From: a virus
Strand: one strand, 5' to 3'
DNA length: 52,688 nucleotides
IMG/VR virus record: IMGVR_UViG_3300042892_001926
Span: 1-52,688 of that record
Part shown: positions 1 to 52,688 of the stretch, piece by piece
How positions within the stretch are numbered: the first letter of the stretch is position 1
Layout: every line of letters starts with the position of its first letter
Position numbers and translations under genes: made by a program
Notes under the pieces: generated by a model
Databases searched by the model: none
The model's input: only the letters and a program-made list of their open reading frames with translations
What the model was told of the DNA's origin: nothing

Positions 1-857
1 TGATTTGTGACAGTGGATGATTCTGCAACTATGTTGCCAGAGTCCTTATCTGGGCTGTCACCCTCCTCGTATTTCTTTTTACGTTCTCTAAAATCCTGGA
101 AACTGATCTGGCTAGCCAGCAACAAGATAACAGCCAACGGATCAAATACCACAATCAGTATGATGATGACCCAGGTCACTGCCTTCTCTAACAGGTCCTT
201 ATCAGATTCACCGTAGACAAACTGTGCAATATACTTTATTGGGCCAACTTCCGCTTCGATCTTTCGAACGTCTGCGGCAATCGGAGCCCTTTCTTCTGTA
301 AGGCCAGTAATAGTTTTCTGTTCGGCTTGGATCTCAGACTGAAGACGGGCACGTTCTTTTTGTTGTGCGCGGCGTAGGGCAACTGCTTTGTCTGCACCTT
401 TTTCATCCTGGCTGCGACCCATGACCTGGTCCACAGCCTCATCCATCTGTTTAAGCGCCTTGCGGTTAACATCTATATTGTCCCTTGCTGTTTTGATCTT
501 TTCGTCGTAGACTGCAATCTTGCTCTGCACATCACCTGACACTAAACTTTGATCGCTGTGTGCTTTGCTCAGGAAGCCAAAGATACCCATGCTGGTAATC
601 AGCATCAAGACTGCAATGGCAGTCAGTAGATAGGACCTGATTGTCCACGGTGCAATGGTCCAGTTTTGTTTGAGCCATAGTGTGGCTGAAATCTTACCAA
701 TACCTAAGGCAATTCCCATGACCACAACTGACCACGGTGCGGCAGCAAAAATAGCCATAAGACCGAGTATGCTGTAGTACTCGGCTACAATTGATAGTGT
801 TAGTCCACTGAATAATGCTAGATAAGCAAGAAATTTTTCATTGAGAGTTGGATTCAT
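1..857 (-). CDS. Membrane protein with central coiled coil (C-terminus cut by window edge)
   Basis: An open frame starts at the ATG at 857 and runs off the left edge, giving at least 285 residues. The first ~95 residues hold about three hydrophobic segments. A charged Lys/Glu/Gln-rich region follows (~105-190) that should form a coiled coil, then another strong hydrophobic segment (~225-247) and a charged cytoplasmic-type tail. The arrangement resembles coil-containing membrane proteins I recall from T4-like marine phages, but the function is unknown. A GATAAATAT box lies just upstream of the ATG, like the one before many structural genes here. The 130-residue gene ends 8 bases upstream, so the two are probably co-transcribed. 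Confidence 0.75.
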   Translation of the reverse strand, partial: MNPTLNEKFLAYLALFSGLTLSIVAEYYSILGLMAIFAAAPWSVVVMGIALGIGKISATLWLKQNWTIAPWTIRSYLLTAIAVLMLITSMGIFGFLSKAHSDQSLVSGDVQSKIAVYDEKIKTARDNIDVNRKALKQMDEAVDQVMGRSQDEKGADKAVALRRAQQKERARLQSEIQAEQKTITGLTEERAPIAADVRKIEAEVGPIKYIAQFVYGESDKDLLEKAVTWVIIILIVVFDPLAVILLLASQISFQDFRERKKKYEEGDSPDKDSGNIVAESSTVTN

Positions 858-864
858 CGAATAT

Positions 865-1257
865 TTATCGGCGCATGTTGGCAATGGCCACAGCTTCTTC
901 ATCTGAAAAAATAGGAACTGCGTTTGACTTGTGCATAGTACCGATACCTTTAATTTTGTCGCCTGTGTAGACTTTTGCTGGTGCAAGGGTGGCAACACCT
1001 GCACCGGAGTTTAGGCTAGGAATGTGATGTGTATTGGTGCGACCCACTGGAGTGGGCAATGAATAGGACAGTGTTTCTGCCTTCATTGCTCGCTTACGCT
1101 TTTTGTCTTCTGCTTCTACACCCCATTTTTTCTGAATAGCAGCCCAAGATTCGTCCAATTCACGACTCTTACGTGCTTCTTCGGCATTACGGAATTTAAC
1201 TTTGCCTTTGCGCTTGCCAACAGTACTGAGCCAAGGGCCTTCAAGATGCATAGTCAT
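865..1257 (-). CDS. Conserved phage hypothetical protein (130 aa)
   Basis: This is a basic soluble protein with no signal peptide or membrane segment. It begins with MTMHLEGPWLS and has a Lys/Arg/Glu-rich helical stretch at ~15-60 (including the WGVE motif), then a low-complexity linker and a C-terminal SDEEAVAIANMRR tail. The start around LEGPWLS and the WGVE region recall a small conserved protein of T4-like cyanophages. No function can be assigned. The start codon lies one base after the stop of the tiny ORF upstream, which suggests translational coupling. The second Met (residue 3) is an alternative start. Confidence 0.7.
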   Translation of the reverse strand: MTMHLEGPWLSTVGKRKGKVKFRNAEEARKSRELDESWAAIQKKWGVEAEDKKRKRAMKAETLSYSLPTPVGRTNTHHIPSLNSGAGVATLAPAKVYTGDKIKGIGTMHKSNAVPIFSDEEAVAIANMRR

Positions 1258-1258
1258 A

Positions 1259-1348
1259 TTATCGAAATATCAAAATAAGAAAAGACAAAAATATTGCCCA
1301 AAAGAGATGTCCAGTGAGCACAAGGATAACAACACCGATCCAAGCCAC
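1259..1348 (-). CDS. Possible 29-aa single-pass membrane peptide (GTG start)
   Basis: A GTG codon one base after the stop of the 107-residue gene opens a 29-codon frame. It ends one base before the ATG of the 130-residue gene and so fills the gap exactly. Almost the whole product is hydrophobic (WIGVVILVLTGHLFWAIFL...) and would span a membrane once. No good Shine-Dalgarno sequence precedes the GTG, so translation would depend on coupling. The exact fit and hydrophobicity support it; the weak start and small size argue caution. Confidence 0.4.
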   Translation of the reverse strand: MAWIGVVILVLTGHLFWAIFLSFLILIFR

Positions 1349-1349
1349 G

Positions 1350-1673
1350 TTATACTGTAGCGGTGATGTTTGGAACGGCAGTCGTTGCGGATTCTGTTAC
1401 AATCTTTTGAAACTTGCTGGGCAGGCCTGTGAATCGTAAAATATCACCATTTGGTGCAATTTTCAATGAACCTGCAACAACCCAAATTTGGCGGCCGCTA
1501 GTATCAATGCCTGCTAACTTTCGTACAACTCCGTTGACGGTGCCGTCGGCAGTGGTCTTACCTCTGTTCCAATGATAAGTGGCTTTGTTACCTTGCCAGG
1601 TCTGCCCCAGTGTATCACCGGAAGAATCGAAACAAAATTGTTTCAGTGCGTCAATTGTTTTTTCAGCGGACAT
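1350..1673 (-). CDS. Hypothetical protein (107 aa)
   Basis: A small soluble protein with a helical start (MSAEKTIDALKQFCFD) followed by a region that looks like beta strands (TWQGNKATYHW, VVRKLAGIDTSGRQIWVVAGSLKI). It has no signal peptide or recognised motif. The ATG is preceded by an AAGGAG-type ribosome binding site, and a sigma-70-like promoter lies 30-58 bases upstream. It is the first gene of the leftward unit reaching the window edge and is transcribed divergently from the nucleotidyltransferase. Function unknown. Confidence 0.65.
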   Translation of the reverse strand: MSAEKTIDALKQFCFDSSGDTLGQTWQGNKATYHWNRGKTTADGTVNGVVRKLAGIDTSGRQIWVVAGSLKIAPNGDILRFTGLPSKFQKIVTESATTAVPNITATV

Positions 1674-1702
1674 ATAGTCTCCTTTGTGTATGTCTATGCA
1701 CT

Positions 1703-1731
1703 ATTATACGGTAAAATCAATATAAATGCAA
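1703..1731 (-). promoter_or_regulatory. Sigma-70 promoter for the leftward unit
   Basis: On the minus strand TTGCAT and TATAAT are separated by exactly 17 bases. This is a near-consensus housekeeping promoter, correctly placed for the gene starting at 1673. It sits in the 86-base divergent gap to the plus-strand nucleotidyltransferase. Confidence 0.6.
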
Positions 1732-1759
1732 CCACGATTTATACCAAATAAATATGTGT

Positions 1760-2473
1760 ATGGTTAATGTCATTATTCCTATGGCCGGAGAAGGTAGCCG
1801 GTTTCCCAAAGATCAATATCTGCCCAAGCCCTTGATAGATGTAAATGGTAAACCCATGATTGTTCGGGCAATTGAAAGTCTGGATATCAAAGGGCAATAC
1901 TATTTTATTATTCGCCAAAATGAATATACCAACATTGTTAAAGAAATAATTGGAAAAGTAGTCAAGGATCCAAAGTTTGTGGAAATTACAAAGACCACCG
2001 ACGGTCCTGCATGTAGCGCATTGCTGTTCAAACAGTTTATCAACAACGATAACGAGTTGGTTATTGCCAACTGCGATCAGATCATGGAATGGGATAGCAA
2101 TCTATTCTTTCATAATGTTAGACTTTATGATGGTGCGGTAGTAACATACTACAGTGACACTGACAAAAATAGTTACGCTCGATTAGATAAAAAAGGGCAT
2201 GTGACTGAGATTCGAGAAAAAGAAGTAATCAGTAATATTAGTCTCAATGGTATACACTATTGGAAACAAGGGAAGAATTTTGTTTCCAGTGCAGAACAAA
2301 TGATTGACGCAGATGATACAGCGCCCAATGGTGAGTTCTACATTGCTCCAACTTACAATTACATGATCGGTGCGGGATTAAAAGTTGGCATACACCATAT
2401 ACCTAATGAGCAACATCATGCTGTTGGAGTTCCTGTAGACCTAGAAAGATTTTTAAAACATGAAAAAACATAA
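1760..2473 (+). CDS. Sugar-phosphate nucleotidyltransferase-like protein
   Basis: The protein begins VNVIIPMAGEGSRF and has PKPLIDVNGKPMI close behind. This is the glycine-rich NTP-binding signature and Lys-containing second motif of the NTP_transferase (RmlA/GlmU-type) family, which joins NTP and a sugar-1-phosphate into an NDP-sugar. An acidic IANCDQIMEW segment at ~110 would be the metal-binding aspartate region. It has 237 residues, so it is the catalytic domain alone, without a left-handed helix acyltransferase domain. The ATG at 1760 is chosen because the GSR motif lies at the usual distance; an in-frame ATG is at 1754. The 3' end overlaps the cupin gene by 14 bases. The substrate is unknown; choline- or sugar-type substrates are both possible. 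Confidence 0.8.
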   Translation: MVNVIIPMAGEGSRFPKDQYLPKPLIDVNGKPMIVRAIESLDIKGQYYFIIRQNEYTNIVKEIIGKVVKDPKFVEITKTTDGPACSALLFKQFINNDNELVIANCDQIMEWDSNLFFHNVRLYDGAVVTYYSDTDKNSYARLDKKGHVTEIREKEVISNISLNGIHYWKQGKNFVSSAEQMIDADDTAPNGEFYIAPTYNYMIGAGLKVGIHHIPNEQHHAVGVPVDLERFLKHEKT

Positions 2474-2783
2474 TGTATCAGATTTTTGGAGAGGATGGTT
2501 TATTGGCAACTTTGAACCCAGTGTCCTTAAAACTGAACAATTTGAAGTTGGTGTGCTAACACACGCCAAAGGTGAAGTTTGGACCAAACACTACCACAAG
2601 GTAGGAACAGAGTACAACTTGTTGATTCGCGGCAAAATGACAATCTGTGGCGAAACAATCAATGAGGGTGAAATTTTTATCCTCGAACCCAACGAAGTTG
2701 CAGATCCTGTATTTTTAGAAGACTGCACAGTGCTGTGTGTCAAGACACCTAGCAGTCCCGGAGACAAATATGAAATTTTTTAG
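2460..2783 (+). CDS. Cupin-fold protein (107 aa)
   Basis: This is a single small cupin domain. Strand-like stretches are separated by the metal-binding type motif KHYHKVGTEYNLLIRG (residues ~43-58: H-x-H, then E) and the second motif region INEGEIFILEPNEVADPVF. Stand-alone cupins are often isomerases, epimerases or sugar-nucleotide-associated enzymes, and the nucleotidyltransferase directly upstream makes a sugar role plausible. The gene overlaps that gene by 14 bases and the RuBisCO-like gene by 14 bases, so the three should be translated together. Exact activity unknown. Confidence 0.75.
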   Translation: MKKHNVSDFWRGWFIGNFEPSVLKTEQFEVGVLTHAKGEVWTKHYHKVGTEYNLLIRGKMTICGETINEGEIFILEPNEVADPVFLEDCTVLCVKTPSSPGDKYEIF

Positions 2784-3960
2784 AAACAAAGACGAGATTA
2801 ACAACAACGACTATTACTATGCCACGTATGAAATGACCAGTAGTGCCAATCTTCGAGATGCGGCATGGAACTTGGCCATTGGACAAAGTGTGGGTAATCC
2901 CAATGTACGCAACGAATGGGAAACTGATGATTTGTTTGAAAATTACAGTTGCCTTATTGTAGGTGACGAAGATGAATTACGACATCAAACTGCCGGCCGG
3001 GTAACCATTGCATTTCCTGTGGCCAACACAGACTGGGAAACCGACGGAATCAGTCACTTATTGTGCCAGTTGATGGGAGGTCATGTTGACATTGACATTG
3101 TGACCAAATGCCGATTGGTCAAGTTGGATCTCCCAGAAACAGTCACTCGACATTTCCTAGGACCCAAGTTTGGCCTGTCTGGATTTAGACAGTTAACTGG
3201 ACAATACAACAAGCCGTTGTTTGGCAGCATTGTCAAACCTAAAATTGGCATCACTCCACAGGTGTTGTTAGAAATGGTCAAACAAATGGTAGATGGTGGT
3301 GTAGACTTCATCAAAGAAGATGAAATTATGAGTAATCCTGCGGTATGCCCGTTGGATCAACGAGTTGACATCATTGCCAACTACCTTGCCAAGCAAAGTC
3401 GTAAAATTGTATTCTGCCACACCATTAACTGTGATCCACATGTGGTAGTTGATCGAGTACGTCGAGTTCACGAACTAGGCGGTACTGGTGTACACATCAA
3501 CGTGTTCAGTGGATTGGGTGTTTACAACAGCATTCGCAAAATGGACTTGCCATTGTATCTGCATTATCAAAGCAGCGGAGCCAAGGTGTTTACAGATGTC
3601 AATCACCGATTCAGTATCAGTTGGCCTGTTATGTGTCAATTGGCCACAATGATGGGTGTTGACACTATCCAGACCGGTATGGTAGGAGGCTACAGCAATG
3701 ATGATCCGGAAGAAATCAAACAGTGTATTGATATTCTTAGAAAAGGCAACACTGCTCCTGCACTCAGTTGCGGATTTCATCCTGGACTAGTTGACAAGGT
3801 TACGGAAATTGCAGGAGTTGATTATTTGGCCAATGCTGGTGGTGCAGTACATGGACACCCCGGCGGCACTCTTGCAGGTGCTAGGGCAATGAGACAAGCT
3901 GTAGATAAAAATTATGGCGCAGAATATCAGCAAGCTATTGCCAAATGGGGCAAGGTTTAA
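2770..3960 (+). CDS. RuBisCO-like protein (form IV, large-subunit fold)
   Basis: The 396-residue product has the RuBisCO large-subunit layout: an N-terminal ferredoxin-like domain (~1-130) then a TIM barrel. VKPKIG gives the equivalents of K175/K177 (here K156, K158). GGVDFIKEDE gives the carbamylated lysine and metal ligands (K182, D184, E185). H265 matches H294, SCGFH matches the S379/G381 loop, and NAGGAVHGHPGG the phosphate-binding glycines. Key carboxylase residues are lost: R295 is Tyr, H327 is Gln (Q301) and the loop-6 lysine K334 is absent (GGYSND). It is therefore probably an enolase, isomerase or decarboxylase-type RLP, not a CO2-fixing enzyme. The ATG at 2770 has GGAG seven bases upstream; a GTG at 2737 is less likely. 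The stop overlaps that of the convergent desaturase gene. Confidence 0.88.
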   Translation: MKFFRNKDEINNNDYYYATYEMTSSANLRDAAWNLAIGQSVGNPNVRNEWETDDLFENYSCLIVGDEDELRHQTAGRVTIAFPVANTDWETDGISHLLCQLMGGHVDIDIVTKCRLVKLDLPETVTRHFLGPKFGLSGFRQLTGQYNKPLFGSIVKPKIGITPQVLLEMVKQMVDGGVDFIKEDEIMSNPAVCPLDQRVDIIANYLAKQSRKIVFCHTINCDPHVVVDRVRRVHELGGTGVHINVFSGLGVYNSIRKMDLPLYLHYQSSGAKVFTDVNHRFSISWPVMCQLATMMGVDTIQTGMVGGYSNDDPEEIKQCIDILRKGNTAPALSCGFHPGLVDKVTEIAGVDYLANAGGAVHGHPGGTLAGARAMRQAVDKNYGAEYQQAIAKWGKV

Positions 3961-4664
3961 ACTTGTTTTACTTTGAGTAGTTTTAGATGTTTGAAAATTG
4001 TGATCCACATCCATCCTGCATCGAACTCAAACCAACGACGACTTAGTTTAGGATCTGCAGGATTCAAATGATGATTGTTGTGTAGTTCTTCTCCGCCAAT
4101 CAACACGCCCCAAGGACTGATATTGCGTGATTGGTCCTTGGTTATTCCATTTCTGTATCCGATCCAATGTGCAACACCATTGATTACACCCGCAGCCCAA
4201 AATGGAATCCAGATCATTTGTACACCCCATATCACAAATCCCCACCAACCAAATAACGCTACATCTATTGCCAACATGAGCATGATGCCAATTCTGCTGT
4301 GGCGAGTGTAAACATTCTGTTCTATCCAATCATCTGGTGTACCTATTCCGTACTGTTTAACCATGTTGTGGTCTTTGCTAGCCGAATGATATAGGCCTGC
4401 ACCGCCAAACAACACACGCCAGATACCAAACACATGCGGAGTATGTGGGTCACCTTCCAAATCACTGTATCTGTGATGTTTACGATGTATTGCTACCCAC
4501 TGCTTGGTTACCATGCCAGTTGTGAGCCATAACCATGCTCTCATGAAATGACTCAACACAGGATGGAATATAATTCCTTTGTGTGCCTGCCCTCGATGTA
4601 AAAATACAGTAACACATATAATGGTTATGTGGGTGACTACTAAGGTGTAAATTAATTCTATCAT
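3957..4664 (-). CDS. Fatty acid desaturase (acyl-CoA/delta-9 type)
   Basis: This is a 235-residue integral membrane di-iron enzyme. The three histidine boxes of the membrane desaturase family are present: HRGQAH (23-28), HRKHH (60-64) and HNNHH (195-199). Hydrophobic pairs lie between them (~1-22, 125-165). The family inserts a cis double bond into an acyl chain, using O2 and an electron donor. At 235 aa it is shorter than host enzymes but complete for the catalytic boxes. Its last bases overlap the convergent RuBisCO-like gene. A second, unlike desaturase lies at 17937-18689, which suggests that altering membrane lipid unsaturation matters during infection. No clear ribosome binding site is visible. 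Confidence 0.88.
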   Translation of the reverse strand: MIELIYTLVVTHITIICVTVFLHRGQAHKGIIFHPVLSHFMRAWLWLTTGMVTKQWVAIHRKHHRYSDLEGDPHTPHVFGIWRVLFGGAGLYHSASKDHNMVKQYGIGTPDDWIEQNVYTRHSRIGIMLMLAIDVALFGWWGFVIWGVQMIWIPFWAAGVINGVAHWIGYRNGITKDQSRNISPWGVLIGGEELHNNHHLNPADPKLSRRWFEFDAGWMWITIFKHLKLLKVKQV

Positions 4665-4679
4665 ATATTACTTATGCAA

Positions 4680-4703
4680 GAAAAGGGCCATTAGGCCCTT
4701 TTC
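4680..4703. terminator. Bidirectional hairpin terminator
   Basis: A perfect ten-base-pair stem (GAAAAGGGCC / GGCCCTTTTC) with a four-base loop, ending in T-rich sequence on the plus strand. It lies between the desaturase start and the end of the 4.7-5.1 kb genes. It includes the last codons of the 4691 frame and would stop leftward transcription from the 5.1 kb gene. Confidence 0.7.
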
Positions 4704-4894
4704 TTTTCGGTTACTTCCCGATACTTTAACAAGGCTAATTGCCTTGCCAAGAACAATCTCCATTGTATATCTTCCGATAAATCATCATCGTCTTTGTAGT
4801 CATTTTTAACTAATTCAGGACGACGATAACTTACATAGATATCTTCATCGGTTATTCCGTCAATATCAGAAGGATCAACTCCTGATACAATCAG
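4691..4894 (-). CDS. Hypothetical ORF with unclear start (about 67 aa)
   Basis: This frame encodes a credible acidic helical protein end (ITDEDIYVSYRRPELV ... LALLKYREVTEKKRA) but has no ATG in the protein-like part. The frame is open further upstream only as an out-of-frame reading of the Ala/Lys-rich gene. A CTG at 4894, with GGAAG just before it, or the following ATT, could be a non-standard start. Otherwise this is the 3' remnant of a longer gene whose 5' part was replaced, or it needs a frameshift from the 75-residue gene 17 bases upstream. Its coding nature is moderately supported; its expression is not. Confidence 0.4.
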   Translation of the reverse strand: MIVSGVDPSDIDGITDEDIYVSYRRPELVKNDYKDDDDLSEDIQWRLFLARQLALLKYREVTEKKRA

Positions 4895-4910
4895 AGACTT
4901 CCGAAGTGGA

Positions 4911-5138
4911 TTACTTCTTAGGAGCTTCGGCTTTTTTATCGCCAGCTTTGTCGGCACTTTTAGTGTCGGCCTTTTTGGCGTCTTCTTTCTTAGCTGGTGC
5001 TGGTGTAGCTGTTGCACTTGCGGCAGGTGCTGGTGCAGCCACAACAGGTTTGGCTTCTTCTTTCTTAGCGACTGGTGCTTGAGCAAAAGCAGTAACTGCA
5101 AAAGCAGTGGTAACGATCAAAGTTGCAATAGTTTTCAT
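4911..5138 (-). CDS. Exported Ala/Lys/Pro-rich small protein (75 aa)
   Basis: A typical Sec signal peptide (MKTIATLIVTTAFAVTAFAQA, cleavage near residue 20) is followed by a low-complexity tail of Ala, Lys, Pro, Glu and Thr with repeated KKEDAKKADTK-like units. After export the mature chain would be a disordered, positively charged periplasmic peptide. Similar proteins are common in betaproteobacterial genomes, so a host origin is likely. The ATG has an AAGGAA ribosome binding site about eight bases upstream. It may bind the cell wall or nucleic acid; the function is unknown. Confidence 0.7.
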   Translation of the reverse strand: MKTIATLIVTTAFAVTAFAQAPVAKKEEAKPVVAAPAPAASATATPAPAKKEDAKKADTKSADKAGDKKAEAPKK

Positions 5139-5233
5139 TTCAAAGTTTCCTTTTGGTTAAAGTAGTAACATTTTGTGACTACATATATATAACGCGATAG
5201 CTATTGGTTTAGTTGACAGGTTTGTTGTCCAAA

Positions 5234-5740
5234 TCAACTATTCAACACTTTTGCCACTGAGTTCATCACACTAGCGATCCTGCCAATGTCACGAAGCTGT
5301 TCTACAGTATAGCCTTCGGTCTTGAGTGTTTCATAATGTGCTTTCACACAGAAGTGACACTTGCCCACAATACTGGCAGCAAGACTAAACGCTTCAAAAT
5401 TGCTCTTGGTAGTCCCGCCATGACTTGCAATAGCGTTCATACGTAACTGCGCCGGCAAGCCCTTTAATGCCGGATCATCTGCCATCTCAACATATGGGTA
5501 CCACACATTGTTCTGTGCCATGATACTGGCCGCCGTCATTGCTGACTCTGCGTGTACTGGAGCATCTGCTAAAATCACTGATAGGATCTTCCCGTTGCCA
5601 GTTGCCGCTAATGCCGCTACAGCACAGCCCATAGCAACATCTGCATCTAGTGTACTGCGTAGTAGCACCGCATCAATGTTTAACTTGGTGTCCTTTGCAT
5701 AGTCTGGCAAGGCACCTTTTACTGATTCAATAAAACTCAT
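5234..5740 (-). CDS. ahpD: Alkyl hydroperoxide reductase-associated protein AhpD
   Basis: The 168 residues match the AhpD/carboxymuconolactone-decarboxylase fold. Residues E116, C128, C131 (KCHFC) and H135 correspond in spacing to the proton-relay and CXXC catalytic residues of mycobacterial AhpD (Glu118, Cys130, Cys133, His137). AhpD recycles oxidised AhpC, passing electrons from a lipoyl-protein donor. The partner AhpC is encoded at 7241-7780 in the same leftward unit, which supports the call. The start overlaps the SGNH hydrolase stop by four bases (ATGA). The N-terminal half resembles the non-catalytic repeat of the family. I am confident of the family; the in vivo donor is unknown. Confidence 0.9.
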   Translation of the reverse strand: MSFIESVKGALPDYAKDTKLNIDAVLLRSTLDADVAMGCAVAALAATGNGKILSVILADAPVHAESAMTAASIMAQNNVWYPYVEMADDPALKGLPAQLRMNAIASHGGTTKSNFEAFSLAASIVGKCHFCVKAHYETLKTEGYTVEQLRDIGRIASVMNSVAKVLNS

Positions 5741-6150
5741 TTAGTTTGTTCTCCTAAAATTTTATATCCTCGACCTGTAGGATGAATGCCATCTGCACTC
5801 ATGTGCCCTTGGGGTCTAGGTAACACTGTGTCACCGTATTCAGTAGCAATACGGACGATAGCGTCATGTGGTACTGGCTTACGATCCTTGCCAGGATCAA
5901 TCCAAAATACACGATTGCCTTTCACTGCTTCGCGCATTTTTCGTAATTCTGCTTCAGTCTTAACACCTTTGTGATCGTTGGCACCAAGACTGATAATAAC
6001 AGTTTTTGCAGGTTGGCTAGCGGCTTTGGTCAAGTAGTCCTTGTTCCATTGCCAACTATTCCAACCACCTCGTGAATAACTTACACATTCCGGGCGAGCC
6101 ATTGCTGTGCCAACAGCAATGCTATCACCAACGATCAAACAATCGATCAT
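5737..6150 (-). CDS. SGNH/GDSL-family hydrolase (137 aa)
   Basis: A compact SGNH esterase fold: GDS nucleophile block (Ser10), GAND block (Asn58) and DGIHP block (Asp120, His123). The family hydrolyses ester bonds in lipids, acetylated sugars or cell-wall material. At 137 residues it is a minimal version, and no signal peptide is visible, so it probably acts in the cytoplasm. It overlaps its neighbours on both sides by four bases (SPFH upstream, AhpD downstream). It is therefore part of a translationally coupled envelope/stress operon. The substrate cannot be told from sequence. Confidence 0.85.
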   Translation of the reverse strand: MIDCLIVGDSIAVGTAMARPECVSYSRGGWNSWQWNKDYLTKAASQPAKTVIISLGANDHKGVKTEAELRKMREAVKGNRVFWIDPGKDRKPVPHDAIVRIATEYGDTVLPRPQGHMSADGIHPTGRGYKILGEQTK

Positions 6151-6944
6151 TTGTTCATCATGAGTGCATTGAAGTTGCTAGGAACAACAATAGTCTGCAC
6201 TTTGCCTGCTTTGATACCTTCGGAGATATTCAACATGGCCTGTGCCTGCATGAATGCAATTGAACTGGCACTGTTGTTTGCCAATGCAGCCATTCGACGG
6301 CTTTCGGCTTCGGCAGTCTTAACTTCAACTTCCTTCTGCTTCAATTCGTTCTTACTACGAACCAATGCGTTGGCACTTTCAACAACTGCGTCTGCGGGCA
6401 CAACATTACGAATCAGCACTTGGCTAATCATAATAGTACCGTCCAACTTTTCTTCTGCAAGGTTGCGAACAATTTCATCTTGAATGAACTTTTCCATTTC
6501 GCTACGTTTGTCGGCCATGTCCAAGGCTTCGTACTTACGTGCGGCTTTGTAAATAGCATTACGAGCATTTTGAACAATGTAGTTGTACATGACATAAGTG
6601 TCACCTTTAAACTCAGCGTGGAAAGCCTTGTTCTTGGTTGAATACAATTCTGCCACTTGCTGTGGATTGATGTTATAAACAACCACAGCATCGAAGTCTT
6701 TCATTGTGCTGTTGTCTGCGGCAACCGGAGTCATATCATTCAATGTGACATTAACGTCCTTGATAGGGAATGTAAGTACATCACCAATCAACACCTGATT
6801 GAACGAGCCAGGCAACAGTTCACCCGGTTGTACCTGTTTATCAAAACCAACTCGCACACCGACCTCGCCGGTCTCAATACGAGTACATGCAGATGTCAAA
6901 GCAACTGCGGCCATAACCAAACCAACTTTAACCAAACGATTCAT
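6147..6944 (-). CDS. SPFH/Band-7 (prohibitin/HflC-like) lipoprotein
   Basis: A lipoprotein signal with lipobox LTSAC (Cys20) is followed by an SPFH domain (~25-190: TGEVGVRVGFDKQVQPGELLPG, then the VVPADAVVESANAL region). A charged coiled coil rich in Glu/Lys/Ala comes next (~195-240) and then a short hydrophobic C-terminus. SPFH proteins form large membrane-attached cages that organise membrane microdomains and regulate proteases such as FtsH. A lipoprotein anchor instead of an N-terminal TM helix is seen in some bacterial members. Here it would coat the periplasmic side of a membrane. It sits in the AhpC-AhpD operon directly after a tiny membrane-protein ORF. Its role for the phage is unknown; membrane stabilisation is one guess. 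Confidence 0.85.
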   Translation of the reverse strand: MNRLVKVGLVMAAVALTSACTRIETGEVGVRVGFDKQVQPGELLPGSFNQVLIGDVLTFPIKDVNVTLNDMTPVAADNSTMKDFDAVVVYNINPQQVAELYSTKNKAFHAEFKGDTYVMYNYIVQNARNAIYKAARKYEALDMADKRSEMEKFIQDEIVRNLAEEKLDGTIMISQVLIRNVVPADAVVESANALVRSKNELKQKEVEVKTAEAESRRMAALANNSASSIAFMQAQAMLNISEGIKAGKVQTIVVPSNFNALMMNK

Positions 6945-7031
6945 TTAGATAACTCCAGTAGAAAAAAGATAAAAACAAACACTAAACCCAAGAACAAAAT
7001 ACAAGGGCCGAAGCAAACGATCATTGATCAT
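6945..7031 (-). CDS. 28-aa single-pass membrane mini-protein
   Basis: An ATG at 7031 has AAGGA six bases upstream. The frame ends with TAA directly against the ATG of the SPFH gene, with no spacer. The product starts MINDRLLRPLYFVLGF and is mostly a hydrophobic helix after a short basic start. A good ribosome site, exact packing and a believable TM segment all support translation. It may assist the neighbouring SPFH protein or serve only for translational coupling. Confidence 0.55.
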   Translation of the reverse strand: MINDRLLRPLYFVLGFSVCFYLFSTGVI

Positions 7032-7039
7032 AAGATTCC

Positions 7040-7216
7040 TTAAAAGATCATTACTAAAACAAACATTAGCACAATTGCTACTGCTGAACTAATTGTAGCA
7101 TACACAGCGGCCTTTGTCAAGTCCAGGGCCTGCTTGCCTGAGAGTTTTTGTACTCCCAGGATACCCGCCCAGACCAGAGCCGTTAGCACTAAGAACAGTA
7201 AAATGATTCTAATCAT
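7040..7216 (-). CDS. Small membrane protein with two hydrophobic segments (58 aa)
   Basis: The frame from the ATG at 7216 encodes MIRIILLFLVLTALVWAG, a short polar linker (KLSGKQALDLTKAA) and a second hydrophobic helix ending VLMFVLVMIF. It forms a hairpin membrane protein of holin-like size, but the context (between AhpC and SPFH) gives no lysis association. It sits 24 bases after the AhpC stop and 8 bases before the 28-residue ORF, so it belongs to the same operon. Function unknown. Confidence 0.6.
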   Translation of the reverse strand: MIRIILLFLVLTALVWAGILGVQKLSGKQALDLTKAAVYATISSAVAIVLMFVLVMIF

Positions 7217-7240
7217 GGATCAGTTCCTGGGTAAGTTGTA

Positions 7241-7780
7241 TTACAGTGTTTCGCCGCCGACTGTACGGTTGCAAGCACACAGTTCACCTGTTTGCAATGC
7301 GTCCAATACACGAAGTGTTTCTTCTGGGCTACGACCAACGTTCAAGTTGTTGACAGTAACGTGTTGGATCTCGTTGTCTGGGTCAACGATGAATGTGGCG
7401 CGAAGTGCGGCACCTGCTGGAGCATAGAATACGCCCAACTGTTCGATCAAACTCAACTCACCACGCTGTGTGTCGGCGAATTGATTGTGACGAATTTTCT
7501 TTAGATCTGGATGGGCATTTTGCCAGCTAACTTTACAGAACTCATTGTCTGTTGAACCGGTAAGTAATACTGCGTCACGGTCGTCAAAGTCCGCCGCTAA
7601 CTTGTCGTAGGCCACAATTTCTGTAGGGCAAACGAATGTAAAGTCTTTAGGGTAATACACAATTACTTTCCACTTGCCAGGAAAGCTCTCATCTGTAATC
7701 GTAAAGAAAGCATCTTCTGGCTGACCAAACCTTACGCCTGTGACTGCAAATGGGGTCAATTTATCACCAACTGTTTTCAT
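7241..7780 (-). CDS. ahpC: Peroxiredoxin, AhpC type with three catalytic cysteines
   Basis: The 179-residue thioredoxin-fold peroxidase has the peroxidatic motif FVCPTE (Cys51) and a C-terminal pair in GELCACN (Cys168 and Cys170). The two closely spaced C-terminal cysteines are the arrangement of mycobacterial AhpC (Cys61/174/176), which is recycled by AhpD; AhpD is encoded five genes downstream. The enzyme reduces H2O2, organic peroxides and peroxynitrite. The ATG at 7780 is chosen because AAGGAG lies six bases upstream; an in-frame ATG at 7807 has none. A sigma-70-like promoter precedes it, making it the first gene of the stress operon. Confidence 0.93.
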   Translation of the reverse strand: MKTVGDKLTPFAVTGVRFGQPEDAFFTITDESFPGKWKVIVYYPKDFTFVCPTEIVAYDKLAADFDDRDAVLLTGSTDNEFCKVSWQNAHPDLKKIRHNQFADTQRGELSLIEQLGVFYAPAGAALRATFIVDPDNEIQHVTVNNLNVGRSPEETLRVLDALQTGELCACNRTVGGETL

Positions 7781-7813
7781 AATTTCTCCTTGTATGATAC
7801 AAAACAATGTGTT

Positions 7814-7842
7814 AGTTTACAATTGTTTGTACAAAGAGTCAA
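7814..7842 (-). promoter_or_regulatory. Sigma-70 promoter of the ahpC operon
   Basis: On the minus strand TTGACT and TAAACT are separated by 17 bases, placed 34 bases upstream of the ahpC start. It should drive the run from ahpC through the tiny membrane proteins, SPFH and SGNH genes to ahpD. No obvious OxyR site was identified. Confidence 0.6.
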
Positions 7843-7856
7843 CTAGTTTGGATAAA

Positions 7857-8393
7857 TCAGGTAGGCAGCAAGGTTGGATTGAATCTAAGTGTAAGCAGCA
7901 TTCTTGGAAGATTGTCGTGATTGATCACATTATGAGGAATATCCACATACACCACAGTTGGTTGATTGATCAATGCTGACTCTAACAACACTGGCGGAGA
8001 TTTCCATGTGAGATGCCAGGACTCACTACCAGACGCTGTAGTTTTTAGTTCCTTATCAAAATCTCCACCGTACCATTGCATTTCGCAATTGTTACCATTT
8101 AATATAGGTATGTTCAATGCCCATGTTGGATAGTTATTCCAAATTTTGAAATAATCCACATGTAATCCTCTTTCACTGTTGGCAGTGGAGTAAAATATCA
8201 TTGCACTTTTTAAAGAGTGAGTTTTTCCAGAAAATCTAGTCAAATCATTTGCAACAATAGATTCGATAGACTTCAGTTCTGTTTCATCTAAATGCTCAGA
8301 CCTTTTGTTTCCTATATTGACCTGTAAATGCAAATACCTGTCGATCAATGTTTGCCAACATTTGAGATCAATTAATCTACTAAATTGTTTCAT
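7857..8393 (-). CDS. 2OG-Fe(II) oxygenase-like protein (178 aa)
   Basis: A facial-triad pattern is visible: HVD (~98-100), PH at ~155 (VDIPHNVINH) and a following Arg in PRMLLTLRF. Between them the segment NCEMQWYGG matches DCDMTWYN and NSEMVWYE in the proteins at 14058 and 14663, so the three are paralogs of one family. Such enzymes use Fe(II), O2 and 2-oxoglutarate to hydroxylate a substrate. The gene stands apart from the main oxygenase cluster. A GAATAAATAT box upstream of the ATG looks like a late promoter. The substrate is unknown. Confidence 0.65.
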   Translation of the reverse strand: MKQFSRLIDLKCWQTLIDRYLHLQVNIGNKRSEHLDETELKSIESIVANDLTRFSGKTHSLKSAMIFYSTANSERGLHVDYFKIWNNYPTWALNIPILNGNNCEMQWYGGDFDKELKTTASGSESWHLTWKSPPVLLESALINQPTVVYVDIPHNVINHDNLPRMLLTLRFNPTLLPT

Positions 8394-8408
8394 ACCAATA
8401 TTTATTCG

Positions 8409-8433
8409 TAAAAAAACCCGCCGAAGCGGGTTT
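8409..8433 (-). terminator. Rho-independent terminator after the outer-membrane protein gene
   Basis: On the minus strand an eight-base-pair GC-rich stem (AAACCCGC / GCGGGTTT) closed by a TTCG tetraloop is followed by a T run. It lies 17 bases after the barrel gene stop. Its ACCCGC-TTCG-GCGGGT core is identical to the tmRNA terminator at ~11.8 kb. Confidence 0.85.
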
Positions 8434-8449
8434 CTTTATGCCGTAGCAA

Positions 8450-8902
8450 TTAGAAGCGATAGTTCAAACCGGCAGTAACTGTGTTACCGTCGCTGGACTT
8501 AACACGATCCTGACCGTACTGACGAGCAACATCAAGTCCAAAAGAAACTTGTTTTGTCAACGGAACACTTACGCCTGCGCCAACAGTCATTGCATAACCG
8601 TCTTGACCAGTTTGGTTGTTCAAGTATGCAACACCACCCTTAACTGCAAAGGATGCAGTCTTGATTCGGGCCACTTCACGACCTACAACCAAGCTGAAAC
8701 GATCTTGATCGTTACGTCCAGCAGTAAAACGCTCAAAGCCTGCGGTAACAGTATTTGCGCCATAAGTCTGGCCAAGTGTGATGCCGCCACCATTACGGTT
8801 CTCTGCACCGCTGTAATCACGAGTAACAGTTGTGCCGATTTCCAAAGCGGATGCTGCTGTTGCAGCCAATGCGATCATTGATGCGATTGCAATTTTCTTC
8901 AT
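8450..8902 (-). CDS. Small outer-membrane beta-barrel protein
   Basis: A Sec signal peptide (MKKIAIASMIALAATAASA) precedes ~130 residues of alternating strand pattern (TTVTRDYSG, GGITLGQTYG, NTVTAGFERF, FSLVVGREVA, ASFAVKGGVAYL, YAMTVGAGVSV, VSFGLDVARQYG, NTVTAGLNYRF). It ends in Phe, as BAM-inserted barrels do. Eight strands fit an OmpA/OmpX-size barrel. It has its own consensus sigma-70 promoter and terminator, so it is an independent, strongly expressed unit. Phage-encoded outer-membrane proteins are known to block superinfection or change permeability; that role is inferred. It is probably host-derived. Confidence 0.8.
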   Translation of the reverse strand: MKKIAIASMIALAATAASALEIGTTVTRDYSGAENRNGGGITLGQTYGANTVTAGFERFTAGRNDQDRFSLVVGREVARIKTASFAVKGGVAYLNNQTGQDGYAMTVGAGVSVPLTKQVSFGLDVARQYGQDRVKSSDGNTVTAGLNYRF

Positions 8903-8942
8903 TTTTAATTTCCTTTAAAGTAATGACTTTTGTCATTGCACT

Positions 8943-8972
8943 ATTATATATCAGTTTAGACACTGATGTCAA
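8943..8972 (-). promoter_or_regulatory. Consensus sigma-70 promoter of the outer-membrane protein gene
   Basis: Perfect TTGACA and perfect TATAAT on the minus strand with an 18-base spacer, about 40 bases upstream of the barrel gene start. This is one of the strongest-looking promoters in the window. Confidence 0.85.
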
Positions 8973-8998
8973 TGGATTTTGATTAAAAATGAAAAATA

Positions 8999-9709
8999 TC
9001 AACTCCAATACTTGGATGAATCCAATTTATCCCAATATGCTTTGTTGTTTCTGTTGACAAAGTTTTTTACCAGATATTTTCCCATACCTAGATAGCCCAT
9101 CTTTTTAAATCTGCGACTATCTTGTCCAAAGTAATGTCTTACAATTTTGAACTTTCTCGGACTATACTTTCGTGACAAGAAGTAGTCCTCGCTGGTTGAA
9201 AAATTTTCAGGGAAGCCACCAAACTCTTCAAAACGATCTCTGCGTGTCAGCATGAACGCTCCTACAGCAAAGGGTGAGAAATATTTCAATGTGTGATTGA
9301 TTACATTAAATGCAGTAAATCCAATTTTTGCTCGTACGTCATTGTCGTAGCATTTGATGTTCAAACCAACTAGATCCAAGTTCTTAGACTCAATTAAATC
9401 AACAGCATCCTGAATAACAGTGTTCTTGAAGAAACGTACATCGGCATCAATGAATAGGATATAAGGCGTAGTAACTAATTTGGCTCCGTTGTTCTTGGCA
9501 ATGGACACAGGTCCTCCGTCAATGACATCAACATTTAAACTTCCCTTCATTATTTCGATAACTTCTCGAGTGTTATCTGTAGAACAGTCAGCAATGATAA
9601 TTCTAGTGTTGCCTATTCTTTGCTGACGCAAATGCATTAACAAATGTGCTATGTAGTGTTCCTCATTCTTGCAAGGAACCACAATGGTAATTTTATCACT
9701 GAGTTTCAT
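8999..9709 (-). CDS. Family-2 glycosyltransferase
   Basis: The 236-residue GT-A fold starts ITIVVPCKNEE and continues with ADCSTDNT (nucleotide-binding Asp region), the metal-binding FIDADVRFF (DXD-like) and a later SEDYFLSRK motif (catalytic ED). GT2 enzymes transfer a sugar from an NDP-sugar to a lipid, glycan or protein. A weakly hydrophobic patch near ~135-160 may touch the membrane. The ATG at 9709 follows an AAGGAAGG site; an upstream GTG is an alternative. It has its own sigma-70-like promoter. With the LpxH-like gene upstream it suggests modification of cell-surface lipid or polysaccharide. Confidence 0.85.
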   Translation of the reverse strand: MKLSDKITIVVPCKNEEHYIAHLLMHLRQQRIGNTRIIIADCSTDNTREVIEIMKGSLNVDVIDGGPVSIAKNNGAKLVTTPYILFIDADVRFFKNTVIQDAVDLIESKNLDLVGLNIKCYDNDVRAKIGFTAFNVINHTLKYFSPFAVGAFMLTRRDRFEEFGGFPENFSTSEDYFLSRKYSPRKFKIVRHYFGQDSRRFKKMGYLGMGKYLVKNFVNRNNKAYWDKLDSSKYWS

Positions 9710-9746
9710 TTTTTTACACACCTTCCTTCGATCTTAAATTGACTAA

Positions 9747-9775
9747 ATTTTAGCCAGTATGTCATAGTTTGTAAA
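9747..9775 (-). promoter_or_regulatory. Sigma-70-like promoter of the glycosyltransferase gene
   Basis: TTTACA and TAAAAT on the minus strand, spaced by 17 bases, about 37 bases upstream of the glycosyltransferase ATG and just after the end of the phosphoesterase gene. Confidence 0.5.
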
Positions 9776-9781
9776 CTTTGT

Positions 9782-10627
9782 TCACAGGCTGCTCGGTCCT
9801 GAAACGTCAGTTCCACTCGTCCCGGCACGTCTCTTGGATCGTTTAAGTGAACTGCCAGTATTATCAATGTCCACATCGTCATGCTCCTTGGTCCATGTTA
9901 CAATTTCCCAGCGTCCGTCCCAGTGTTCAACTAGTGCGGTACACGACTCGACCCAGTCACCGTCATTCATATACATTACACCGTCTATCTCTTTTATCTC
10001 TGCGTGATGTATGTGTCCACAGATGACTCCATCGAATCCACGCTTCTTGCAGTAGCCAGCAAGATTCTTTTCAAACTGAAACATAAAGTCAACTGCTCGT
10101 TTAACTTTGTATTTGAGATACTTGCTCAAGCTCCAATAACCAAATCCCATCTTGTGACGTATCCAGTTGAACCTGCCGTTTAGATATAGCACAAAGTCAT
10201 ACGCCCTGTCGCCTAAAAACCCCAACCACGGCGCTAGTCGAGTAATGCCGTCAAACAGGTCTCCGTGTGTGACTAGATAGTGTTTACCGTCAGCACCTAT
10301 GTGTTCTATTTGATTGTGTATTTCTACTAGACCGAAACTAAACCCATATGGCATTATTGGTCTTAAGAATTCATCGTGATTGCCTGCTATGTAGATTACT
10401 CTAGTACCACGCTTGGCATGTCCCAGTACTCTACGTACTACATTGGTATGGCTTTGTTTCCAACGCCATTTGTTTTGTTGTATCTTCCATGCATCAATTA
10501 TATCGCCCACTAGATATAATGTATCACATGTGTTGTGTTTGAGAAAGTTATTTAACTTATCCGCTTGGCAGTCTTTAGTACCAAGATGAACATCACTAAC
10601 AAAGATTGAACGATAAGTTTTATTCAT
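9782..10627 (-). CDS. Calcineurin-like phosphoesterase, UDP-2,3-diacylglucosamine hydrolase-like
   Basis: All metallophosphoesterase motifs are present in order: SDVHLG (D12, H14), GDIID, GNHDE, THGD and CGHIHH. The fold, the length of the conserved part (~245 residues) and the EID-GVMYMNDGDWVES ending match the LpxH-like group of bacterial UDP-2,3-diacylglucosamine diphosphatases, which act in lipid A synthesis. Sequence alone cannot separate lipid A activity from other phosphoesterase activity. A Ser/Arg-rich tail of ~30 residues (SLKRSKRRAG...) extends beyond the domain and may be disordered. The gene lies between pstS and the glycosyltransferase and is unusual cargo for a phage. Confidence 0.82.
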   Translation of the reverse strand: MNKTYRSIFVSDVHLGTKDCQADKLNNFLKHNTCDTLYLVGDIIDAWKIQQNKWRWKQSHTNVVRRVLGHAKRGTRVIYIAGNHDEFLRPIMPYGFSFGLVEIHNQIEHIGADGKHYLVTHGDLFDGITRLAPWLGFLGDRAYDFVLYLNGRFNWIRHKMGFGYWSLSKYLKYKVKRAVDFMFQFEKNLAGYCKKRGFDGVICGHIHHAEIKEIDGVMYMNDGDWVESCTALVEHWDGRWEIVTWTKEHDDVDIDNTGSSLKRSKRRAGTSGTDVSGPSSL

Positions 10628-10686
10628 AATGGTACCAGTAAAGTGCTGGTTACGAGGTCCAGCGCCACTCTATCGTTGTGGTCGAT

Positions 10687-11691
10687 TTACTTAATCTGTG
10701 TCCAAACACGTTCACGGATCTGTTTTGTTAGTGCATCTGGTAATGGTACATAATCTAAGTCTACAGCATCTTTCTTGCCATTCTTAAATGCCCAGTCAAA
10801 GAACTTTAGCACTTCATCGCTAGTAGCTTTGTTAGCAGGAGTCTTATACATAATGATAAAACTTGCAGAACTTACTGGCCAAGCATTTGGATTCTTTTGA
10901 TCCACAATACTCAATCCCATACCTGGAACACTGAACCAATCAGCACCATCTGCGGCTGCGGCAAATGTTAAGTCATCTGGACTTACATATCGTCCTGCCT
11001 TGTTTTGTAGTTGTAGGAATGTCATGTTGTTCTTTTTAACATAAGCATACTCTACATAACCAATTGAACCTTTGATTCTGTTCACGTTGGCTGCAACACC
11101 TTCGTTGCCCTTGCCACCTACTGATGTGGCTGCGGGCCACTTGACCGCAGCACCACGGCCTACACGTTGTAACCACTCTGGGCTTACTGTAGCAAGATAG
11201 TCTGTCCAGTTGAATGTTGTACCTGAACCGTCAGCACGGTGTACAATAGTAATAGGCTGATCTGGTAGTTGTTTACCTGGATTCAATGCTGTTAATTTAG
11301 GGTCATTCCACCTAGAGATATTACCCATAAACACTTCAGCCATTACTAGTCCAGTGATACGTAGTTCTCCTGGCTTGAAGCCATCTAGGTTTACTACAGG
11401 AACTGTTCCGCCAATGATAGCAGGGAATTGAACCTGCGCCATCTTGTCCAAGTTCTCGCCGCTTACCGGAGCATCAGTTGCTCCAAAGTCTACTGTTTTT
11501 GCGTTGATTTGACGAATGCCGCCAGATGACCCTATGCTTTGATAGTTCATGCCTGTGCCTGTGGCTTTTTTATATCCTTCTGCCCACTTGGCATAGATAG
11601 GGAATGGGAAAGTAGCACCTGCGCCTGTAATGTCTGCGGCGGATGCCGATACTGCTACAGACGCTAGTAAAATTGCTAATAGTTTTTTCAC
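10687..11691 (-). CDS. pstS: Phosphate ABC transporter substrate-binding protein PstS
   Basis: A signal peptide (MKKLLAILLASVAVSASA) is followed by GAGATFPFPIYAKWAEGY, IGSSGGIRQI and DFGATDAPVS. It also has HRADGSGTTF, the phosphate-contact Arg-Asp-Ser-Gly-Thr loop. These define the periplasmic phosphate-binding protein of the Pst ABC importer. At 334 residues it is full length. No pstC/A/B genes are near, so it must work with the host permease. Phage pstS genes are known from marine cyanophages and are thought to boost phosphate uptake during infection. A Pho-box-like repeat lies upstream. The sequence looks betaproteobacterial in style (inference). Confidence 0.95.
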   Translation of the reverse strand: MKKLLAILLASVAVSASAADITGAGATFPFPIYAKWAEGYKKATGTGMNYQSIGSSGGIRQINAKTVDFGATDAPVSGENLDKMAQVQFPAIIGGTVPVVNLDGFKPGELRITGLVMAEVFMGNISRWNDPKLTALNPGKQLPDQPITIVHRADGSGTTFNWTDYLATVSPEWLQRVGRGAAVKWPAATSVGGKGNEGVAANVNRIKGSIGYVEYAYVKKNNMTFLQLQNKAGRYVSPDDLTFAAAADGADWFSVPGMGLSIVDQKNPNAWPVSSASFIIMYKTPANKATSDEVLKFFDWAFKNGKKDAVDLDYVPLPDALTKQIRERVWTQIK

Positions 11692-11747
11692 TGTAAGTCT
11701 CCTTCTTGTGTGTGTTAGTTCTTACGCAATTATTTAAGCATATTTGT

Positions 11748-11765
11748 GTTACAGTTTTGTTACAA
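11748..11765 (-). promoter_or_regulatory. Pho box (PhoB-binding repeat) upstream of pstS
   Basis: On the minus strand TTGTAAC-AAAA-CTGTAAC forms two seven-base direct repeats separated by four A residues. This has the spacing and most of the bases of the PhoB consensus CTGTCAT-N4-CTGTCAT. It ends 56 bases before the pstS ATG, with AT-rich -10-like sequence (TATGCT) following. It suggests that the host PhoR-PhoB system induces the phage gene under phosphate starvation. Confidence 0.7.
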
Positions 11766-11782
11766 CTACAAGAATTTTTTGT

Positions 11783-11807
11783 CAAAAGAAAACCCGCCGA
11801 AGCGGGT
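11783..11807 (-). terminator. Rho-independent terminator of the tmRNA
   Basis: On the minus strand ACCCGC-TTCG-GCGGGT is followed by TTTTC and further T residues. It lies about 45 bases after the tag stop codon. The stem-loop is identical to the one after the outer-membrane protein gene. Confidence 0.85.
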
Positions 11808-11850
11808 CCTGCTATTTTCTGTTACGAGGTATAACTACCCTAAGCAGTGT

Positions 11851-11883
11851 TTAGGCTGCTAAAGCGAACTGTGAGTCGTTTGC
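11851..11883 (-). other. tmRNA tag-peptide reading frame (ANDSQFALAA)
   Basis: GCA-AAC-GAC is the resume codon and start, as in E. coli. The ten codons encode ANDSQFALAA then TAA. The ALAA end is the ClpXP-type degradation signal, and AND at the start matches the proteobacterial consensus. Only the middle (SQF instead of ENY) differs from the E. coli tag. Confidence 0.92.
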
Positions 11884-12032
11884 GTTTACTTTGTTTTGCT
11901 TCTTCGACCAGGTAGAGCGTCTTTCTGTGCTATGAGCACAACGACTACACTTTGCCCCCAATCCTAACGGCTTCTACATTGCCGGACTGTCCATTTCAAT
12001 ACTCTTGACCCAATCGATCCTGTGTCAGGCCC

Positions 12033-12141
12033 ATTATGAAGAAGACTGCGTTCTCAACGCACGGTAGCACGACCTCCATTAAAACCAACTCACATATTTC
12101 AGTGTTTTACGATTCTAATTTTAGTGCTATCATCCTCTTTA
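12033..12141 (-). other. Intervening segment of the permuted pre-tmRNA
   Basis: This 109-base stretch lies between the encoded CCA end of the acceptor piece and the first base of the acceptor stem in the coding piece. In permuted tmRNAs this internal segment is cut out during processing. It holds no protein frame of note. Confidence 0.75.
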
Positions 12142-12212
12142 TGGTGGACCTGGCGGGCACTGCCCCCGCGTCTTGAATCCTTTTCTGTCTACTTCATACA
12201 GTCTTAACTTAC

Positions 12213-12241
12213 AGTATATATTTATTCAGGAGTGTTGTCAA
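12213..12241 (-). promoter_or_regulatory. Sigma-70 promoter of the tmRNA
   Basis: Perfect TTGACA and TATACT separated by 17 bases on the minus strand. The -35 box is inside the last codons of the radical SAM gene. The predicted start at about 12206 is just before the acceptor piece, so the tmRNA can be made independently of the long operon upstream. Confidence 0.85.
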
Positions 12242-13538
12242 CTGTTTCTAATAAATTGGACACATCCGGAATGACTGTTCTCCAATCGGTCTTGCGAGTG
12301 GTATCTAGGTAGTCCATGAAGCGAACAAATTCACCAACAGCAGCGGCGTCGATATCGTGATCCAGCATGTTATGTAAATGTTCCAGTATTAATGTTGCTT
12401 TTGCACTGCCTGCTCGGCGTTGAGAATAATATTCTATCAGTTTCAACTTTGCTGCTCGTGGCAAATTATAAGTTGAATGATGAGCTGGGCCTTCCAAAAA
12501 TCTCACATGAAAGTTTACACCCATGCTTCTGCAAAATTTTTCACTTTCAATAATGCTGTAAACTGTGGCAATCTGAAAACAGGTGGTGATTGACATGAGT
12601 TTTACATTCTTGAATTGTCTCTCGTACTGTTTGAGTTTTTTTATATTTTCTACAAATTTTTCCCATCGGCCGCCTGATCTTATGAGTTCATACTCGGCAC
12701 CTGTGGCATCCATGCTGGCTCTAATATGTACTGCTCGAAAGTGTTGCCACCTTTGAGCAATTTTGTCATTGATTGCGCTACAGTTGGAATCGTATTCCAG
12801 GCGTATGTTTTTTGCATGTCCGTTTGCTATCAACCTATCCAGCATTTCGTCATGTGCTGGTGTTACCATGGGTTCGCCACCAGTGATATAGATATGTCTC
12901 AGTGATCCTGCCATTTGATCAAACTTTGGCCACCAACGTGGATCTTCGAACCAATGCAACTGCGGCGGATCAATCCACTTGTTGGTAGACAAGTCTTTAG
13001 TGATCTTGACCACTGTTCCTTGACCGAATGTGTCTTTTTTGTAATAGTCTACAAATTCGTCGTACCACAAATTACTGAATACAGGATCACACATGATGCA
13101 TTTTTGATTACACAGGTTTCCAAATCTCACATCAAGGCTACTGGGCAACCAATCAACTGACCCGTCTGATGATATTTTGTCCGAGTAATTGTGTTCAGTT
13201 ACTAGATCAGCAGTATCAACGTGTGTCATTAATTGTATTCTTCTACTGCTGTTGGGATGTGTTCGACGTTGTTTTGTCACATGTTCTCTGTGCTCGCAAC
13301 AATCGCAATGCGGACTCCATTCTGTAGGATTGGTCTTGTTAAACAGTCGAACTTCACGATGTTTGTCACTGTTCATTATATCATGCAGATCGTGTGTCAA
13401 TATGTGCATCACATTGCCATCTTTGTCCCTGCATCTCTGCATGTCCAATTCTTTTTTGCTGTTCGATCCTATACTGCAAAGCCTAATGTATCCATCGGGC
13501 AATATGTGTAGTCCGTTCCAGACAGTTTTACAAAACAT
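12222..13538 (-). CDS. Radical SAM protein with extra N-terminal cysteines
   Basis: The 438-residue protein carries the radical SAM cluster motif CNQKCIMC (C143, C147, C150) and TGGEP (219-223), which binds SAM. Strand-like LRHIYIT and VHIRASMDA segments fit the partial barrel. The N-terminal ~80 residues hold C3, C21 and CDCC (C78, C80, C81) in a context like SPASM/twitch auxiliary cluster sites (ILPDGYIRLC ... HCDCC), here placed before the barrel. Such enzymes start radical chemistry on peptides, RNA or small molecules. Twitch-type radical SAM proteins of unknown role occur in phages. The start overlaps the stop of the upstream oxygenase gene, and it is the last gene of the 20.3-12.2 kb operon. 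Confidence 0.85.
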   Translation of the reverse strand: MFCKTVWNGLHILPDGYIRLCSIGSNSKKELDMQRCRDKDGNVMHILTHDLHDIMNSDKHREVRLFNKTNPTEWSPHCDCCEHREHVTKQRRTHPNSSRRIQLMTHVDTADLVTEHNYSDKISSDGSVDWLPSSLDVRFGNLCNQKCIMCDPVFSNLWYDEFVDYYKKDTFGQGTVVKITKDLSTNKWIDPPQLHWFEDPRWWPKFDQMAGSLRHIYITGGEPMVTPAHDEMLDRLIANGHAKNIRLEYDSNCSAINDKIAQRWQHFRAVHIRASMDATGAEYELIRSGGRWEKFVENIKKLKQYERQFKNVKLMSITTCFQIATVYSIIESEKFCRSMGVNFHVRFLEGPAHHSTYNLPRAAKLKLIEYYSQRRAGSAKATLILEHLHNMLDHDIDAAAVGEFVRFMDYLDTTRKTDWRTVIPDVSNLLETVDNTPE

Positions 13539-14080
13539 TATGTTAAATTTTCAAGCAGTGTGTTTTTGATGCTTTCAAACGGCGTATCAACCCATTGCCA
13601 GGTTATGAATCTACGTATGCCGTTGTTGGGAGAATTTACAGAATGTATTTGACTTACATCTAATAGATACAATTCATCTGGTTCTGCGGTAAACTCGCCT
13701 ACCTGTGTCACTTGATCTAGTGAATAAATGTTGGCTACTGTTCTGCCAGGGTACACAAAACCTTGAGCATTTGGTTTTTTGTTGTAAAAATGAGTTGTTG
13801 AACCGTTGGTGTCTAAATAATAATTTGCACATGCAGATATATTGTGATCTATATGCGGCAGCAGATGTCCCGAGCCAGTAATTTCTGCCAACTGAACCTG
13901 AAAGGGTGCAACTGTTCCGTAAAACATTTTTTCTGGCAGCAGGCTTTGAAAATATTCGTAGTCGTTGAGTCGATAATAGGTCAACGTTGGACGTGGTGGC
14001 CTACCAAACGATGTGACCACACTGCCTTTTAGTCTTTCAAAGTCAACATTGGTTAATTTAAATTTGATCTTTTGGAACAT
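13538..14080 (-). CDS. 2OG-Fe(II) oxygenase-like protein, prolyl-hydroxylase-like pattern
   Basis: The double-stranded beta-helix signature is clear: PHIDHN (iron ligands H and D), YYLDTNGSTTHFYN, VSQIHSVNSP (second His) and IRRFITWQW (2-oxoglutarate-binding Arg). The pattern resembles phage 2OG-Fe(II) hydroxylases. The ATG at 14080 is picked because GAG lies six bases upstream; ATG 14086 and TTG 14095 are in frame. It is distinct from the neighbouring pair at 14058 and 14663 and sits directly upstream of the radical SAM gene. The substrate is unknown. Confidence 0.72.
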   Translation of the reverse strand: MFQKIKFKLTNVDFERLKGSVVTSFGRPPRPTLTYYRLNDYEYFQSLLPEKMFYGTVAPFQVQLAEITGSGHLLPHIDHNISACANYYLDTNGSTTHFYNKKPNAQGFVYPGRTVANIYSLDQVTQVGEFTAEPDELYLLDVSQIHSVNSPNNGIRRFITWQWVDTPFESIKNTLLENLT

Positions 14081-14666
14081 CGTCATCTCTTTCAATTATT
14101 AGGTCTCTGTCTCTCATCCAGCTCACAATTTCTTTCCAGAATTTGTTTTCTAACAAGGCAACTCTTGCGGAAATGGCCCATCGTGGCTCTTCTCCCATGA
14201 TCACAGCATGTGGAATTCCTACTCTGGTCAAAGTCAATTCAGAACCCATGTTACACCTGTCAATCTCTGTAAGTTTATTAATTGGCCAGTTGTAGAATAT
14301 GGTGCCGGCTGCATCCCGTTGTGGAGGTTTTGCATCAATTTTTGGTAGATTGTACCAGGTCATGTCGCAGTCGCTTCCGCCAATTACCCAGTTAAGTCCG
14401 TATGTGGAAATTCTTATAGGATGATGTTTGTGAATATCTATGTGTGCGTTGAAAGTGTTGTATCCAGGTGCTCTATAAAATACCAACGCATCTCCAAATT
14501 CAAAACCTAACAATTTTATTTCTTTGATCCATTGAGGATTAAAAATTTTGCTTGCAGGAACGTCCCATATCCCAAACTTTTTCCCCTGGGGATCGGGAAA
14601 TTTCCAGTCTGGATTGATTGCATTGCTACAATCAATCTTTAATTTGTACCAACAATGTTCTTTCAT
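14058..14666 (-). CDS. 2OG-Fe(II) oxygenase-like protein, paralog A
   Basis: This protein (202 aa) shares its whole plan with the next gene: NPDWKFPD start, FGIWDVPASKIFNPQWI, FYRAPGYNTFNAHIDIH (HXD), YGLNWVIGGSDCDMTWYN, then IPHAVIMGEEPRWAISARV (distal His and Arg). The two arose by tandem duplication and have diverged. The HXD...H...R order fits Fe(II)/2OG enzymes, related in pattern to the aspartyl/asparaginyl hydroxylase side of the superfamily. It overlaps neighbours on both sides, so translation is coupled. The substrate is unknown. Confidence 0.68.
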   Translation of the reverse strand: MKEHCWYKLKIDCSNAINPDWKFPDPQGKKFGIWDVPASKIFNPQWIKEIKLLGFEFGDALVFYRAPGYNTFNAHIDIHKHHPIRISTYGLNWVIGGSDCDMTWYNLPKIDAKPPQRDAAGTIFYNWPINKLTEIDRCNMGSELTLTRVGIPHAVIMGEEPRWAISARVALLENKFWKEIVSWMRDRDLIIERDDDVPKDQI

Positions 14667-15256
14667 AGAGATCTTTCAACTAAAATATTTTTTGAACGCA
14701 TTAGATCGACAACTTTCTCCCAAGGCATATCGTTGGGAATAAATGTTCTTGCAGAGAAACACCACCTAGGTTCTTCGCCCATCACAATAGCATGTGGCAA
14801 GCCTGTTTTTACCAATGTTACCTGTTTGTCAATGTGACATCTTTCAACTTCTTTCAATTCTTTCAAGGGCCAGGATACATAGGGAGTGTTGACACGAGTG
14901 TATGTAATTTTTTCTTTGGCATTAGGTGGCAGTTCATACCACACCATTTCACTGTTTTTGCCGCCTACACACCAGTTTATACCAAAATTGTGAATTCTAA
15001 ATGGCTCTGCTGTGCTAACATCTATGTGTCCATCCACAGTGTGTGCATGTGATCCTCTGTAAAAAATCATAGCATTCACAATAGGAAGCCCAATGGATCC
15101 CATGTAAACCAGCCACTCCTGGTTAAAAATAAGATTGGATGGCGGTTGCCAAACTCCGTATTTGCCAGTTACGTCAAATGTGACACACTGCTGTTTCCAG
15201 TCAGGCTTGAGTGCATTTGATACATCAATGTTCAACCTGTAATAACAATTATTCAT
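14663..15256 (-). CDS. 2OG-Fe(II) oxygenase-like protein, paralog B
   Basis: This is the partner of the 14058 gene. It has KPDWKQ, YGVWQPPSNLIFNQEWL, FYRGSHAHTVDGHIDVS (HXD), FGINWCVGGKNSEMVWYE and LPHAIVMGEEPRWCFSAR. Both share the unusual MGEEPRW block after the distal His, which may mark a subfamily. The ATG at 15256 follows a possible GTG; the upstream stop overlaps it. The protein is predicted cytoplasmic. It could act on the same class of substrate as its paralog. Confidence 0.68.
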   Translation of the reverse strand: MNNCYYRLNIDVSNALKPDWKQQCVTFDVTGKYGVWQPPSNLIFNQEWLVYMGSIGLPIVNAMIFYRGSHAHTVDGHIDVSTAEPFRIHNFGINWCVGGKNSEMVWYELPPNAKEKITYTRVNTPYVSWPLKELKEVERCHIDKQVTLVKTGLPHAIVMGEEPRWCFSARTFIPNDMPWEKVVDLMRSKNILVERSL

Positions 15257-15890
15257 CACGTATGTATCCTAATCTTGTTAATATATTTTTGCAATTTTTA
15301 AAAGTACGAATACCGTGTTCTCGGTTGAAATTCCATCCAACTACAATTCTTTCTTGGCTGCTGAGATTTCTAACACCGTGCCATTCATGTGTTGCTGTCA
15401 AATATGCATGAGTATTTATTGCATAGGTGTACACCGCAGGAGCCAATGCCGAGTACATTTGGCGTTCTCCAAATTTGTTCAGCTTTGGAATATCATAGTA
15501 TTCTGATACGCATTGATCTGAGCAGCCTGATATTGGAAAATAAATTGCCTCACCTCGCCAACCTCTGTCAATGTGTGGATACATTATTGCTCCAGCAGGA
15601 ATTTTTGTAATAACAGCAGCTTTTTCCATAAATGGCAACAGATCTGAAAAGTGTTGCCATAATGGATCGTTGTCTGCTTCTTCTACTACAAATCCGGCAT
15701 TGTCATGTCCTCTGTCGTATCCAACTCCAGTTTCCCAACTGGCACCTTTGAACCACAATGCCGATGTTGCTGTGCCTGTGTATTTTTCTGGCATGTGCAT
15801 TTCAAAATATTTGAAATACAGTTGTTGCATTGCATTCAGTTGTGTTTCACTGAAATGCAATTTGGCAAACAACTCACTAGCCGGTTTCAT
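15249..15890 (-). CDS. 2OG-Fe(II) oxygenase-like protein (213 aa)
   Basis: The motif order is MYPHIDRGWRG (HXD), AIYFPISGCSDQCVSEYYD, then ATHEWHGVRN (distal His) and ERIVVGWNF (Arg). The core is again a cupin-like double-stranded beta-helix. The N-terminal ~60 residues include an Ala/Trp-rich GTATSALWFKGASWETG segment not seen in the others. It overlaps the GNAT gene upstream by four bases and paralog B downstream by eight. It is the fourth oxygenase-like protein in a row. Substrate unknown. Confidence 0.68.
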   Translation of the reverse strand: MKPASELFAKLHFSETQLNAMQQLYFKYFEMHMPEKYTGTATSALWFKGASWETGVGYDRGHDNAGFVVEEADNDPLWQHFSDLLPFMEKAAVITKIPAGAIMYPHIDRGWRGEAIYFPISGCSDQCVSEYYDIPKLNKFGERQMYSALAPAVYTYAINTHAYLTATHEWHGVRNLSSQERIVVGWNFNREHGIRTFKNCKNILTRLGYIRDE

Positions 15891-16348
15891 ACCAACATTT
15901 TTCCCACAATAACATCTTCGTCGGTATAGCCTAGTCTGTGCAAGATTGGTCTAAAGTCGGGCTCGCCTTTTACATGCCAAGTAATTTTATGTGCATACTT
16001 GCGCATTTCTTGTTCACTGTATTTGATCAATCGAATACCGGTCATGCCCAACCGATGATCCTTGTGTAAAAAAAGCACATCATTGGATGCAACAATTGTT
16101 TCTTTGTAGTGTATGTGTGGTTTCACAAACCACGCACTGTATCCTACCAACATGTTGTCTTCTTCTTCCAGTCTTGCTGTCAGCAGATAGAATTGATTTT
16201 TCTTTTCCATTTGATCATAAAGGTCCCAATCAGGGGCCAATTTGATTTTGTCTTTGTGTTTGGTCAGTTCGTGATAATGGTCTATCAGCATGGGTTCCAT
16301 TTCCGGACGCACTGTCAATACTGGTTCACATTGTAATTTTAATGCCAT
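15887..16348 (-). CDS. GNAT-family N-acetyltransferase, phage type
   Basis: The 153-residue protein has LTARLEEEDNMLVGYSAWFV, DVLFLHKDHRLGMTGIRLIKYSEQE (beta4 and the R/Q-x-x-G-x-A-like pyrophosphate loop, here HRLGMTG) and KITWHVKG, with a short C-terminal strand. This matches small GNAT acetyltransferases common in tailed phages, where the target is usually unknown. The first ~40 residues form a helical lid (ELTKHKDKIKLAPDWD). It lies directly before the oxygenase genes with a four-base overlap, which suggests the same pathway. Confidence 0.75.
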   Translation of the reverse strand: MALKLQCEPVLTVRPEMEPMLIDHYHELTKHKDKIKLAPDWDLYDQMEKKNQFYLLTARLEEEDNMLVGYSAWFVKPHIHYKETIVASNDVLFLHKDHRLGMTGIRLIKYSEQEMRKYAHKITWHVKGEPDFRPILHRLGYTDEDVIVGKMLV

Positions 16349-16362
16349 TTTGTTTCCATTTG

Positions 16363-16824
16363 TTATAGATCTTTTTCCATCCTGTAGTACACAGGTTTCA
16401 TGCCTACTTTAACACAACTGTGTTGTCGAACAATATTATTAACATGTACATAACTGGCTATTTTTTTTGCATTCATACTTTTGATTTGAATTTCAAAATA
16501 CTTGTGCAACAATGTGTATATTCCACGCTTTCTATATTTTTCATCAACTGCACTCAGTATGATCCAGGCAGTTTTAGAAACATCATCTAGCATTTCAAAC
16601 ACAATATGTCCTACTACAATTCCATCTACTTCGGCATAGATAGCCTTGGACCTGTTGTTGCCTACAAGATTATGATGATAATGACCATCTTCAATCAATT
16701 TTGCAAAATTCTTTAGAAAGAATGGAATTAATGGGCCGCCGCCCATGCCTGCACAATACTTGACAGTAACTGTTGAATCTTTATGATCCAGTTCCTTACC
16801 CAACACTATGTCTGTGGTAGCCAT
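16363..16824 (-). CDS. GNAT-family N-acetyltransferase (second)
   Basis: GNAT features: AIYAEVDGIVVGHIVFEML, AWIILSAVDEKYRKRGIYTLLHKYFEIQIK (acetyl-CoA loop RKRGIY) and ASYVHVNNIVRQHSCVKVGMKPV (typical C-terminal N-x-x-x-x-x-x-x-x-x-G-M-x-x-x ending). It is unlike the first GNAT in sequence. The ATG at 16824 is preferred over an upstream TTG. The start lies within the 3' end of the ATP-pyrophosphatase gene. The substrate may be an amine made or exposed by the cluster, but this is inference. Confidence 0.78.
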   Translation of the reverse strand: MATTDIVLGKELDHKDSTVTVKYCAGMGGGPLIPFFLKNFAKLIEDGHYHHNLVGNNRSKAIYAEVDGIVVGHIVFEMLDDVSKTAWIILSAVDEKYRKRGIYTLLHKYFEIQIKSMNAKKIASYVHVNNIVRQHSCVKVGMKPVYYRMEKDL

Positions 16825-17759
16825 CCTCGTTTCCAATCAGTAGTAATCCATATTGCCTTGTCACGTCGACGTTGGTCATCTGTTCTATAGTGTCTCCAAC
16901 TAGGCATCTTTATTTTTTCTTTTGTGTACAACTCATCTTTGGTAAATTTTTGGATATGTTCTTTAATGGCCATTTTGTAGTAATTAAAGTTGTCACCGGA
17001 CCATTTTACCTCTGCAGGAGTCGACACAGCATAGTTATTCCAATCGCGGCCAGCACCAAAGTGAAAAAGGTTTTTGTTCAAAATCATTTCTTCTATTTCC
17101 AACAACCACATTAGTTGTTCGCTTTGATAATTCAATGTGTAGTCCAACCACCAGAAAAAATCTTTGACATTTTCCAATTTTCTAGGACATGCGTCGATCA
17201 ATCTAGTGTACATTTCTTGAGAACGACGATCCAGTGTGTTGAGAAACTCAGGAATAGTTTGTTTTAATTTTTCTACAGGCAGTGCTTGATATATGTTTGC
17301 ACCAAACACTGGATCCATCAAGTGTCCAGTTACAACAACTCCGTCTATAAGTGCTTGCCTCAACGGATCGTCGGTGTAAAAACTCATTTGTGATGTGGAT
17401 AATTTTCCTTCAATGAAATTCTTATAGAATTCAGGATATTCCTTAATGGAATTATTATCCATCATAACAACAATTTGCTCATGTGGTGCAATTTTTAACA
17501 ATTCTGACAGCACCAGTGTACTGTCTATGCCGCCACTCCATGTTACCACAAGTTTTTTTGAACCTGCTTTTTGCACTATGTTGGCAGCACTGTTGTGACA
17601 CAGTTCTTCAATGGACTTTGGCTGTACCAGTTGTCCAATTGGTGTTATGCATTCTATTTGAGGAATGTTGATCATTGCCCGTGTACGATCAAACACGTTG
17701 TACATATAATCAGGCGTGGTCATTGTAGGCGTGTAGCCTGCATGGTGATAATATTTCAA
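16806..17759 (-). CDS. PP-loop ATP pyrophosphatase (asparagine-synthetase-like domain)
   Basis: VVTWSGGIDSTLVLSELLK (residues ~71-89) is the SGGXDS PP-loop that binds ATP and releases pyrophosphate. Asparagine synthetase, argininosuccinate synthetase, QueC and tRNA-thiolation enzymes use this to adenylate a carbonyl. There is no glutaminase domain and no Cys pair typical of thiolation enzymes. An amide- or amidine-forming role is possible but unproven. The 317-residue product is Trp/Tyr-rich in its second half (FFWWLDYTLNYQSEQLMWLLE). The frame begins at a TTG overlapping the upstream TGA; an ATG at 17723 is an alternative start. Confidence 0.75.
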   Translation of the reverse strand: MKYYHHAGYTPTMTTPDYMYNVFDRTRAMINIPQIECITPIGQLVQPKSIEELCHNSAANIVQKAGSKKLVVTWSGGIDSTLVLSELLKIAPHEQIVVMMDNNSIKEYPEFYKNFIEGKLSTSQMSFYTDDPLRQALIDGVVVTGHLMDPVFGANIYQALPVEKLKQTIPEFLNTLDRRSQEMYTRLIDACPRKLENVKDFFWWLDYTLNYQSEQLMWLLEIEEMILNKNLFHFGAGRDWNNYAVSTPAEVKWSGDNFNYYKMAIKEHIQKFTKDELYTKEKIKMPSWRHYRTDDQRRRDKAIWITTDWKRGWLPQT

Positions 17760-17959
17760 AAGCTGATACCTATTTTAGCTAGATTGGCTCTTATTACATC
17801 GGGGCTCTGCAAAGCAACTTTTGGTTGCACAGGTTTTTTATAAGCACTCCAATCGGGGTAAATTAAAGTTAAATTATAAGTTGTGGGTGCTTCTGCACCC
17901 ACATGTAGATCGTATTTTTTGTCTTCTAATTCTAACTCAGGCAGTCGGTTGGTTATCAT
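17756..17959 (-). CDS. Hypothetical small protein (67 aa)
   Basis: Short acidic N-terminus (LPELELEDKKYDLHVGAEAPT), a central strand-like YNLTLIYPDW and a C-terminal helix (SPDVIRANLAKIGISF). It overlaps the desaturase gene upstream by 23 bases and the PP-loop gene downstream by four. Its tight placement means it is probably made with the ATP-pyrophosphatase. It could be a carrier, substrate or regulatory peptide for that enzyme; no motif proves this. Confidence 0.6.
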   Translation of the reverse strand: MITNRLPELELEDKKYDLHVGAEAPTTYNLTLIYPDWSAYKKPVQPKVALQSPDVIRANLAKIGISF

Positions 17960-18689
17960 TTTTCCTAATCAATCCTATCATTATTGCCCCAAGATCAAAG
18001 TAATGGGGTTTTGTATGCCAGTTCATTAATTTTGGTTTGTTATGGTGTTCTTTATGAATCCATTCACCACCCATAGGAATTAAAAATTCTAATAGCCATA
18101 AATTTCTTGCAGCCGATACTCTACTGTCGTTTTCTTCTAGTTTACCGTGTGCAAAAATTGTATGCATTCCCGCGGTAACAAGATAGGTAGTTGTAGGCAA
18201 TGCAAACAAATAAAAGAACGCATCAAAACTGATCAACAATAACAGTATACCGGTTACAATACTAATAGTCAACGAATGATTGACAAAAAACACATGCATA
18301 TCGTCACGAATCATTCGCAATTCATTTTTAGTTGCTTTGACATTGTCTCTTTCTTTGAATCTAAAAAAATGTCTAATGTCTGCATCATACGGATCATCTT
18401 TGGTATCTGTATACCTGTGGTGAGTCATATGAACAGAACTCCAGTGTACAGGAGCGGAATTCAATGTAGCACAACCTACCAATCCAAAGAACCAATGCCA
18501 AAATCTTGAACAAACAAATGCGTTGTGTGTAAACAGTCTATGATATCCCACTGTCACTGTGAGTGCAATGGTTAGATACATTAAAAATGCAGGTAGCAGC
18601 CACCATGACCATCCAGTAGAGACTGCCCAAAAAAGTGCTGGAAAAAACATCCAGCTTGCGATTGATCGTTGCCAAACTTTAGTTTTCAT
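17937..18689 (-). CDS. Fatty acid desaturase (acyl-CoA/delta-9 type), second copy
   Basis: A 250-residue membrane di-iron desaturase with boxes HRLFTH (50-55), HMTHH (87-91) and HKEHH (212-216). Four hydrophobic stretches (~10-48, 60-78, 135-160, 160-180) have the usual two-hairpin topology. The spacing is that of bacterial delta-9 acyl-CoA/acyl-lipid desaturases. It differs clearly from the 3957-4664 desaturase, so they are not a recent duplication. It overlaps neighbours on both sides. It could alter membrane fluidity or act on a lipid-like product of this cluster. Confidence 0.9.
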   Translation of the reverse strand: MKTKVWQRSIASWMFFPALFWAVSTGWSWWLLPAFLMYLTIALTVTVGYHRLFTHNAFVCSRFWHWFFGLVGCATLNSAPVHWSSVHMTHHRYTDTKDDPYDADIRHFFRFKERDNVKATKNELRMIRDDMHVFFVNHSLTISIVTGILLLLISFDAFFYLFALPTTTYLVTAGMHTIFAHGKLEENDSRVSAARNLWLLEFLIPMGGEWIHKEHHNKPKLMNWHTKPHYFDLGAIMIGLIRKNDNQPTA

Positions 18690-19191
18690 TTAAGAACCTC
18701 ATTGCGTAACAAGCAGCTGACCCTTCTACTCGAGCTTCTACGTCGCCACTTCTGATGCGAATCTGTGTAGGACCCACAAAAATCTTTCCTTTGATATTCA
18801 ATGAACCTCTCACAAGAAAGATATCACTGCCATTTTCAAGCATTGTAGGAGTATCAGGCTGTATAATAACACTGGCTAGACTTGGTAGCCCTTTTTTGTT
18901 GTAGGCATGTGGAATGCACAACCATTCTGTTTCAACAGGAAAATGCAGTTGCAGGTTTCCCGAAGTTGATGCACTGTCACTTTTGTGTTCAGCGTTGAGC
19001 CAACCCGGTGTTCGATCTGCAAGTTGTTCACCTGTTTCAATCACATTGACCTTGGCAACACCGTGGGTGTAATAATACCAGCCAGTTTTGACTAGACCGT
19101 TTTGTCCAATTGGCACAACTCTGGTATCGCCTGCCTTGGTCTGTGCCAGAATTACAACTTTTCCAAATGCAGCATGTGGTGTGAATTTCAT
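18679..19191 (-). CDS. Hypothetical protein with beta-rich C-terminus (170 aa)
   Basis: The protein starts with strand-like FGKVVILAQTKAGDTRVVPIG and a YYYTHGVAKVNVIETG segment. It ends in repeating short strands (SDIFLVRGSLNIKGKIFVGPTQIRIRSGDVEARVEGSAACYAMRF) like a cupin or a phage accessory beta domain. No catalytic motif is visible. The start overlaps the stop of the 19188 gene by four bases. It may be a structural or substrate-binding protein; the function is unknown. Confidence 0.6.
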   Translation of the reverse strand: MKFTPHAAFGKVVILAQTKAGDTRVVPIGQNGLVKTGWYYYTHGVAKVNVIETGEQLADRTPGWLNAEHKSDSASTSGNLQLHFPVETEWLCIPHAYNKKGLPSLASVIIQPDTPTMLENGSDIFLVRGSLNIKGKIFVGPTQIRIRSGDVEARVEGSAACYAMRFLNEN

Positions 19192-19673
19192 ATTGTGTTG
19201 TCTGCCATTTCTTGTAAAACTTCTTGAATTAGAATTTTCATTTTGATCTTGTTTTGCTCATCCGGACTGGCTACCTGTTCTGGACTGGATCTTCCCACAT
19301 GTGGCACATGTGGACGTGTGACAAACTGTCCAGGTACTGCTCGAATAGTAGGAGGAACTGATGTAGGCAAAGAAAAGTTTCCTATAGGATTGTGTATTAC
19401 AATAGCTTCTAGTTCTCGAACTTCGTGAGTGGTATCAATCAGTTGCTGAAGGGGGCCTTGGTCCACATTGGTGTTAACCAGTTCGTTGTTCCAGTAATCC
19501 TGAGGTGACGAATTTTTCAGCAAGGATAATATTTCTCGGGTGTTGTTCAATGCAGTTGCAGGAACACCGATGTTTAATTTTATTGTTGTACACTTGCTGT
19601 TAGATGGCACGTATTCAACCAAAAATGTGCCGCTGTCGCTGTAACTTAGAATTTTCATTGTGAAATGAATCAT
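19188..19673 (-). CDS. Hypothetical phage protein (161 aa)
   Basis: The N-terminal domain (~1-55: KILSYSDSGTFLVEYVPSNS...) looks beta-rich, with a mid helix (PLQQLIDTTHEVRELEAIV), a Pro-rich linker (SVPPTIRAVPGQF) and a charged C-terminal helix (DEQNKIKMKILIQEVLQEM). The ATG at 19673 has AAGGA about six bases upstream. It sits between the tail-type protein and the enzymes of the operon. No function can be given. Confidence 0.62.
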   Translation of the reverse strand: MIHFTMKILSYSDSGTFLVEYVPSNSKCTTIKLNIGVPATALNNTREILSLLKNSSPQDYWNNELVNTNVDQGPLQQLIDTTHEVRELEAIVIHNPIGNFSLPTSVPPTIRAVPGQFVTRPHVPHVGRSSPEQVASPDEQNKIKMKILIQEVLQEMADNTI

Positions 19674-19683
19674 TTTTTTCCTT

Positions 19684-20280
19684 TTAACCGTAGAAATTTA
19701 TAGAACAGGTTATTGTACCAGACGAGGGATGACTGGCACTAGGTACTTGCCAATTCCACCTACGTGCTGTTCCTGTTGCTTGAGTGCTTGTTCGTGCTGA
19801 TCGAACACCATTGATTGAGTACCCTGATACAGACACACTGAGAAAAGACAAATCGGAATCCGCAGGAGCCGCAGTTGATCTCAACTGAAGATGCCAGGCA
19901 TTTGTTCCTGTGCTGAAGTACAATGCTTCGATGACCATTGTGCCTGTTGGTGTTAAAAATGTGTCTTGACTGATACTGCCAAATGATCCGCCTTTTTTCT
20001 TCAGGCCGCCAATGCCGTATCCGTAATAAGAACCTTTTCCTTTTTTATACGGAATAGGAGTTGACCCAACGTTGATTGTAAATACCATGGTTTTTCTACC
20101 CCAGGTACTGTAGAAATTCTGAAGGGAAATGGCTCCGCTAACAGGAACAGCATTGTTAACACCAATGCTGGGAGTATATGCACCGCCACGGTACATTTGG
20201 TTGATTGGCGTAGGAGTCGGAACTCCAAATGCATTACGCAGGGTTAAAAAAGATATCGGTCCGGATGATGGTGTAGGCAT
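19684..20280 (-). CDS. Tail/virion protein with ISL-x-x-F-type modules
   Basis: The first ~60 residues carry GPISFLTLRNAFG, MYRGGAYTP and GAISLQNFYSTWG. These short beta-turn modules are typical of phage tail or receptor-binding proteins and often occur in series. The rest is a Ser/Thr/Gly-rich beta domain (VFTINVGSTPIPYKKGKGSYYGYGIGGLKKKGG ...). It has no signal peptide. It is the first gene of the long leftward operon, so the enzymes downstream are probably expressed with late genes. Role in adsorption inferred from the modules. Confidence 0.6.
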   Translation of the reverse strand: MPTPSSGPISFLTLRNAFGVPTPTPINQMYRGGAYTPSIGVNNAVPVSGAISLQNFYSTWGRKTMVFTINVGSTPIPYKKGKGSYYGYGIGGLKKKGGSFGSISQDTFLTPTGTMVIEALYFSTGTNAWHLQLRSTAAPADSDLSFLSVSVSGYSINGVRSARTSTQATGTARRWNWQVPSASHPSSGTITCSINFYG

Positions 20281-20442
20281 AACAGTCTCTCAATGAATTA
20301 CTGTTATTTAGTCTGACACATAGACCTTGGGTTTTGATTATTGATAAATGTCGGACTCCAAGGGGCGTGTAGATCCTCCGACTAGATTCTGCGTCTTTCA
20401 CGGCAGCAACCTGCTATACAGGTTTACCCCCACTAGATGCAG
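20281..20442 (-). other. Gene-free stretch with RNA hairpins (possible leader RNA)
   Basis: No credible gene is found in these 162 bases. On the minus strand there is an AACCTG-TATAG-CAGGTT hairpin, a second stem GTCGGA/TCCGAC with a 21-base loop, and a run of G that could pair with CCCC in that loop. A CTAAATAAC box lies near the downstream gene start. The region would be the 5' leader of the tail-type protein mRNA. No known riboswitch was recognised. Confidence 0.4.
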
Positions 20443-20916
20443 TTATTTAACACTTTCTGCAGGAACTGTTTTGACAAGTTTGCACATCAACATAAAGTGT
20501 TCATAGGCTTTACGAACGCTTTCATGTTCTAGCAATTTGTCTGCTTCTTCTGCCATGGCTTTAACGCCTGCTTCGGCAATTTCTCTAGCACTGGGGATTT
20601 CAATGTAGTAACGATCGTTGTCAAACGCTTTGGCCAATGCTTCCCAAGCCTTCTTTTGCTTTTCAGTAATGGGCTTGTTGTGCGGCCGCATTTCGCTGGC
20701 TTTTACAACTGCCGAACTGATGGCATCTTCTGCTACACGCCCGGCAGCAATCATAGCTGCATAATTTGGATCAATATTAAACCTACGGCTAGACCCACCA
20801 GGGTAGCACATAACCAAGTGAGCACCTTTCGGAAAACTGTCGAGATACTCGCTGTCGTATTCTGCAACTGGGACATACCGTCGTCCTTTTTTCTCATAGT
20901 AAATCTTCTTGGTCAT
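20443..20916 (-). CDS. Conserved phage hypothetical protein (157 aa)
   Basis: Starts MTKKIYYEKKGRRYVPV and has a strand-rich N-terminus (GAHLVMCYPGGSSRRFNI), then a mostly helical remainder (AGRVAEDAISSAVVKASEM, KAWEALAKAFDNDRYY, AREIAEAGVKAMAEEADKLLEH). The start motif is one I recall in T4-like marine phages, without a known role. The ATG at 20916 is chosen on this basis; ATG 20928 is also in frame. It overlaps the upstream zinc-ribbon-like gene by 23 bases. Confidence 0.65.
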   Translation of the reverse strand: MTKKIYYEKKGRRYVPVAEYDSEYLDSFPKGAHLVMCYPGGSSRRFNIDPNYAAMIAAGRVAEDAISSAVVKASEMRPHNKPITEKQKKAWEALAKAFDNDRYYIEIPSAREIAEAGVKAMAEEADKLLEHESVRKAYEHFMLMCKLVKTVPAESVK

Positions 20917-21208
20917 TTTGTAATCCATTGCTGTGTCGGTCTGTAGATTTTTCAACGTCTTGGAACAGGCGTTTTTCCTGTGCTGTTAACTTGTCTTTGT
21001 GTGTTTTGCGTGGATTACCGCACATAAAACATTTGGGATTGCCACAATCCATTGCGTGACGTTTTGCAAACCTATGTGGTTGCTTAGGTTCTCCAGGATT
21101 GTATTCACTAACTCGATGTTGTTTAGCAATCTTGGTTTGTTTTCGAACAGCATTGTCGTCTTTTTGTCTTCTACGGCTGTTCAAATACTTTGCTAATTCA
21201 TTTGCCAT
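20894..21208 (-). CDS. Small basic protein with CXXXXC-XX-C zinc-ribbon-like motif
   Basis: The 104-residue protein is Lys/Arg/Gln-rich at the start (LNSRRRQKDDNAVRKQTKIAKQHR). A central DCGNPKCFMCGNPRKTHKD contains three cysteines in a compact C-x4-C-x2-C pattern with a possible His ligand. A nucleic-acid-binding zinc site is plausible. Proteins with this CGNPKCFMCGNPR core are widespread in phages with no assigned function. A strong sigma-70 promoter lies directly upstream, so it may be an early gene. Confidence 0.7.
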   Translation of the reverse strand: MANELAKYLNSRRRQKDDNAVRKQTKIAKQHRVSEYNPGEPKQPHRFAKRHAMDCGNPKCFMCGNPRKTHKDKLTAQEKRLFQDVEKSTDRHSNGLQNDQEDLL

Positions 21209-21227
21209 GTGCTGTCTCCTTGCTACT

Positions 21228-21256
21228 AGTATAACAGTATTTTACCAAATTGTCAA
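21228..21256 (-). promoter_or_regulatory. Consensus sigma-70 promoter
   Basis: Perfect TTGACA and TATACT on the minus strand, 17-base spacing, just upstream of the zinc-ribbon-like gene at 21208 and immediately after the spike-like hydrolase gene. Confidence 0.8.
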
Positions 21257-21260
21257 GTGA

Positions 21261-22139
21261 TTATACCACTTTTACACTACCGCCGCTGCCAGAATATGTA
21301 ACAGCGCGATCGTATTCGTTTGGAACGACCCATCCACGCCCTACCCCAACAATTGGCATTCCGCCAGATTTGAATCCAACTTCGGTTAAATTGTCGCCTT
21401 GGTTGCCGCCAGCAATCAGCACAGCACCGGTAGCAGGATTGTAGCCTCTAAAAAATCCCACATGTCCGCCACCTGCTCTGCTGAACACAACCACATCGTT
21501 TAGTCTCCATTTTGTTTTGTCATCCAACGGTACTTGTTGTCCATATTTAGAATAAGCCAAACTGCTCAGTGTTTTGAATGCGGCTGCTCCTGAGGCTTTG
21601 AGTAAAGCACCAGTAAAGCCTGCACACCACGGTACACTGTCACTAGTTACATTTGAACCTACTGCTCGATAACAATTGATAATCCTAGGATTAGATCCAG
21701 TTTCTTTCCAAAGACCTTGTTTGGCTTCTGCAAGACAAGCATCAATATTCTTGGCCAGGTCCACGAATATACCACTAGAAGATGTGGATATGACAAATGT
21801 AGAAGTGGTAGAGTCGCCAGGCTGTCCGGCTGCTGCCTGAGCAGTGGTGCTGGTCAACACTAGCGTACCCTCTTGCGGAACTTCGCCGCGGCCTGTTAGC
21901 CCAACTTCTGCTTCCGCTTGGGAAGTGGCCGCAGCACTTGATGTAGTTATAGCCTCTTGTTGTACCAGAGACAAATCAACTTTGTTGAGTTCGGGCATAG
22001 TACCAACTGCACCCGGCTGCGGTGCTAGCCATAAAGCCACAGGAACATGGTTGGCAAATACCGTAGGGCTGTTATACACATCCAGAACTTCTGGTGATCC
22101 TGCGTTGGCCTGTGGGCCGCCTCCTGCTACATATGGCAT
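21261..22139 (-). CDS. Tail-associated peptidoglycan hydrolase with PAAR-like N-terminus
   Basis: The C-terminal ~130 residues have the NlpC/P60-CHAP style triad of the phage TIGR02594-like group: PWCAGFTGALL (Cys), GGGHVGFFRGYNPATGAVLIAGGNQGD (His and the GNQ motif) and GRGWVVP. The N-terminal ~45 residues (GGPQANAGSPEVLDVY ... ANHVPVALW) look like a PAAR-type spike-tip repeat. A Ser/Thr/Ala-rich linker (~70-125) joins them. A spike-borne amidase or endopeptidase would cut the wall at infection. No signal peptide is present, as expected for a virion part. N-terminal assignment is tentative. Confidence 0.72.
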   Translation of the reverse strand: MPYVAGGGPQANAGSPEVLDVYNSPTVFANHVPVALWLAPQPGAVGTMPELNKVDLSLVQQEAITTSSAAATSQAEAEVGLTGRGEVPQEGTLVLTSTTAQAAAGQPGDSTTSTFVISTSSSGIFVDLAKNIDACLAEAKQGLWKETGSNPRIINCYRAVGSNVTSDSVPWCAGFTGALLKASGAAAFKTLSSLAYSKYGQQVPLDDKTKWRLNDVVVFSRAGGGHVGFFRGYNPATGAVLIAGGNQGDNLTEVGFKSGGMPIVGVGRGWVVPNEYDRAVTYSGSGGSVKVV

Positions 22140-22161
22140 AATCTATTTCCTTTGCACTTAT

Positions 22162-22449
22162 TTAACGAAGTGCAATACCAGTTGTGCCCTGCATATATTG
22201 ATCGCTGGCATCTTTCTTGCTGATTACCATAACAAACACATGTTCGCGTTTCAATGTAAACGATTCTGTGTCGGCTAAAAACAGCCACGGAATCATTCCA
22301 AGACCTTGTGCGCCCATGGTCAACGCAAGGGGTCTATTGATTTTTATGGTGTTGTCGTCTTCACCTTCGTAACGTGCAATGATTTCGTCTCCGTTGACTA
22401 GTTTTAAACTAACAACTGATCCTTGTGTGATCGGCTTACTTAATAACAT
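22162..22449 (-). CDS. Small Sm/SH3-like beta-barrel protein (95 aa)
   Basis: The pattern QGSVVSLKLVNGDEIIARYEGEDDNTIKINRPLAL resembles the Sm-fold strand order (start strand, V-x-x-K-L-x-N-G-x-E turn, then second strand) of Hfq/LSm-like small proteins. It continues with another hydrophobic stretch and a charged end. Similar short proteins are conserved in T4-like marine phages. RNA binding is possible but not shown. It lies between the spike hydrolase and the 22459 gene. Confidence 0.6.
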   Translation of the reverse strand: MLLSKPITQGSVVSLKLVNGDEIIARYEGEDDNTIKINRPLALTMGAQGLGMIPWLFLADTESFTLKREHVFVMVISKKDASDQYMQGTTGIALR

Positions 22450-22458
22450 ATTGTTCCT

Positions 22459-22932
22459 TTAAATTATTTCCATCCAAGTATGGTCGCCCATATATTTTAC
22501 TTGAGTTACATACTCATAGTCAACCGGTTTGCCAGTTGCCCATTCAGTTGGTCCGGTAAGCACCAACAGTGTTTTTTGTTTTCTTGTATCCCACACCAAC
22601 CAATACAGATTGCCCATTACCACTTGAAATTGATATTCGGCTGCATGTACTGCATCAGTCACTTCCAATCTGCGTTTAATTTGATCTGCTTGTTGTTGTA
22701 ACACCATTACCAATTCCATAATTCTATCATATTCCTGCTGGGCATACATCCTAGCATGGTTGATCATTATATCTTTTTGTTTGGTTACAGGTATTAATTC
22801 AAATTTAGGTCCACCGGATTCAGTAGCATAAGGAGTAACGTTTTTGTTAAAAAACGGAATTAATTCTCCAGTGCTAGTTGAATCATAGCTGGTTCGTCCC
22901 TTGGCAAGATTGGGTCTTGACTGTTCAGTCAT
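22459..22932 (-). CDS. DUF2452-like phage protein (157 aa)
   Basis: Starts MTEQSRPNLAKGRTSYD with a Pro/Thr/Gly-rich N-terminus (LIPFFNKNVTPYATESGGPKFELIPV). A long helix follows (DIMINHARMYAQQEYDRIMELVMVLQQQADQIKRRLEV), then a beta-rich end (YQFQVVMGNLYWLVWD ... LLVLTGPTEW). The ATG at 22932 lies inside the 3' end of the upstream gene. The order resembles proteins annotated DUF2452, of unknown role. Confidence 0.6.
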   Translation of the reverse strand: MTEQSRPNLAKGRTSYDSTSTGELIPFFNKNVTPYATESGGPKFELIPVTKQKDIMINHARMYAQQEYDRIMELVMVLQQQADQIKRRLEVTDAVHAAEYQFQVVMGNLYWLVWDTRKQKTLLVLTGPTEWATGKPVDYEYVTQVKYMGDHTWMEII

Positions 22933-23350
22933 CTCCAATCAATCTTTCCAATGTTTTGTAATGGTCATACGCTTTCTTAAGTGCAGCAAACTTTTCTAAT
23001 TTTTTAGGATCGGGTTCTTGTAGAATTGCAAGTCTATCTTCGATGCCCTGTAACAATTTTCCAAGACTACGGCCTTTCCATTTGATGTCGCCATCAAACT
23101 CGGCATCGCTAGTAACATGTAGACCTGCGTGTGACATGCTTCCTATTCCAACATTGCCAGTATTACTGGTTGTAAAAACATAGGGGCTAGTCGACCATGT
23201 TCCGTTAGCACCAGCTCCTGTGGATATGGTGTAAGGTCCTGATGTTGGCAGAGACCCTGTTGCACCTGTTGTGATAGAGCACTTCAATAGGTCGTCGAGT
23301 TCTTGTGCAGTAAACCCAACGTTTACAGTTGTGTCATCATCATTATCCAT
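22925..23350 (-). CDS. Virion-associated hypothetical protein with helical C-terminus
   Basis: The N-terminal half is a Thr/Ser/Gly-rich beta region (SLPTSGPYTISTGAGANGTWSTSPYVF...). The C-terminal ~60 residues (SDAEFDGDIKWKGRSLGKLLQGIEDRLAIL ... KLEKFAALKKAYDHYKTLERL) are typical of a short phage tail/virion motif with a coiled-coil end. The ATG at 23350 overlaps the glutaredoxin stop (TGATG). Presumably a structural protein; function unknown. Confidence 0.6.
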   Translation of the reverse strand: MDNDDDTTVNVGFTAQELDDLLKCSITTGATGSLPTSGPYTISTGAGANGTWSTSPYVFTTSNTGNVGIGSMSHAGLHVTSDAEFDGDIKWKGRSLGKLLQGIEDRLAILQEPDPKKLEKFAALKKAYDHYKTLERLIGDD

Positions 23351-23604
23351 CACAGACCGCCTGCTTCCTGCGCCCACTGTTCTTTTTCAAAGTGGGTTTT
23401 TAGTTCAGTAAAGCCACCAATTAAGGTTTCATTTAAAAAGATTTGCGGAACAGTACGTGCTGTAGGAACTGCTTCCAGCAAGTCTTCTTTGCTGTATCCA
23501 TCCCCAATTTTCTTTTCTTCAAATTCAATACCTCGTTGTTTCAACAATGCCTTTGCTTGGTCGCAATAGGGACAATGATACTTACTCCATACAACTGCTT
23601 TCAT
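23350..23604 (-). CDS. Glutaredoxin
   Basis: 84 residues of glutaredoxin fold: VVWSKYHCPYCDQAKALLK with the redox-active CPYC (C11, C14), TVPQIF (cis-Pro) and GGFTEL (glutathione-binding). It reduces disulfides with glutathione and can reduce the ribonucleotide reductase encoded directly upstream (23616-27258). It starts 12 bases after the NrdB gene. Phage RNR operons often carry such a small thiol carrier. Confidence 0.92.
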   Translation of the reverse strand: MKAVVWSKYHCPYCDQAKALLKQRGIEFEEKKIGDGYSKEDLLEAVPTARTVPQIFLNETLIGGFTELKTHFEKEQWAQEAGGL

Positions 23605-23615
23605 TTTTATTTTCC

Positions 23616-24716
23616 TTATAGATCTGGTAGTTCTGCATATTCAACTGAATCACTCATGACACCAATAACATAATTGGTGCTTTCATTTTCTTGCAATGCA
23701 GTTTGTTTCTTATTAATGTTCACATGTTTGTTAAACCAAGGAATTGGACTGCTCTTAGGATATTCCCCAGCATACTTGATACCAATTTCTTTCAATCTAT
23801 TATACGCTGTGTAATCCACAAAGTCTTTCAAAATTGTGGCATTAAGTCCAATTACAGGACCCATCTTGAAAAGATAATCTGCCCATTCTTTTTCTTCACG
23901 GATAACTTCCATGTAAAGAGCATATACTTCTTCGGCGCAATCTGTTTCGAGTTTGACAAAATCTGCATCATCTTTGGTCACATTGTTGATCAACCAAGCA
24001 GTCCATTCAGCATGTAAAATCTCATCCTGTAGGATTAGGCTGATGATGTTGCCGTTGCCAATGTAGATCTTGTTTTCTACCATAGCCAGGCTTGTGGCAA
24101 ACGATACCATGAATCGGAATGCTTCCAGTGCATAACTGGCGTGCAGTGCTAACCAGATAGCTTTCTTGTGATCCATAATATCAATATGTTCTCCGAGTTC
24201 TTTGCGACAATTCAATTGATGCAGTGCTTCGTAGTAGCGACCAATGTTAGCAGCCATGCCAACAATTTCTTGTGTGTCGTGAATCTTGTTAAACTCTTCT
24301 TTGGGAACACCATACACATTACGAATAATATGACTGTAAGATTTTGAGTGAATATTTGTTTCAAAGAAACTCCAATTGCTTACCAATGCTTCAAGTTCAG
24401 GAATACTGATAACAGGTTGAAACACTTGGTTAGGAGCACGACCTTGAATACTGTCCAATGCTGTCTGACGCAACAGATTGCTGGTAAAGATATGCTTGAC
24501 TGCGTCACTGGATTCTTTATGATCTATCTTGTCTTTGGTCAGGCTGATCTCTTCTGGTACCCAAAAGAAACCACGTGCCAGTTCCTCATACTTGGCAATT
24601 TTAGGATACTTGACTTCTTCAAATCGCTGTACTGTAACTGGACCTGCTGGATCTAGGAACATGGTTCTTTTTAGATAATTTGTCTGCTTGCTTAGGTTGT
24701 ATTGTTCTTTGCTCAT
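23616..24716 (-). CDS. nrdB: Ribonucleotide reductase class I beta subunit NrdB
   Basis: The 366-residue R2 protein carries the di-iron/tyrosyl radical site: LDSIQGR (Asp84 equivalent), FFETNIHSKSYSHIIRN (Glu, His and radical Tyr), LEAFRFMVSFA (Glu204 equivalent) and DEILHAEW (Glu, His). The first Glu-His pair reads E-T-N-I-H, one residue longer than the E-T-I-H of E. coli NrdB. The ATG at 24716 is used, as the frame upstream has no conserved residues. With NrdA it makes deoxynucleotides for phage DNA synthesis. Its start overlaps the 65-residue gene by four bases. Confidence 0.95.
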   Translation of the reverse strand: MSKEQYNLSKQTNYLKRTMFLDPAGPVTVQRFEEVKYPKIAKYEELARGFFWVPEEISLTKDKIDHKESSDAVKHIFTSNLLRQTALDSIQGRAPNQVFQPVISIPELEALVSNWSFFETNIHSKSYSHIIRNVYGVPKEEFNKIHDTQEIVGMAANIGRYYEALHQLNCRKELGEHIDIMDHKKAIWLALHASYALEAFRFMVSFATSLAMVENKIYIGNGNIISLILQDEILHAEWTAWLINNVTKDDADFVKLETDCAEEVYALYMEVIREEKEWADYLFKMGPVIGLNATILKDFVDYTAYNRLKEIGIKYAGEYPKSSPIPWFNKHVNINKKQTALQENESTNYVIGVMSDSVEYAELPDL

Positions 24717-24910
24717 GTTGGGTTCCTTAGATAATCTATATGTGCTGTGGCACGCCAAAGGTCCAAACGAGGAGGATTTCCTTTTTCTGGTTCTTTGTAC
24801 GCAATTCTAATTTCGACATGTTGATCATGCAGTTCTTGCATAATTGAATTAATGGCAATTATGTGTTCGGCAATCTCTTCAATTTTGTCTGCTACTACCG
24901 CGTCTGTCAT
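24713..24910 (-). CDS. Small hypothetical protein between nrdA and nrdB (65 aa)
   Basis: A mostly helical acidic start (AVVADKIEEIAEHIIAINSIMQELHDQHVEIRI) and a charged end (RLDLWRATAHIDYLRNPT). Both neighbours overlap it by four bases. Its placement in the RNR operon suggests it is translated with NrdA/NrdB; whether it binds them is unknown. No motif recognised. Confidence 0.65.
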   Translation of the reverse strand: MTDAVVADKIEEIAEHIIAINSIMQELHDQHVEIRIAYKEPEKGNPPRLDLWRATAHIDYLRNPT

Positions 24911-27258
24911 AATTTACATGCCTCGCAATCATCTTCCAATGGTTCGTAAATGATCACATTGTCTGCGGTGATGATTCCGGTGCTGTGACCGTTGACTGTA
25001 ATTTCGTTGGTACCTGTTACAGAGTTCTTTGCACCTACTTTGTTGATCAAACTGTAGTACACAGTTTTCAATCCCCATTTATAAGCCAACATTAGATTCT
25101 TGGCAATCAGTGTGCCCGGAACCTTGCTGTTTGCAAAATATGCAGGATTGTAAAATGTGTTTGTACTCAAACTTTGATCAATGTAGACTGCAAGCACTGC
25201 ACTGGTCTTCAAGTACTCAACACAATCCTTTTGATCCCACATCAACTGATAACGATTCTTTAGTCGTTTGTACTCTGGTACTACCTGTACAAACGATCCA
25301 GCCTTTGATTCCTTAACAGAAATCAATTCCATCGGCATTTCAATTCCGTTGGTGGAGTTTAAAACAACTGAGCTGGACTCAACCGGTGCCACGGCCATCA
25401 AGGTAGCATTACGAATACCATACTGTTTCATACGAGCACGTAATGGTTCCCAATCCATGCTGGGGGCAAAGTCCGTGAGTTCATTAACACCTGCTGCTCT
25501 ACGTTCCCAAGGAAATACGCCCTTGCCATAATACGTGTGTTCACTGCGTTTGCAGGCACCACGCTCTTGTGCCAGTTCTACACTGGTTTCGGTTAAGTAA
25601 TAGGCCTGATGTTCCATCCATCGTTTGACTTCAGCCAATGCTTCAGGTGTGCCATACTTGAAACTTTTCTTGGCGTGCCAGTAAGCTAAATTGGTAATGC
25701 CAACGCCCAACGGTTCAAAGTCTTCGTTGGCTAACTTGCTCTGAATACTTAGGAAGTCCTGATAACTCAATAGATTACTAAGCGACCGAACCAGCACACG
25801 ACAGGCTTTTCTCATTTCTTGTGGGTTACGGAACGCTCCCCAGTTGATTGACCCAAGAGTGCAAAGAGCAATTCTACCCTCTGGATCCTCAATGCGTTGG
25901 AACGGTCGAGTAGGCAAAAGAATTTCTTGGCACAAGTTTGATTGATAGATTGGATCAACTTTTGTATCAAACGGCCCTTGGTTAATGACGTTGTCAATGT
26001 TGACAAGATATATACGCCCAGTGTCTGTACGCTCTTTAAGAATTCCATTTTTGAACATTTCATCTGCTGACAGGCTTTTCTTTTTAATTGTTGGATGCTT
26101 TTCATAGTTCAGATATAACTTCTCAAACTCTGCACTATCTCTGTAGTATGCTTCATATAAATCTGGAACTTCTGCAGGATTGAACAAGGTAATGTTTTCA
26201 CCTCGCTTGTAGCGATTCCAAAACATTTTGTTAACAACCACGCTGTAATCCATCTGACGCACACGATTTTCTTCTGTGCCTTGATTGTTTTTTAACACAA
26301 TCAAATCTTCAAACTGTGCATGCCAGATAGGGAAAGTCACTGTACACGATGCATTACGAATGCCACCTTGGCTGCAACTACGCAAATCTGCAAACCATTT
26401 TTTCATAAACGGTATCAAACCCGTGTGTTTGATTTCACCGTTGCGAATTGGGGCACCTAAGGGTCGAATACGACCAATTTCCAATCCAATTCCGGCTCGT
26501 TTTGAAGCATATTTGGCCATCATTTCGCCTGCTGCAAAAATACTGTCCAGTGTGTCGTCACTGCTGATAAGAACGCAACTGCTGAATTGTTTTGTTGTGG
26601 TTCCTAAGCCAGCAAGAACAGGCGTGGCCAGTGTAAAGTGCCCAGCACTGGCACATTCATAATATTCTTTGACCCACTTCAGCCTAGTTTCTTTGTTTTC
26701 ATTGTGAAATGCTGTTGCAGAAGCAATTGCATATCGTATCTGCGGAGTTTCAAAAATTTTGCCAGTTGCTCGATTTTGCACAAGATATTTTTCTGTCAGT
26801 TGTGCAATGGCTGCATAAGTGTATGTTTCATCTTTGTCATGATCAATAAACAAATCAATGATGTTCCATTCATCTTCGGTATACCAGTTTAATAATTCTG
26901 TGGTATACATTCCTGCTTCGATGTTGCGTTTTACAACATCATACAATTTTGGAGGTTCGTATTGTCCATACACTTCTTTGCGTAACATGCTGACTCGTTG
27001 TCGGCCTGCTACATACTGATAGTTGACATTGTTTATTTCTGGATTCTCAGTTTCGTCGATCAAGTCGACCATAGCTTTGAGCAACAACTCATCTATAGTC
27101 TCGGTGGTCATACCGTCGTGCAATTCAATCTGTGCTTTAATTTCCACCATGGATGGGCTCACACCATCAATACCTCTGCAAGCATGGGCAACTTGTCTCT
27201 GAATTTTAGAAATATCGAGAGGAACACGCTCCCCATTGCGCTTGACTACTGTTATCAT
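24907..27258 (-). CDS. nrdA: Ribonucleotide reductase class I alpha subunit NrdA
   Basis: The 783-residue R1 subunit has the N-terminal ATP-cone (VVKRNGERVPLDISKIQRQV), FSSCVL (first redox Cys), NLCQEI (thiyl-radical Cys between Asn and Glu), LCTLGSINWG (second redox Cys), radical-path TVYYSLIN (Tyr-Tyr) and C-terminal CEACKL (shuttle Cys pair). It reduces ribonucleoside diphosphates with NrdB. The ATP-cone indicates dATP/ATP allosteric control is kept. A GTAAATAT box and a weak purine-rich site precede the ATG. All catalytic residues are present. Confidence 0.96.
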   Translation of the reverse strand: MITVVKRNGERVPLDISKIQRQVAHACRGIDGVSPSMVEIKAQIELHDGMTTETIDELLLKAMVDLIDETENPEINNVNYQYVAGRQRVSMLRKEVYGQYEPPKLYDVVKRNIEAGMYTTELLNWYTEDEWNIIDLFIDHDKDETYTYAAIAQLTEKYLVQNRATGKIFETPQIRYAIASATAFHNENKETRLKWVKEYYECASAGHFTLATPVLAGLGTTTKQFSSCVLISSDDTLDSIFAAGEMMAKYASKRAGIGLEIGRIRPLGAPIRNGEIKHTGLIPFMKKWFADLRSCSQGGIRNASCTVTFPIWHAQFEDLIVLKNNQGTEENRVRQMDYSVVVNKMFWNRYKRGENITLFNPAEVPDLYEAYYRDSAEFEKLYLNYEKHPTIKKKSLSADEMFKNGILKERTDTGRIYLVNIDNVINQGPFDTKVDPIYQSNLCQEILLPTRPFQRIEDPEGRIALCTLGSINWGAFRNPQEMRKACRVLVRSLSNLLSYQDFLSIQSKLANEDFEPLGVGITNLAYWHAKKSFKYGTPEALAEVKRWMEHQAYYLTETSVELAQERGACKRSEHTYYGKGVFPWERRAAGVNELTDFAPSMDWEPLRARMKQYGIRNATLMAVAPVESSSVVLNSTNGIEMPMELISVKESKAGSFVQVVPEYKRLKNRYQLMWDQKDCVEYLKTSAVLAVYIDQSLSTNTFYNPAYFANSKVPGTLIAKNLMLAYKWGLKTVYYSLINKVGAKNSVTGTNEITVNGHSTGIITADNVIIYEPLEDDCEACKL

Positions 27259-27293
27259 ATTTTTTTACCTTTAATGTGTGCTGAGGAAGATAT

Positions 27294-27728
27294 TTACCAG
27301 GGGCTTGTTACTTCAACTTGATTTTCAACAAAAAACGAATCCGGTATATCCGACATCGGAACCGGACCATTATCGTTGTAGTTTATTGCCCAGGTATTGT
27401 CAACACACACTATGCTATAGTAACAGGTTTTTTGGTTATTAACAACAGTTTTAATTTCAATTTTTGCCTGTTTGAATTTTTTTGTGTATTTGAGAGACCA
27501 GGCAATCATCAAACTCTTGGTAAAATCATCATACTTGTTTCGAACTATGATTTCCCATGGTGTAGGCCACGAACTGACATGGTATTGATCTACATCCTTG
27601 TTATAGGGAACAAAAGGAGCATGTTTCCAAAACTCCCAAGTGTGCATCAACGGGTCATCCACTGTGTCTAATTCAACACGGTGGTTGGCCCAAGTTGACA
27701 GTCTGTCATCAACGGATTTTTCAAACAT
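27294..27728 (-). CDS. Conserved T4-like phage hypothetical protein (144 aa)
   Basis: Characteristic SVDDRLSTWANHR start, then LMHTWEFWKHAPFVPYNKDVD and SWPTPWEIIVRNKYDDFTKSLMIAWSLKYT. These Trp/Pro-rich motifs recur in marine T4-like phage hypotheticals. The C-terminal half alternates strands (KIEIKTVVNNQKTCYYSIVCVDN). No enzyme motif. Its ATG overlaps the tail protein stop by one base. Probably a virion or assembly protein. Confidence 0.68.
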   Translation of the reverse strand: MFEKSVDDRLSTWANHRVELDTVDDPLMHTWEFWKHAPFVPYNKDVDQYHVSSWPTPWEIIVRNKYDDFTKSLMIAWSLKYTKKFKQAKIEIKTVVNNQKTCYYSIVCVDNTWAINYNDNGPVPMSDIPDSFFVENQVEVTSPW

Positions 27729-29380
27729 TAGACGGTGATATCAACAGTGTATTCAAACATGCAGGCCGTAGAAGTATTAAGGCAAGTGATTGAAACGTAA
27801 TTTTTTGTTCCTACTCCAGCGTCATACGGAGACTTGCTGAGATCAGTAGAAAATACCAACGAACGAGATTCTCCAGCCACATTCTCAGAATAATTGTAGT
27901 AGTCACCAACAGATGCATATCCGTCCGGAGATATATTGACAGTCAGCTTGCCTTTTCTACTCATGTTTTCATTGTACAAACTGTAGTCTATTACCACCAA
28001 TTGATCAGTGTCAGTCAACGGAATTGACATCAATGGTACAATGTTATTAGGAAGAACCACTGCACTTCGTGTTCGGTTGTCAATAATCTTGGCATTCTTG
28101 TTGACCAATGCATTGAAATAGAATGCGCCTGACATAGGAACTTCTTTTCTGTTGAAGTAGTCGTTTAGAGAAACGTTGCCTTCAGTTTCAAATTTCAATA
28201 CTGGTTCACTTTGATACGTGACTCCTTCATCTGGAATAGCACTGCCATTTCCTATGTTGTAGTATGTGTTGTCAGAACTGATTACACCTGTTCTGTGGGA
28301 GTTCTCTGAAGTACGTATTGCTTGATTGGTAATGAACGAAAACTTGTTCTTGGAAACCAATGGGTTTGACACTATCTGTGTTGTGGTAGATGTGCTGGTG
28401 AATTGAATTCCGTACTGTAGATTTGTAAACAGGTTGTGCTCAAACACCGGACGACTTACCAAGCCTTCGGTTTGCACAGCACAACTCATGCTGTCAAACT
28501 GACAGTTGTCAATCAAGGTTTCGATGCTGACTGCTGTGCTTTCGTCTTCGCCAATGTTGCTACGTATGGCCACTGCGGTGCCGGTGTTGACCGCAGTTGA
28601 AAGATTTGCATTTTTTGTTGTGAATCGGATATTTTCAATCAACGGATTTTTGGTATTATCCAAAGATATCAATGCAGCATCGTTGCTACTGTTGCTGGCA
28701 TAGGCCAACGTCATGTTAGACAATCTTACGTTTTGAGAAACTTTAGAATTGTACTGCATACCAATTTCGTAATGCACGCCAAATCCGTCTACAGTTCTAA
28801 ACATGTTTTGTCCGGCGCTGTTCAATACCAGTGTGGTGATACCAGTACCTTCGCCAACCAGTGTTGCAAACGGAGGAAGGTCAATCACACCACTTATGAT
28901 AAATTCGCCTGCAGGCAGTCCTAGTGATCGTATAGTTTCAGATCCAAAATCGTCATTGAGATAAAGACTGTCAATTGCACGTTGCAACAACACAGTAATA
29001 TCACCATCAATTGGAGACTGTGTAAAATCGCCTAGACTCACAAAACTGTCAAGTTTTTTTGCAATAGTGGTAGTGGTGCTTGCAAATCCGCTTGAGATAC
29101 CATCTCCAAACGGCAATTCTGCTCGATATCTGTAGGTGCTGGTGCTGGCCGCAGATCCTGTTAGTCCAACGCCCAACAAATCAAAGATGTTATCTAGGTC
29201 CTTGTCCGTTAGTATCCTGCTGTTTTCGTTGCTGCCAGCGCCTTCGGAAATACTTTTACCAATGTAAAGATGTTGAGTGTCTTGTGCCCAGCCAAATTCT
29301 CCAGGATCCAGTTGTGGAACTCCTGTTACACCTTCTTGACCTCTACGTACTTGTATTTTTGCAATTTCTATCACAGCCAT
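27728..29380 (-). CDS. Tail protein with hydrophilic N-terminal module and pectin-lyase-like beta-helix
   Basis: Starts AVIEIAKIQVRRGQEG ... LDPGEFGWAQDTQHLYIG, the N-terminal module used by many myovirus fibre or baseplate-attached proteins. Residues ~150-380 show repeating short strands (FIISGVIDLPPFATLVGEG, SNMTLAYASNSSNDAALISLDNT, NPLIENIRFTTKNAN) like a right-handed beta-helix, as in tailspikes. Glycan binding or cleavage is possible, but the catalytic acids cannot be identified. A GATAAATAT box is upstream. Confidence 0.72.
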   Translation of the reverse strand: MAVIEIAKIQVRRGQEGVTGVPQLDPGEFGWAQDTQHLYIGKSISEGAGSNENSRILTDKDLDNIFDLLGVGLTGSAASTSTYRYRAELPFGDGISSGFASTTTTIAKKLDSFVSLGDFTQSPIDGDITVLLQRAIDSLYLNDDFGSETIRSLGLPAGEFIISGVIDLPPFATLVGEGTGITTLVLNSAGQNMFRTVDGFGVHYEIGMQYNSKVSQNVRLSNMTLAYASNSSNDAALISLDNTKNPLIENIRFTTKNANLSTAVNTGTAVAIRSNIGEDESTAVSIETLIDNCQFDSMSCAVQTEGLVSRPVFEHNLFTNLQYGIQFTSTSTTTQIVSNPLVSKNKFSFITNQAIRTSENSHRTGVISSDNTYYNIGNGSAIPDEGVTYQSEPVLKFETEGNVSLNDYFNRKEVPMSGAFYFNALVNKNAKIIDNRTRSAVVLPNNIVPLMSIPLTDTDQLVVIDYSLYNENMSRKGKLTVNISPDGYASVGDYYNYSENVAGESRSLVFSTDLSKSPYDAGVGTKNYVSITCLNTSTACMFEYTVDITV

Positions 29381-29408
29381 AAGAATATCCTTGTATGGGA
29401 TATTTATC

Positions 29409-30134
29409 TTACTGTGTAAGCAATTGCTTCATGCCTTGCATGCCTGTGGTGTAATATTCTTCAACTTTTTTAAGCCACATGTCTTCGTACTGGTTGAAGT
29501 TGTCTTTGTTTAGATCAAACTGTTGATATTGCAGATCTCTACTGCACATGAAAATAACACCCCTGCGAATGTCAGTTTTATAAACTTCATTATGTGCTAG
29601 GATATAGGCCACCAACTGCACATAATAGTCTTCTACCCATTCTGCTTTCTTGGGCTTGTTGGTTTGTTTGTGATCCATCACTGCTGGTTCACCGTCATAC
29701 ACACCCACTAAGTCAGTGGTACCTGAATACAGTCCAGGAAAGTATAGACTCTGTTCCATTGCCCAAACTTCATTAACTTTGCTCAAACCATTTTCAATAA
29801 TGACATTGGCCATTTTGTTGGCTTGCACATGCACAGGGTTGTTGCCTGGTTGACGCTGTTCCCCAATAAGAAAACGTTCTAGGTTGGAGTGCATGGCAGT
29901 ACCTACACCTGCGGCTTCTTTGGTAATTTGTGCAGCGTTGGCTTCACCTACTCGTTTGCGCCATTCGATCAAATGTGTTTGATCTTTGGTAGCACTGAGG
30001 ATAGTGGTAACGCTAGGAAGTTTCTCACCGTCGGGAGTTTGGTATACACGTTTCCTGGTTACAGGATCGTTTATTTGCTGACAGTTTTTGTATTGGAATC
30101 GTTCAATGAACGGAGGAGGAGTATAAGTTTGCAT
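29409..30134 (-). CDS. PD-(D/E)XK exonuclease, RecB/Cas4/MGME1-like
   Basis: The 241-residue nuclease shows SVTTIL, GVGTAMHSNLERFL (helix with His/Glu), YSGTTDLVGVYDGEPAVMDHKQTNK (core D...DHK motif) and YYVQLVAYIL (Q-x-x-x-Y motif). This fits a single-strand or end-processing exonuclease found in T4-like marine phages, likely used in recombination or DNA processing. The promoter upstream would place the transcript start next to the ATG at 30134, so the mRNA could be leaderless. Confidence 0.85.
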   Translation of the reverse strand: MQTYTPPPFIERFQYKNCQQINDPVTRKRVYQTPDGEKLPSVTTILSATKDQTHLIEWRKRVGEANAAQITKEAAGVGTAMHSNLERFLIGEQRQPGNNPVHVQANKMANVIIENGLSKVNEVWAMEQSLYFPGLYSGTTDLVGVYDGEPAVMDHKQTNKPKKAEWVEDYYVQLVAYILAHNEVYKTDIRRGVIFMCSRDLQYQQFDLNKDNFNQYEDMWLKKVEEYYTTGMQGMKQLLTQ

Positions 30135-30141
30135 TACTATA

Positions 30142-30170
30142 ATTATAGCATAACAAACTTATAAGGTCAA
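30142..30170 (-). promoter_or_regulatory. Strong sigma-70 promoter of the exonuclease gene
   Basis: TTGACC and perfect TATAAT on the minus strand with 17 bases between. The -10 box lies only eight bases from the ATG, so the start of transcription nearly coincides with the start codon. The -35 overlaps the end of the gene upstream. Confidence 0.78.
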
Positions 30171-30514
30171 ATCTTTGGAGATAAATTTTTGGAATTACTT
30201 GCGGCCATAGCATCAACACTAGGTCCTGTGGCTTTGCCAGGAGTAGTTGCTTGATCGTTTGCTGATTGTACTTGAGTGTTCAATGTGACATTGCCCTTTT
30301 CGTCAATGTCCTTGATCACATCTCCACTAGGATCTACAGAATTTTTCAACGCTATCAGGCCATCCGGTGTACTGATACCCAATCCAAATGGTCTCAACAT
30401 GTTCATGACCACTGGAAAAGGAATCTGGCTAGCCTTTTGATTTTTATTTGCCAGACCCTGCATGACTGCTAGAACATCTCTAGCAGATCCAAGGTCTACT
30501 TCAAATAATCTCAT
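30167..30514 (-). CDS. Hypothetical protein (115 aa) with MRLFEV start
   Basis: Starts MRLFEVDLGSARDVLAVMQG, then a helical patch (LANKNQKASQIPFPVVMNML), a central acidic KNSVDPSGDVIKDIDEKGNV and a low-complexity end. The first residues belong to the recurring [MK/MR]-x-x-E-hydrophobic N-termini of head-region proteins nearby (see findings). Its start overlaps the gene at 30511 by four bases. Presumably virion-associated; function unknown. Confidence 0.62.
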   Translation of the reverse strand: MRLFEVDLGSARDVLAVMQGLANKNQKASQIPFPVVMNMLRPFGLGISTPDGLIALKNSVDPSGDVIKDIDEKGNVTLNTQVQSANDQATTPGKATGPSVDAMAASNSKNLSPKI

Positions 30515-31866
30515 TTTGCTAGTTTGGCCATAATGCTATGGCTTTCGGCTAACTTACGAGCACGGCGTTGTTCACGGCTTTCACGCATTGCACGACCTGA
30601 TGCTTCTGCACCGCCTGCTGCTGCATCGCTGGCAGCAAATTCATCACCACCTGCATTCATAGCATCTGGTCCTGCTGCATCCATGCCTGGCTCTGGAGGC
30701 ATAGCACCTGCCATTGGATCCATGCCCATTGGTGCTTCTGGGGCTGCTTCGCCTGCCAACACTGCAACTGCGCCGCTTACTGCTTCACGCTGTTGTGTCA
30801 ACACTTCTAGTGTTGCGCTCAGTGCCGGGCCAACGGATGCCTTGAATGCTTCTGCTTCTTGTGCTCCAAAATCTGCCTTGATAGCATCAGCCAATTCAAT
30901 CATTGTCTTGGTCTGATATTGACCAACACGTTGCATCCAACTTGTGAAGTCGTTGACCATGTCACCTGCGGCTGTGATAGCTTTGGCTTTGCCTTCTTCA
31001 TCTTCGTTGATCAAAAATGCTAGACTTTCATTCACAAAGCGAACATTGTGTTTGAATAGACTTTCTTTAACGTTCTTTTTATTGCCAAATGGATTTTTCT
31101 TTTTATCAGCAACTGCCTTTTTCATTGGCTCTTTTTTGTTGCCGTCTTTGTCCATGTCTAAGAAGTCTGGCTTCTTGCCTTCCATTGTAGCACATTCTTG
31201 GCAGTCGCAGCTCTTAGGATGCTTCATACCTTCTTTGACTTTGCTAGATTTCTTGTCACTGTCCGGAGTCTTAGGAGCATCTTTGCCACCATAGTTCTTA
31301 CCTGCGGTATGCTTTAGGCCTGTGGCAGTCTTAGTGATCTCGCCACCTGTACTAGACTTCTTCTTCTCGCCTGCTTTCATACTGGCTGTGCCAGCGGCTG
31401 CTTTCTTAGCATCGTCAACGGTTGGGAAACCTTCTTTGACTTTCTTATCAGCAACAGCCTTTTTCATAGGCTCTTTCTTATCACCATCTTTGTCCATGTC
31501 AAGGAAATCAGGCTTGCTGCCTTTTGCAGTAATTTTTGTTTTTGGTGGGCGTGTGCCTTTCTTGGCCTCGCTTAGTTGATCCATACGATCACGTAGTTTT
31601 TGCATTTGTTCGCCTAGCATTTCTTTAATCCTTGTGTTGAGCAATTCTAACATTGCTTTGTCTTTTTGGTATGACTCTTTTTTCAATAGTTCATTGAACT
31701 TTGATGCACCTTCATGTTGAAAAATACGAGTGCGCAACTTGTTACGCATATCTTCCAATTGCTCTCTGTTGTATTTTTCTAGATCAACGCCGACACCAAA
31801 CTGCTTGGTAAGGTTTTCCTGTAGTTTAGAACTAGTGATGTTGGTAGTAAAAATTGTGGATTGCAT
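30511..31866 (-). CDS. Head-core-like protein with duplicated EF-hand-like segment (451 aa)
   Basis: The N-terminal ~110 residues are helical and charged (STIFTTNITSSKLQENLTK, DLEKYNREQLEDMRNKLRTR, KAMLELLNTRIKEMLGEQMQ). The middle is Lys-rich and contains two near-identical copies of KPDFLDMDKDG-(D/N)-KKEPMKKAVADKK with a DxDxDG calcium-binding pattern. The C-terminal part is Ala/Met/Gly-rich with a charged end (RRARKLAESHSIMAKLAK). Large charged, helical phage proteins of this kind often form the prohead core. The ATG at 31866 is chosen over 31878 because a TATAAATA box is 24 bases upstream. The scaffold role is inference. Confidence 0.65.
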   Translation of the reverse strand: MQSTIFTTNITSSKLQENLTKQFGVGVDLEKYNREQLEDMRNKLRTRIFQHEGASKFNELLKKESYQKDKAMLELLNTRIKEMLGEQMQKLRDRMDQLSEAKKGTRPPKTKITAKGSKPDFLDMDKDGDKKEPMKKAVADKKVKEGFPTVDDAKKAAAGTASMKAGEKKKSSTGGEITKTATGLKHTAGKNYGGKDAPKTPDSDKKSSKVKEGMKHPKSCDCQECATMEGKKPDFLDMDKDGNKKEPMKKAVADKKKNPFGNKKNVKESLFKHNVRFVNESLAFLINEDEEGKAKAITAAGDMVNDFTSWMQRVGQYQTKTMIELADAIKADFGAQEAEAFKASVGPALSATLEVLTQQREAVSGAVAVLAGEAAPEAPMGMDPMAGAMPPEPGMDAAGPDAMNAGGDEFAASDAAAGGAEASGRAMRESREQRRARKLAESHSIMAKLAK

Positions 31867-31890
31867 GTAAGGTTCCAAAGTGATTAAAAC

Positions 31891-31898
31891 TATTTATA
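31891..31898 (-). promoter_or_regulatory. T4-late-promoter-like box TATAAATA
   Basis: Exact TATAAATA on the minus strand, the T4 late-promoter consensus, placed 24 bases upstream of the head-core-like gene. No matching -35 is present, as expected for late promoters read with a gp55-type sigma factor. Confidence 0.55.
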
Positions 31899-32349
31899 CA
31901 AGTCTGATCAGTTTCTGATAACTTTGAATCAGGTCCTGTTTGTAATTTTCTTTCTTGGCACGAGCAATTAGACATTTTGTCATCATTAGATCAAAGTATT
32001 CTAGAGACTTTTTGTTGCTGCGTTCAACTGCTTGTTTGTGCAACAGTTCGTCAAACAATGCATAACCGTATCGCTGATCTGTTTCGATCAATTTGTCGTC
32101 TTTGAATTTTCCTAATGCAAAATTATTTGCAATTATTACAGCAGTTTGTGGCAAGTTGATACCAGATACTATTTCTTCATTGTGCTTGTCCAACACATTG
32201 TAATATCCATCTTTTTTGATGATCTTGAAAACTCCAATACTGACAGATCCGTCAGCATTTTCTGCAGGAATTACTATACCTTTGTTTTTTAGATTCTGTT
32301 TAACATTGTCAGAAAGTTTGACTATTTTGTTAAAGATATCACTTGGCAT
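31894..32349 (-). CDS. Conserved phage hypothetical protein (151 aa)
   Basis: Starts MPSDIFNKIVKLSDNVKQNLKNKG with a helical N-terminus. A strand-rich middle follows (SVSIGVFKIIKKDGYYNVLD ... INLPQTAVIIANNFALG) and then a helical C-terminus (SLEYFDLMMTKCLIARAKKENYKQDLIQSYQKLI). The recurring INLPQTA and FDLMMTK motifs are familiar from T4-like marine phages. The ATG at 32349 lies inside the end of the gene upstream. Unknown function. Confidence 0.65.
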   Translation of the reverse strand: MPSDIFNKIVKLSDNVKQNLKNKGIVIPAENADGSVSIGVFKIIKKDGYYNVLDKHNEEIVSGINLPQTAVIIANNFALGKFKDDKLIETDQRYGYALFDELLHKQAVERSNKKSLEYFDLMMTKCLIARAKKENYKQDLIQSYQKLIRLV

Positions 32350-32548
32350 GTTTTTCATTAATTTTCTTTGATAAGGTAACATGATCTTTGCTCACATCAT
32401 AAATGCCCTTGCGCACAAGATTTTGTGCCAACCAGCTGTCGCGTTCATCAAGGCTAGTCAACTTGACAGAATCGTGTTTGTTTATAAAGCACTGTTCTTC
32501 GTTGTTGACAGGAATAGAAACTCCAGAGACCAATTGATGTATTTTCAT
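32339..32548 (-). CDS. Small hypothetical protein (69 aa) with MKIHQLVSG start
   Basis: A short protein beginning MKIHQLVSGVSIPVNNEEQCFI, with a charged helical end (LVRKGIYDVSKDHVTLSKKINEKHAK). It has no membrane segment. The first seven residues fit the shared head-protein N-terminus seen in neighbouring genes. It overlaps both neighbours. Function unknown. Confidence 0.58.
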   Translation of the reverse strand: MKIHQLVSGVSIPVNNEEQCFINKHDSVKLTSLDERDSWLAQNLVRKGIYDVSKDHVTLSKKINEKHAK

Positions 32549-32889
32549 GGAGTTGTGGCCTGCATCTGTTGTTGCATCTGTTGTTGTTTCTGTTTGAGAC
32601 CCACAATCTGTGCAGCAATTTTGTCTAAATCTGTTATGGCTGTTTTAGATTGCTGTTGCATTTGTTGCATCTGTTGCGTCTGTGCTGGATCAGCAACTGG
32701 AGTAGGTGGAGTTGTTGCAGGAGCAGCAGGCGGTGTGGCAGTTGGTGGTGTCGGTGCTGTGGGATTTTGATTGCCCAGTGTTGGAGCAGCAGGATTGCCA
32801 GTGGTAGGCTGAGTTGGTGGCAAAGGTTTGCCCTGACCCGGTGGAACCGGGGCAATGGTCTGTTCTGAAACAAGTTCTATTATACGCAT
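32545..32889 (-). CDS. Pro/Thr/Gln-rich protein (114 aa) with MRIIELVSE start
   Basis: The first ten residues are MRIIELVSEQ, then a long Pro/Thr/Ala-rich disordered stretch (~12-70). A glutamine-rich coil ends the protein (DPAQTQQMQQMQQQSKTAI ... GLKQKQQQMQQQMQ). A short helical leader plus a disordered tail suits a head-internal or scaffold peptide. It lies directly after the coiled-coil gene and overlaps the next by four bases. Unknown role. Confidence 0.6.
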   Translation of the reverse strand: MRIIELVSEQTIAPVPPGQGKPLPPTQPTTGNPAAPTLGNQNPTAPTPPTATPPAAPATTPPTPVADPAQTQQMQQMQQQSKTAITDLDKIAAQIVGLKQKQQQMQQQMQATTP

Positions 32890-32891
32890 GA

Positions 32892-33212
32892 TTATACGCC
32901 TAGAAATTTTAGTAGTGAAGCAGCACTGGGATTACCGATCCATCCTGCGCCTGCGACAAAGGCCATGCCCATCACAGCATAGGTGGTGTATCTTGTTTTG
33001 ATTTTTTCTAATTCTGAGATCTTTTTGGCCAATTGACTGTGTTGTTCACAACTTGCACTGTACATTTCATCCAATTTGGACAGTACTCCGTCACGAGTCT
33101 TATCCAAACAATCGTGCATGTCTTTGACATCAGTTTTGATGTCGTCCAATTTTTCATTTAAATTTTCAACTTTGGTTTCTACTACACCAAGTCTTTCTAC
33201 TGTTGTGGCCAT
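32892..33212 (-). CDS. Coiled-coil protein with C-terminal membrane segment (106 aa)
   Basis: Residues ~5-70 show heptad-like hydrophobic spacing (VERLGVVETKVENLNEKLDDIKTDVKDMHDCLDKT..., AKKISELEKIK). The C-terminal AVMGMAFVAGAGWI is hydrophobic enough for one membrane pass. The plan resembles phage spanin-, holin- or hemolysin-XhlA-like proteins, but a lysis role is not shown. It has an AAGGAG site before the ATG. Confidence 0.65.
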   Translation of the reverse strand: MATTVERLGVVETKVENLNEKLDDIKTDVKDMHDCLDKTRDGVLSKLDEMYSASCEQHSQLAKKISELEKIKTRYTTYAVMGMAFVAGAGWIGNPSAASLLKFLGV

Positions 33213-33249
33213 CGAGGCTTCTCCTTATTGTATGCTGTCCGTCGTACTG

Positions 33250-33678
33250 TCAGATGGTGCCTTTGTGAGCCTTGATGATTGTGTTTTTAGTAGATATATT
33301 TTTGCAATCAAAGATTGCTGTGTCTATATTTACCGTTTCGGATAAATTTTTAATCACTGGTACCGAATCAACATCATCAATTAGGCTACCAATAACATTT
33401 CCATCTTCGCTGGTGTAAACTCCTGTTCGATCTGGAATAAATTTAAAAGTCCATACTGTGTGTGATCCTTGATATTTTTCTCCAAACCCTAATCCTTTGA
33501 GATTCTTTGTTTCCGCAATAGGAGGATTATCAAACGACACAATGCTGCGAATTTCCACACACTGTCTCAGTGTGACAAAATTTCTGTTTTGATCATACGC
33601 CAACGCACTGCCTTGATTGGGTCTGTTGACCCGGGTGTTGGTGATATCAACCAGTGTTTGAATCTCAATTATTTCCAT
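33250..33678 (-). CDS. Conserved T4-like phage protein (142 aa)
   Basis: Starts MEIIEIQTLVDITNTRVNRPNQGSALAYDQNRNFVTLRQCVEIRS, then a beta-rich middle with YQGSHTVWTFKFIPDRTGVY. This pattern recurs as a hypothetical protein in marine T4-like phages. The ATG at 33678 is preferred over 33708 because the conserved start follows it. A CATAAATATAT box and the terminator of the upstream gene precede it. Role unknown. Confidence 0.7.
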   Translation of the reverse strand: MEIIEIQTLVDITNTRVNRPNQGSALAYDQNRNFVTLRQCVEIRSIVSFDNPPIAETKNLKGLGFGEKYQGSHTVWTFKFIPDRTGVYTSEDGNVIGSLIDDVDSVPVIKNLSETVNIDTAIFDCKNISTKNTIIKAHKGTI

Positions 33679-33704
33679 AAAGTACCTATATAATATATTT
33701 ATGG

Positions 33705-33734
33705 TCAAAAGAAAAGGGACATAAAAATGTCCCT
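33705..33734 (-). terminator. Rho-independent terminator
   Basis: On the minus strand AGGGACAT-TTTT-ATGTCCCT is a perfect eight-base-pair hairpin followed by TTTTCTTTT. It lies 22 bases after the stop of the 133-residue gene and ends its own transcription unit. Confidence 0.85.
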
Positions 33735-33755
33735 AGTCTTAAATCTTGCGAAAGA

Positions 33756-34157
33756 TTATAGTGCAAACAATGCTACTGTAGCACCAGTCAAGTCCTTGCT
33801 GTCAGAACCTGCTGTAGCACCTAGAGCAACAATAGCTGCTTGTAGTGCTAATGCTGTAGTTGCATAATCGGTTGGCTCGCCTTTACCTAGGCCGCTTGGG
33901 CTTAGGCTGTCGGTACCTGTGTCTTCGATAGCAATACGTAGACCTTGACCTGTACCGCCTGTGGCGTTTAGTGTACCGATCATTGCGATTGTAGCGAAGT
34001 TGGAGCAAGCCTGAACTGCTTGTTCAAATGCGCCATTGACAACACCAACGCTGGCTGTTAAGTCGACACCAAAATCAATTTGGAAGATAGTTAGCGTGCT
34101 TGGACGCTGACTTGGGGCGGCAACTGTGCCGTGAACTCGTGTAATACCTGCTGACAT
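33756..34157 (-). CDS. Probable abundant virion protein (133 aa)
   Basis: Small Ala/Gly/Thr/Val-rich protein without charged clusters: GITRVHGTVAAPSQRPSTLTIFQIDFGVDLT, QAVQACSNFATIAMIGTLNATGGTGQGLRIAIED, TTALALQAAIVALGATAG. It has an excellent AAGGAG site about seven bases before the ATG, a hairpin in the leader and a strong terminator, so it looks made to be expressed in quantity. A surface-decorating or accessory virion protein is a guess. No motif recognised. Confidence 0.62.
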   Translation of the reverse strand: MSAGITRVHGTVAAPSQRPSTLTIFQIDFGVDLTASVGVVNGAFEQAVQACSNFATIAMIGTLNATGGTGQGLRIAIEDTGTDSLSPSGLGKGEPTDYATTALALQAAIVALGATAGSDSKDLTGATVALFAL

Positions 34158-34182
34158 AATATTTCTCCTTATCGTATATGTC

Positions 34183-34199
34183 CACTCCGCTCCGGAGTG
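34183..34199. other. Leader hairpin of the 133-aa gene
   Basis: CACTCCG-CTC-CGGAGTG is a perfect seven-base-pair stem with a three-base loop, 26 bases upstream of the ATG. On the plus strand it is followed by TTTTTG, so it could end antisense transcription. On the minus strand it would be a 5' leader hairpin that may stabilise the mRNA. Confidence 0.45.
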
Positions 34200-34250
34200 T
34201 TTTTGTAATAATATTTAGTCGATTTGGAAAAAATATGCTCAAATGGCCTA

Positions 34251-34550
34251 TTAATTGTCGTCTTTGAGATCGCCTTCAATTACAGTCAATCTACTAGAAA
34301 GATCCTTGTTGTCACGCAACTTGCGTATGCTGCGTACAAATTTGCTGGAATCACTGCCCTTGATGCTGTTGATCAGTCTGCGTTCTAGTTCATAAGCATC
34401 TTCAGGACTGTAATTTTCTTTAATCAGCCTGAGCAAATTGATAGCACTGTCAATAACATGCGTGGCTCTGGTTTCAATTATTGCCTCACTGTGTTTCTTT
34501 TCGGTGATTGAATTTAGTTCTTCCAAAAGACTGCGAGTTGCTCGTTTCAA
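34251..34550 (-). CDS. Helical hypothetical protein (99 aa, TTG start)
   Basis: A TTG at 34550 has AAAAAGGA seven bases upstream and a CTAAATAAC box before that; no ATG is available. The product MKRATRSLLEELNSITEKKHSEAI... is helical and highly charged throughout (ENYSPEDAYELERRLINSIKG, FVRSIRKLRDNKD), with no motif. It is a leftward gene next to the divergent plus-strand group. The extension upstream to another TTG at 34604 has no ribosome site. Function unknown. Confidence 0.6.
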   Translation of the reverse strand: MKRATRSLLEELNSITEKKHSEAIIETRATHVIDSAINLLRLIKENYSPEDAYELERRLINSIKGSDSSKFVRSIRKLRDNKDLSSRLTVIEGDLKDDN

Positions 34551-34676
34551 GATAGTATCCTTTTTGTTATTTAGCGATGGTTTAGTATAACAAATATTTT
34601 GCAAAAGTAAAAGTTAGTGTTTGCTCACTAAAGAAAAGTCTTTTGTTGCAGTGCAAGGTAGTGTATACTAAATACT

Positions 34677-34705
34677 CAGTAGAAACACTAATAACGTTTC
34701 TACTG
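34677..34705 (+). promoter_or_regulatory. Leader hairpin upstream of the plus-strand small genes
   Basis: CAGTAGAAAC and GTTTCTACTG are ten-base perfect inverted repeats with a nine-base loop, just before an AGGAAA ribosome site. The same leader words (TAAATACT, CAGTAGAAA, ACACACA-AGGA) appear before the 35129 gene, with a shorter palindrome CAGTA/TACTG. This suggests a shared operator or mRNA element controlling both. Confidence 0.5.
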
Positions 34706-34726
34706 ATTTACACACAGGAAAAAAAT

Positions 34727-34903
34727 ATGAAATATATATCAAACAAAATGTTGTCTATCCTGGAACGCTTGGCAGAGATGTTTCCAGGTAGCAGTTATCA
34801 AAGCCGCTTGGATGCATATCTAAGCACCAAAGGCATTACCGATGCCGCACAGTTGGAAAACTACATCCGACAATTCAATTCTCAAAAGGAAACTTATCTA
34901 TGA
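34727..34903 (+). CDS. Small hypothetical protein (58 aa), host-like
   Basis: Starts MKYISNKMLSILERLAEMFPGSSYQSRLDAYLSTKG and ends in a short helical IRQFNSQKE region. The SYQSRLDAYLS...DAAQLENYIRQ layout recalls small bacterial DUF3563-like proteins of betaproteobacteria (weak match by memory). AGGAAAAAAAT precedes the ATG at 34727. The stop overlaps the next start (ATGA). It is one of the few plus-strand genes outside the RuBisCO-like trio. Confidence 0.6.
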   Translation: MKYISNKMLSILERLAEMFPGSSYQSRLDAYLSTKGITDAAQLENYIRQFNSQKETYL

Positions 34904-35022
34904 AAAACTTTTTAAACGCATTATACGAAATCGGCCTTAGCATTGGTCAGGCTCGTGCCGCAGCCGCTATGGCTCGTGCTGGCATGTATGCTGAAGCTAA
35001 AGAGCTAATGGTTAGCAAGTAA
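34900..35022 (+). CDS. Small Ala-rich protein (40 aa)
   Basis: MKNFLNALYEIGLSIGQARAAAAMARAGMYAEAKELMVSK is described by parts: an amphipathic helix (FLNALYEIGLSIG) followed by an Ala/Arg-rich helix. The ATG overlaps the TGA of the preceding gene, so it is translationally coupled. Too short for family assignment. The high Ala content and clean coupling support it as real. Confidence 0.55.
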   Translation: MKNFLNALYEIGLSIGQARAAAAMARAGMYAEAKELMVSK

Positions 35023-35128
35023 TATTGTATTTCGTCAGATCGCTTTACACAGCGTGACAAGATCTATATAATAAATACTTAGACAGTAGAAATACTGTTT
35101 ATACAAACATACACACAAGGAGAAAAAT

Positions 35129-35404
35129 ATGTTTTCAATGTTCGCACCATATCTTACGCTCGACGCACACATCGAAGCGTTTCAAACTACCAAGCGCGGT
35201 TTGACAGACAAGGTCATTACTGACCCAACACTCAACAAAGCAGCACACCAATACATCGATGCTCAAACAGCATTTGCTAAAATGTTGGCCAAGAACTTTA
35301 CTGATCTTGCCAAATATTCTGTAGACTCTTACGCCAGTAAGGTGTTTCCACAGACCACAGCAGTCAAGGCTGAGACTGCACAGGCTAAAAAAGCCACTGC
35401 CTAA
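35129..35404 (+). CDS. Phasin-like small protein (91 aa)
   Basis: A helical amphipathic protein: FAPYLTLDAHIEAFQTTKRGLTDK, AAHQYIDAQTAFAKMLAKNFTDLAKYSVDSY, ending in an Ala/Lys-rich tail. The plan matches phasins, which coat polyhydroxyalkanoate granules and are common in betaproteobacteria. An exact AAGGAG site is six bases before the ATG. A TAATAAATAC box is upstream. Host origin and granule binding are inference. Confidence 0.5.
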   Translation: MFSMFAPYLTLDAHIEAFQTTKRGLTDKVITDPTLNKAAHQYIDAQTAFAKMLAKNFTDLAKYSVDSYASKVFPQTTAVKAETAQAKKATA

Positions 35405-35428
35405 GACATACACACAAAGGAGAACCAT

Positions 35429-35695
35429 ATGTCAGATTTTACCCCAAAACTACCCGAAGTTAAATTCAATAAGAACGGATATGAAATCCGCACAGACATT
35501 CTTGGCATGGCCAAAAGCCTAGTACAAGACGACTTCCATGCCAAATTTCAAGGCTGGGAAATGACTGCTACTCGTGATGAGAAGACTGGTCAAATCGTTA
35601 GTAAAGTTGAAATGCCACAATTTCCAGGACTAGAGAAAGTGTTGGAAACAGCAGAGAAAATGTATGCATTTGTCAATGCTGGCACTAAGAAATAA
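35429..35695 (+). CDS. Hypothetical protein (88 aa)
   Basis: Starts MSDFTPKLPEVKFNKNGYEIRTDILGMAKSLV, with WEMTATRDEKTGQIVSKVEMPQFPG and a helical end (GLEKVLETAEKMYAFVNAG). No motif or membrane segment. An AAGGAG site lies seven bases upstream of the ATG. It is 24 bases after the phasin-like gene and likely co-transcribed with it; the bidirectional terminator follows. Role unknown. Confidence 0.62.
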   Translation: MSDFTPKLPEVKFNKNGYEIRTDILGMAKSLVQDDFHAKFQGWEMTATRDEKTGQIVSKVEMPQFPGLEKVLETAEKMYAFVNAGTKK

Positions 35696-35754
35696 ATATT
35701 AAGATATTAAAAAATTATTAGTGGCGTAGCCTAAAAATATATTATAGTAGAAAT

Positions 35755-35782
35755 AGAAAAGCCCCTTAATTGGGGCTTTTCT
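35755..35782. terminator. Bidirectional rho-independent terminator
   Basis: AGAAAAGCCCC and GGGGCTTTTCT form an eleven-base-pair stem with a six-base loop and AT-rich flanks. It separates the plus-strand small-gene group from the convergent tail gene that ends at 35801 and can serve both. Confidence 0.8.
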
Positions 35783-35800
35783 TATGGTAATTTACTTGTG

Positions 35801-36901
35801 TTAGTTAAACGCTACCCAAGCACTGCCATTGTATCCAAAGAATGTAGTTCCTGCCAATACCATCATTCCTGCTACAGGAGTTGGAATAGCTGTATCTCTA
35901 GCAGCAGTATCAGCATAACTTCTTGTTTGGATGAAACCAGTTGATGCAACAATTCCTCCGGCAACGGTCAAAGTATTTGCTACTCTAACACCACCAGATG
36001 CACTTATAATCCATCGTCCTGTACCGTCGTTTGATGAAACAATAGACAAGGTCGATGTAGTTGCATTTTGCTCACTATTATTATCGTAACCAAACATTCC
36101 AACCTTGTCGCCGCCGACAAAGAATCCACTAGCAGCACGTTGATTTGCATCAACATTACCTATAAACATGGTATCACCAGTTTGTAATGGAGGTTGGCCA
36201 ACAGCAATTTTTAATGCATTCAGTGCATTGCCTTCTACACAGGCAATAACACTGTGACTACTAGTAGTTGTTGCCCAATCTCCTTCCATCCATATGTGCG
36301 GAGTTAGAACAGGGGCATCTGTTGTCAATTTACCAACAACTCCTATTTTTGCGTAGGCCAGCGAGTCGGCGCTGTCAACAGTACCGCTACCATTAATATC
36401 AAAGTTTCGAGTTAAATTTCCCTTTGATGTTTTTATTGTGTTAGCAAAGGTTGCACTACCAGAGGCAAGTGTCAACACAGTTTTTTCTGTTGCACCACTT
36501 CTTGTTGTAAACACCAATTTGGAATTTAAACTGCCTGCAGATACTGATCCAGTATCAACTTGTGCAGTAATATTGGCTGCGTTTACTGTGTTTCCAGCAG
36601 CGGTATTGGCTCTAAACTGTAATTTTCCAATTACATCATTGACCTGAACAGGTGATTGAGAAAAGTATGTGCCTCGTGAACGAGTAAGGGTAATAGATGT
36701 GGTGTCAGCAGTAGCATGATGCTGATTCAAAAACATCATGCTGGTGTTGCTGCTTCTAATGGCTTGAATACTGCCACCGTTGAGTTGTAGTGTTGTGGCG
36801 CTTGGTGTCCACGTCAAAGGTATTATTGCAGTTAAATCTGTACCTGTGGTTGCATAGTAAGGTAATGTGAACCTTGCTCCGCTAAAAATTGTGTTTGCCA
36901 T
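35801..36901 (-). CDS. Tail-fibre-type protein with dockerin-like motif (366 aa)
   Basis: Ser/Thr/Gly/Ala-rich fibre protein with beta-rich repeats (FTLPYYATTGTDLTAIIPLTW, GNTVNAANITAQVDTGSVS). Residues ~166-185 contain DINGSGTVDSADSLAY, a dockerin/EF-hand calcium-binding pattern. The C-terminus (AARDTAIPTPVAGMMVLAGTTFFGYNGSAWVAFN) is the short trimerisation-type ending seen in many phage fibres. An AAGGAG site and an AATAAATAG box are upstream. Receptor binding is inferred. Confidence 0.72.
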   Translation of the reverse strand: MANTIFSGARFTLPYYATTGTDLTAIIPLTWTPSATTLQLNGGSIQAIRSSNTSMMFLNQHHATADTTSITLTRSRGTYFSQSPVQVNDVIGKLQFRANTAAGNTVNAANITAQVDTGSVSAGSLNSKLVFTTRSGATEKTVLTLASGSATFANTIKTSKGNLTRNFDINGSGTVDSADSLAYAKIGVVGKLTTDAPVLTPHIWMEGDWATTTSSHSVIACVEGNALNALKIAVGQPPLQTGDTMFIGNVDANQRAASGFFVGGDKVGMFGYDNNSEQNATTSTLSIVSSNDGTGRWIISASGGVRVANTLTVAGGIVASTGFIQTRSYADTAARDTAIPTPVAGMMVLAGTTFFGYNGSAWVAFN

Positions 36902-36953
36902 TTGTTAGATCTCCTTGTTACTAACTGTTGTTCAAACTATTTATTAAAATAAC

Positions 36954-37496
36954 TCAAGTTCGTTGTTCTATCACTGTCCAATCGATGATTTTCCAGATAT
37001 TGTCCAGGTATTTGGACTTGTTGCTTTGATAGTCCAGGGCCCAAGCATGTTCCCACCAGTCCACCAGCAGCACAATATCCTGCCGAATCTCGTGATTCAC
37101 AATGGTTTTGATTTTGCCGTCACGAGCCAAATACACCCAACCACTGCCTTGTATGGTCATGGCAATTTTTGAAAACTTTGTTTTGAAATCATCAAAGTTT
37201 TTGTAATGCTGCTGTATAAAATTCAAACAAGCCGTGTTGGGCGTGTTGTTGTTTTTGGGTTCAATAAACTGACTGAAATATCGTGCGTGTAAAAAGGCAC
37301 CAGCTTCGTTGAAATCCATGTCACCTTCGCCATCGTTGTACCTTTCCACATACCCTTTGTACAATTCGCCGTAGTGATATTCCAACGTTTGTTTGCTTTT
37401 GACTGGATCAAGATCGTTCAAAGAGTAAGGCAACTTTATACGTTCTAGTTTTTTTGGAATCTTGCCTTCCACAATGGTTTTGATAAAATTGTACAT
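36954..37496 (-). CDS. Fe/Mn superoxide dismutase-like head protein
   Basis: The 180-residue protein keeps SOD features: KLPYSLNDLD, first metal His in LEYHYGELYKGYV (H41), second His in AGAFLHARYF (H70), WVYLARDGKIKTIVNHE, and DWWEHAWALDY with the last Asp and His (D146, H150). All four metal ligands are therefore present. The N-terminus MYNFIKTIVE|G matches the T4 prohead-protease cut rule (I-x-E|G), suggesting packaging into the capsid. SOD-like structural proteins occur in marine T4-like phages. Activity is plausible but unproven. Confidence 0.75.
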   Translation of the reverse strand: MYNFIKTIVEGKIPKKLERIKLPYSLNDLDPVKSKQTLEYHYGELYKGYVERYNDGEGDMDFNEAGAFLHARYFSQFIEPKNNNTPNTACLNFIQQHYKNFDDFKTKFSKIAMTIQGSGWVYLARDGKIKTIVNHEIRQDIVLLVDWWEHAWALDYQSNKSKYLDNIWKIIDWTVIEQRT

Positions 37497-37524
37497 CTTA
37501 CTGACAGTTGATTGTGTTGACCAT

Positions 37525-38055
37525 TCAACAGTTCCATTTGCGCAAAGCCAGGGCCTTGCGAGTTGGTTTGCCGTTGGGCTTTTTCATAGGACCTTTGACA
37601 CCTCCCATTCTGGCACAGAAACTTTTACGGCGCTTGGCTGCTTTGCTGCCTGGCTTTAGTTTTGAAGGCTTAGTAGTAACTGCTGTTTGCAGTTTTGAAC
37701 CTGGATTTTCTCTACGGTAACTGGCCACACCCTTGGCATTGAGCCCTCCGCTTTTGCTTTTGCCAGCACTACGGCGCCACGCAGCAGTTTCTAACAATTC
37801 GTCATCGTTGACACTGTCAAAGTCTTCCCAGATAACATCTGGATCAACTCCATGTTCTTCTGCCAGTTGTTCAACCAAATCTTCAATAAGATCAAACTGT
37901 TCATCCAGAGTCAATTCTTCTTTGATTTTTTCGCAATCATTTACACGCTTGCCTTTATTCTTACCAGTTCCAGGTTGTGTGCCAGTTTTTCTATGTCCAG
38001 GCCAACATTTCTTTGGACCTGCTACGCCTTCGATGATAAATTCTTTTGCTTTCAT
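37525..38055 (-). CDS. Basic internal head-type protein with cleavable leader (176 aa)
   Basis: Begins MKAKEFIIE|GVAG, very close to the T4 internal-protein leader (MKTYQEFIAE|A) and the prohead-protease cut rule. After it comes a basic CWPGHRKTGTQPGTGKNKGKR segment, an acidic middle (EELTLDEQFDLIEDLVEQL) and a very basic C-terminus rich in Arg/Lys with three Cys. Such a charge pattern fits a DNA-binding protein packed with the genome. The gene overlaps the metallopeptidase gene by four bases. Function after injection is unknown. Confidence 0.68.
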   Translation of the reverse strand: MKAKEFIIEGVAGPKKCWPGHRKTGTQPGTGKNKGKRVNDCEKIKEELTLDEQFDLIEDLVEQLAEEHGVDPDVIWEDFDSVNDDELLETAAWRRSAGKSKSGGLNAKGVASYRRENPGSKLQTAVTTKPSKLKPGSKAAKRRKSFCARMGGVKGPMKKPNGKPTRKALALRKWNC

Positions 38056-38870
38056 TTCTTTTTAGCCCTTCCTGCTTTCATATTAGCCATCCAATGTGCC
38101 AGTTGGCCTTTGCGGCCGCCTTGTTTGGCAACTTTGCGTAATGTACTCACACTGGCTTTGGTTGGAACACCATGTCGCTTGCTGTCGCCTTTGTCCTGTG
38201 GGTTCCGCCCGTCGGCAAAGTTTTCCTCTACACCGCCGCCTGCATCTCCACCGTTGCCGCTGTAGCCTGCATCAAACCCGTACCAACCGTAAGGTCCCGG
38301 ATCGTAGGCTGCACTTTTAACTTTTTTACGTTTACGTTTGCGTTCTTCGATGGAATCTGTGCTTTCGTTTTTGTTACGACCTTGGCAATGAGCACGTTGA
38401 CTGAATCCTTTGGGATTGCTGCAATTTATACTGCTTTTGTATTTTTTGGTCCAGGATTCGCTGATCACTGGTCTGTCGCTTAGATATTCTGGATACTGTT
38501 TGTTGAAGTGACGCATCACTATACCAGCCATGGCGTGGGCTTCATTTTCTTCTGCACTGCCTGTTGTGCCGCTTTCGTCATCCAGTTGGTGTTCTGTATC
38601 TTGTTTGTAATGCTGTAGTTCGTGTGCCACAGTTCTCAAGATATCGTTGGGATGACGATTTACCAGTGCAACATACAGCACATTTTCACCAGTCACATAC
38701 ATGCCAAATGTGGGTTGCCCTGTGGATTCTATTTTCTTTTCAAAAACTATCTTGGGCAAACTATCCAATTTGAGATATTGCATAGCAAGTGGTAAGAATT
38801 TGGAGAACATTTCTACAAATCTTTCTTTGCTTCCATTGGTGCTTTCGGTAATAAACTGTTTTGCTCGCAT
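38052..38870 (-). CDS. Zinc metallopeptidase (HELQH) with capsid-targeting leader
   Basis: Begins MRAKQFITE|S, matching the same leader type as its neighbour. Residues ~80-90 contain TVAHELQHYKQD, the HEXXH zinc site of metallopeptidases, followed by GSAEENEAHAM with acidic residues at the right distance for a third ligand. The C-terminal ~90 residues are Gly/Lys/Arg-rich, ending KGQLAHWMANMKAGRAKKK. The ATG at 38870 is used because the leader begins there; the frame upstream lacks conserved residues. A proteolytic effector packaged in the head is suggested. The family is unrecognised. Confidence 0.68.
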   Translation of the reverse strand: MRAKQFITESTNGSKERFVEMFSKFLPLAMQYLKLDSLPKIVFEKKIESTGQPTFGMYVTGENVLYVALVNRHPNDILRTVAHELQHYKQDTEHQLDDESGTTGSAEENEAHAMAGIVMRHFNKQYPEYLSDRPVISESWTKKYKSSINCSNPKGFSQRAHCQGRNKNESTDSIEERKRKRKKVKSAAYDPGPYGWYGFDAGYSGNGGDAGGGVEENFADGRNPQDKGDSKRHGVPTKASVSTLRKVAKQGGRKGQLAHWMANMKAGRAKKK

Positions 38871-38942
38871 GACATATTTAGTTCCGCTTACTTTATACGG
38901 AGTCAAGTACGCCTGACAGTTCAATTGCGCGGACGCCTGGGC

Positions 38943-39119
38943 CTAAGCCCCCGTGACGACAACGGTCCCTAAGGTGAGAAGGGCAAGTCTCCGCTTTCCT
39001 TCTTTTGAGGAAGTAGAGACAAATTTTTGTTGTTCAGTTGGGATAGTTTTATCAAATAATTTATATTCTGTACTTGGTATTTTTATAACCTTTCCGTTTA
39101 GATCAACTACTGGAACCAT
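38943..39119 (-). CDS. Small hypothetical protein (58 aa)
   Basis: Starts MVPVVDLNGKVIKIPSTEYKLF, has a polar middle (DKTIPTEQQKFVSTSSKEG) and ends in a basic-hydrophobic KRRLALLTLGTVVVTGA. The ATG at 39119 is two bases downstream of the stop of the 36-residue ORF. A longer in-frame start exists at 39191 but overlaps that ORF. Function unknown. Confidence 0.5.
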   Translation of the reverse strand: MVPVVDLNGKVIKIPSTEYKLFDKTIPTEQQKFVSTSSKEGKRRLALLTLGTVVVTGA

Positions 39120-39120
39120 T

Positions 39121-39231
39121 CTAAGGTGGGTTCTCATCATCTGGATATGGTATTCCTGCCATACCCAAACCAAATCTAGCCAATGCCTCAAACAGGGCTG
39201 TAAGGATTTCTTGGACGGTCATAACCATCAT
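39121..39231 (-). CDS. 36-aa hypothetical protein
   Basis: Frame MMVMTVQEILTALFEALARF then GLGMAGIPYPDDENPP, an amphipathic helix followed by a Pro/acid-rich end. It fills the space between the thermonuclease and the 58-residue gene. Start could be the first or the fourth codon (39231 or 39222). No strong ribosome site is visible. The helix and tight packing favour it as real. Confidence 0.45.
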   Translation of the reverse strand: MMVMTVQEILTALFEALARFGLGMAGIPYPDDENPP

Positions 39232-39265
39232 CTTCTGGGTAGACTGGATAGTTGTTTGGGTTCAT
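39188..39265 (-). CDS. 25-aa Pro/Tyr-rich peptide ORF
   Basis: The ATG overlaps the thermonuclease stop (TAATG), so ribosomes could restart. The product MNPNNYPVYPEDDGYDRPRN... is rich in Pro, Tyr and Asn with no hydrophobic segment. It overlaps the 36-residue ORF in another frame for 44 bases, so only one may be functional. Confidence 0.35.
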   Translation of the reverse strand: MNPNNYPVYPEDDGYDRPRNPYSPV

Positions 39266-39717
39266 TAATTGCACCAGCTTTGTTTAGCTTCGCCGTAGTA
39301 TTCACGGGCAAAACCGTTGGCAATTAAGGCGGCACGTAGACTCTGTCCGTTAATTAAAAGATCGCCCAGCACACGACCACCGAACTTGTCCCAGCCATAC
39401 ATTGTAACTTGAAACTTGCCGCCCTGAGCTGCTGCCTGTGCAATGGCATTTTTAGTAAACGCACTTGCTGCCTCTCCGCGTTGTGCTTCACTTGGGCACT
39501 GGGCGCGGAATCCTTTTTCAGGAGTGTCTACACCAAACACACGAATAGCCAACTCTGGCTTTAATGGTTTAGGTAGGAACGGTGCTGCAATAACAACAGT
39601 GTCGCCATCAGTAATACGCAGAATCTGTGCGTCATACGTAGCACCTTGTGGTGTCTTTTGTGCCAAGGCAGGTAATGCCGCGGCAGCAATTAATAGGGTT
39701 AATAATAGTTTTTTCAT
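39265..39717 (-). CDS. Thermonuclease (staphylococcal-nuclease-like), exported
   Basis: A Sec signal peptide (MKKLLLTLLIAAAALPALA) precedes an SNase fold: ITDGDTVVIAAP, IRVFGVDTPEKG (catalytic Arg and Glu), KFGGRVLGDL (second Arg region) and LIANGFAREYYG. The conserved D-T/R-E-R residues are present, so it should be an active nuclease with Ca2+. In a phage, export suggests an attack on extracellular or periplasmic DNA or RNA. The upstream TATAAATA makes it a late gene. Family confident, role inferred. Confidence 0.88.
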   Translation of the reverse strand: MKKLLLTLLIAAAALPALAQKTPQGATYDAQILRITDGDTVVIAAPFLPKPLKPELAIRVFGVDTPEKGFRAQCPSEAQRGEAASAFTKNAIAQAAAQGGKFQVTMYGWDKFGGRVLGDLLINGQSLRAALIANGFAREYYGEAKQSWCN

Positions 39718-39725
39718 AATGTATG

Positions 39726-39733
39726 TATTTATA
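39726..39733 (-). promoter_or_regulatory. T4-late-promoter-like box TATAAATA
   Basis: Exact TATAAATA on the minus strand, nine bases upstream of the thermonuclease ATG at 39717, in the gap to the tail protein. Confidence 0.45.
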
Positions 39734-41569
39734 TTAGTTGTGTTCTTGCCAGTTTACAATGCCCACAGCATCATCGTTGTTGGTAGTGGCTATTGCCGCC
39801 AAACACCAAATATCTGATACACCTGCTATAGTTCTACCCAACTGTTGACTAAAGTCTATTTCATTGCTTGTAACTTGAGCAGATCCACCCTTGTTAGATC
39901 CTACAAATACACCTTGTGTTATTACTTTACCGCCAGATAATGCAGTAGCAGATATATCGTATTCTACTGTGCTGTCTGTGTCAGCACTGGTCCAGTCAGC
40001 ATTGGTCAGTGTGGGGTTTAATATTACTCTGTAAGAAAACGCTGCCAGTTGTAGTCCATATACATCAAATGCTGTAGGAATCACAATAGAGTCTAGGGCT
40101 GTTGACTTCATACGCAAACAGACTAATGGTCTCCAAGCAGTGTCACTAAGATTTTTACCAGTTAGTGCTGTTCCTATAGCACGGGTAAAACTGCGATTAC
40201 TATGCCCGCCTTCTGACATAACTGTACTACAGATTGCTCGCATTGCGGCTGCGGGTCCAGTGCTGATCAATTCATATCGTAGGGGTAACGTAGCACTGGT
40301 CATATAGACCTTGTTTAATATGTTGGCATGGTGAAAACTGTGACAAACAATGAACTGTCCATTAACAACAAATCCACAACGTACTGTTCCCACACCCAAC
40401 CATTCTATATCTGTCCAGAAGATTTGTGCTTTGGTTACATCTAATGTTATTCCGCTGGCGCCAGTTCCATCTAATTTATCACCATTCCACAAACTTTGGG
40501 GGAATTTTTCCGTAGTGTCATCTACTGAACCAGAAGTGTATTTTCTAATAACTAGATTTTTTGTGGTGTCTGCTACTTCAAAGTAGATGCCGTTCTGTGC
40601 TCCGAAATAGCCTGCTCGTTGTGTAACGCCAGCGGTAGGAGTGTTCATAACAAAGGTCAGCAGAACCAATAGACTCTTACCAGGCTGGTAGGAAAATACC
40701 TGTTTAGTCTGACGAATGGCCGATCCTGCTCCTGTAGCGTTCATCAGTATGGAACTTTCGTTAGGTAAGAAAGAGGAAGTGACAGAGCCTGTGTCCGCTT
40801 GGTCCCACTTGTATGTATTGTCAAAGTAACGCAGACCACCATCGAACAGTGTATATGGATTACTTACACGCAGTCTACCAAACGCATCAGTGGCCGCTGC
40901 CCCTAAAGTTACAGCACTGGTGCCAGTTAGGGTAGCATTTACATTACCACTAACGGGTATTGGATTACCTACATCGTTTTTAATCTCCACTTCTGGCAGG
41001 CTTGAGATAGCAACTGTGCCAGTTATGTTCCACGGTGTTGTACCTTGGTACACAGTGGATGTGGTGGGGAAATTAGTTACGGCAATGCTGGTATTGCTTA
41101 TTGTTAGTGTATTGCTTACAAATACAGTAGATGTAAAATTACTAACACTAACTGTACCAGTAATAACAGGCAAACTACTTACTGCTACTGTTCCGCTGAC
41201 TGCTGGCATCGAATTTACATTTACAGTTGATGTAAAATTACTTACCGTAACTGTTCCAGTAATAGCAGGTAGGCTTGCTATGTTTACCGTTGATGTAAAG
41301 TTACTGACTACAACTTGTCCGTTGGTTCCTATGCTAACAGTCCAGGTACCCTCTTGACGAACACTAATGCTTTCTAATGCGGCCAGTGTTGAACTGCTTA
41401 AACTTACAGTGTCAACAATGACATCACCTTCGAGATTGATGCCATCAACGTGTACACGAGCCACGGGTTGCCCCTGGCTGTTGTACTGCATAGTCTTATG
41501 AATATTTAGAAGATTGCTCTCCTGTGGATGTTCATAGGCTGTGCTGTTCTGATAGCGATCTACTGACAT
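39734..41569 (-). CDS. Tail fibre protein with GTVxVSNFTSTV repeats (611 aa)
   Basis: Residues ~85-165 contain several copies of a short beta repeat (VVVSNFTSTVNIASLPAIT, GTVTVSNFTSTVNVNSMPA, GTVSVSNFTSTVFVSN). The same repeats are visible in the DNA at about 41.1-41.3 kb as near-identical 30-50 base units. The rest (~250-611) is a beta-rich globular domain (LLVLLTFVMNTPTAG, FWTDIEWLGVGTVRCGFVVNGQFIVC) that may recognise a receptor. Ends VNWQEHN. No signal peptide. Classified as tail fibre/tip from composition and context. Confidence 0.75.
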   Translation of the reverse strand: MSVDRYQNSTAYEHPQESNLLNIHKTMQYNSQGQPVARVHVDGINLEGDVIVDTVSLSSSTLAALESISVRQEGTWTVSIGTNGQVVVSNFTSTVNIASLPAITGTVTVSNFTSTVNVNSMPAVSGTVAVSSLPVITGTVSVSNFTSTVFVSNTLTISNTSIAVTNFPTTSTVYQGTTPWNITGTVAISSLPEVEIKNDVGNPIPVSGNVNATLTGTSAVTLGAAATDAFGRLRVSNPYTLFDGGLRYFDNTYKWDQADTGSVTSSFLPNESSILMNATGAGSAIRQTKQVFSYQPGKSLLVLLTFVMNTPTAGVTQRAGYFGAQNGIYFEVADTTKNLVIRKYTSGSVDDTTEKFPQSLWNGDKLDGTGASGITLDVTKAQIFWTDIEWLGVGTVRCGFVVNGQFIVCHSFHHANILNKVYMTSATLPLRYELISTGPAAAMRAICSTVMSEGGHSNRSFTRAIGTALTGKNLSDTAWRPLVCLRMKSTALDSIVIPTAFDVYGLQLAAFSYRVILNPTLTNADWTSADTDSTVEYDISATALSGGKVITQGVFVGSNKGGSAQVTSNEIDFSQQLGRTIAGVSDIWCLAAIATTNNDDAVGIVNWQEHN

Positions 41570-41570
41570 A

Positions 41571-41789
41571 TTAAATCCAAGGACGACCGTAAACTAAGCC
41601 ACCCACGTTAGGATTGTCTACAACTAAGTTCGTATTGTTGCTCGAAGTAGAATATACTGTAGGTAGTTGGGTAATGTCTAATGTGTCTCTAGGATTGCCA
41701 TCAGCTGATCTATCTGCGGCAGCAAGAGCAAGTTTTGCAGCCTGCCTTTCTGCTTTTGTAGGTAAATGGGCAATTCCGTTCAGTGACAT
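41571..41789 (-). CDS. Conserved phage hypothetical protein (72 aa)
   Basis: Starts MSLNGIAHLPTKAERQAAKLALAAADRSADGNPRDTLD, followed by ITQLPTVYSTSSNN and VGGLVYGRPWI. These motifs recur next to tail-fibre genes in marine T4-like phages. Overlaps the MRATEIIRG gene by one base. No function known. Confidence 0.65.
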   Translation of the reverse strand: MSLNGIAHLPTKAERQAAKLALAAADRSADGNPRDTLDITQLPTVYSTSSNNTNLVVDNPNVGGLVYGRPWI

Positions 41790-42088
41790 TATTTTGCTCC
41801 ATAGTTTGGATAAAGGCTAGGAGCATTTGTTCTAATATCTGACGGACTACCTGCGCCTAATGTGCCTAGACCTACTGCGGTAGTGACACTTTCAATGCCT
41901 TGCACATGTTCGTCTGGGCTATTGTCGTAAATGCTAGCAGATTTTACTTCTACAGGTTCTGCAGAAAGTTGTGCAAATAGTTGTGCAAAAGCACCGCCGA
42001 TTGGATCTGCTTGTTTGGGTTCTTCTTGGGCACATTCAACTTGATCAATAAGATCCAGCACGCCACGAATAATTTCAGTTGCTCTCAT
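41789..42088 (-). CDS. Hypothetical protein (99 aa) with MRATEIIRG start
   Basis: MRATEIIRGVLDLIDQVE forms an amphipathic helix and matches the recurring head-protein N-terminus. The remainder is acidic (ECAQEEPKQADPIGG) with an ending SDIRTNAPSLYPNYGAK typical of small T4-like phage proteins. A GTAAATATAA box precedes the ATG. Unknown role, possibly head or tail-associated. Confidence 0.6.
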   Translation of the reverse strand: MRATEIIRGVLDLIDQVECAQEEPKQADPIGGAFAQLFAQLSAEPVEVKSASIYDNSPDEHVQGIESVTTAVGLGTLGAGSPSDIRTNAPSLYPNYGAK

Positions 42089-42098
42089 AATGTTATAT

Positions 42099-42521
42099 TT
42101 ACCGTTTAAAGTTGAACGCTATACTAATCCTAACCTGCTCACTGGTATTAGGTAGTACTCTATGTTCTAAACTACCAGGAAATACTAGCAAATCGCCCGC
42201 TTGAGGAGTTTCAGTCCAATATGCTCCGCCCTGCCTAAACTCTATAAGACCTCCGGGTACTTGTACATACAGTACACCAACCTTGTGCCAACGATCGTGA
42301 GCGTGCCAACCGGTGCGTTCTCCTTGCGTATTGACATTAAACCACCAAGAATCTATTGTACCTTCCTGTGCTTCCACAGCCTTATAAGTTGACTCAAACC
42401 ACGAAAAAGGCTGGTCAGTGTAGGGCCTACTCTGCCAGCCTCTTGTGCCTCTATCTCTAGGATCTAGTTCACGCTGATGTTGGATGTGTCCAGCAAGATC
42501 TCTAGGTAGGTCTATCATCAC
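42099..42521 (-). CDS. 2OG-Fe(II) oxygenase-like phage protein (TIGR02466-type pattern)
   Basis: GERTGWHAHDRWHKVGVLYVQVP (H-x-H-D region), then GDLLVFPGSLEHRVLPNTSEQVRISIAFNF (distal His and Arg). This spacing is the short phage-type 2OG-Fe(II) oxygenase with a cupin core. It is in the tail-gene block, separate from the 13-16 kb cluster, and overlaps the LamG gene by four bases. It might modify virion protein, as tail-associated members are thought to do; this is inference. Confidence 0.75.
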   Translation of the reverse strand: MMIDLPRDLAGHIQHQRELDPRDRGTRGWQSRPYTDQPFSWFESTYKAVEAQEGTIDSWWFNVNTQGERTGWHAHDRWHKVGVLYVQVPGGLIEFRQGGAYWTETPQAGDLLVFPGSLEHRVLPNTSEQVRISIAFNFKR

Positions 42522-43474
42522 GGAGCATCTATTGCCCAGTACGCACTAGCACCATAGTTGAGATAACTAGAGCCATCAAAGTATAAACTGCCGCCCACTG
42601 ATGGCGGTGTGAATGTCCAGGTATAGATACCAGGGGCTGGAGTAAAGTTTACACCAATTATAATGTAGTTGCCTTGGTCAACGGCATCACTGGTCACTGT
42701 GCCTGTTTGACCGGCACCGTCGCTGACTGTCCATCCTGTCTTGACATTTATTAGATCACTGTTGTAGTAGGATCCATTGAAGTCGATAGTACCGGGGCCT
42801 TGAGTATTGCTCATTTGTGTGTAAGGGGATGCCGCAGTAAATGGAGTGTCACTGCTCCAAGTCACTGATCCTGTTTCTGATGCTATTGCTGTTTCGGCAA
42901 TATTATAAAATTGACTATTTTCATTTAATGCGGGCAGTAGGAATACTGAACCTGTGGCGAGTTGTAAAGGTGTTGTTGGTACTGTGAAGGTGTTAGGATC
43001 AGTATATTTGGCCACACCCCTCATAATGTGTAGATTGGTGATGTAGCCTTTGAAAGTGCCCGCACCCAATTCACCTGTGCCCACATATAATGGTACATTG
43101 GTTCCAGTTATTAGTTCGGTGCTGGTAATACCTTGAGGAGGAGTGTACAATGTGCCATTGATATAGCCTCGGATCACACCGCTACTACGCACATAGGCTA
43201 TGTGACGCCACCCTGCTCCAATGTGACTCTGTGCGGTGTTGTTGACAGAACTGTTATTGACCCAGAAGTAGTCACTAAGACCATTCTCATAACTTATAGC
43301 CAACTGTTGTGTGGGATATAAACCCATAGACCAGGGACGAGGATTGTTGTTGTTGTTTTCAACCTTCTGCCACCATTCAATGGTAAAGTCTGCTGGACCC
43401 GGCCCGCCGCCTCCGCCACCACCTCCGCCGCCACCGGCGGAGCCTGCTGTCATTAATATCTGTGATATAGGCAT
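42518..43474 (-). CDS. Tail protein with poly-Gly linker and LamG-like domain (318 aa)
   Basis: The short leader MPISQILMTAGSAG is followed by eleven consecutive glycines. A concanavalin/LamG-type domain follows (FTIEWWQKVE, GWRHIAYVRSSGVIRGYINGTLY, GTFKGYITNLHIMRGVAKYT, QLATGSVFLLPAL), and a further beta-rich end. LamG domains bind glycans. The poly-Gly tract is a flexible hinge between baseplate anchor and binding domain. Its 3' end overlaps the oxygenase gene. Receptor recognition is probable. Confidence 0.78.
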   Translation of the reverse strand: MPISQILMTAGSAGGGGGGGGGGGPGPADFTIEWWQKVENNNNNPRPWSMGLYPTQQLAISYENGLSDYFWVNNSSVNNTAQSHIGAGWRHIAYVRSSGVIRGYINGTLYTPPQGITSTELITGTNVPLYVGTGELGAGTFKGYITNLHIMRGVAKYTDPNTFTVPTTPLQLATGSVFLLPALNENSQFYNIAETAIASETGSVTWSSDTPFTAASPYTQMSNTQGPGTIDFNGSYYNSDLINVKTGWTVSDGAGQTGTVTSDAVDQGNYIIIGVNFTPAPGIYTWTFTPPSVGGSLYFDGSSYLNYGASAYWAIDAP

Positions 43475-43483
43475 GGTGTCTCC

Positions 43484-46400
43484 TTAGTCTACTTGGACAT
43501 TGCCAGAAATCATCCAAGACTCAATGCCGATCTTTAGCAGGGTAGCAACACCGTATGGTGCTAGGTCGAAATAACTATAGAACCCATCACCAGCCAACAT
43601 TACTTCAATACTACCGCCTTCTTTACTGATGTTGATAGTATTGCTGCCTCTGTTAACAATGGTAATCACAGTGCCTATAGGAAACGGAACACGAGCGTTG
43701 TAAGGGATTACAATATCGTCATCGGATCTGTCGCATAGGATGTGATGTCCGCGGTCTTTCATACTCAATGTATAACGGTGTCCAGTGTAAATGCGTTGCG
43801 GGATATCTGTAGCACTGGTGCTCTGCTTTGATCCATCGGCAAACACGATACTGCCACCATCTGTATCACGAACGGGTTCAACAGTCAACCCTGGGTAGTA
43901 ACTGTCGACATAGAAATCACCTGTGCCCACTGTGACAGTGGTTCCAGTGTTAATGTAGGGATGATTGCTGTCGGCCAACGGACCGGCATAGTTGTTTTCG
44001 GATTCTAGATCAAGTTCCCCAACAGTAAAGTTTTCGTCTTCAATACCAGTGTCCATCCAGTTACTGGTTTCGTTATTGACATCAACATAACTGAATGAAC
44101 CATGTTCGCCTGTGCCCGAACCGTCTAGAGGTAGTCTAACTGCTAATCCTGATTCATAGTTGTCAGTGTCAAAATACGCACCAATATAGAAACTGTGAGC
44201 ATCTGTAGTCAATCCACGAGGTGTAGCAAGGTAAGTGTCGTCACCGGTAGTGGCCGTTAACCAACGCTTGTAAACAACTTCGCCATTTGGGCTGAATCTG
44301 ATTATTTTAATACCATCATCGTCAGCGAAATTGTAGTAGTCTTCGGCGATTACTATTAGATCACCGTCGGCTGTGCGAGCAATACAGTTGTCATCATCGC
44401 TTGCGGTTATACGCTGCCATTTGATATTACCACTGGCGTCTAGTTTAGTAACTACTGTGTCGCCGTCGTCAGTACTAAAGTGTGCGACATAGATGTCTGT
44501 ACCGATGGTTACTACACTTCTAGCATAGCAATCGTCGTTGGTTTCGTTGAGTTGACGAGTCCACAGTAGCGTACCTTCGCTGTTAAACTTATAGACTACA
44601 GCAAGATCTCGGATAGTAGTAGTACTGGTCGATACGGTTCCAGCAGCCATACCCACGGCAATGATGTTGTTGCCGGTATCTAATGCTACAGAACCGATTC
44701 TATCTGAGTAGTCGACCACTGTACCAAAAGTACGCTGCCATGAAGGAGTAATCAACACAGATTCTTCGCTCAATGGATAGGTAATACTCCAGGTACCTGT
44801 GCCAGCAAAATCAACCTGTGTAGTTGTTTGAAACTTCCAAGTTGTTGATTGGCTGGTACCCGAGAATTCGTTAACAGATCCAACTGTACCACCTGACGCA
44901 TATACTCTCACCGTTAGATCGTTAGCAGGCGTTGTTCCGCCTAGGCTTGTTCCTGCGATAACAATGATATCATTTTCTACATAGTTAGAACCTTGGTTAG
45001 TGATATTGTAGTAGTTGTGGTCAGTGTAAAGGTTACTGTATCTTGAACTTTCAAATGTAAGTTCAAATCCAGAACCTACATTGTAGTTAGTACCTGTTAC
45101 CGCAGTAGCAGTAGCACCAAAAGTTCCTGCGGCTGTTCCGCTGTTAGTTACAAGAGTAATAACACCCGCATCCGCAGTAGCCACTGTGAGGATGATGTCG
45201 TTGTCTGGTGTTGCTCCAGTACCGTAAGTACCATCGCTCACAGTAATACTGTCAAGGTTAGTACCGCTAGTTCCAAAGAAAGTAAGATCACCAACCTCAT
45301 ACAGTGTGCTGCCTTCAAATTCTCCAGCAGTGGCAACCACATTAGTTGATGTAGTCATACCACCGACCGTAAGTGTAAGCGTTGTTCCTGTGGTTATTAA
45401 TGATGTAATACTTGTAAGTGTGGAGTTAACGCCTACATACCAAGGAGCAAAAATACCGCCGGTACCAGCAAAAGCCACCTGTCCAACTGTGTACTCAGCA
45501 CCCGCAGTAAATGTACTAGTATTCTCAGCACCAGTTAAACTTGTACCTAAAATCTTGATCTTGTGTCCTGGTAGATAGTTAGTACCGCCATTAACAACAC
45601 TAGCACTATAAGTTCCATTGCCGTTGTTAATGATGTCAAATGTGGCACCACTACCTTCTTGTGTAGTACCAGTTAGACCTGTGTAGCGTTCAATGTTAGC
45701 AATACTTTCAAATACGCTAAATCCTGTACCGCCAATCTGCCAACTGGTACTTGGCTCACCATCAACGGCATTTCTCAATACAAGGATTGTACCTGTGGTA
45801 CTGCCAGATTGTGGAACTACCTCAAGTTCATCGGCAAACTCACCTTGTTTTTCTCCTGCCAACACATAAGTTCCAGTACTGGTCCAAGCCATGTCATGTA
45901 GCGTAACATCAGCGGTAGAGTCGCTAAACTTTTCGTGATCTAAAATACGACCAGTGTCCTGATCCATAGTGACTAAAATACTATAGTCGTATTCGCCATA
46001 CATTTCAGCCAAGACCATGATATTACCGGTGGTAGGATGTACGCTAACGGCCCAAGCCCATCCATCGTCACCGCTATCTTCTTCAATGGTAACACCCCAC
46101 AGTCTGTCACCTTCTGGCGAAATCTTCATTACAAATGGTTGATCTTGATCACTGTCTTGACCAGCAAGATACAGGTTACCAAACGAGTCCACTGCGGTAG
46201 CACGAGCCATGATGTCGTCGTCATCGTTGTAGGTCTTGCCCACAGCCATGAAGTAGCCTACCTGCGACTGTGTTAACTTAATGTCGCCGTCGTTGGGCAC
46301 AGTCAATGTGCCATCAGCACCAAACTTATACTGATAAGACTCGCTGTTGACAATACGGTTAGACACACGAGCGTCGGTGTCTGCTGTTAGTTCAGCGTCT

Positions 46401-47962
46401 TCTGCTAGAATTGTTTCAGAGTAGTCGGCAATGACCAAAGGACTGTTAGATGCTTCGTGTGTAACAAAGCGTCCAGGAATACGGCTTTCGGTAAATGATA
46501 GATCACCTATGGTCAGTTCTGTTCCATCGGTGGGCAACTGTACTACAAAATAATCTGCTTCTCGATCTGCTGAACCGCCATAGGCTGTTGGACCACTATT
46601 TGTACTACGGCCATAACCGCTGACCGCAAACTTGTCACCAAATACTGCCACAGCCCGGCCATCGCCATTGGCAACTCCGTCAAAGTCCTCTTCGTCTATC
46701 TCCTCTTCGTCTATCTGTGCTACATCAACATAGCGTTGCCAAACAACAGCACCTTGGGTGTTATATCGGACCACAACCATTTTTCTGCTGCCATAGGCTT
46801 CTTGTTCAAGTTCACTTTCTTGAGCAAGGTTTCCGGTAGCATTAACAACAAATGTCACAGAAGATAGATAAACATCGCCTGTGGCGGTGGCTGTTAGGCC
46901 TGCAACAATATTGTTGCAGGGTCCTGAAATCCTACGAGTCCACTGTACAACACCGCTGGAGTTTAGTTTTACTAGCACAGCCGCAGATCGATCGGTAGTT
47001 CCGCTGACACTATTGACCGTATCAACTAGGTATGTACCCACAGCGTAGACATTGCCCAATGCGTCACTGGCACAGTCACCGCCCGCCATATCATAACTAT
47101 TATCAGTTTCTAGGCTCTTTGACCATACGCGATCTAGATCTTCATCTAGTTTTTCAATGAACATCTTGTTCTTGCCGTCATTAACATCATCATAATAATA
47201 ACCAGTGACATAGACATTTTGATCACCGTCAACATCAATGCCTGTAACTGCTACTACCTGATCCTCTTCAGCAAGTGCCAGTTGTTTCTTGATTTGAACT
47301 GATCCATCTGTGCTACTGATCTCCATTACCAAAGCAAGATTTGGTGCTGGGATTTCTCCAGTTGATCCTGTAATCGCCAAGGCCATTGTACTAGAACTCT
47401 TTTCTTCCAAGTAGGCATCGTATGACCCGACTGGACCAATGTCGTAGTTTTTTTGCCACTGTATAGCACCTGCGGTGCTGAACTTGACCACTGCAACTAC
47501 CGGTGCTTCTGCTCTTCCTAGAGTAATATAAGCACTGTCACTGCTGTCTACGGCTAGTGCTGTTGGATAAACATCAGTAAAGGACTTTTGCCAAGCAACT
47601 GCACCAGTGGCTGTGTATTTGGTAATGACTGCAACTGTAGTTCCTAGACCAGTCTCTGATTTAGTCAACGCATATAGATTGCCCTGGCTGTCATAACGCT
47701 GACCGCGTGGTTCAGTGTTATAATCTTCTCTACGCTGTGTAGCAATCCAATGCTCTGTGCTACCTGCTGTGATTACAACATTGCCTTGGTCGTCCAGGGT
47801 ATCACTACCAGCATGTGGTAACAGTGCCCAGGCTGAGACGCCGTCACCGTACTTGATCTTGCCAGTATCTGATTCTAGTCCTGGTTCGCCAGCGGCCAAG
47901 ATTGGATTTTCTGTTGTCCAGTTAGCCGCTGTATCTCTGCGTAGTTTGATTCTTGTTGTCAT
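43484..47962 (-). CDS. Giant tail protein with beta-propeller-like repeats (1,492 aa)
   Basis: Begins MTTRIKLRRDTAANWTTENPILAAGEPGLESDTGKIKYGDGVSAW, a fibre-type N-terminal module. It contains many repeats of the form DxxGNVYAVGTY / DSAYITLG / GNLYLAGQDS with ITKY or VVKF strand pairs, like SBBP or beta-propeller blades (~80-430 and ~600-760, ~1090-1270). The middle is Thr/Gly/Asn-rich. The C-terminus (ITIVNRGSNTINISKEGGSIEVMLAGDGFYSYFD) resembles a fibre end domain. The ATG at 47962 has GGAG six bases upstream. It probably makes a large adhesion fibre. Confidence 0.75.
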   Translation of the reverse strand: MTTRIKLRRDTAANWTTENPILAAGEPGLESDTGKIKYGDGVSAWALLPHAGSDTLDDQGNVVITAGSTEHWIATQRREDYNTEPRGQRYDSQGNLYALTKSETGLGTTVAVITKYTATGAVAWQKSFTDVYPTALAVDSSDSAYITLGRAEAPVVAVVKFSTAGAIQWQKNYDIGPVGSYDAYLEEKSSSTMALAITGSTGEIPAPNLALVMEISSTDGSVQIKKQLALAEEDQVVAVTGIDVDGDQNVYVTGYYYDDVNDGKNKMFIEKLDEDLDRVWSKSLETDNSYDMAGGDCASDALGNVYAVGTYLVDTVNSVSGTTDRSAAVLVKLNSSGVVQWTRRISGPCNNIVAGLTATATGDVYLSSVTFVVNATGNLAQESELEQEAYGSRKMVVVRYNTQGAVVWQRYVDVAQIDEEEIDEEDFDGVANGDGRAVAVFGDKFAVSGYGRSTNSGPTAYGGSADREADYFVVQLPTDGTELTIGDLSFTESRIPGRFVTHEASNSPLVIADYSETILAEDAELTADTDARVSNRIVNSESYQYKFGADGTLTVPNDGDIKLTQSQVGYFMAVGKTYNDDDDIMARATAVDSFGNLYLAGQDSDQDQPFVMKISPEGDRLWGVTIEEDSGDDGWAWAVSVHPTTGNIMVLAEMYGEYDYSILVTMDQDTGRILDHEKFSDSTADVTLHDMAWTSTGTYVLAGEKQGEFADELEVVPQSGSTTGTILVLRNAVDGEPSTSWQIGGTGFSVFESIANIERYTGLTGTTQEGSGATFDIINNGNGTYSASVVNGGTNYLPGHKIKILGTSLTGAENTSTFTAGAEYTVGQVAFAGTGGIFAPWYVGVNSTLTSITSLITTGTTLTLTVGGMTTSTNVVATAGEFEGSTLYEVGDLTFFGTSGTNLDSITVSDGTYGTGATPDNDIILTVATADAGVITLVTNSGTAAGTFGATATAVTGTNYNVGSGFELTFESSRYSNLYTDHNYYNITNQGSNYVENDIIVIAGTSLGGTTPANDLTVRVYASGGTVGSVNEFSGTSQSTTWKFQTTTQVDFAGTGTWSITYPLSEESVLITPSWQRTFGTVVDYSDRIGSVALDTGNNIIAVGMAAGTVSTSTTTIRDLAVVYKFNSEGTLLWTRQLNETNDDCYARSVVTIGTDIYVAHFSTDDGDTVVTKLDASGNIKWQRITASDDDNCIARTADGDLIVIAEDYYNFADDDGIKIIRFSPNGEVVYKRWLTATTGDDTYLATPRGLTTDAHSFYIGAYFDTDNYESGLAVRLPLDGSGTGEHGSFSYVDVNNETSNWMDTGIEDENFTVGELDLESENNYAGPLADSNHPYINTGTTVTVGTGDFYVDSYYPGLTVEPVRDTDGGSIVFADGSKQSTSATDIPQRIYTGHRYTLSMKDRGHHILCDRSDDDIVIPYNARVPFPIGTVITIVNRGSNTINISKEGGSIEVMLAGDGFYSYFDLAPYGVATLLKIGIESWMISGNVQVD

Positions 47963-47963
47963 T

Positions 47964-48170
47964 TTATGCTCCGCCTCCACCAATGGTGTTATCTGTTAGT
48001 TCGTTGTAGACTGTAGTAGAGGAACCGCCCTCTGCTACTGAATATGCTTGTCCGTGTATCACGAGATGTGATGTGCTCCATCTGTTCCCAAGCCAGACAT
48101 AAACTGCTGCGTTATTGGGAATGTATTCCTGCCCCAGTGTGGGGTTTGTGGGAAATGTTATTACTGTCAT
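47964..48170 (-). CDS. Small tail-type module protein (68 aa)
   Basis: MTVITFPTNPTLGQEYIPNNAAVYVWLGNRWSTSHLVIHG is a typical short fibre-start or linker module (F-P-x-N-P-x-x-G-x-x-x-x). The rest is Ser/Thr/Gly-rich and ends in GGGGA. The stop lies one base before the start of the giant fibre gene. It may be a separated N-terminal module of that fibre. Confidence 0.65.
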   Translation of the reverse strand: MTVITFPTNPTLGQEYIPNNAAVYVWLGNRWSTSHLVIHGQAYSVAEGGSSTTVYNELTDNTIGGGGA

Positions 48171-48178
48171 ATCTGTAT

Positions 48179-48238
48179 TTACCCTCTCAATGTAATACCG
48201 TTGCTGATAGTCTGTGCTGATCTAATAATTATTGACAT
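48179..48238 (-). CDS. 19-aa mini-ORF (MSIIIRSAQTISNGITLRG)
   Basis: A short frame between the two fibre genes, starting ATG at 48238. The sequence resembles a single beta-turn tail module and ends just before the start region of the 47964 gene. There is no clear ribosome site. Its protein-like composition is the only support, so it stays tentative. Confidence 0.4.
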   Translation of the reverse strand: MSIIIRSAQTISNGITLRG

Positions 48239-48255
48239 ACTTTTATTTTACCGTT

Positions 48256-51200
48256 TTAAGTAACAGGAGTTGTTCCATACAGAGGCCACCAAGATGTAAC
48301 ACCGGCACCAACAAGATAAATTAATTCTGCTGTTCCCTCAGGAGCAACAGTTACCGCAACGTCAATGGCTCCATCTACAGTTAATGTACAAAGACTGGAA
48401 TTACTGACAATAACTAATCGTTGTCCCGCAGTCCCGGCAGGCAATAAAACAGTATGACCATCACTGCCACTATAACCAACAGCCGCTGTACAGAACAGTA
48501 AGTTGAATGTAACATTAGTAATCGTTAGCGTAGTATTAACACCATCAAACTCGTAGGTTTCTTGTCCTGTAACTACTGTTAACACTGAAGTACCAGAACT
48601 ATTTTTAATGTCTCCACCATCAGGCAGTGTTAAACTACCATCTCCAGCGAAGGTCCACAACTGTGAAGTAGCACTGGTATCAACATTTGGTACTTTTATG
48701 TATATTTGATCATCTGCGGCCACTTTGACATACTTGTCATCGTTGCCCAGGAATATGCTGGTCTGTGCCATATTCTCACTGATCAAGTGTATGTGCCCGC
48801 TTTCACTGCCTTCGGTTGTACTGTCTGCTATATTAACACGCAGGTAATTGGATCCAGAGCCTGGAGCATAAGTCCCGTTAGTAATGATAGTAACAGTAAA
48901 TGTTTCTTCACCTTCAACAATAGCATCGTCGGCTATCATTATCATGTTGGTATTGGTATAGATACCACCATCTTGTATCCAGTTAGCGGCCAAGAAGGTG
49001 CCTGTTAGCACAGCAGGTGTAAAGTCTGCGGCTGTAATACCTGTACCAGTGATTACATAGTCTACATCTCCCTGCAGATATTGGAGACCACCGTAGTCCA
49101 ACAATGTTATAGCAATAACAGTTCCTTCTGTGCCAGTGCTAACTGAATCATTAGGATATGTCACTGGATCAAGTTCATATAAGTATTGCTGATAACCTTG
49201 ATCGGTAGGGTAATCAGCAGTCATATACGAATTATATGTTGAACGCAGTACCAAACTGGTCGACTGTGCTGGACTGTTTGGAGTCAATACCAATGTACTT
49301 GTTGTATCTACAATGGTAGCACCGTTTGGTAATTCTAATTCACCATCTGGGCCAAAGAGCCATTGATTACCAGTTACTGATACTACAATGCCTCCGTCAC
49401 TAGAGATGTTGAAACCTTGTGCCGCTTGTATTTGGCAGTTATTACCGCCAAACAGTATTGGAGCACCATCTGGTAGTGTTAAACTACCATCTGTGCCAAA
49501 TACCCAGGTACTGGTTGTAAAAGTTTCATCATAAGTTCCAATAACTACTGTGCCACTGTGATCTACTTTAACATATTGCGTGTCATTGCCTAGATATAGA
49601 TCAGTTGTGCCGCCGCCTGCTGTCAAGTGTACATGATCGCCATCCTGTTGTGTGGGATAAATCAACAATGCTTGAGTAGAACCAGATCCTGCAGGGTCAA
49701 GTCTAATGGCTCCCATGCCGTTGGAAATAATACCGCCCTCTGGTAAAGTCAACATACCAAGTGGACCAAATGTCCAATCGTCGTTGTCAGCACGGACTAC
49801 AATTACTTTTGGCTCATTACCAGGATCATTAGTTGAAAATATTTTAGTATCAAAGTTATTACTACCAATTTCCCAATTGCCGTCACCGTTGATATCTAAA
49901 TGAGCATTGTCAACATCAACCGCAAAGTCATAGGTTAGATCTAATGTGCTGACATAGTCAGTAGTAGGATCTGTATATTCAATGTGATTGCTAACACTAA
50001 CGCCGCTACCAGTGACTTCAGCACCGTTGATCAACAATGTACCAGTGTTGCTGATAGTCAATGTATTGTCGTTGATGTTTAGTGTATCACCGTCTATGGC
50101 AATGTTGCCCAAGTATGTGTCCGGCGTTGGAACTACTGCGGGACTAGTATCAACCCATTGTCCATTGTAGGCAATGTAGGTACGGCCGTCTAAGGTGTTG
50201 TACCATTGTGTGCCTGTGGTTGTTACGGGTGCGGTGTCTGATACTGTTACTGTACCAATATTCACAGCACCTTGTATGGTTAGGTTACCCGAGGTGTTGA
50301 CTGTGATAATAGGATTGCCATCAACTGTGACATAGTTGTCTCGGTTAACTCCCAGTGCTACACCACCGATAAAGATTGTGCCTGTGCCTACATAGATACT
50401 GCGCCATTGACTTGATGTAGATCCTAGGTCATAGGTTAGGTCAGTGTCGGGTAGTATATGTCCAGGAGCAGTTAATGTACCATCTACACCAAATTCCCAA
50501 GTGTGTTCAGAGAGTGTTGTTGCTGTTGTTGCTGTATTAACAAAGCCTGTTACTATTTGAACAGTACCAGTGTTTGACGCAATTGGACTGTTAACTATCA
50601 CTGCCGCAACTAGTGTTTGTGTGCTAGTTGAACCTATATTTTCAATGTTGTCTACCCATTGTATGCCAACTCCACCATTCTGACCTTGAGCAACAACTCC
50701 CACAATGGTACCAGTGCTTCCTACGATAGAATCACTACCAAATGTGTTACCAATACTTAAATTGCCGCTTGGGAATGTCAGTGTACCATCTTGCCCAAAT
50801 GTCCATAAACTTTGTGCAGATAAAATATCAATATCATCCGCACTCTGTATTCTAGCATTGCCATTGCTGGCCTGCGGAAGATTTAACTGTCCGGTGTTGG
50901 CAAACGACCAAGAGTAAGGTAATATGCTAGTGACCTCTACTGTGGCTGTGGTATTGCCTTGTATGCTGGCTGGAATTGTAATTACATCACCAACTGTGAA
51001 TATTTCTGTAGATTGTATTTCAAAGTTACCGCTAACTAACGGTCCAGTCCCTGATGGAATGAACACCAAGGTATTAGGATAATCGGTTGCATAAGTAGAG
51101 TTGCCAAGATAGTTTGTGCCGCTGTTGGTCACAGTTACACAAGTGTGATTGATATTTCCTGTTGTGTTTGCCGGAACAGATATCACACCGGCTGAACCAT

Positions 51201-52688
51201 TAATTGGTAATGTTAATATACCATCTGTACTAAATGTCCAAATTGACCCAAACTTAGCAGTCTGAATGGCAAATGCGTTCATTGCTTGGAATGTAGCAGT
51301 ATTGCCTAGAACTGTGCTTATTCTACTGGCATCTGGGAACTGTAAGTATCCTGCATCTGAAAATACCAGTTCGCTGGATCCGCTGATCAGTCTATCTTTG
51401 TTTCCTTCTAATGTATTGGTTCTTCCAGCAAGTTCATCTAGACCTTGACTAAACGTAGATACTGTTGGACTACCGACCCAGTCTGGTGTGTTTTCTGGAG
51501 TATAACTTTCACTGTTACCAGTATAAGCAGTTGTTTGAACCGAGGCATCAGGGAATGTAATGGTGCCGTTGGTGTTAAATGTCCAGGATTCCTCAAATCC
51601 TGTGCCATAATTTGTTCTCAGTCTAAAACCTCCACCGACATCCAGAGCAGAGTCTGCTGTTGGATTTAGATTTAATACAGACTCTCTGTTACCGCCATTT
51701 TGGTAAGTTTGGAGAGTCATTGTATTACCCGGCGGCAAACTTGCCGTATCGGCTGCAAATGTAAAGTTACCAGTATTAGCGTTACTGCCCGGGTCTCCTT
51801 GTGGTCCTGGTACACCTTGTACGCCTTGTGGTCCTTCTGGACCAGGATCACCTTGTACGCCTTGTACGCCTTGTGGTCCTTCTGGACCCTGAGGTCCTTC
51901 TGGTCCTTGTAGACCAGGATCGCCTTGTGGTCCAGGATCGCCTTGTACGCCTTGTGGTCCAGGATCGCCTTGTGGACCTACAATAGGTCCAATATTTTCC
52001 CATAGTTGTGTTCCAGTGTTCCAGAAGTATACATCGCCATCTGTGGTATTGATCCAACCTTGTCCTGCTGTACCTAAACCTACTGTAGAAGTTGTAACAG
52101 TATCTGTACTACCAACTAAAACTAAACTAACGCCCTGAGCACCAGTATCGCCTTTGGTACCAGTAGGACCAGTAGGACCCACTCTACCAAATAACACAAC
52201 TCTCCAATCTGAATAAGTTCCACTACCAACAGTGTAATTACTGTTAATAGTCATACTTGTTCCAGTGTATGAAGTTATAATACCACCTATTGCAAAAGAG
52301 TTATTAGGACTACCAATTGCTACTAGACCTATAATAGTTCCTGGAACATATCCGCTTTGTGTAGAACTAATATTAACTGTTAGAGATTTAGTTCCAGTAC
52401 TGATTGTAAATGTATCAGTACTAATTAACGTATCAAATCCAGTACCGCGATTTCCTTGTATCCCTTGAATACCCTGTATCCCTTGAATGCCTTGAATGCC
52501 CTGTGTTCCTGTATTGCCCGTAAGTCCCTGAACGCCTTGTATGCCCTGAATACCTTGAGCGCCATCGGCTCCAGGTGCTCCATCGGCTCCAGGTGCTCCA
52601 TCGGCTCCAGGTGCTCCATCGGCTCCAGGTGCTCCATCGGCTCCAGGTGCTCCATCGGCTCCAGGTGCTCCATCGGCTCCAGGATCTC
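48256..52688 (-). CDS. Collagen-like tail fibre (5' end beyond the window, at least 1,477 aa)
   Basis: Open frame with no start before the right edge. The first part has Gly-X-Y repeats (GADGAP units, then GIQG units), a small beta domain ([18 protein letters not shown]...) and a second Gly-X-Y block (~51.8-52.0 kb: GPQGDPG, GPEGPQG, GVQG). It continues with many beta-rich modules, most carrying a W-x-F-x-x-D/N-G-x-L-T-x-P motif followed by a variable ~60-150-residue insert. The C-terminus ends [12 protein letters not shown] long multi-domain adhesin-type fibre is the natural reading. An internal ATG at 52254 is not the real start. Confidence 0.82.
51789..51986 (-). repeat. Second Gly-X-Y (collagen-like) coding block
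   Basis: On the minus strand the frame reads Gly-X-Y triplets such as GPQGDPG, GPEGPQG and GVQGVQG. At DNA level these are imperfect 9- to 18-base repeats (CCTTGTGGTCC, CCTTGTACGCC and similar). They would form a trimeric collagen-like rod between globular fibre domains. Confidence 0.8.
52563..52670 (-). repeat. Six perfect 18-base tandem repeats (Gly-Ala-Asp-Gly-Ala-Pro)
   Basis: CATCGGCTCCAGGTGCTC occurs six times in a row without a mismatch. A seventh unit to the window edge differs by one base. In the minus-strand frame each copy encodes two Gly-X-Y triplets. Identical copies imply recent expansion and a tendency to slip, changing fibre length in steps of six residues. Confidence 0.92.

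What the first reader, a model, noticed from the sequence alone, without database searches (positions are those of the whole stretch)
11788..12241. Phage-encoded circularly permuted (two-piece) tmRNA with its own promoter and terminator
A complete ssrA unit with acceptor and coding pieces in reversed order, a seven-base-pair acceptor stem that matches across the break, an encoded CCA, and a tag (ANDSQFALAA) of proteobacterial type. It has a consensus sigma-70 promoter and a rho-independent terminator, so it is a functional gene and not a relic. Phage tmRNAs are rare and permuted ones should be rarer. The T loop (GGCAGTG) is unusual. It also points to a host in a lineage with two-piece tmRNA.
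Basis: partly seen in the sequence, partly recalled or inferred. Interest (0 to 1): 0.9.

Follow-up and report, generated by a model that had tools for sequence, protein, structure and literature searches.

The report
Viral split tmRNA with cargo slot
The window carries a complete ribosome-rescue RNA gene of the split (circularly permuted) kind, which is common in aquatic phages, and close relatives with the same RNA carry small protein genes inside the spacer that is cut out of it, an arrangement I found no report of.

Summary
A complete circularly permuted tmRNA gene lies on the minus strand (Rfam RF04321, 95.1 bits, E 3e-17), with a 7-bp acceptor stem including G3-U70, encoded CCA, tag ANDSQFALAA, a near-consensus promoter and a terminator. 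Acceptor-stem, T-stem and P2 pairs show compensatory changes across 50 viral homologues, so it looks selected, not a relic.

"Rare" is wrong. The T loop is normal for its lineage. The tag is in at least 119 viral contigs but only one of about 85,000 bacterial species genomes, on a phage-like contig.

The new part is in the relatives. The excised spacer is a cargo slot: viruses whose mature RNA pieces are 96-100% identical to the window's carry unrelated spacers. In spacers of at least 150 nt, 21 of 33 are filled by one complete ORF (0.5 expected, 0 antisense), including thioredoxin, DUF2061, DUF6356, GNAT-like and HNH-like proteins; homologous pairs mostly give dN/dS 0.06-0.36. The shared RNA frame supplies SD-like sequence and stop. 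The window's own 109-nt spacer holds no gene. No experiment was possible; translation and function of the nested genes are inferred.

The parts
12213..12241 (-). sigma-70-like promoter TTGACA-17-TATACT, overlapping the 3' end of the radical SAM ORF; would start the RNA near 12205-12200
   Evidence: consensus scan, 11 of 12; sequence. Not tested experimentally
12142..12203 (-). 3' (acceptor) piece, 62 nt: 5' strand of P2, T arm GCGGG-GGCAGTG-CCCGC, acceptor 3' strand CAGGTCC, ACCA
   Evidence: Rfam RF04321; compensatory changes; identical in ten or more other viral RNAs
12033..12141 (-). intervening segment, 109 nt, absent from the mature RNA; ends can pair (8 bp) next to the acceptor stem. No nested gene here (SD-like AGAGG-ATG, 8 codons, stop), but the same position holds protein genes in relatives
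11808..12032 (-). 5' (coding) piece: acceptor 5' strand GGGCCTG, conserved ACACAGGATCGATTG, 3' strand of P2, a roughly 40-nt extra hairpin before the tag, tag, 3' region. The exact mature 3' end is not known
   Evidence: RF04321 and RF01849; alignment of 58 homologues
11851..11883 (-). tag reading frame ANDSQFALAA and stop TAA
   Evidence: translation; same tag in at least 119 viral contigs
11780..11807 (-). rho-independent terminator ACCCGC-TTCG-GCGGGT followed by TTTTCTTTT
   Evidence: sequence; the same stem is listed on the + strand
12222..13538 (-). upstream neighbour: radical SAM/SPASM protein, 438 aa
   Evidence: Pfam
10687..11691 (-). downstream neighbour: PstS-like phosphate-binding protein, followed by a metallophosphatase and a glycosyltransferase; this module also lies near tmRNA genes in related viruses
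   Evidence: PHROG 5385; tblastn synteny

Best explanation
The window encodes a permuted (two-piece) tmRNA of a T4-like phage lineage. Shown by sequence: one transcript unit in the order acceptor piece, spacer, coding piece. Inferred from established tmRNA biology: the transcript folds so that the acceptor stem closes across the spacer; RNase P and a tRNA 3'-end nuclease cut the spacer out; the two pieces stay paired; host AlaRS charges it through G3-U70; with host SmpB it rescues stalled ribosomes and adds A-ANDSQFALAA, whose ALAA end should direct products to ClpXP. Shown by comparison: the spacer is not part of the conserved RNA and is used by this virus group as a cargo slot. Viruses with near-identical pieces carry unrelated spacers, many filled by one complete protein gene. 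That gene usually starts 9-12 nt after CCA, often behind an SD-like TAAGGA, and most often stops at the UGA of the conserved UGAU just before the coding piece; both elements lie in or beside a helix closing the spacer. Inferred: the nested genes are translated, from the precursor while it is being made or from the excised spacer. The window's copy has an empty slot.
For: tmRNA: RF04321 95.1 bits; double compensatory changes in acceptor stem, T stem and proximal P2 across 50 distinct homologues, G3-U70 in 50 of 50 and in 71 of 71 RNAs found by tag alone. Cargo slot: L183, L027, L139 and L146 have both pieces identical to the window over the 62 and 70 nt compared, and L143 and L158 have 100% and 96-97%, yet spacer identity is 0.24-0.48, around the shuffled level of 0.41, with lengths 64-373 nt and ORFs of 0, 42, 69 or 120 codons. 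In sets found without regard to the spacer, 21 of 33 spacers of at least 150 nt and 15 of 68 of 90-150 nt have an ORF over at least 75% of the spacer; shuffles give 0.53 and 3.9, antisense 0 and 4. 66 nested ORFs fall into 41 families; dN/dS is mostly 0.06-0.36. Pfam: thioredoxin 1e-20, DUF2061 4e-21, DUF6356 7e-10 and 4e-11, GNAT 2e-6, HNH 5e-4. The tmRNAs that carry them score 62-138 bits with RF04321. Stop 1 nt before the coding piece in 43 of 66; start 9-12 nt after CCA in 51 of 66; spacer-closing helix of at least 6 bp in 196 of 218 against 53 with mixed partners. SD-like sequence at the spacer start: 22 of 33 nested, 28 of 145 not. Of the closely related copies (at least 90% identical) of one nested protein, all 13 with both flanks on the contig lie in tmRNA spacers with three T-loop types and at least seven tags.
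Against: The window's own spacer has no gene, so the cargo part rests on relatives. No transcript, processing or peptide data. One nested family (L183, L206, L357) shows no purifying signal, ratios 0.69-1.40 on only 5-8 differences. Scans are capped, so frequencies are not population estimates. One 68% homologue (L463) of a nested protein is not in a tmRNA. No phage isolate with a nested gene was found.
Confidence: 0.87

Rival explanations
1. The tmRNA is a host gene fragment or relic picked up at an integration site, without function in the phage.
For: tmRNA genes are common integration sites, and PMC9004378 considers this origin.
Against: Complete gene with promoter and terminator; compensatory changes and invariant G3-U70; many viruses; tag almost absent from bacterial genomes; PstS or phosphatase genes lie near many related copies.
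Confidence: 0.04
2. The open frames in the spacers are chance or assembly artefacts; the spacer is only a linker.
For: The window and most relatives have no ORF in the spacer, and 15 of 68 in the 90-150 nt class is only moderately above the 3.9 expected.
Against: 21 of 33 against 0.53 expected in long spacers and 0 antisense; dN/dS mostly 0.06-0.36; strong Pfam matches; the same nested gene in 13 separate contigs with different flanks.
Confidence: 0.05
3. The nested genes are real but only use free space in a compact genome; there is no functional link between the gene and the tmRNA.
For: Cargo is diverse (41 families) and is gained and lost between close relatives; the spacer is the one stretch without a role in the mature RNA.
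Against: SD-like sequence and stop are supplied by the RNA frame itself, and one family stays in the slot while flanks and tags change, which may mean more than packing.
Confidence: 0.55
4. The phage RNA serves takeover rather than quality control: its virus-specific tag marks host proteins or escapes host control of degradation.
For: ANDSQFALAA is in at least 119 viral contigs across several T-loop types and in one of about 85,000 species genomes, on a phage-like contig. PMC9004378 proposes selective tagging of host proteins.
Against: The tag keeps the ordinary AND...ALAA form; hosts are unknown and may be missing from the genome collection; related RNAs have other tags.
Confidence: 0.25

Closest known systems
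Permuted two-piece tmRNA of Alphaproteobacteria, Betaproteobacteria and Cyanobacteria (Rfam RF04321; RF01849, RF01850, RF01851)
   Same: Gene order, acceptor stem with G3-U70, T arm, P2, tag frame with resume codon, CCA.
   Different: On a virus; T arm resembles the alpha type, but the tag is short and of the beta/gamma form, so it scores barely over the alpha cut-off and no beta match is reported for it. In relatives the spacer holds protein genes.
Phage tmRNA of Methylophilales phage Melnitz and pelagimyophages (PMC9004378)
   Same: Permuted tmRNA in a T4-like aquatic phage, confirmed here in L342 (113 bits), with a promoter upstream.
   Different: Melnitz has a glutamine riboswitch downstream and tag ANDNYVPVDYALAA; nested genes are not among the tmRNA passages found in the paper.
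tmRNA genes with group I introns, some with homing endonuclease genes (PMC11915505)
   Same: A protein gene can sit inside a tmRNA gene.
   Different: There the host element is a self-splicing intron in the T loop; here the gene sits in the permutation spacer and no intron is involved.
Permuted tmRNA with a tRNA-Ala gene, or a repeat, in the spacer (one case each, PMC11915505)
   Same: Extra content in the spacer.
   Different: RNA gene or repeat, single cases; here protein genes of 41 families in dozens of viruses.
arfA of Escherichia coli (PMC10107115)
   Same: A gene whose mRNA lacks its stop codon and is repressed by trans-translation; a model for how nested genes ending 1 nt after the stop might behave.
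   Different: Not inside a tmRNA; the analogy is untested here.

Membership tests
permuted tmRNA | covariance model match over the full length, acceptor piece before coding piece | tested here: met
   RF04321 model positions 1-213 of 213, 95.1 bits, E 3.1e-17
permuted tmRNA | 7-bp acceptor stem across the break, G3-U70, discriminator A, CCA | tested here: met
   GGGCCTG/CAGGTCC, ACCA; G3-U70 in 50 of 50 aligned homologues with compensatory changes at neighbouring pairs
permuted tmRNA | T stem and loop, P2 between the pieces | tested here: met
   T stem and proximal P2 with double changes; distal P2 seen by eye in most sequences, not scored per pair
permuted tmRNA | tag frame after a resume codon, ending in hydrophobic residues and stop | tested here: met
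   ANDSQFALAA* at 11883-11851
permuted tmRNA | pseudoknots around the tag | not tested
   no pseudoknot prediction was made
permuted tmRNA | processing to two RNAs, alanylation, SmpB binding, tagging activity | not testable with these tools
   needs infected cells or a cloned gene
alpha_tmRNA (RF01849) | score over the alpha gathering cut-off | tested here: inconclusive
   52.0 against 50 bits; relatives with the same tag match RF01850, so subtype is mixed
tmRNA with a protein gene nested in the spacer | complete ORF filling the spacer | tested here: not met
   window spacer 109 nt, longest ORF 8 codons; met in 16 of 62 RNAs of the same lineage

The most novel reading that the evidence does not exclude
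Viral split tmRNA genes are self-regulating cargo genes. The nested mRNA ends 1 nt after its own stop codon, has its SD-like sequence and stop in or beside one closing helix, and is cut out by the same processing that makes the tmRNA. Loss of the last nucleotides would make it a non-stop message, so the nested protein would be tagged by the tmRNA it lies in, coupling cargo output to trans-translation capacity, as with arfA. The evidence shows the anatomy and does not exclude this coupling; nothing tests it.
Probability: 0.17. Interest if true: 0.92.

Novelty: new variant of a known kind. Interest (0 to 1): 0.7.

Why it matters
It corrects the view that phage tmRNAs, and permuted ones above all, are oddities: aquatic viruses hold large numbers of them, with a tag hardly seen in sequenced bacteria. 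It also shows a use for the gene permutation that I found in no paper searched: the discarded spacer becomes a slot for protein genes that are swapped between otherwise near-identical RNAs. That makes a testable system for how RNA processing, translation and ribosome rescue interact when a message lies inside the rescue RNA's own precursor. Annotation pipelines may have missed many such RNAs (ARAGORN misses this one) and may have called the small genes without seeing the RNA around them.

Tried and rejected
Relic or integration scar: rejected (complete gene, compensatory changes, no integration evidence seen). Host assignment by tag: the genome scan gave one contig (L131), from a MAG whose family otherwise mostly lacks permuted tmRNA (3 of 49 over the cut-off) and with phage-like protease and tRNA genes, so it is taken as misbinned; no host inferred. 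Nested gene in the window's own spacer: rejected, 8 codons only and the frame does not reach the usual stop; a + strand frame across the spacer is taken as chance. Melnitz spacer: open behind an SD-like site but running into the coding piece (read by eye), not counted. Blast of the window tmRNA, and of tmRNAs with nested genes, against phage records gave no match or only short matches of the tRNA part. Nested proteins against phage records: of four tried only thioredoxin has relatives there, as ordinary genes. Sequence search of the PDB with the 122-aa family gave nothing significant; its fold model (pLDDT 75) gave mostly GNAT acetyltransferases but none below E 0.03.

Full report
What was checked. 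The window is a 52,688-base linear fragment in the IMG/VR virus collection. Its genes are phage-like: ribonucleotide reductase large and small subunits, a T4-type baseplate lysozyme protein, large tail fibre proteins, and a virion structural protein nearest to Synechococcus phages and Puniceispirillum phage HMO-2011. The reported unit is on the minus strand. Rfam's permuted tmRNA model RF04321 matches 12203-11851 end to end at 95.1 bits (E 3.1e-17; cut-off 47), and the alpha model RF01849 passes narrowly at 52 bits. ARAGORN finds nothing. The acceptor strands GGGCCTG and CAGGTCC pair 7 of 7 with G3-U70, followed by ACCA; the tag is ANDSQFALAA. The promoter TTGACA-17-TATACT matches 11 of 12, and a GC-rich hairpin with a T tract follows the gene.

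More than chance, and under selection. From viral contigs I collected 58 homologues with the same 5'-piece motif; in an alignment of 50 distinct rows the acceptor stem, T stem and proximal P2 show changes on both sides (acceptor G-C to U-A and C-G; T stem G-C to C-G and U-A; P2 A-U to G-C), while G3-U70 is kept in 50 of 50. Some of these sequences were found with a pattern that fixes part of the acceptor, so I also counted RNAs found only by their tag: G3-U70 in 71 of 71. By established knowledge G3-U70 is the main identity element for alanyl-tRNA synthetase.

Not rare, and the T loop is ordinary. PMC9004378 reported 402 phages with tmRNA, 53 two-piece structures, 50 of them marine or aquatic; PMC11915505 lists 79 phage tmRNAs. 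The T loop GGCAGTG is in 70 of 70 RNAs that share the 5'-piece motif and resembles the alpha consensus GGCgGUA.

Virus-associated tag. The ANDSQFALAA pattern, which is too specific to match often by chance in these collections, gave one hit in the one-genome-per-species bacterial and archaeal collection: a 3-kb contig of a lake MAG with a phage-type protease and tRNA genes, in a family where only 3 of 49 genomes have a permuted tmRNA over the cut-off. I take it as a misbinned phage contig. In viruses the same tag comes with T loops GGCAGTG, TGCGAAT, TTCGATT and TTCGACT, and relatives of the window with the same 5' motif have other tags such as ANDEQFALAA and ANDNYYTEELRLAA. The two pieces and the tag seem to recombine. 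A limit: the hosts may be missing from the genome collection.

The spacer is a cargo slot. The spacer between CCA and the coding piece is discarded in the mature RNA. Reading spacers of the relatives showed complete ORFs in many. The link to the window is direct: L183, L027, L139 and L146 have the window's 62-nt acceptor piece and first 70 nt of the coding piece at 100% identity, and L143 and L158 at 100% and 96-97%, while spacer identity is 0.24-0.48 against 0.41 for shuffled sequence; their spacers are 220 nt (69 codons), 141 (42), 71 (none), 64 (none), 373 (120) and 220 (69, DUF2061). In L158 and L143 several of the neighbouring genes are those of the window.

Are the ORFs genes? In sets found without regard to the spacer, 21 of 33 spacers of at least 150 nt have one ORF over at least 75% of their length, against a mean of 0.53 in dinucleotide shuffles and none on the antisense strand; for 90-150 nt it is 15 of 68 against 3.9 and 4. 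The 66 nested ORFs fall into 41 families; most homologous pairs have dN/dS 0.06-0.36; one family (L183, L206, L357) has too few differences to tell and shows no constraint. Pfam finds thioredoxin (L129, 1e-20), DUF2061 (L158, 4e-21), DUF6356 (L153 and L020), GNAT (L415, 2e-6) and HNH (L378, 5e-4). The surrounding tmRNAs tested are intact by RF04321, 62-138 bits. A search for the 122-aa nested protein found 16 viral loci: 13 with both flanks present lie in tmRNA spacers with three T-loop types and at least seven tags, two are contig ends that run from the gene straight into a coding piece, and one 68% relative is elsewhere. A model of that protein looks GNAT-like but weakly.

The frame shared by these genes. 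The spacer ends pair: at least 6 bp in 196 of 218, against 53 when ends from different RNAs are mixed, with many pair types per position, and 185 of 218 spacers end in TGAT. Where a gene is nested, it starts 9-12 nt after CCA in 51 of 66, and in 43 of 66 its stop codon lies 1 nt before the coding piece, which is the place of the TGA in that TGAT. SD-like sequence at the spacer start is in 22 of 33 nested and 28 of 145 non-nested spacers (Fisher p 3e-7). Unrelated nested proteins therefore share an end such as KVSL, which the one relative found outside a tmRNA lacks. The helix and the TGAT exist in spacers without genes too, so the gene uses what the RNA provides.

How it most likely works. Shown: gene order, pairing, selection, spacer turnover, coding signal of nested ORFs. 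Inferred: cleavage by RNase P and a tRNA 3'-end nuclease (PMC3985003 states this for two-piece tmRNA as probable), charging by host AlaRS, SmpB from the host, tagging and ClpXP degradation. For the nested genes I think plain use of free space is likelier than regulation, but a message that ends 1 nt after its stop and lies inside the rescue RNA's precursor could itself become a substrate of trans-translation, as arfA is in E. coli (PMC10107115, abstract). That is untested.

Known and new. The window's gene alone is a new member of a known kind. The cargo slot is, in the papers searched, not described: PMC11915505 mentions one permuted tmRNA with a tRNA-Ala in the spacer and one with a repeat, and searches for spacer genes found nothing. 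The literature library covers open-licence papers only.

Limits. One set of spacers was chosen for an SD-like start and is kept apart in the statistics, but contributes 33 of the 66 nested ORFs counted elsewhere. The window's spacer itself has no gene.

Noticed in passing
L132, L140, L148, L150, L165, L174, L199, L232, L239: Permuted tmRNAs with acceptor GGGGATG in which CCA is not encoded (ACCT) and the spacer is a short hairpin, CACCTAAGTGTA...TATATTTAGGTG, that continues the acceptor stem.
   Followed up: partly
L405, L365, L143, L164, L179, L415: Several unrelated nested proteins start with MRIxEI, MKISELT or MRIKELTES, reminiscent of T4-type head-targeting peptides cut by the prohead protease; perhaps packaged in the virion.
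   Followed up: no
L206:9451-9914: A GOLLD RNA (RF02032, 192.6 bits) with a tRNA inside it, amid dozens of tRNA genes, in the same contig as a tmRNA with a nested gene.
   Followed up: no
L466 (Xanthomonas phage X1), L467 (Rb1), L468 (Stenotrophomonas phage QDWS359), L343 (Rhodobacter phage RcXuper), L344 (Pelagibacter phage HTVC008M): Permuted tmRNAs over the Rfam cut-off that are not annotated in the phage records; in QDWS359 a hypothetical protein is annotated antisense across it.
   Followed up: partly
window 11990-11890: The coding piece has a roughly 40-nt extra hairpin before the tag (tag at offset 149 instead of 85 or 108), shared with L027, L043 and L145; L156, L177 and L206 also have a late tag.
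   Followed up: partly
L378:5947-6429: The nested ORF is HNH-like (156 aa, weak Pfam match), which may mean that the spacer can be a homing site.
   Followed up: no
window 14058-15259: Two neighbouring ORFs (14058-14666 and 14663-15259) resemble each other at about 37% identity, a tandem duplication without a Pfam or PHROG match.
   Followed up: no
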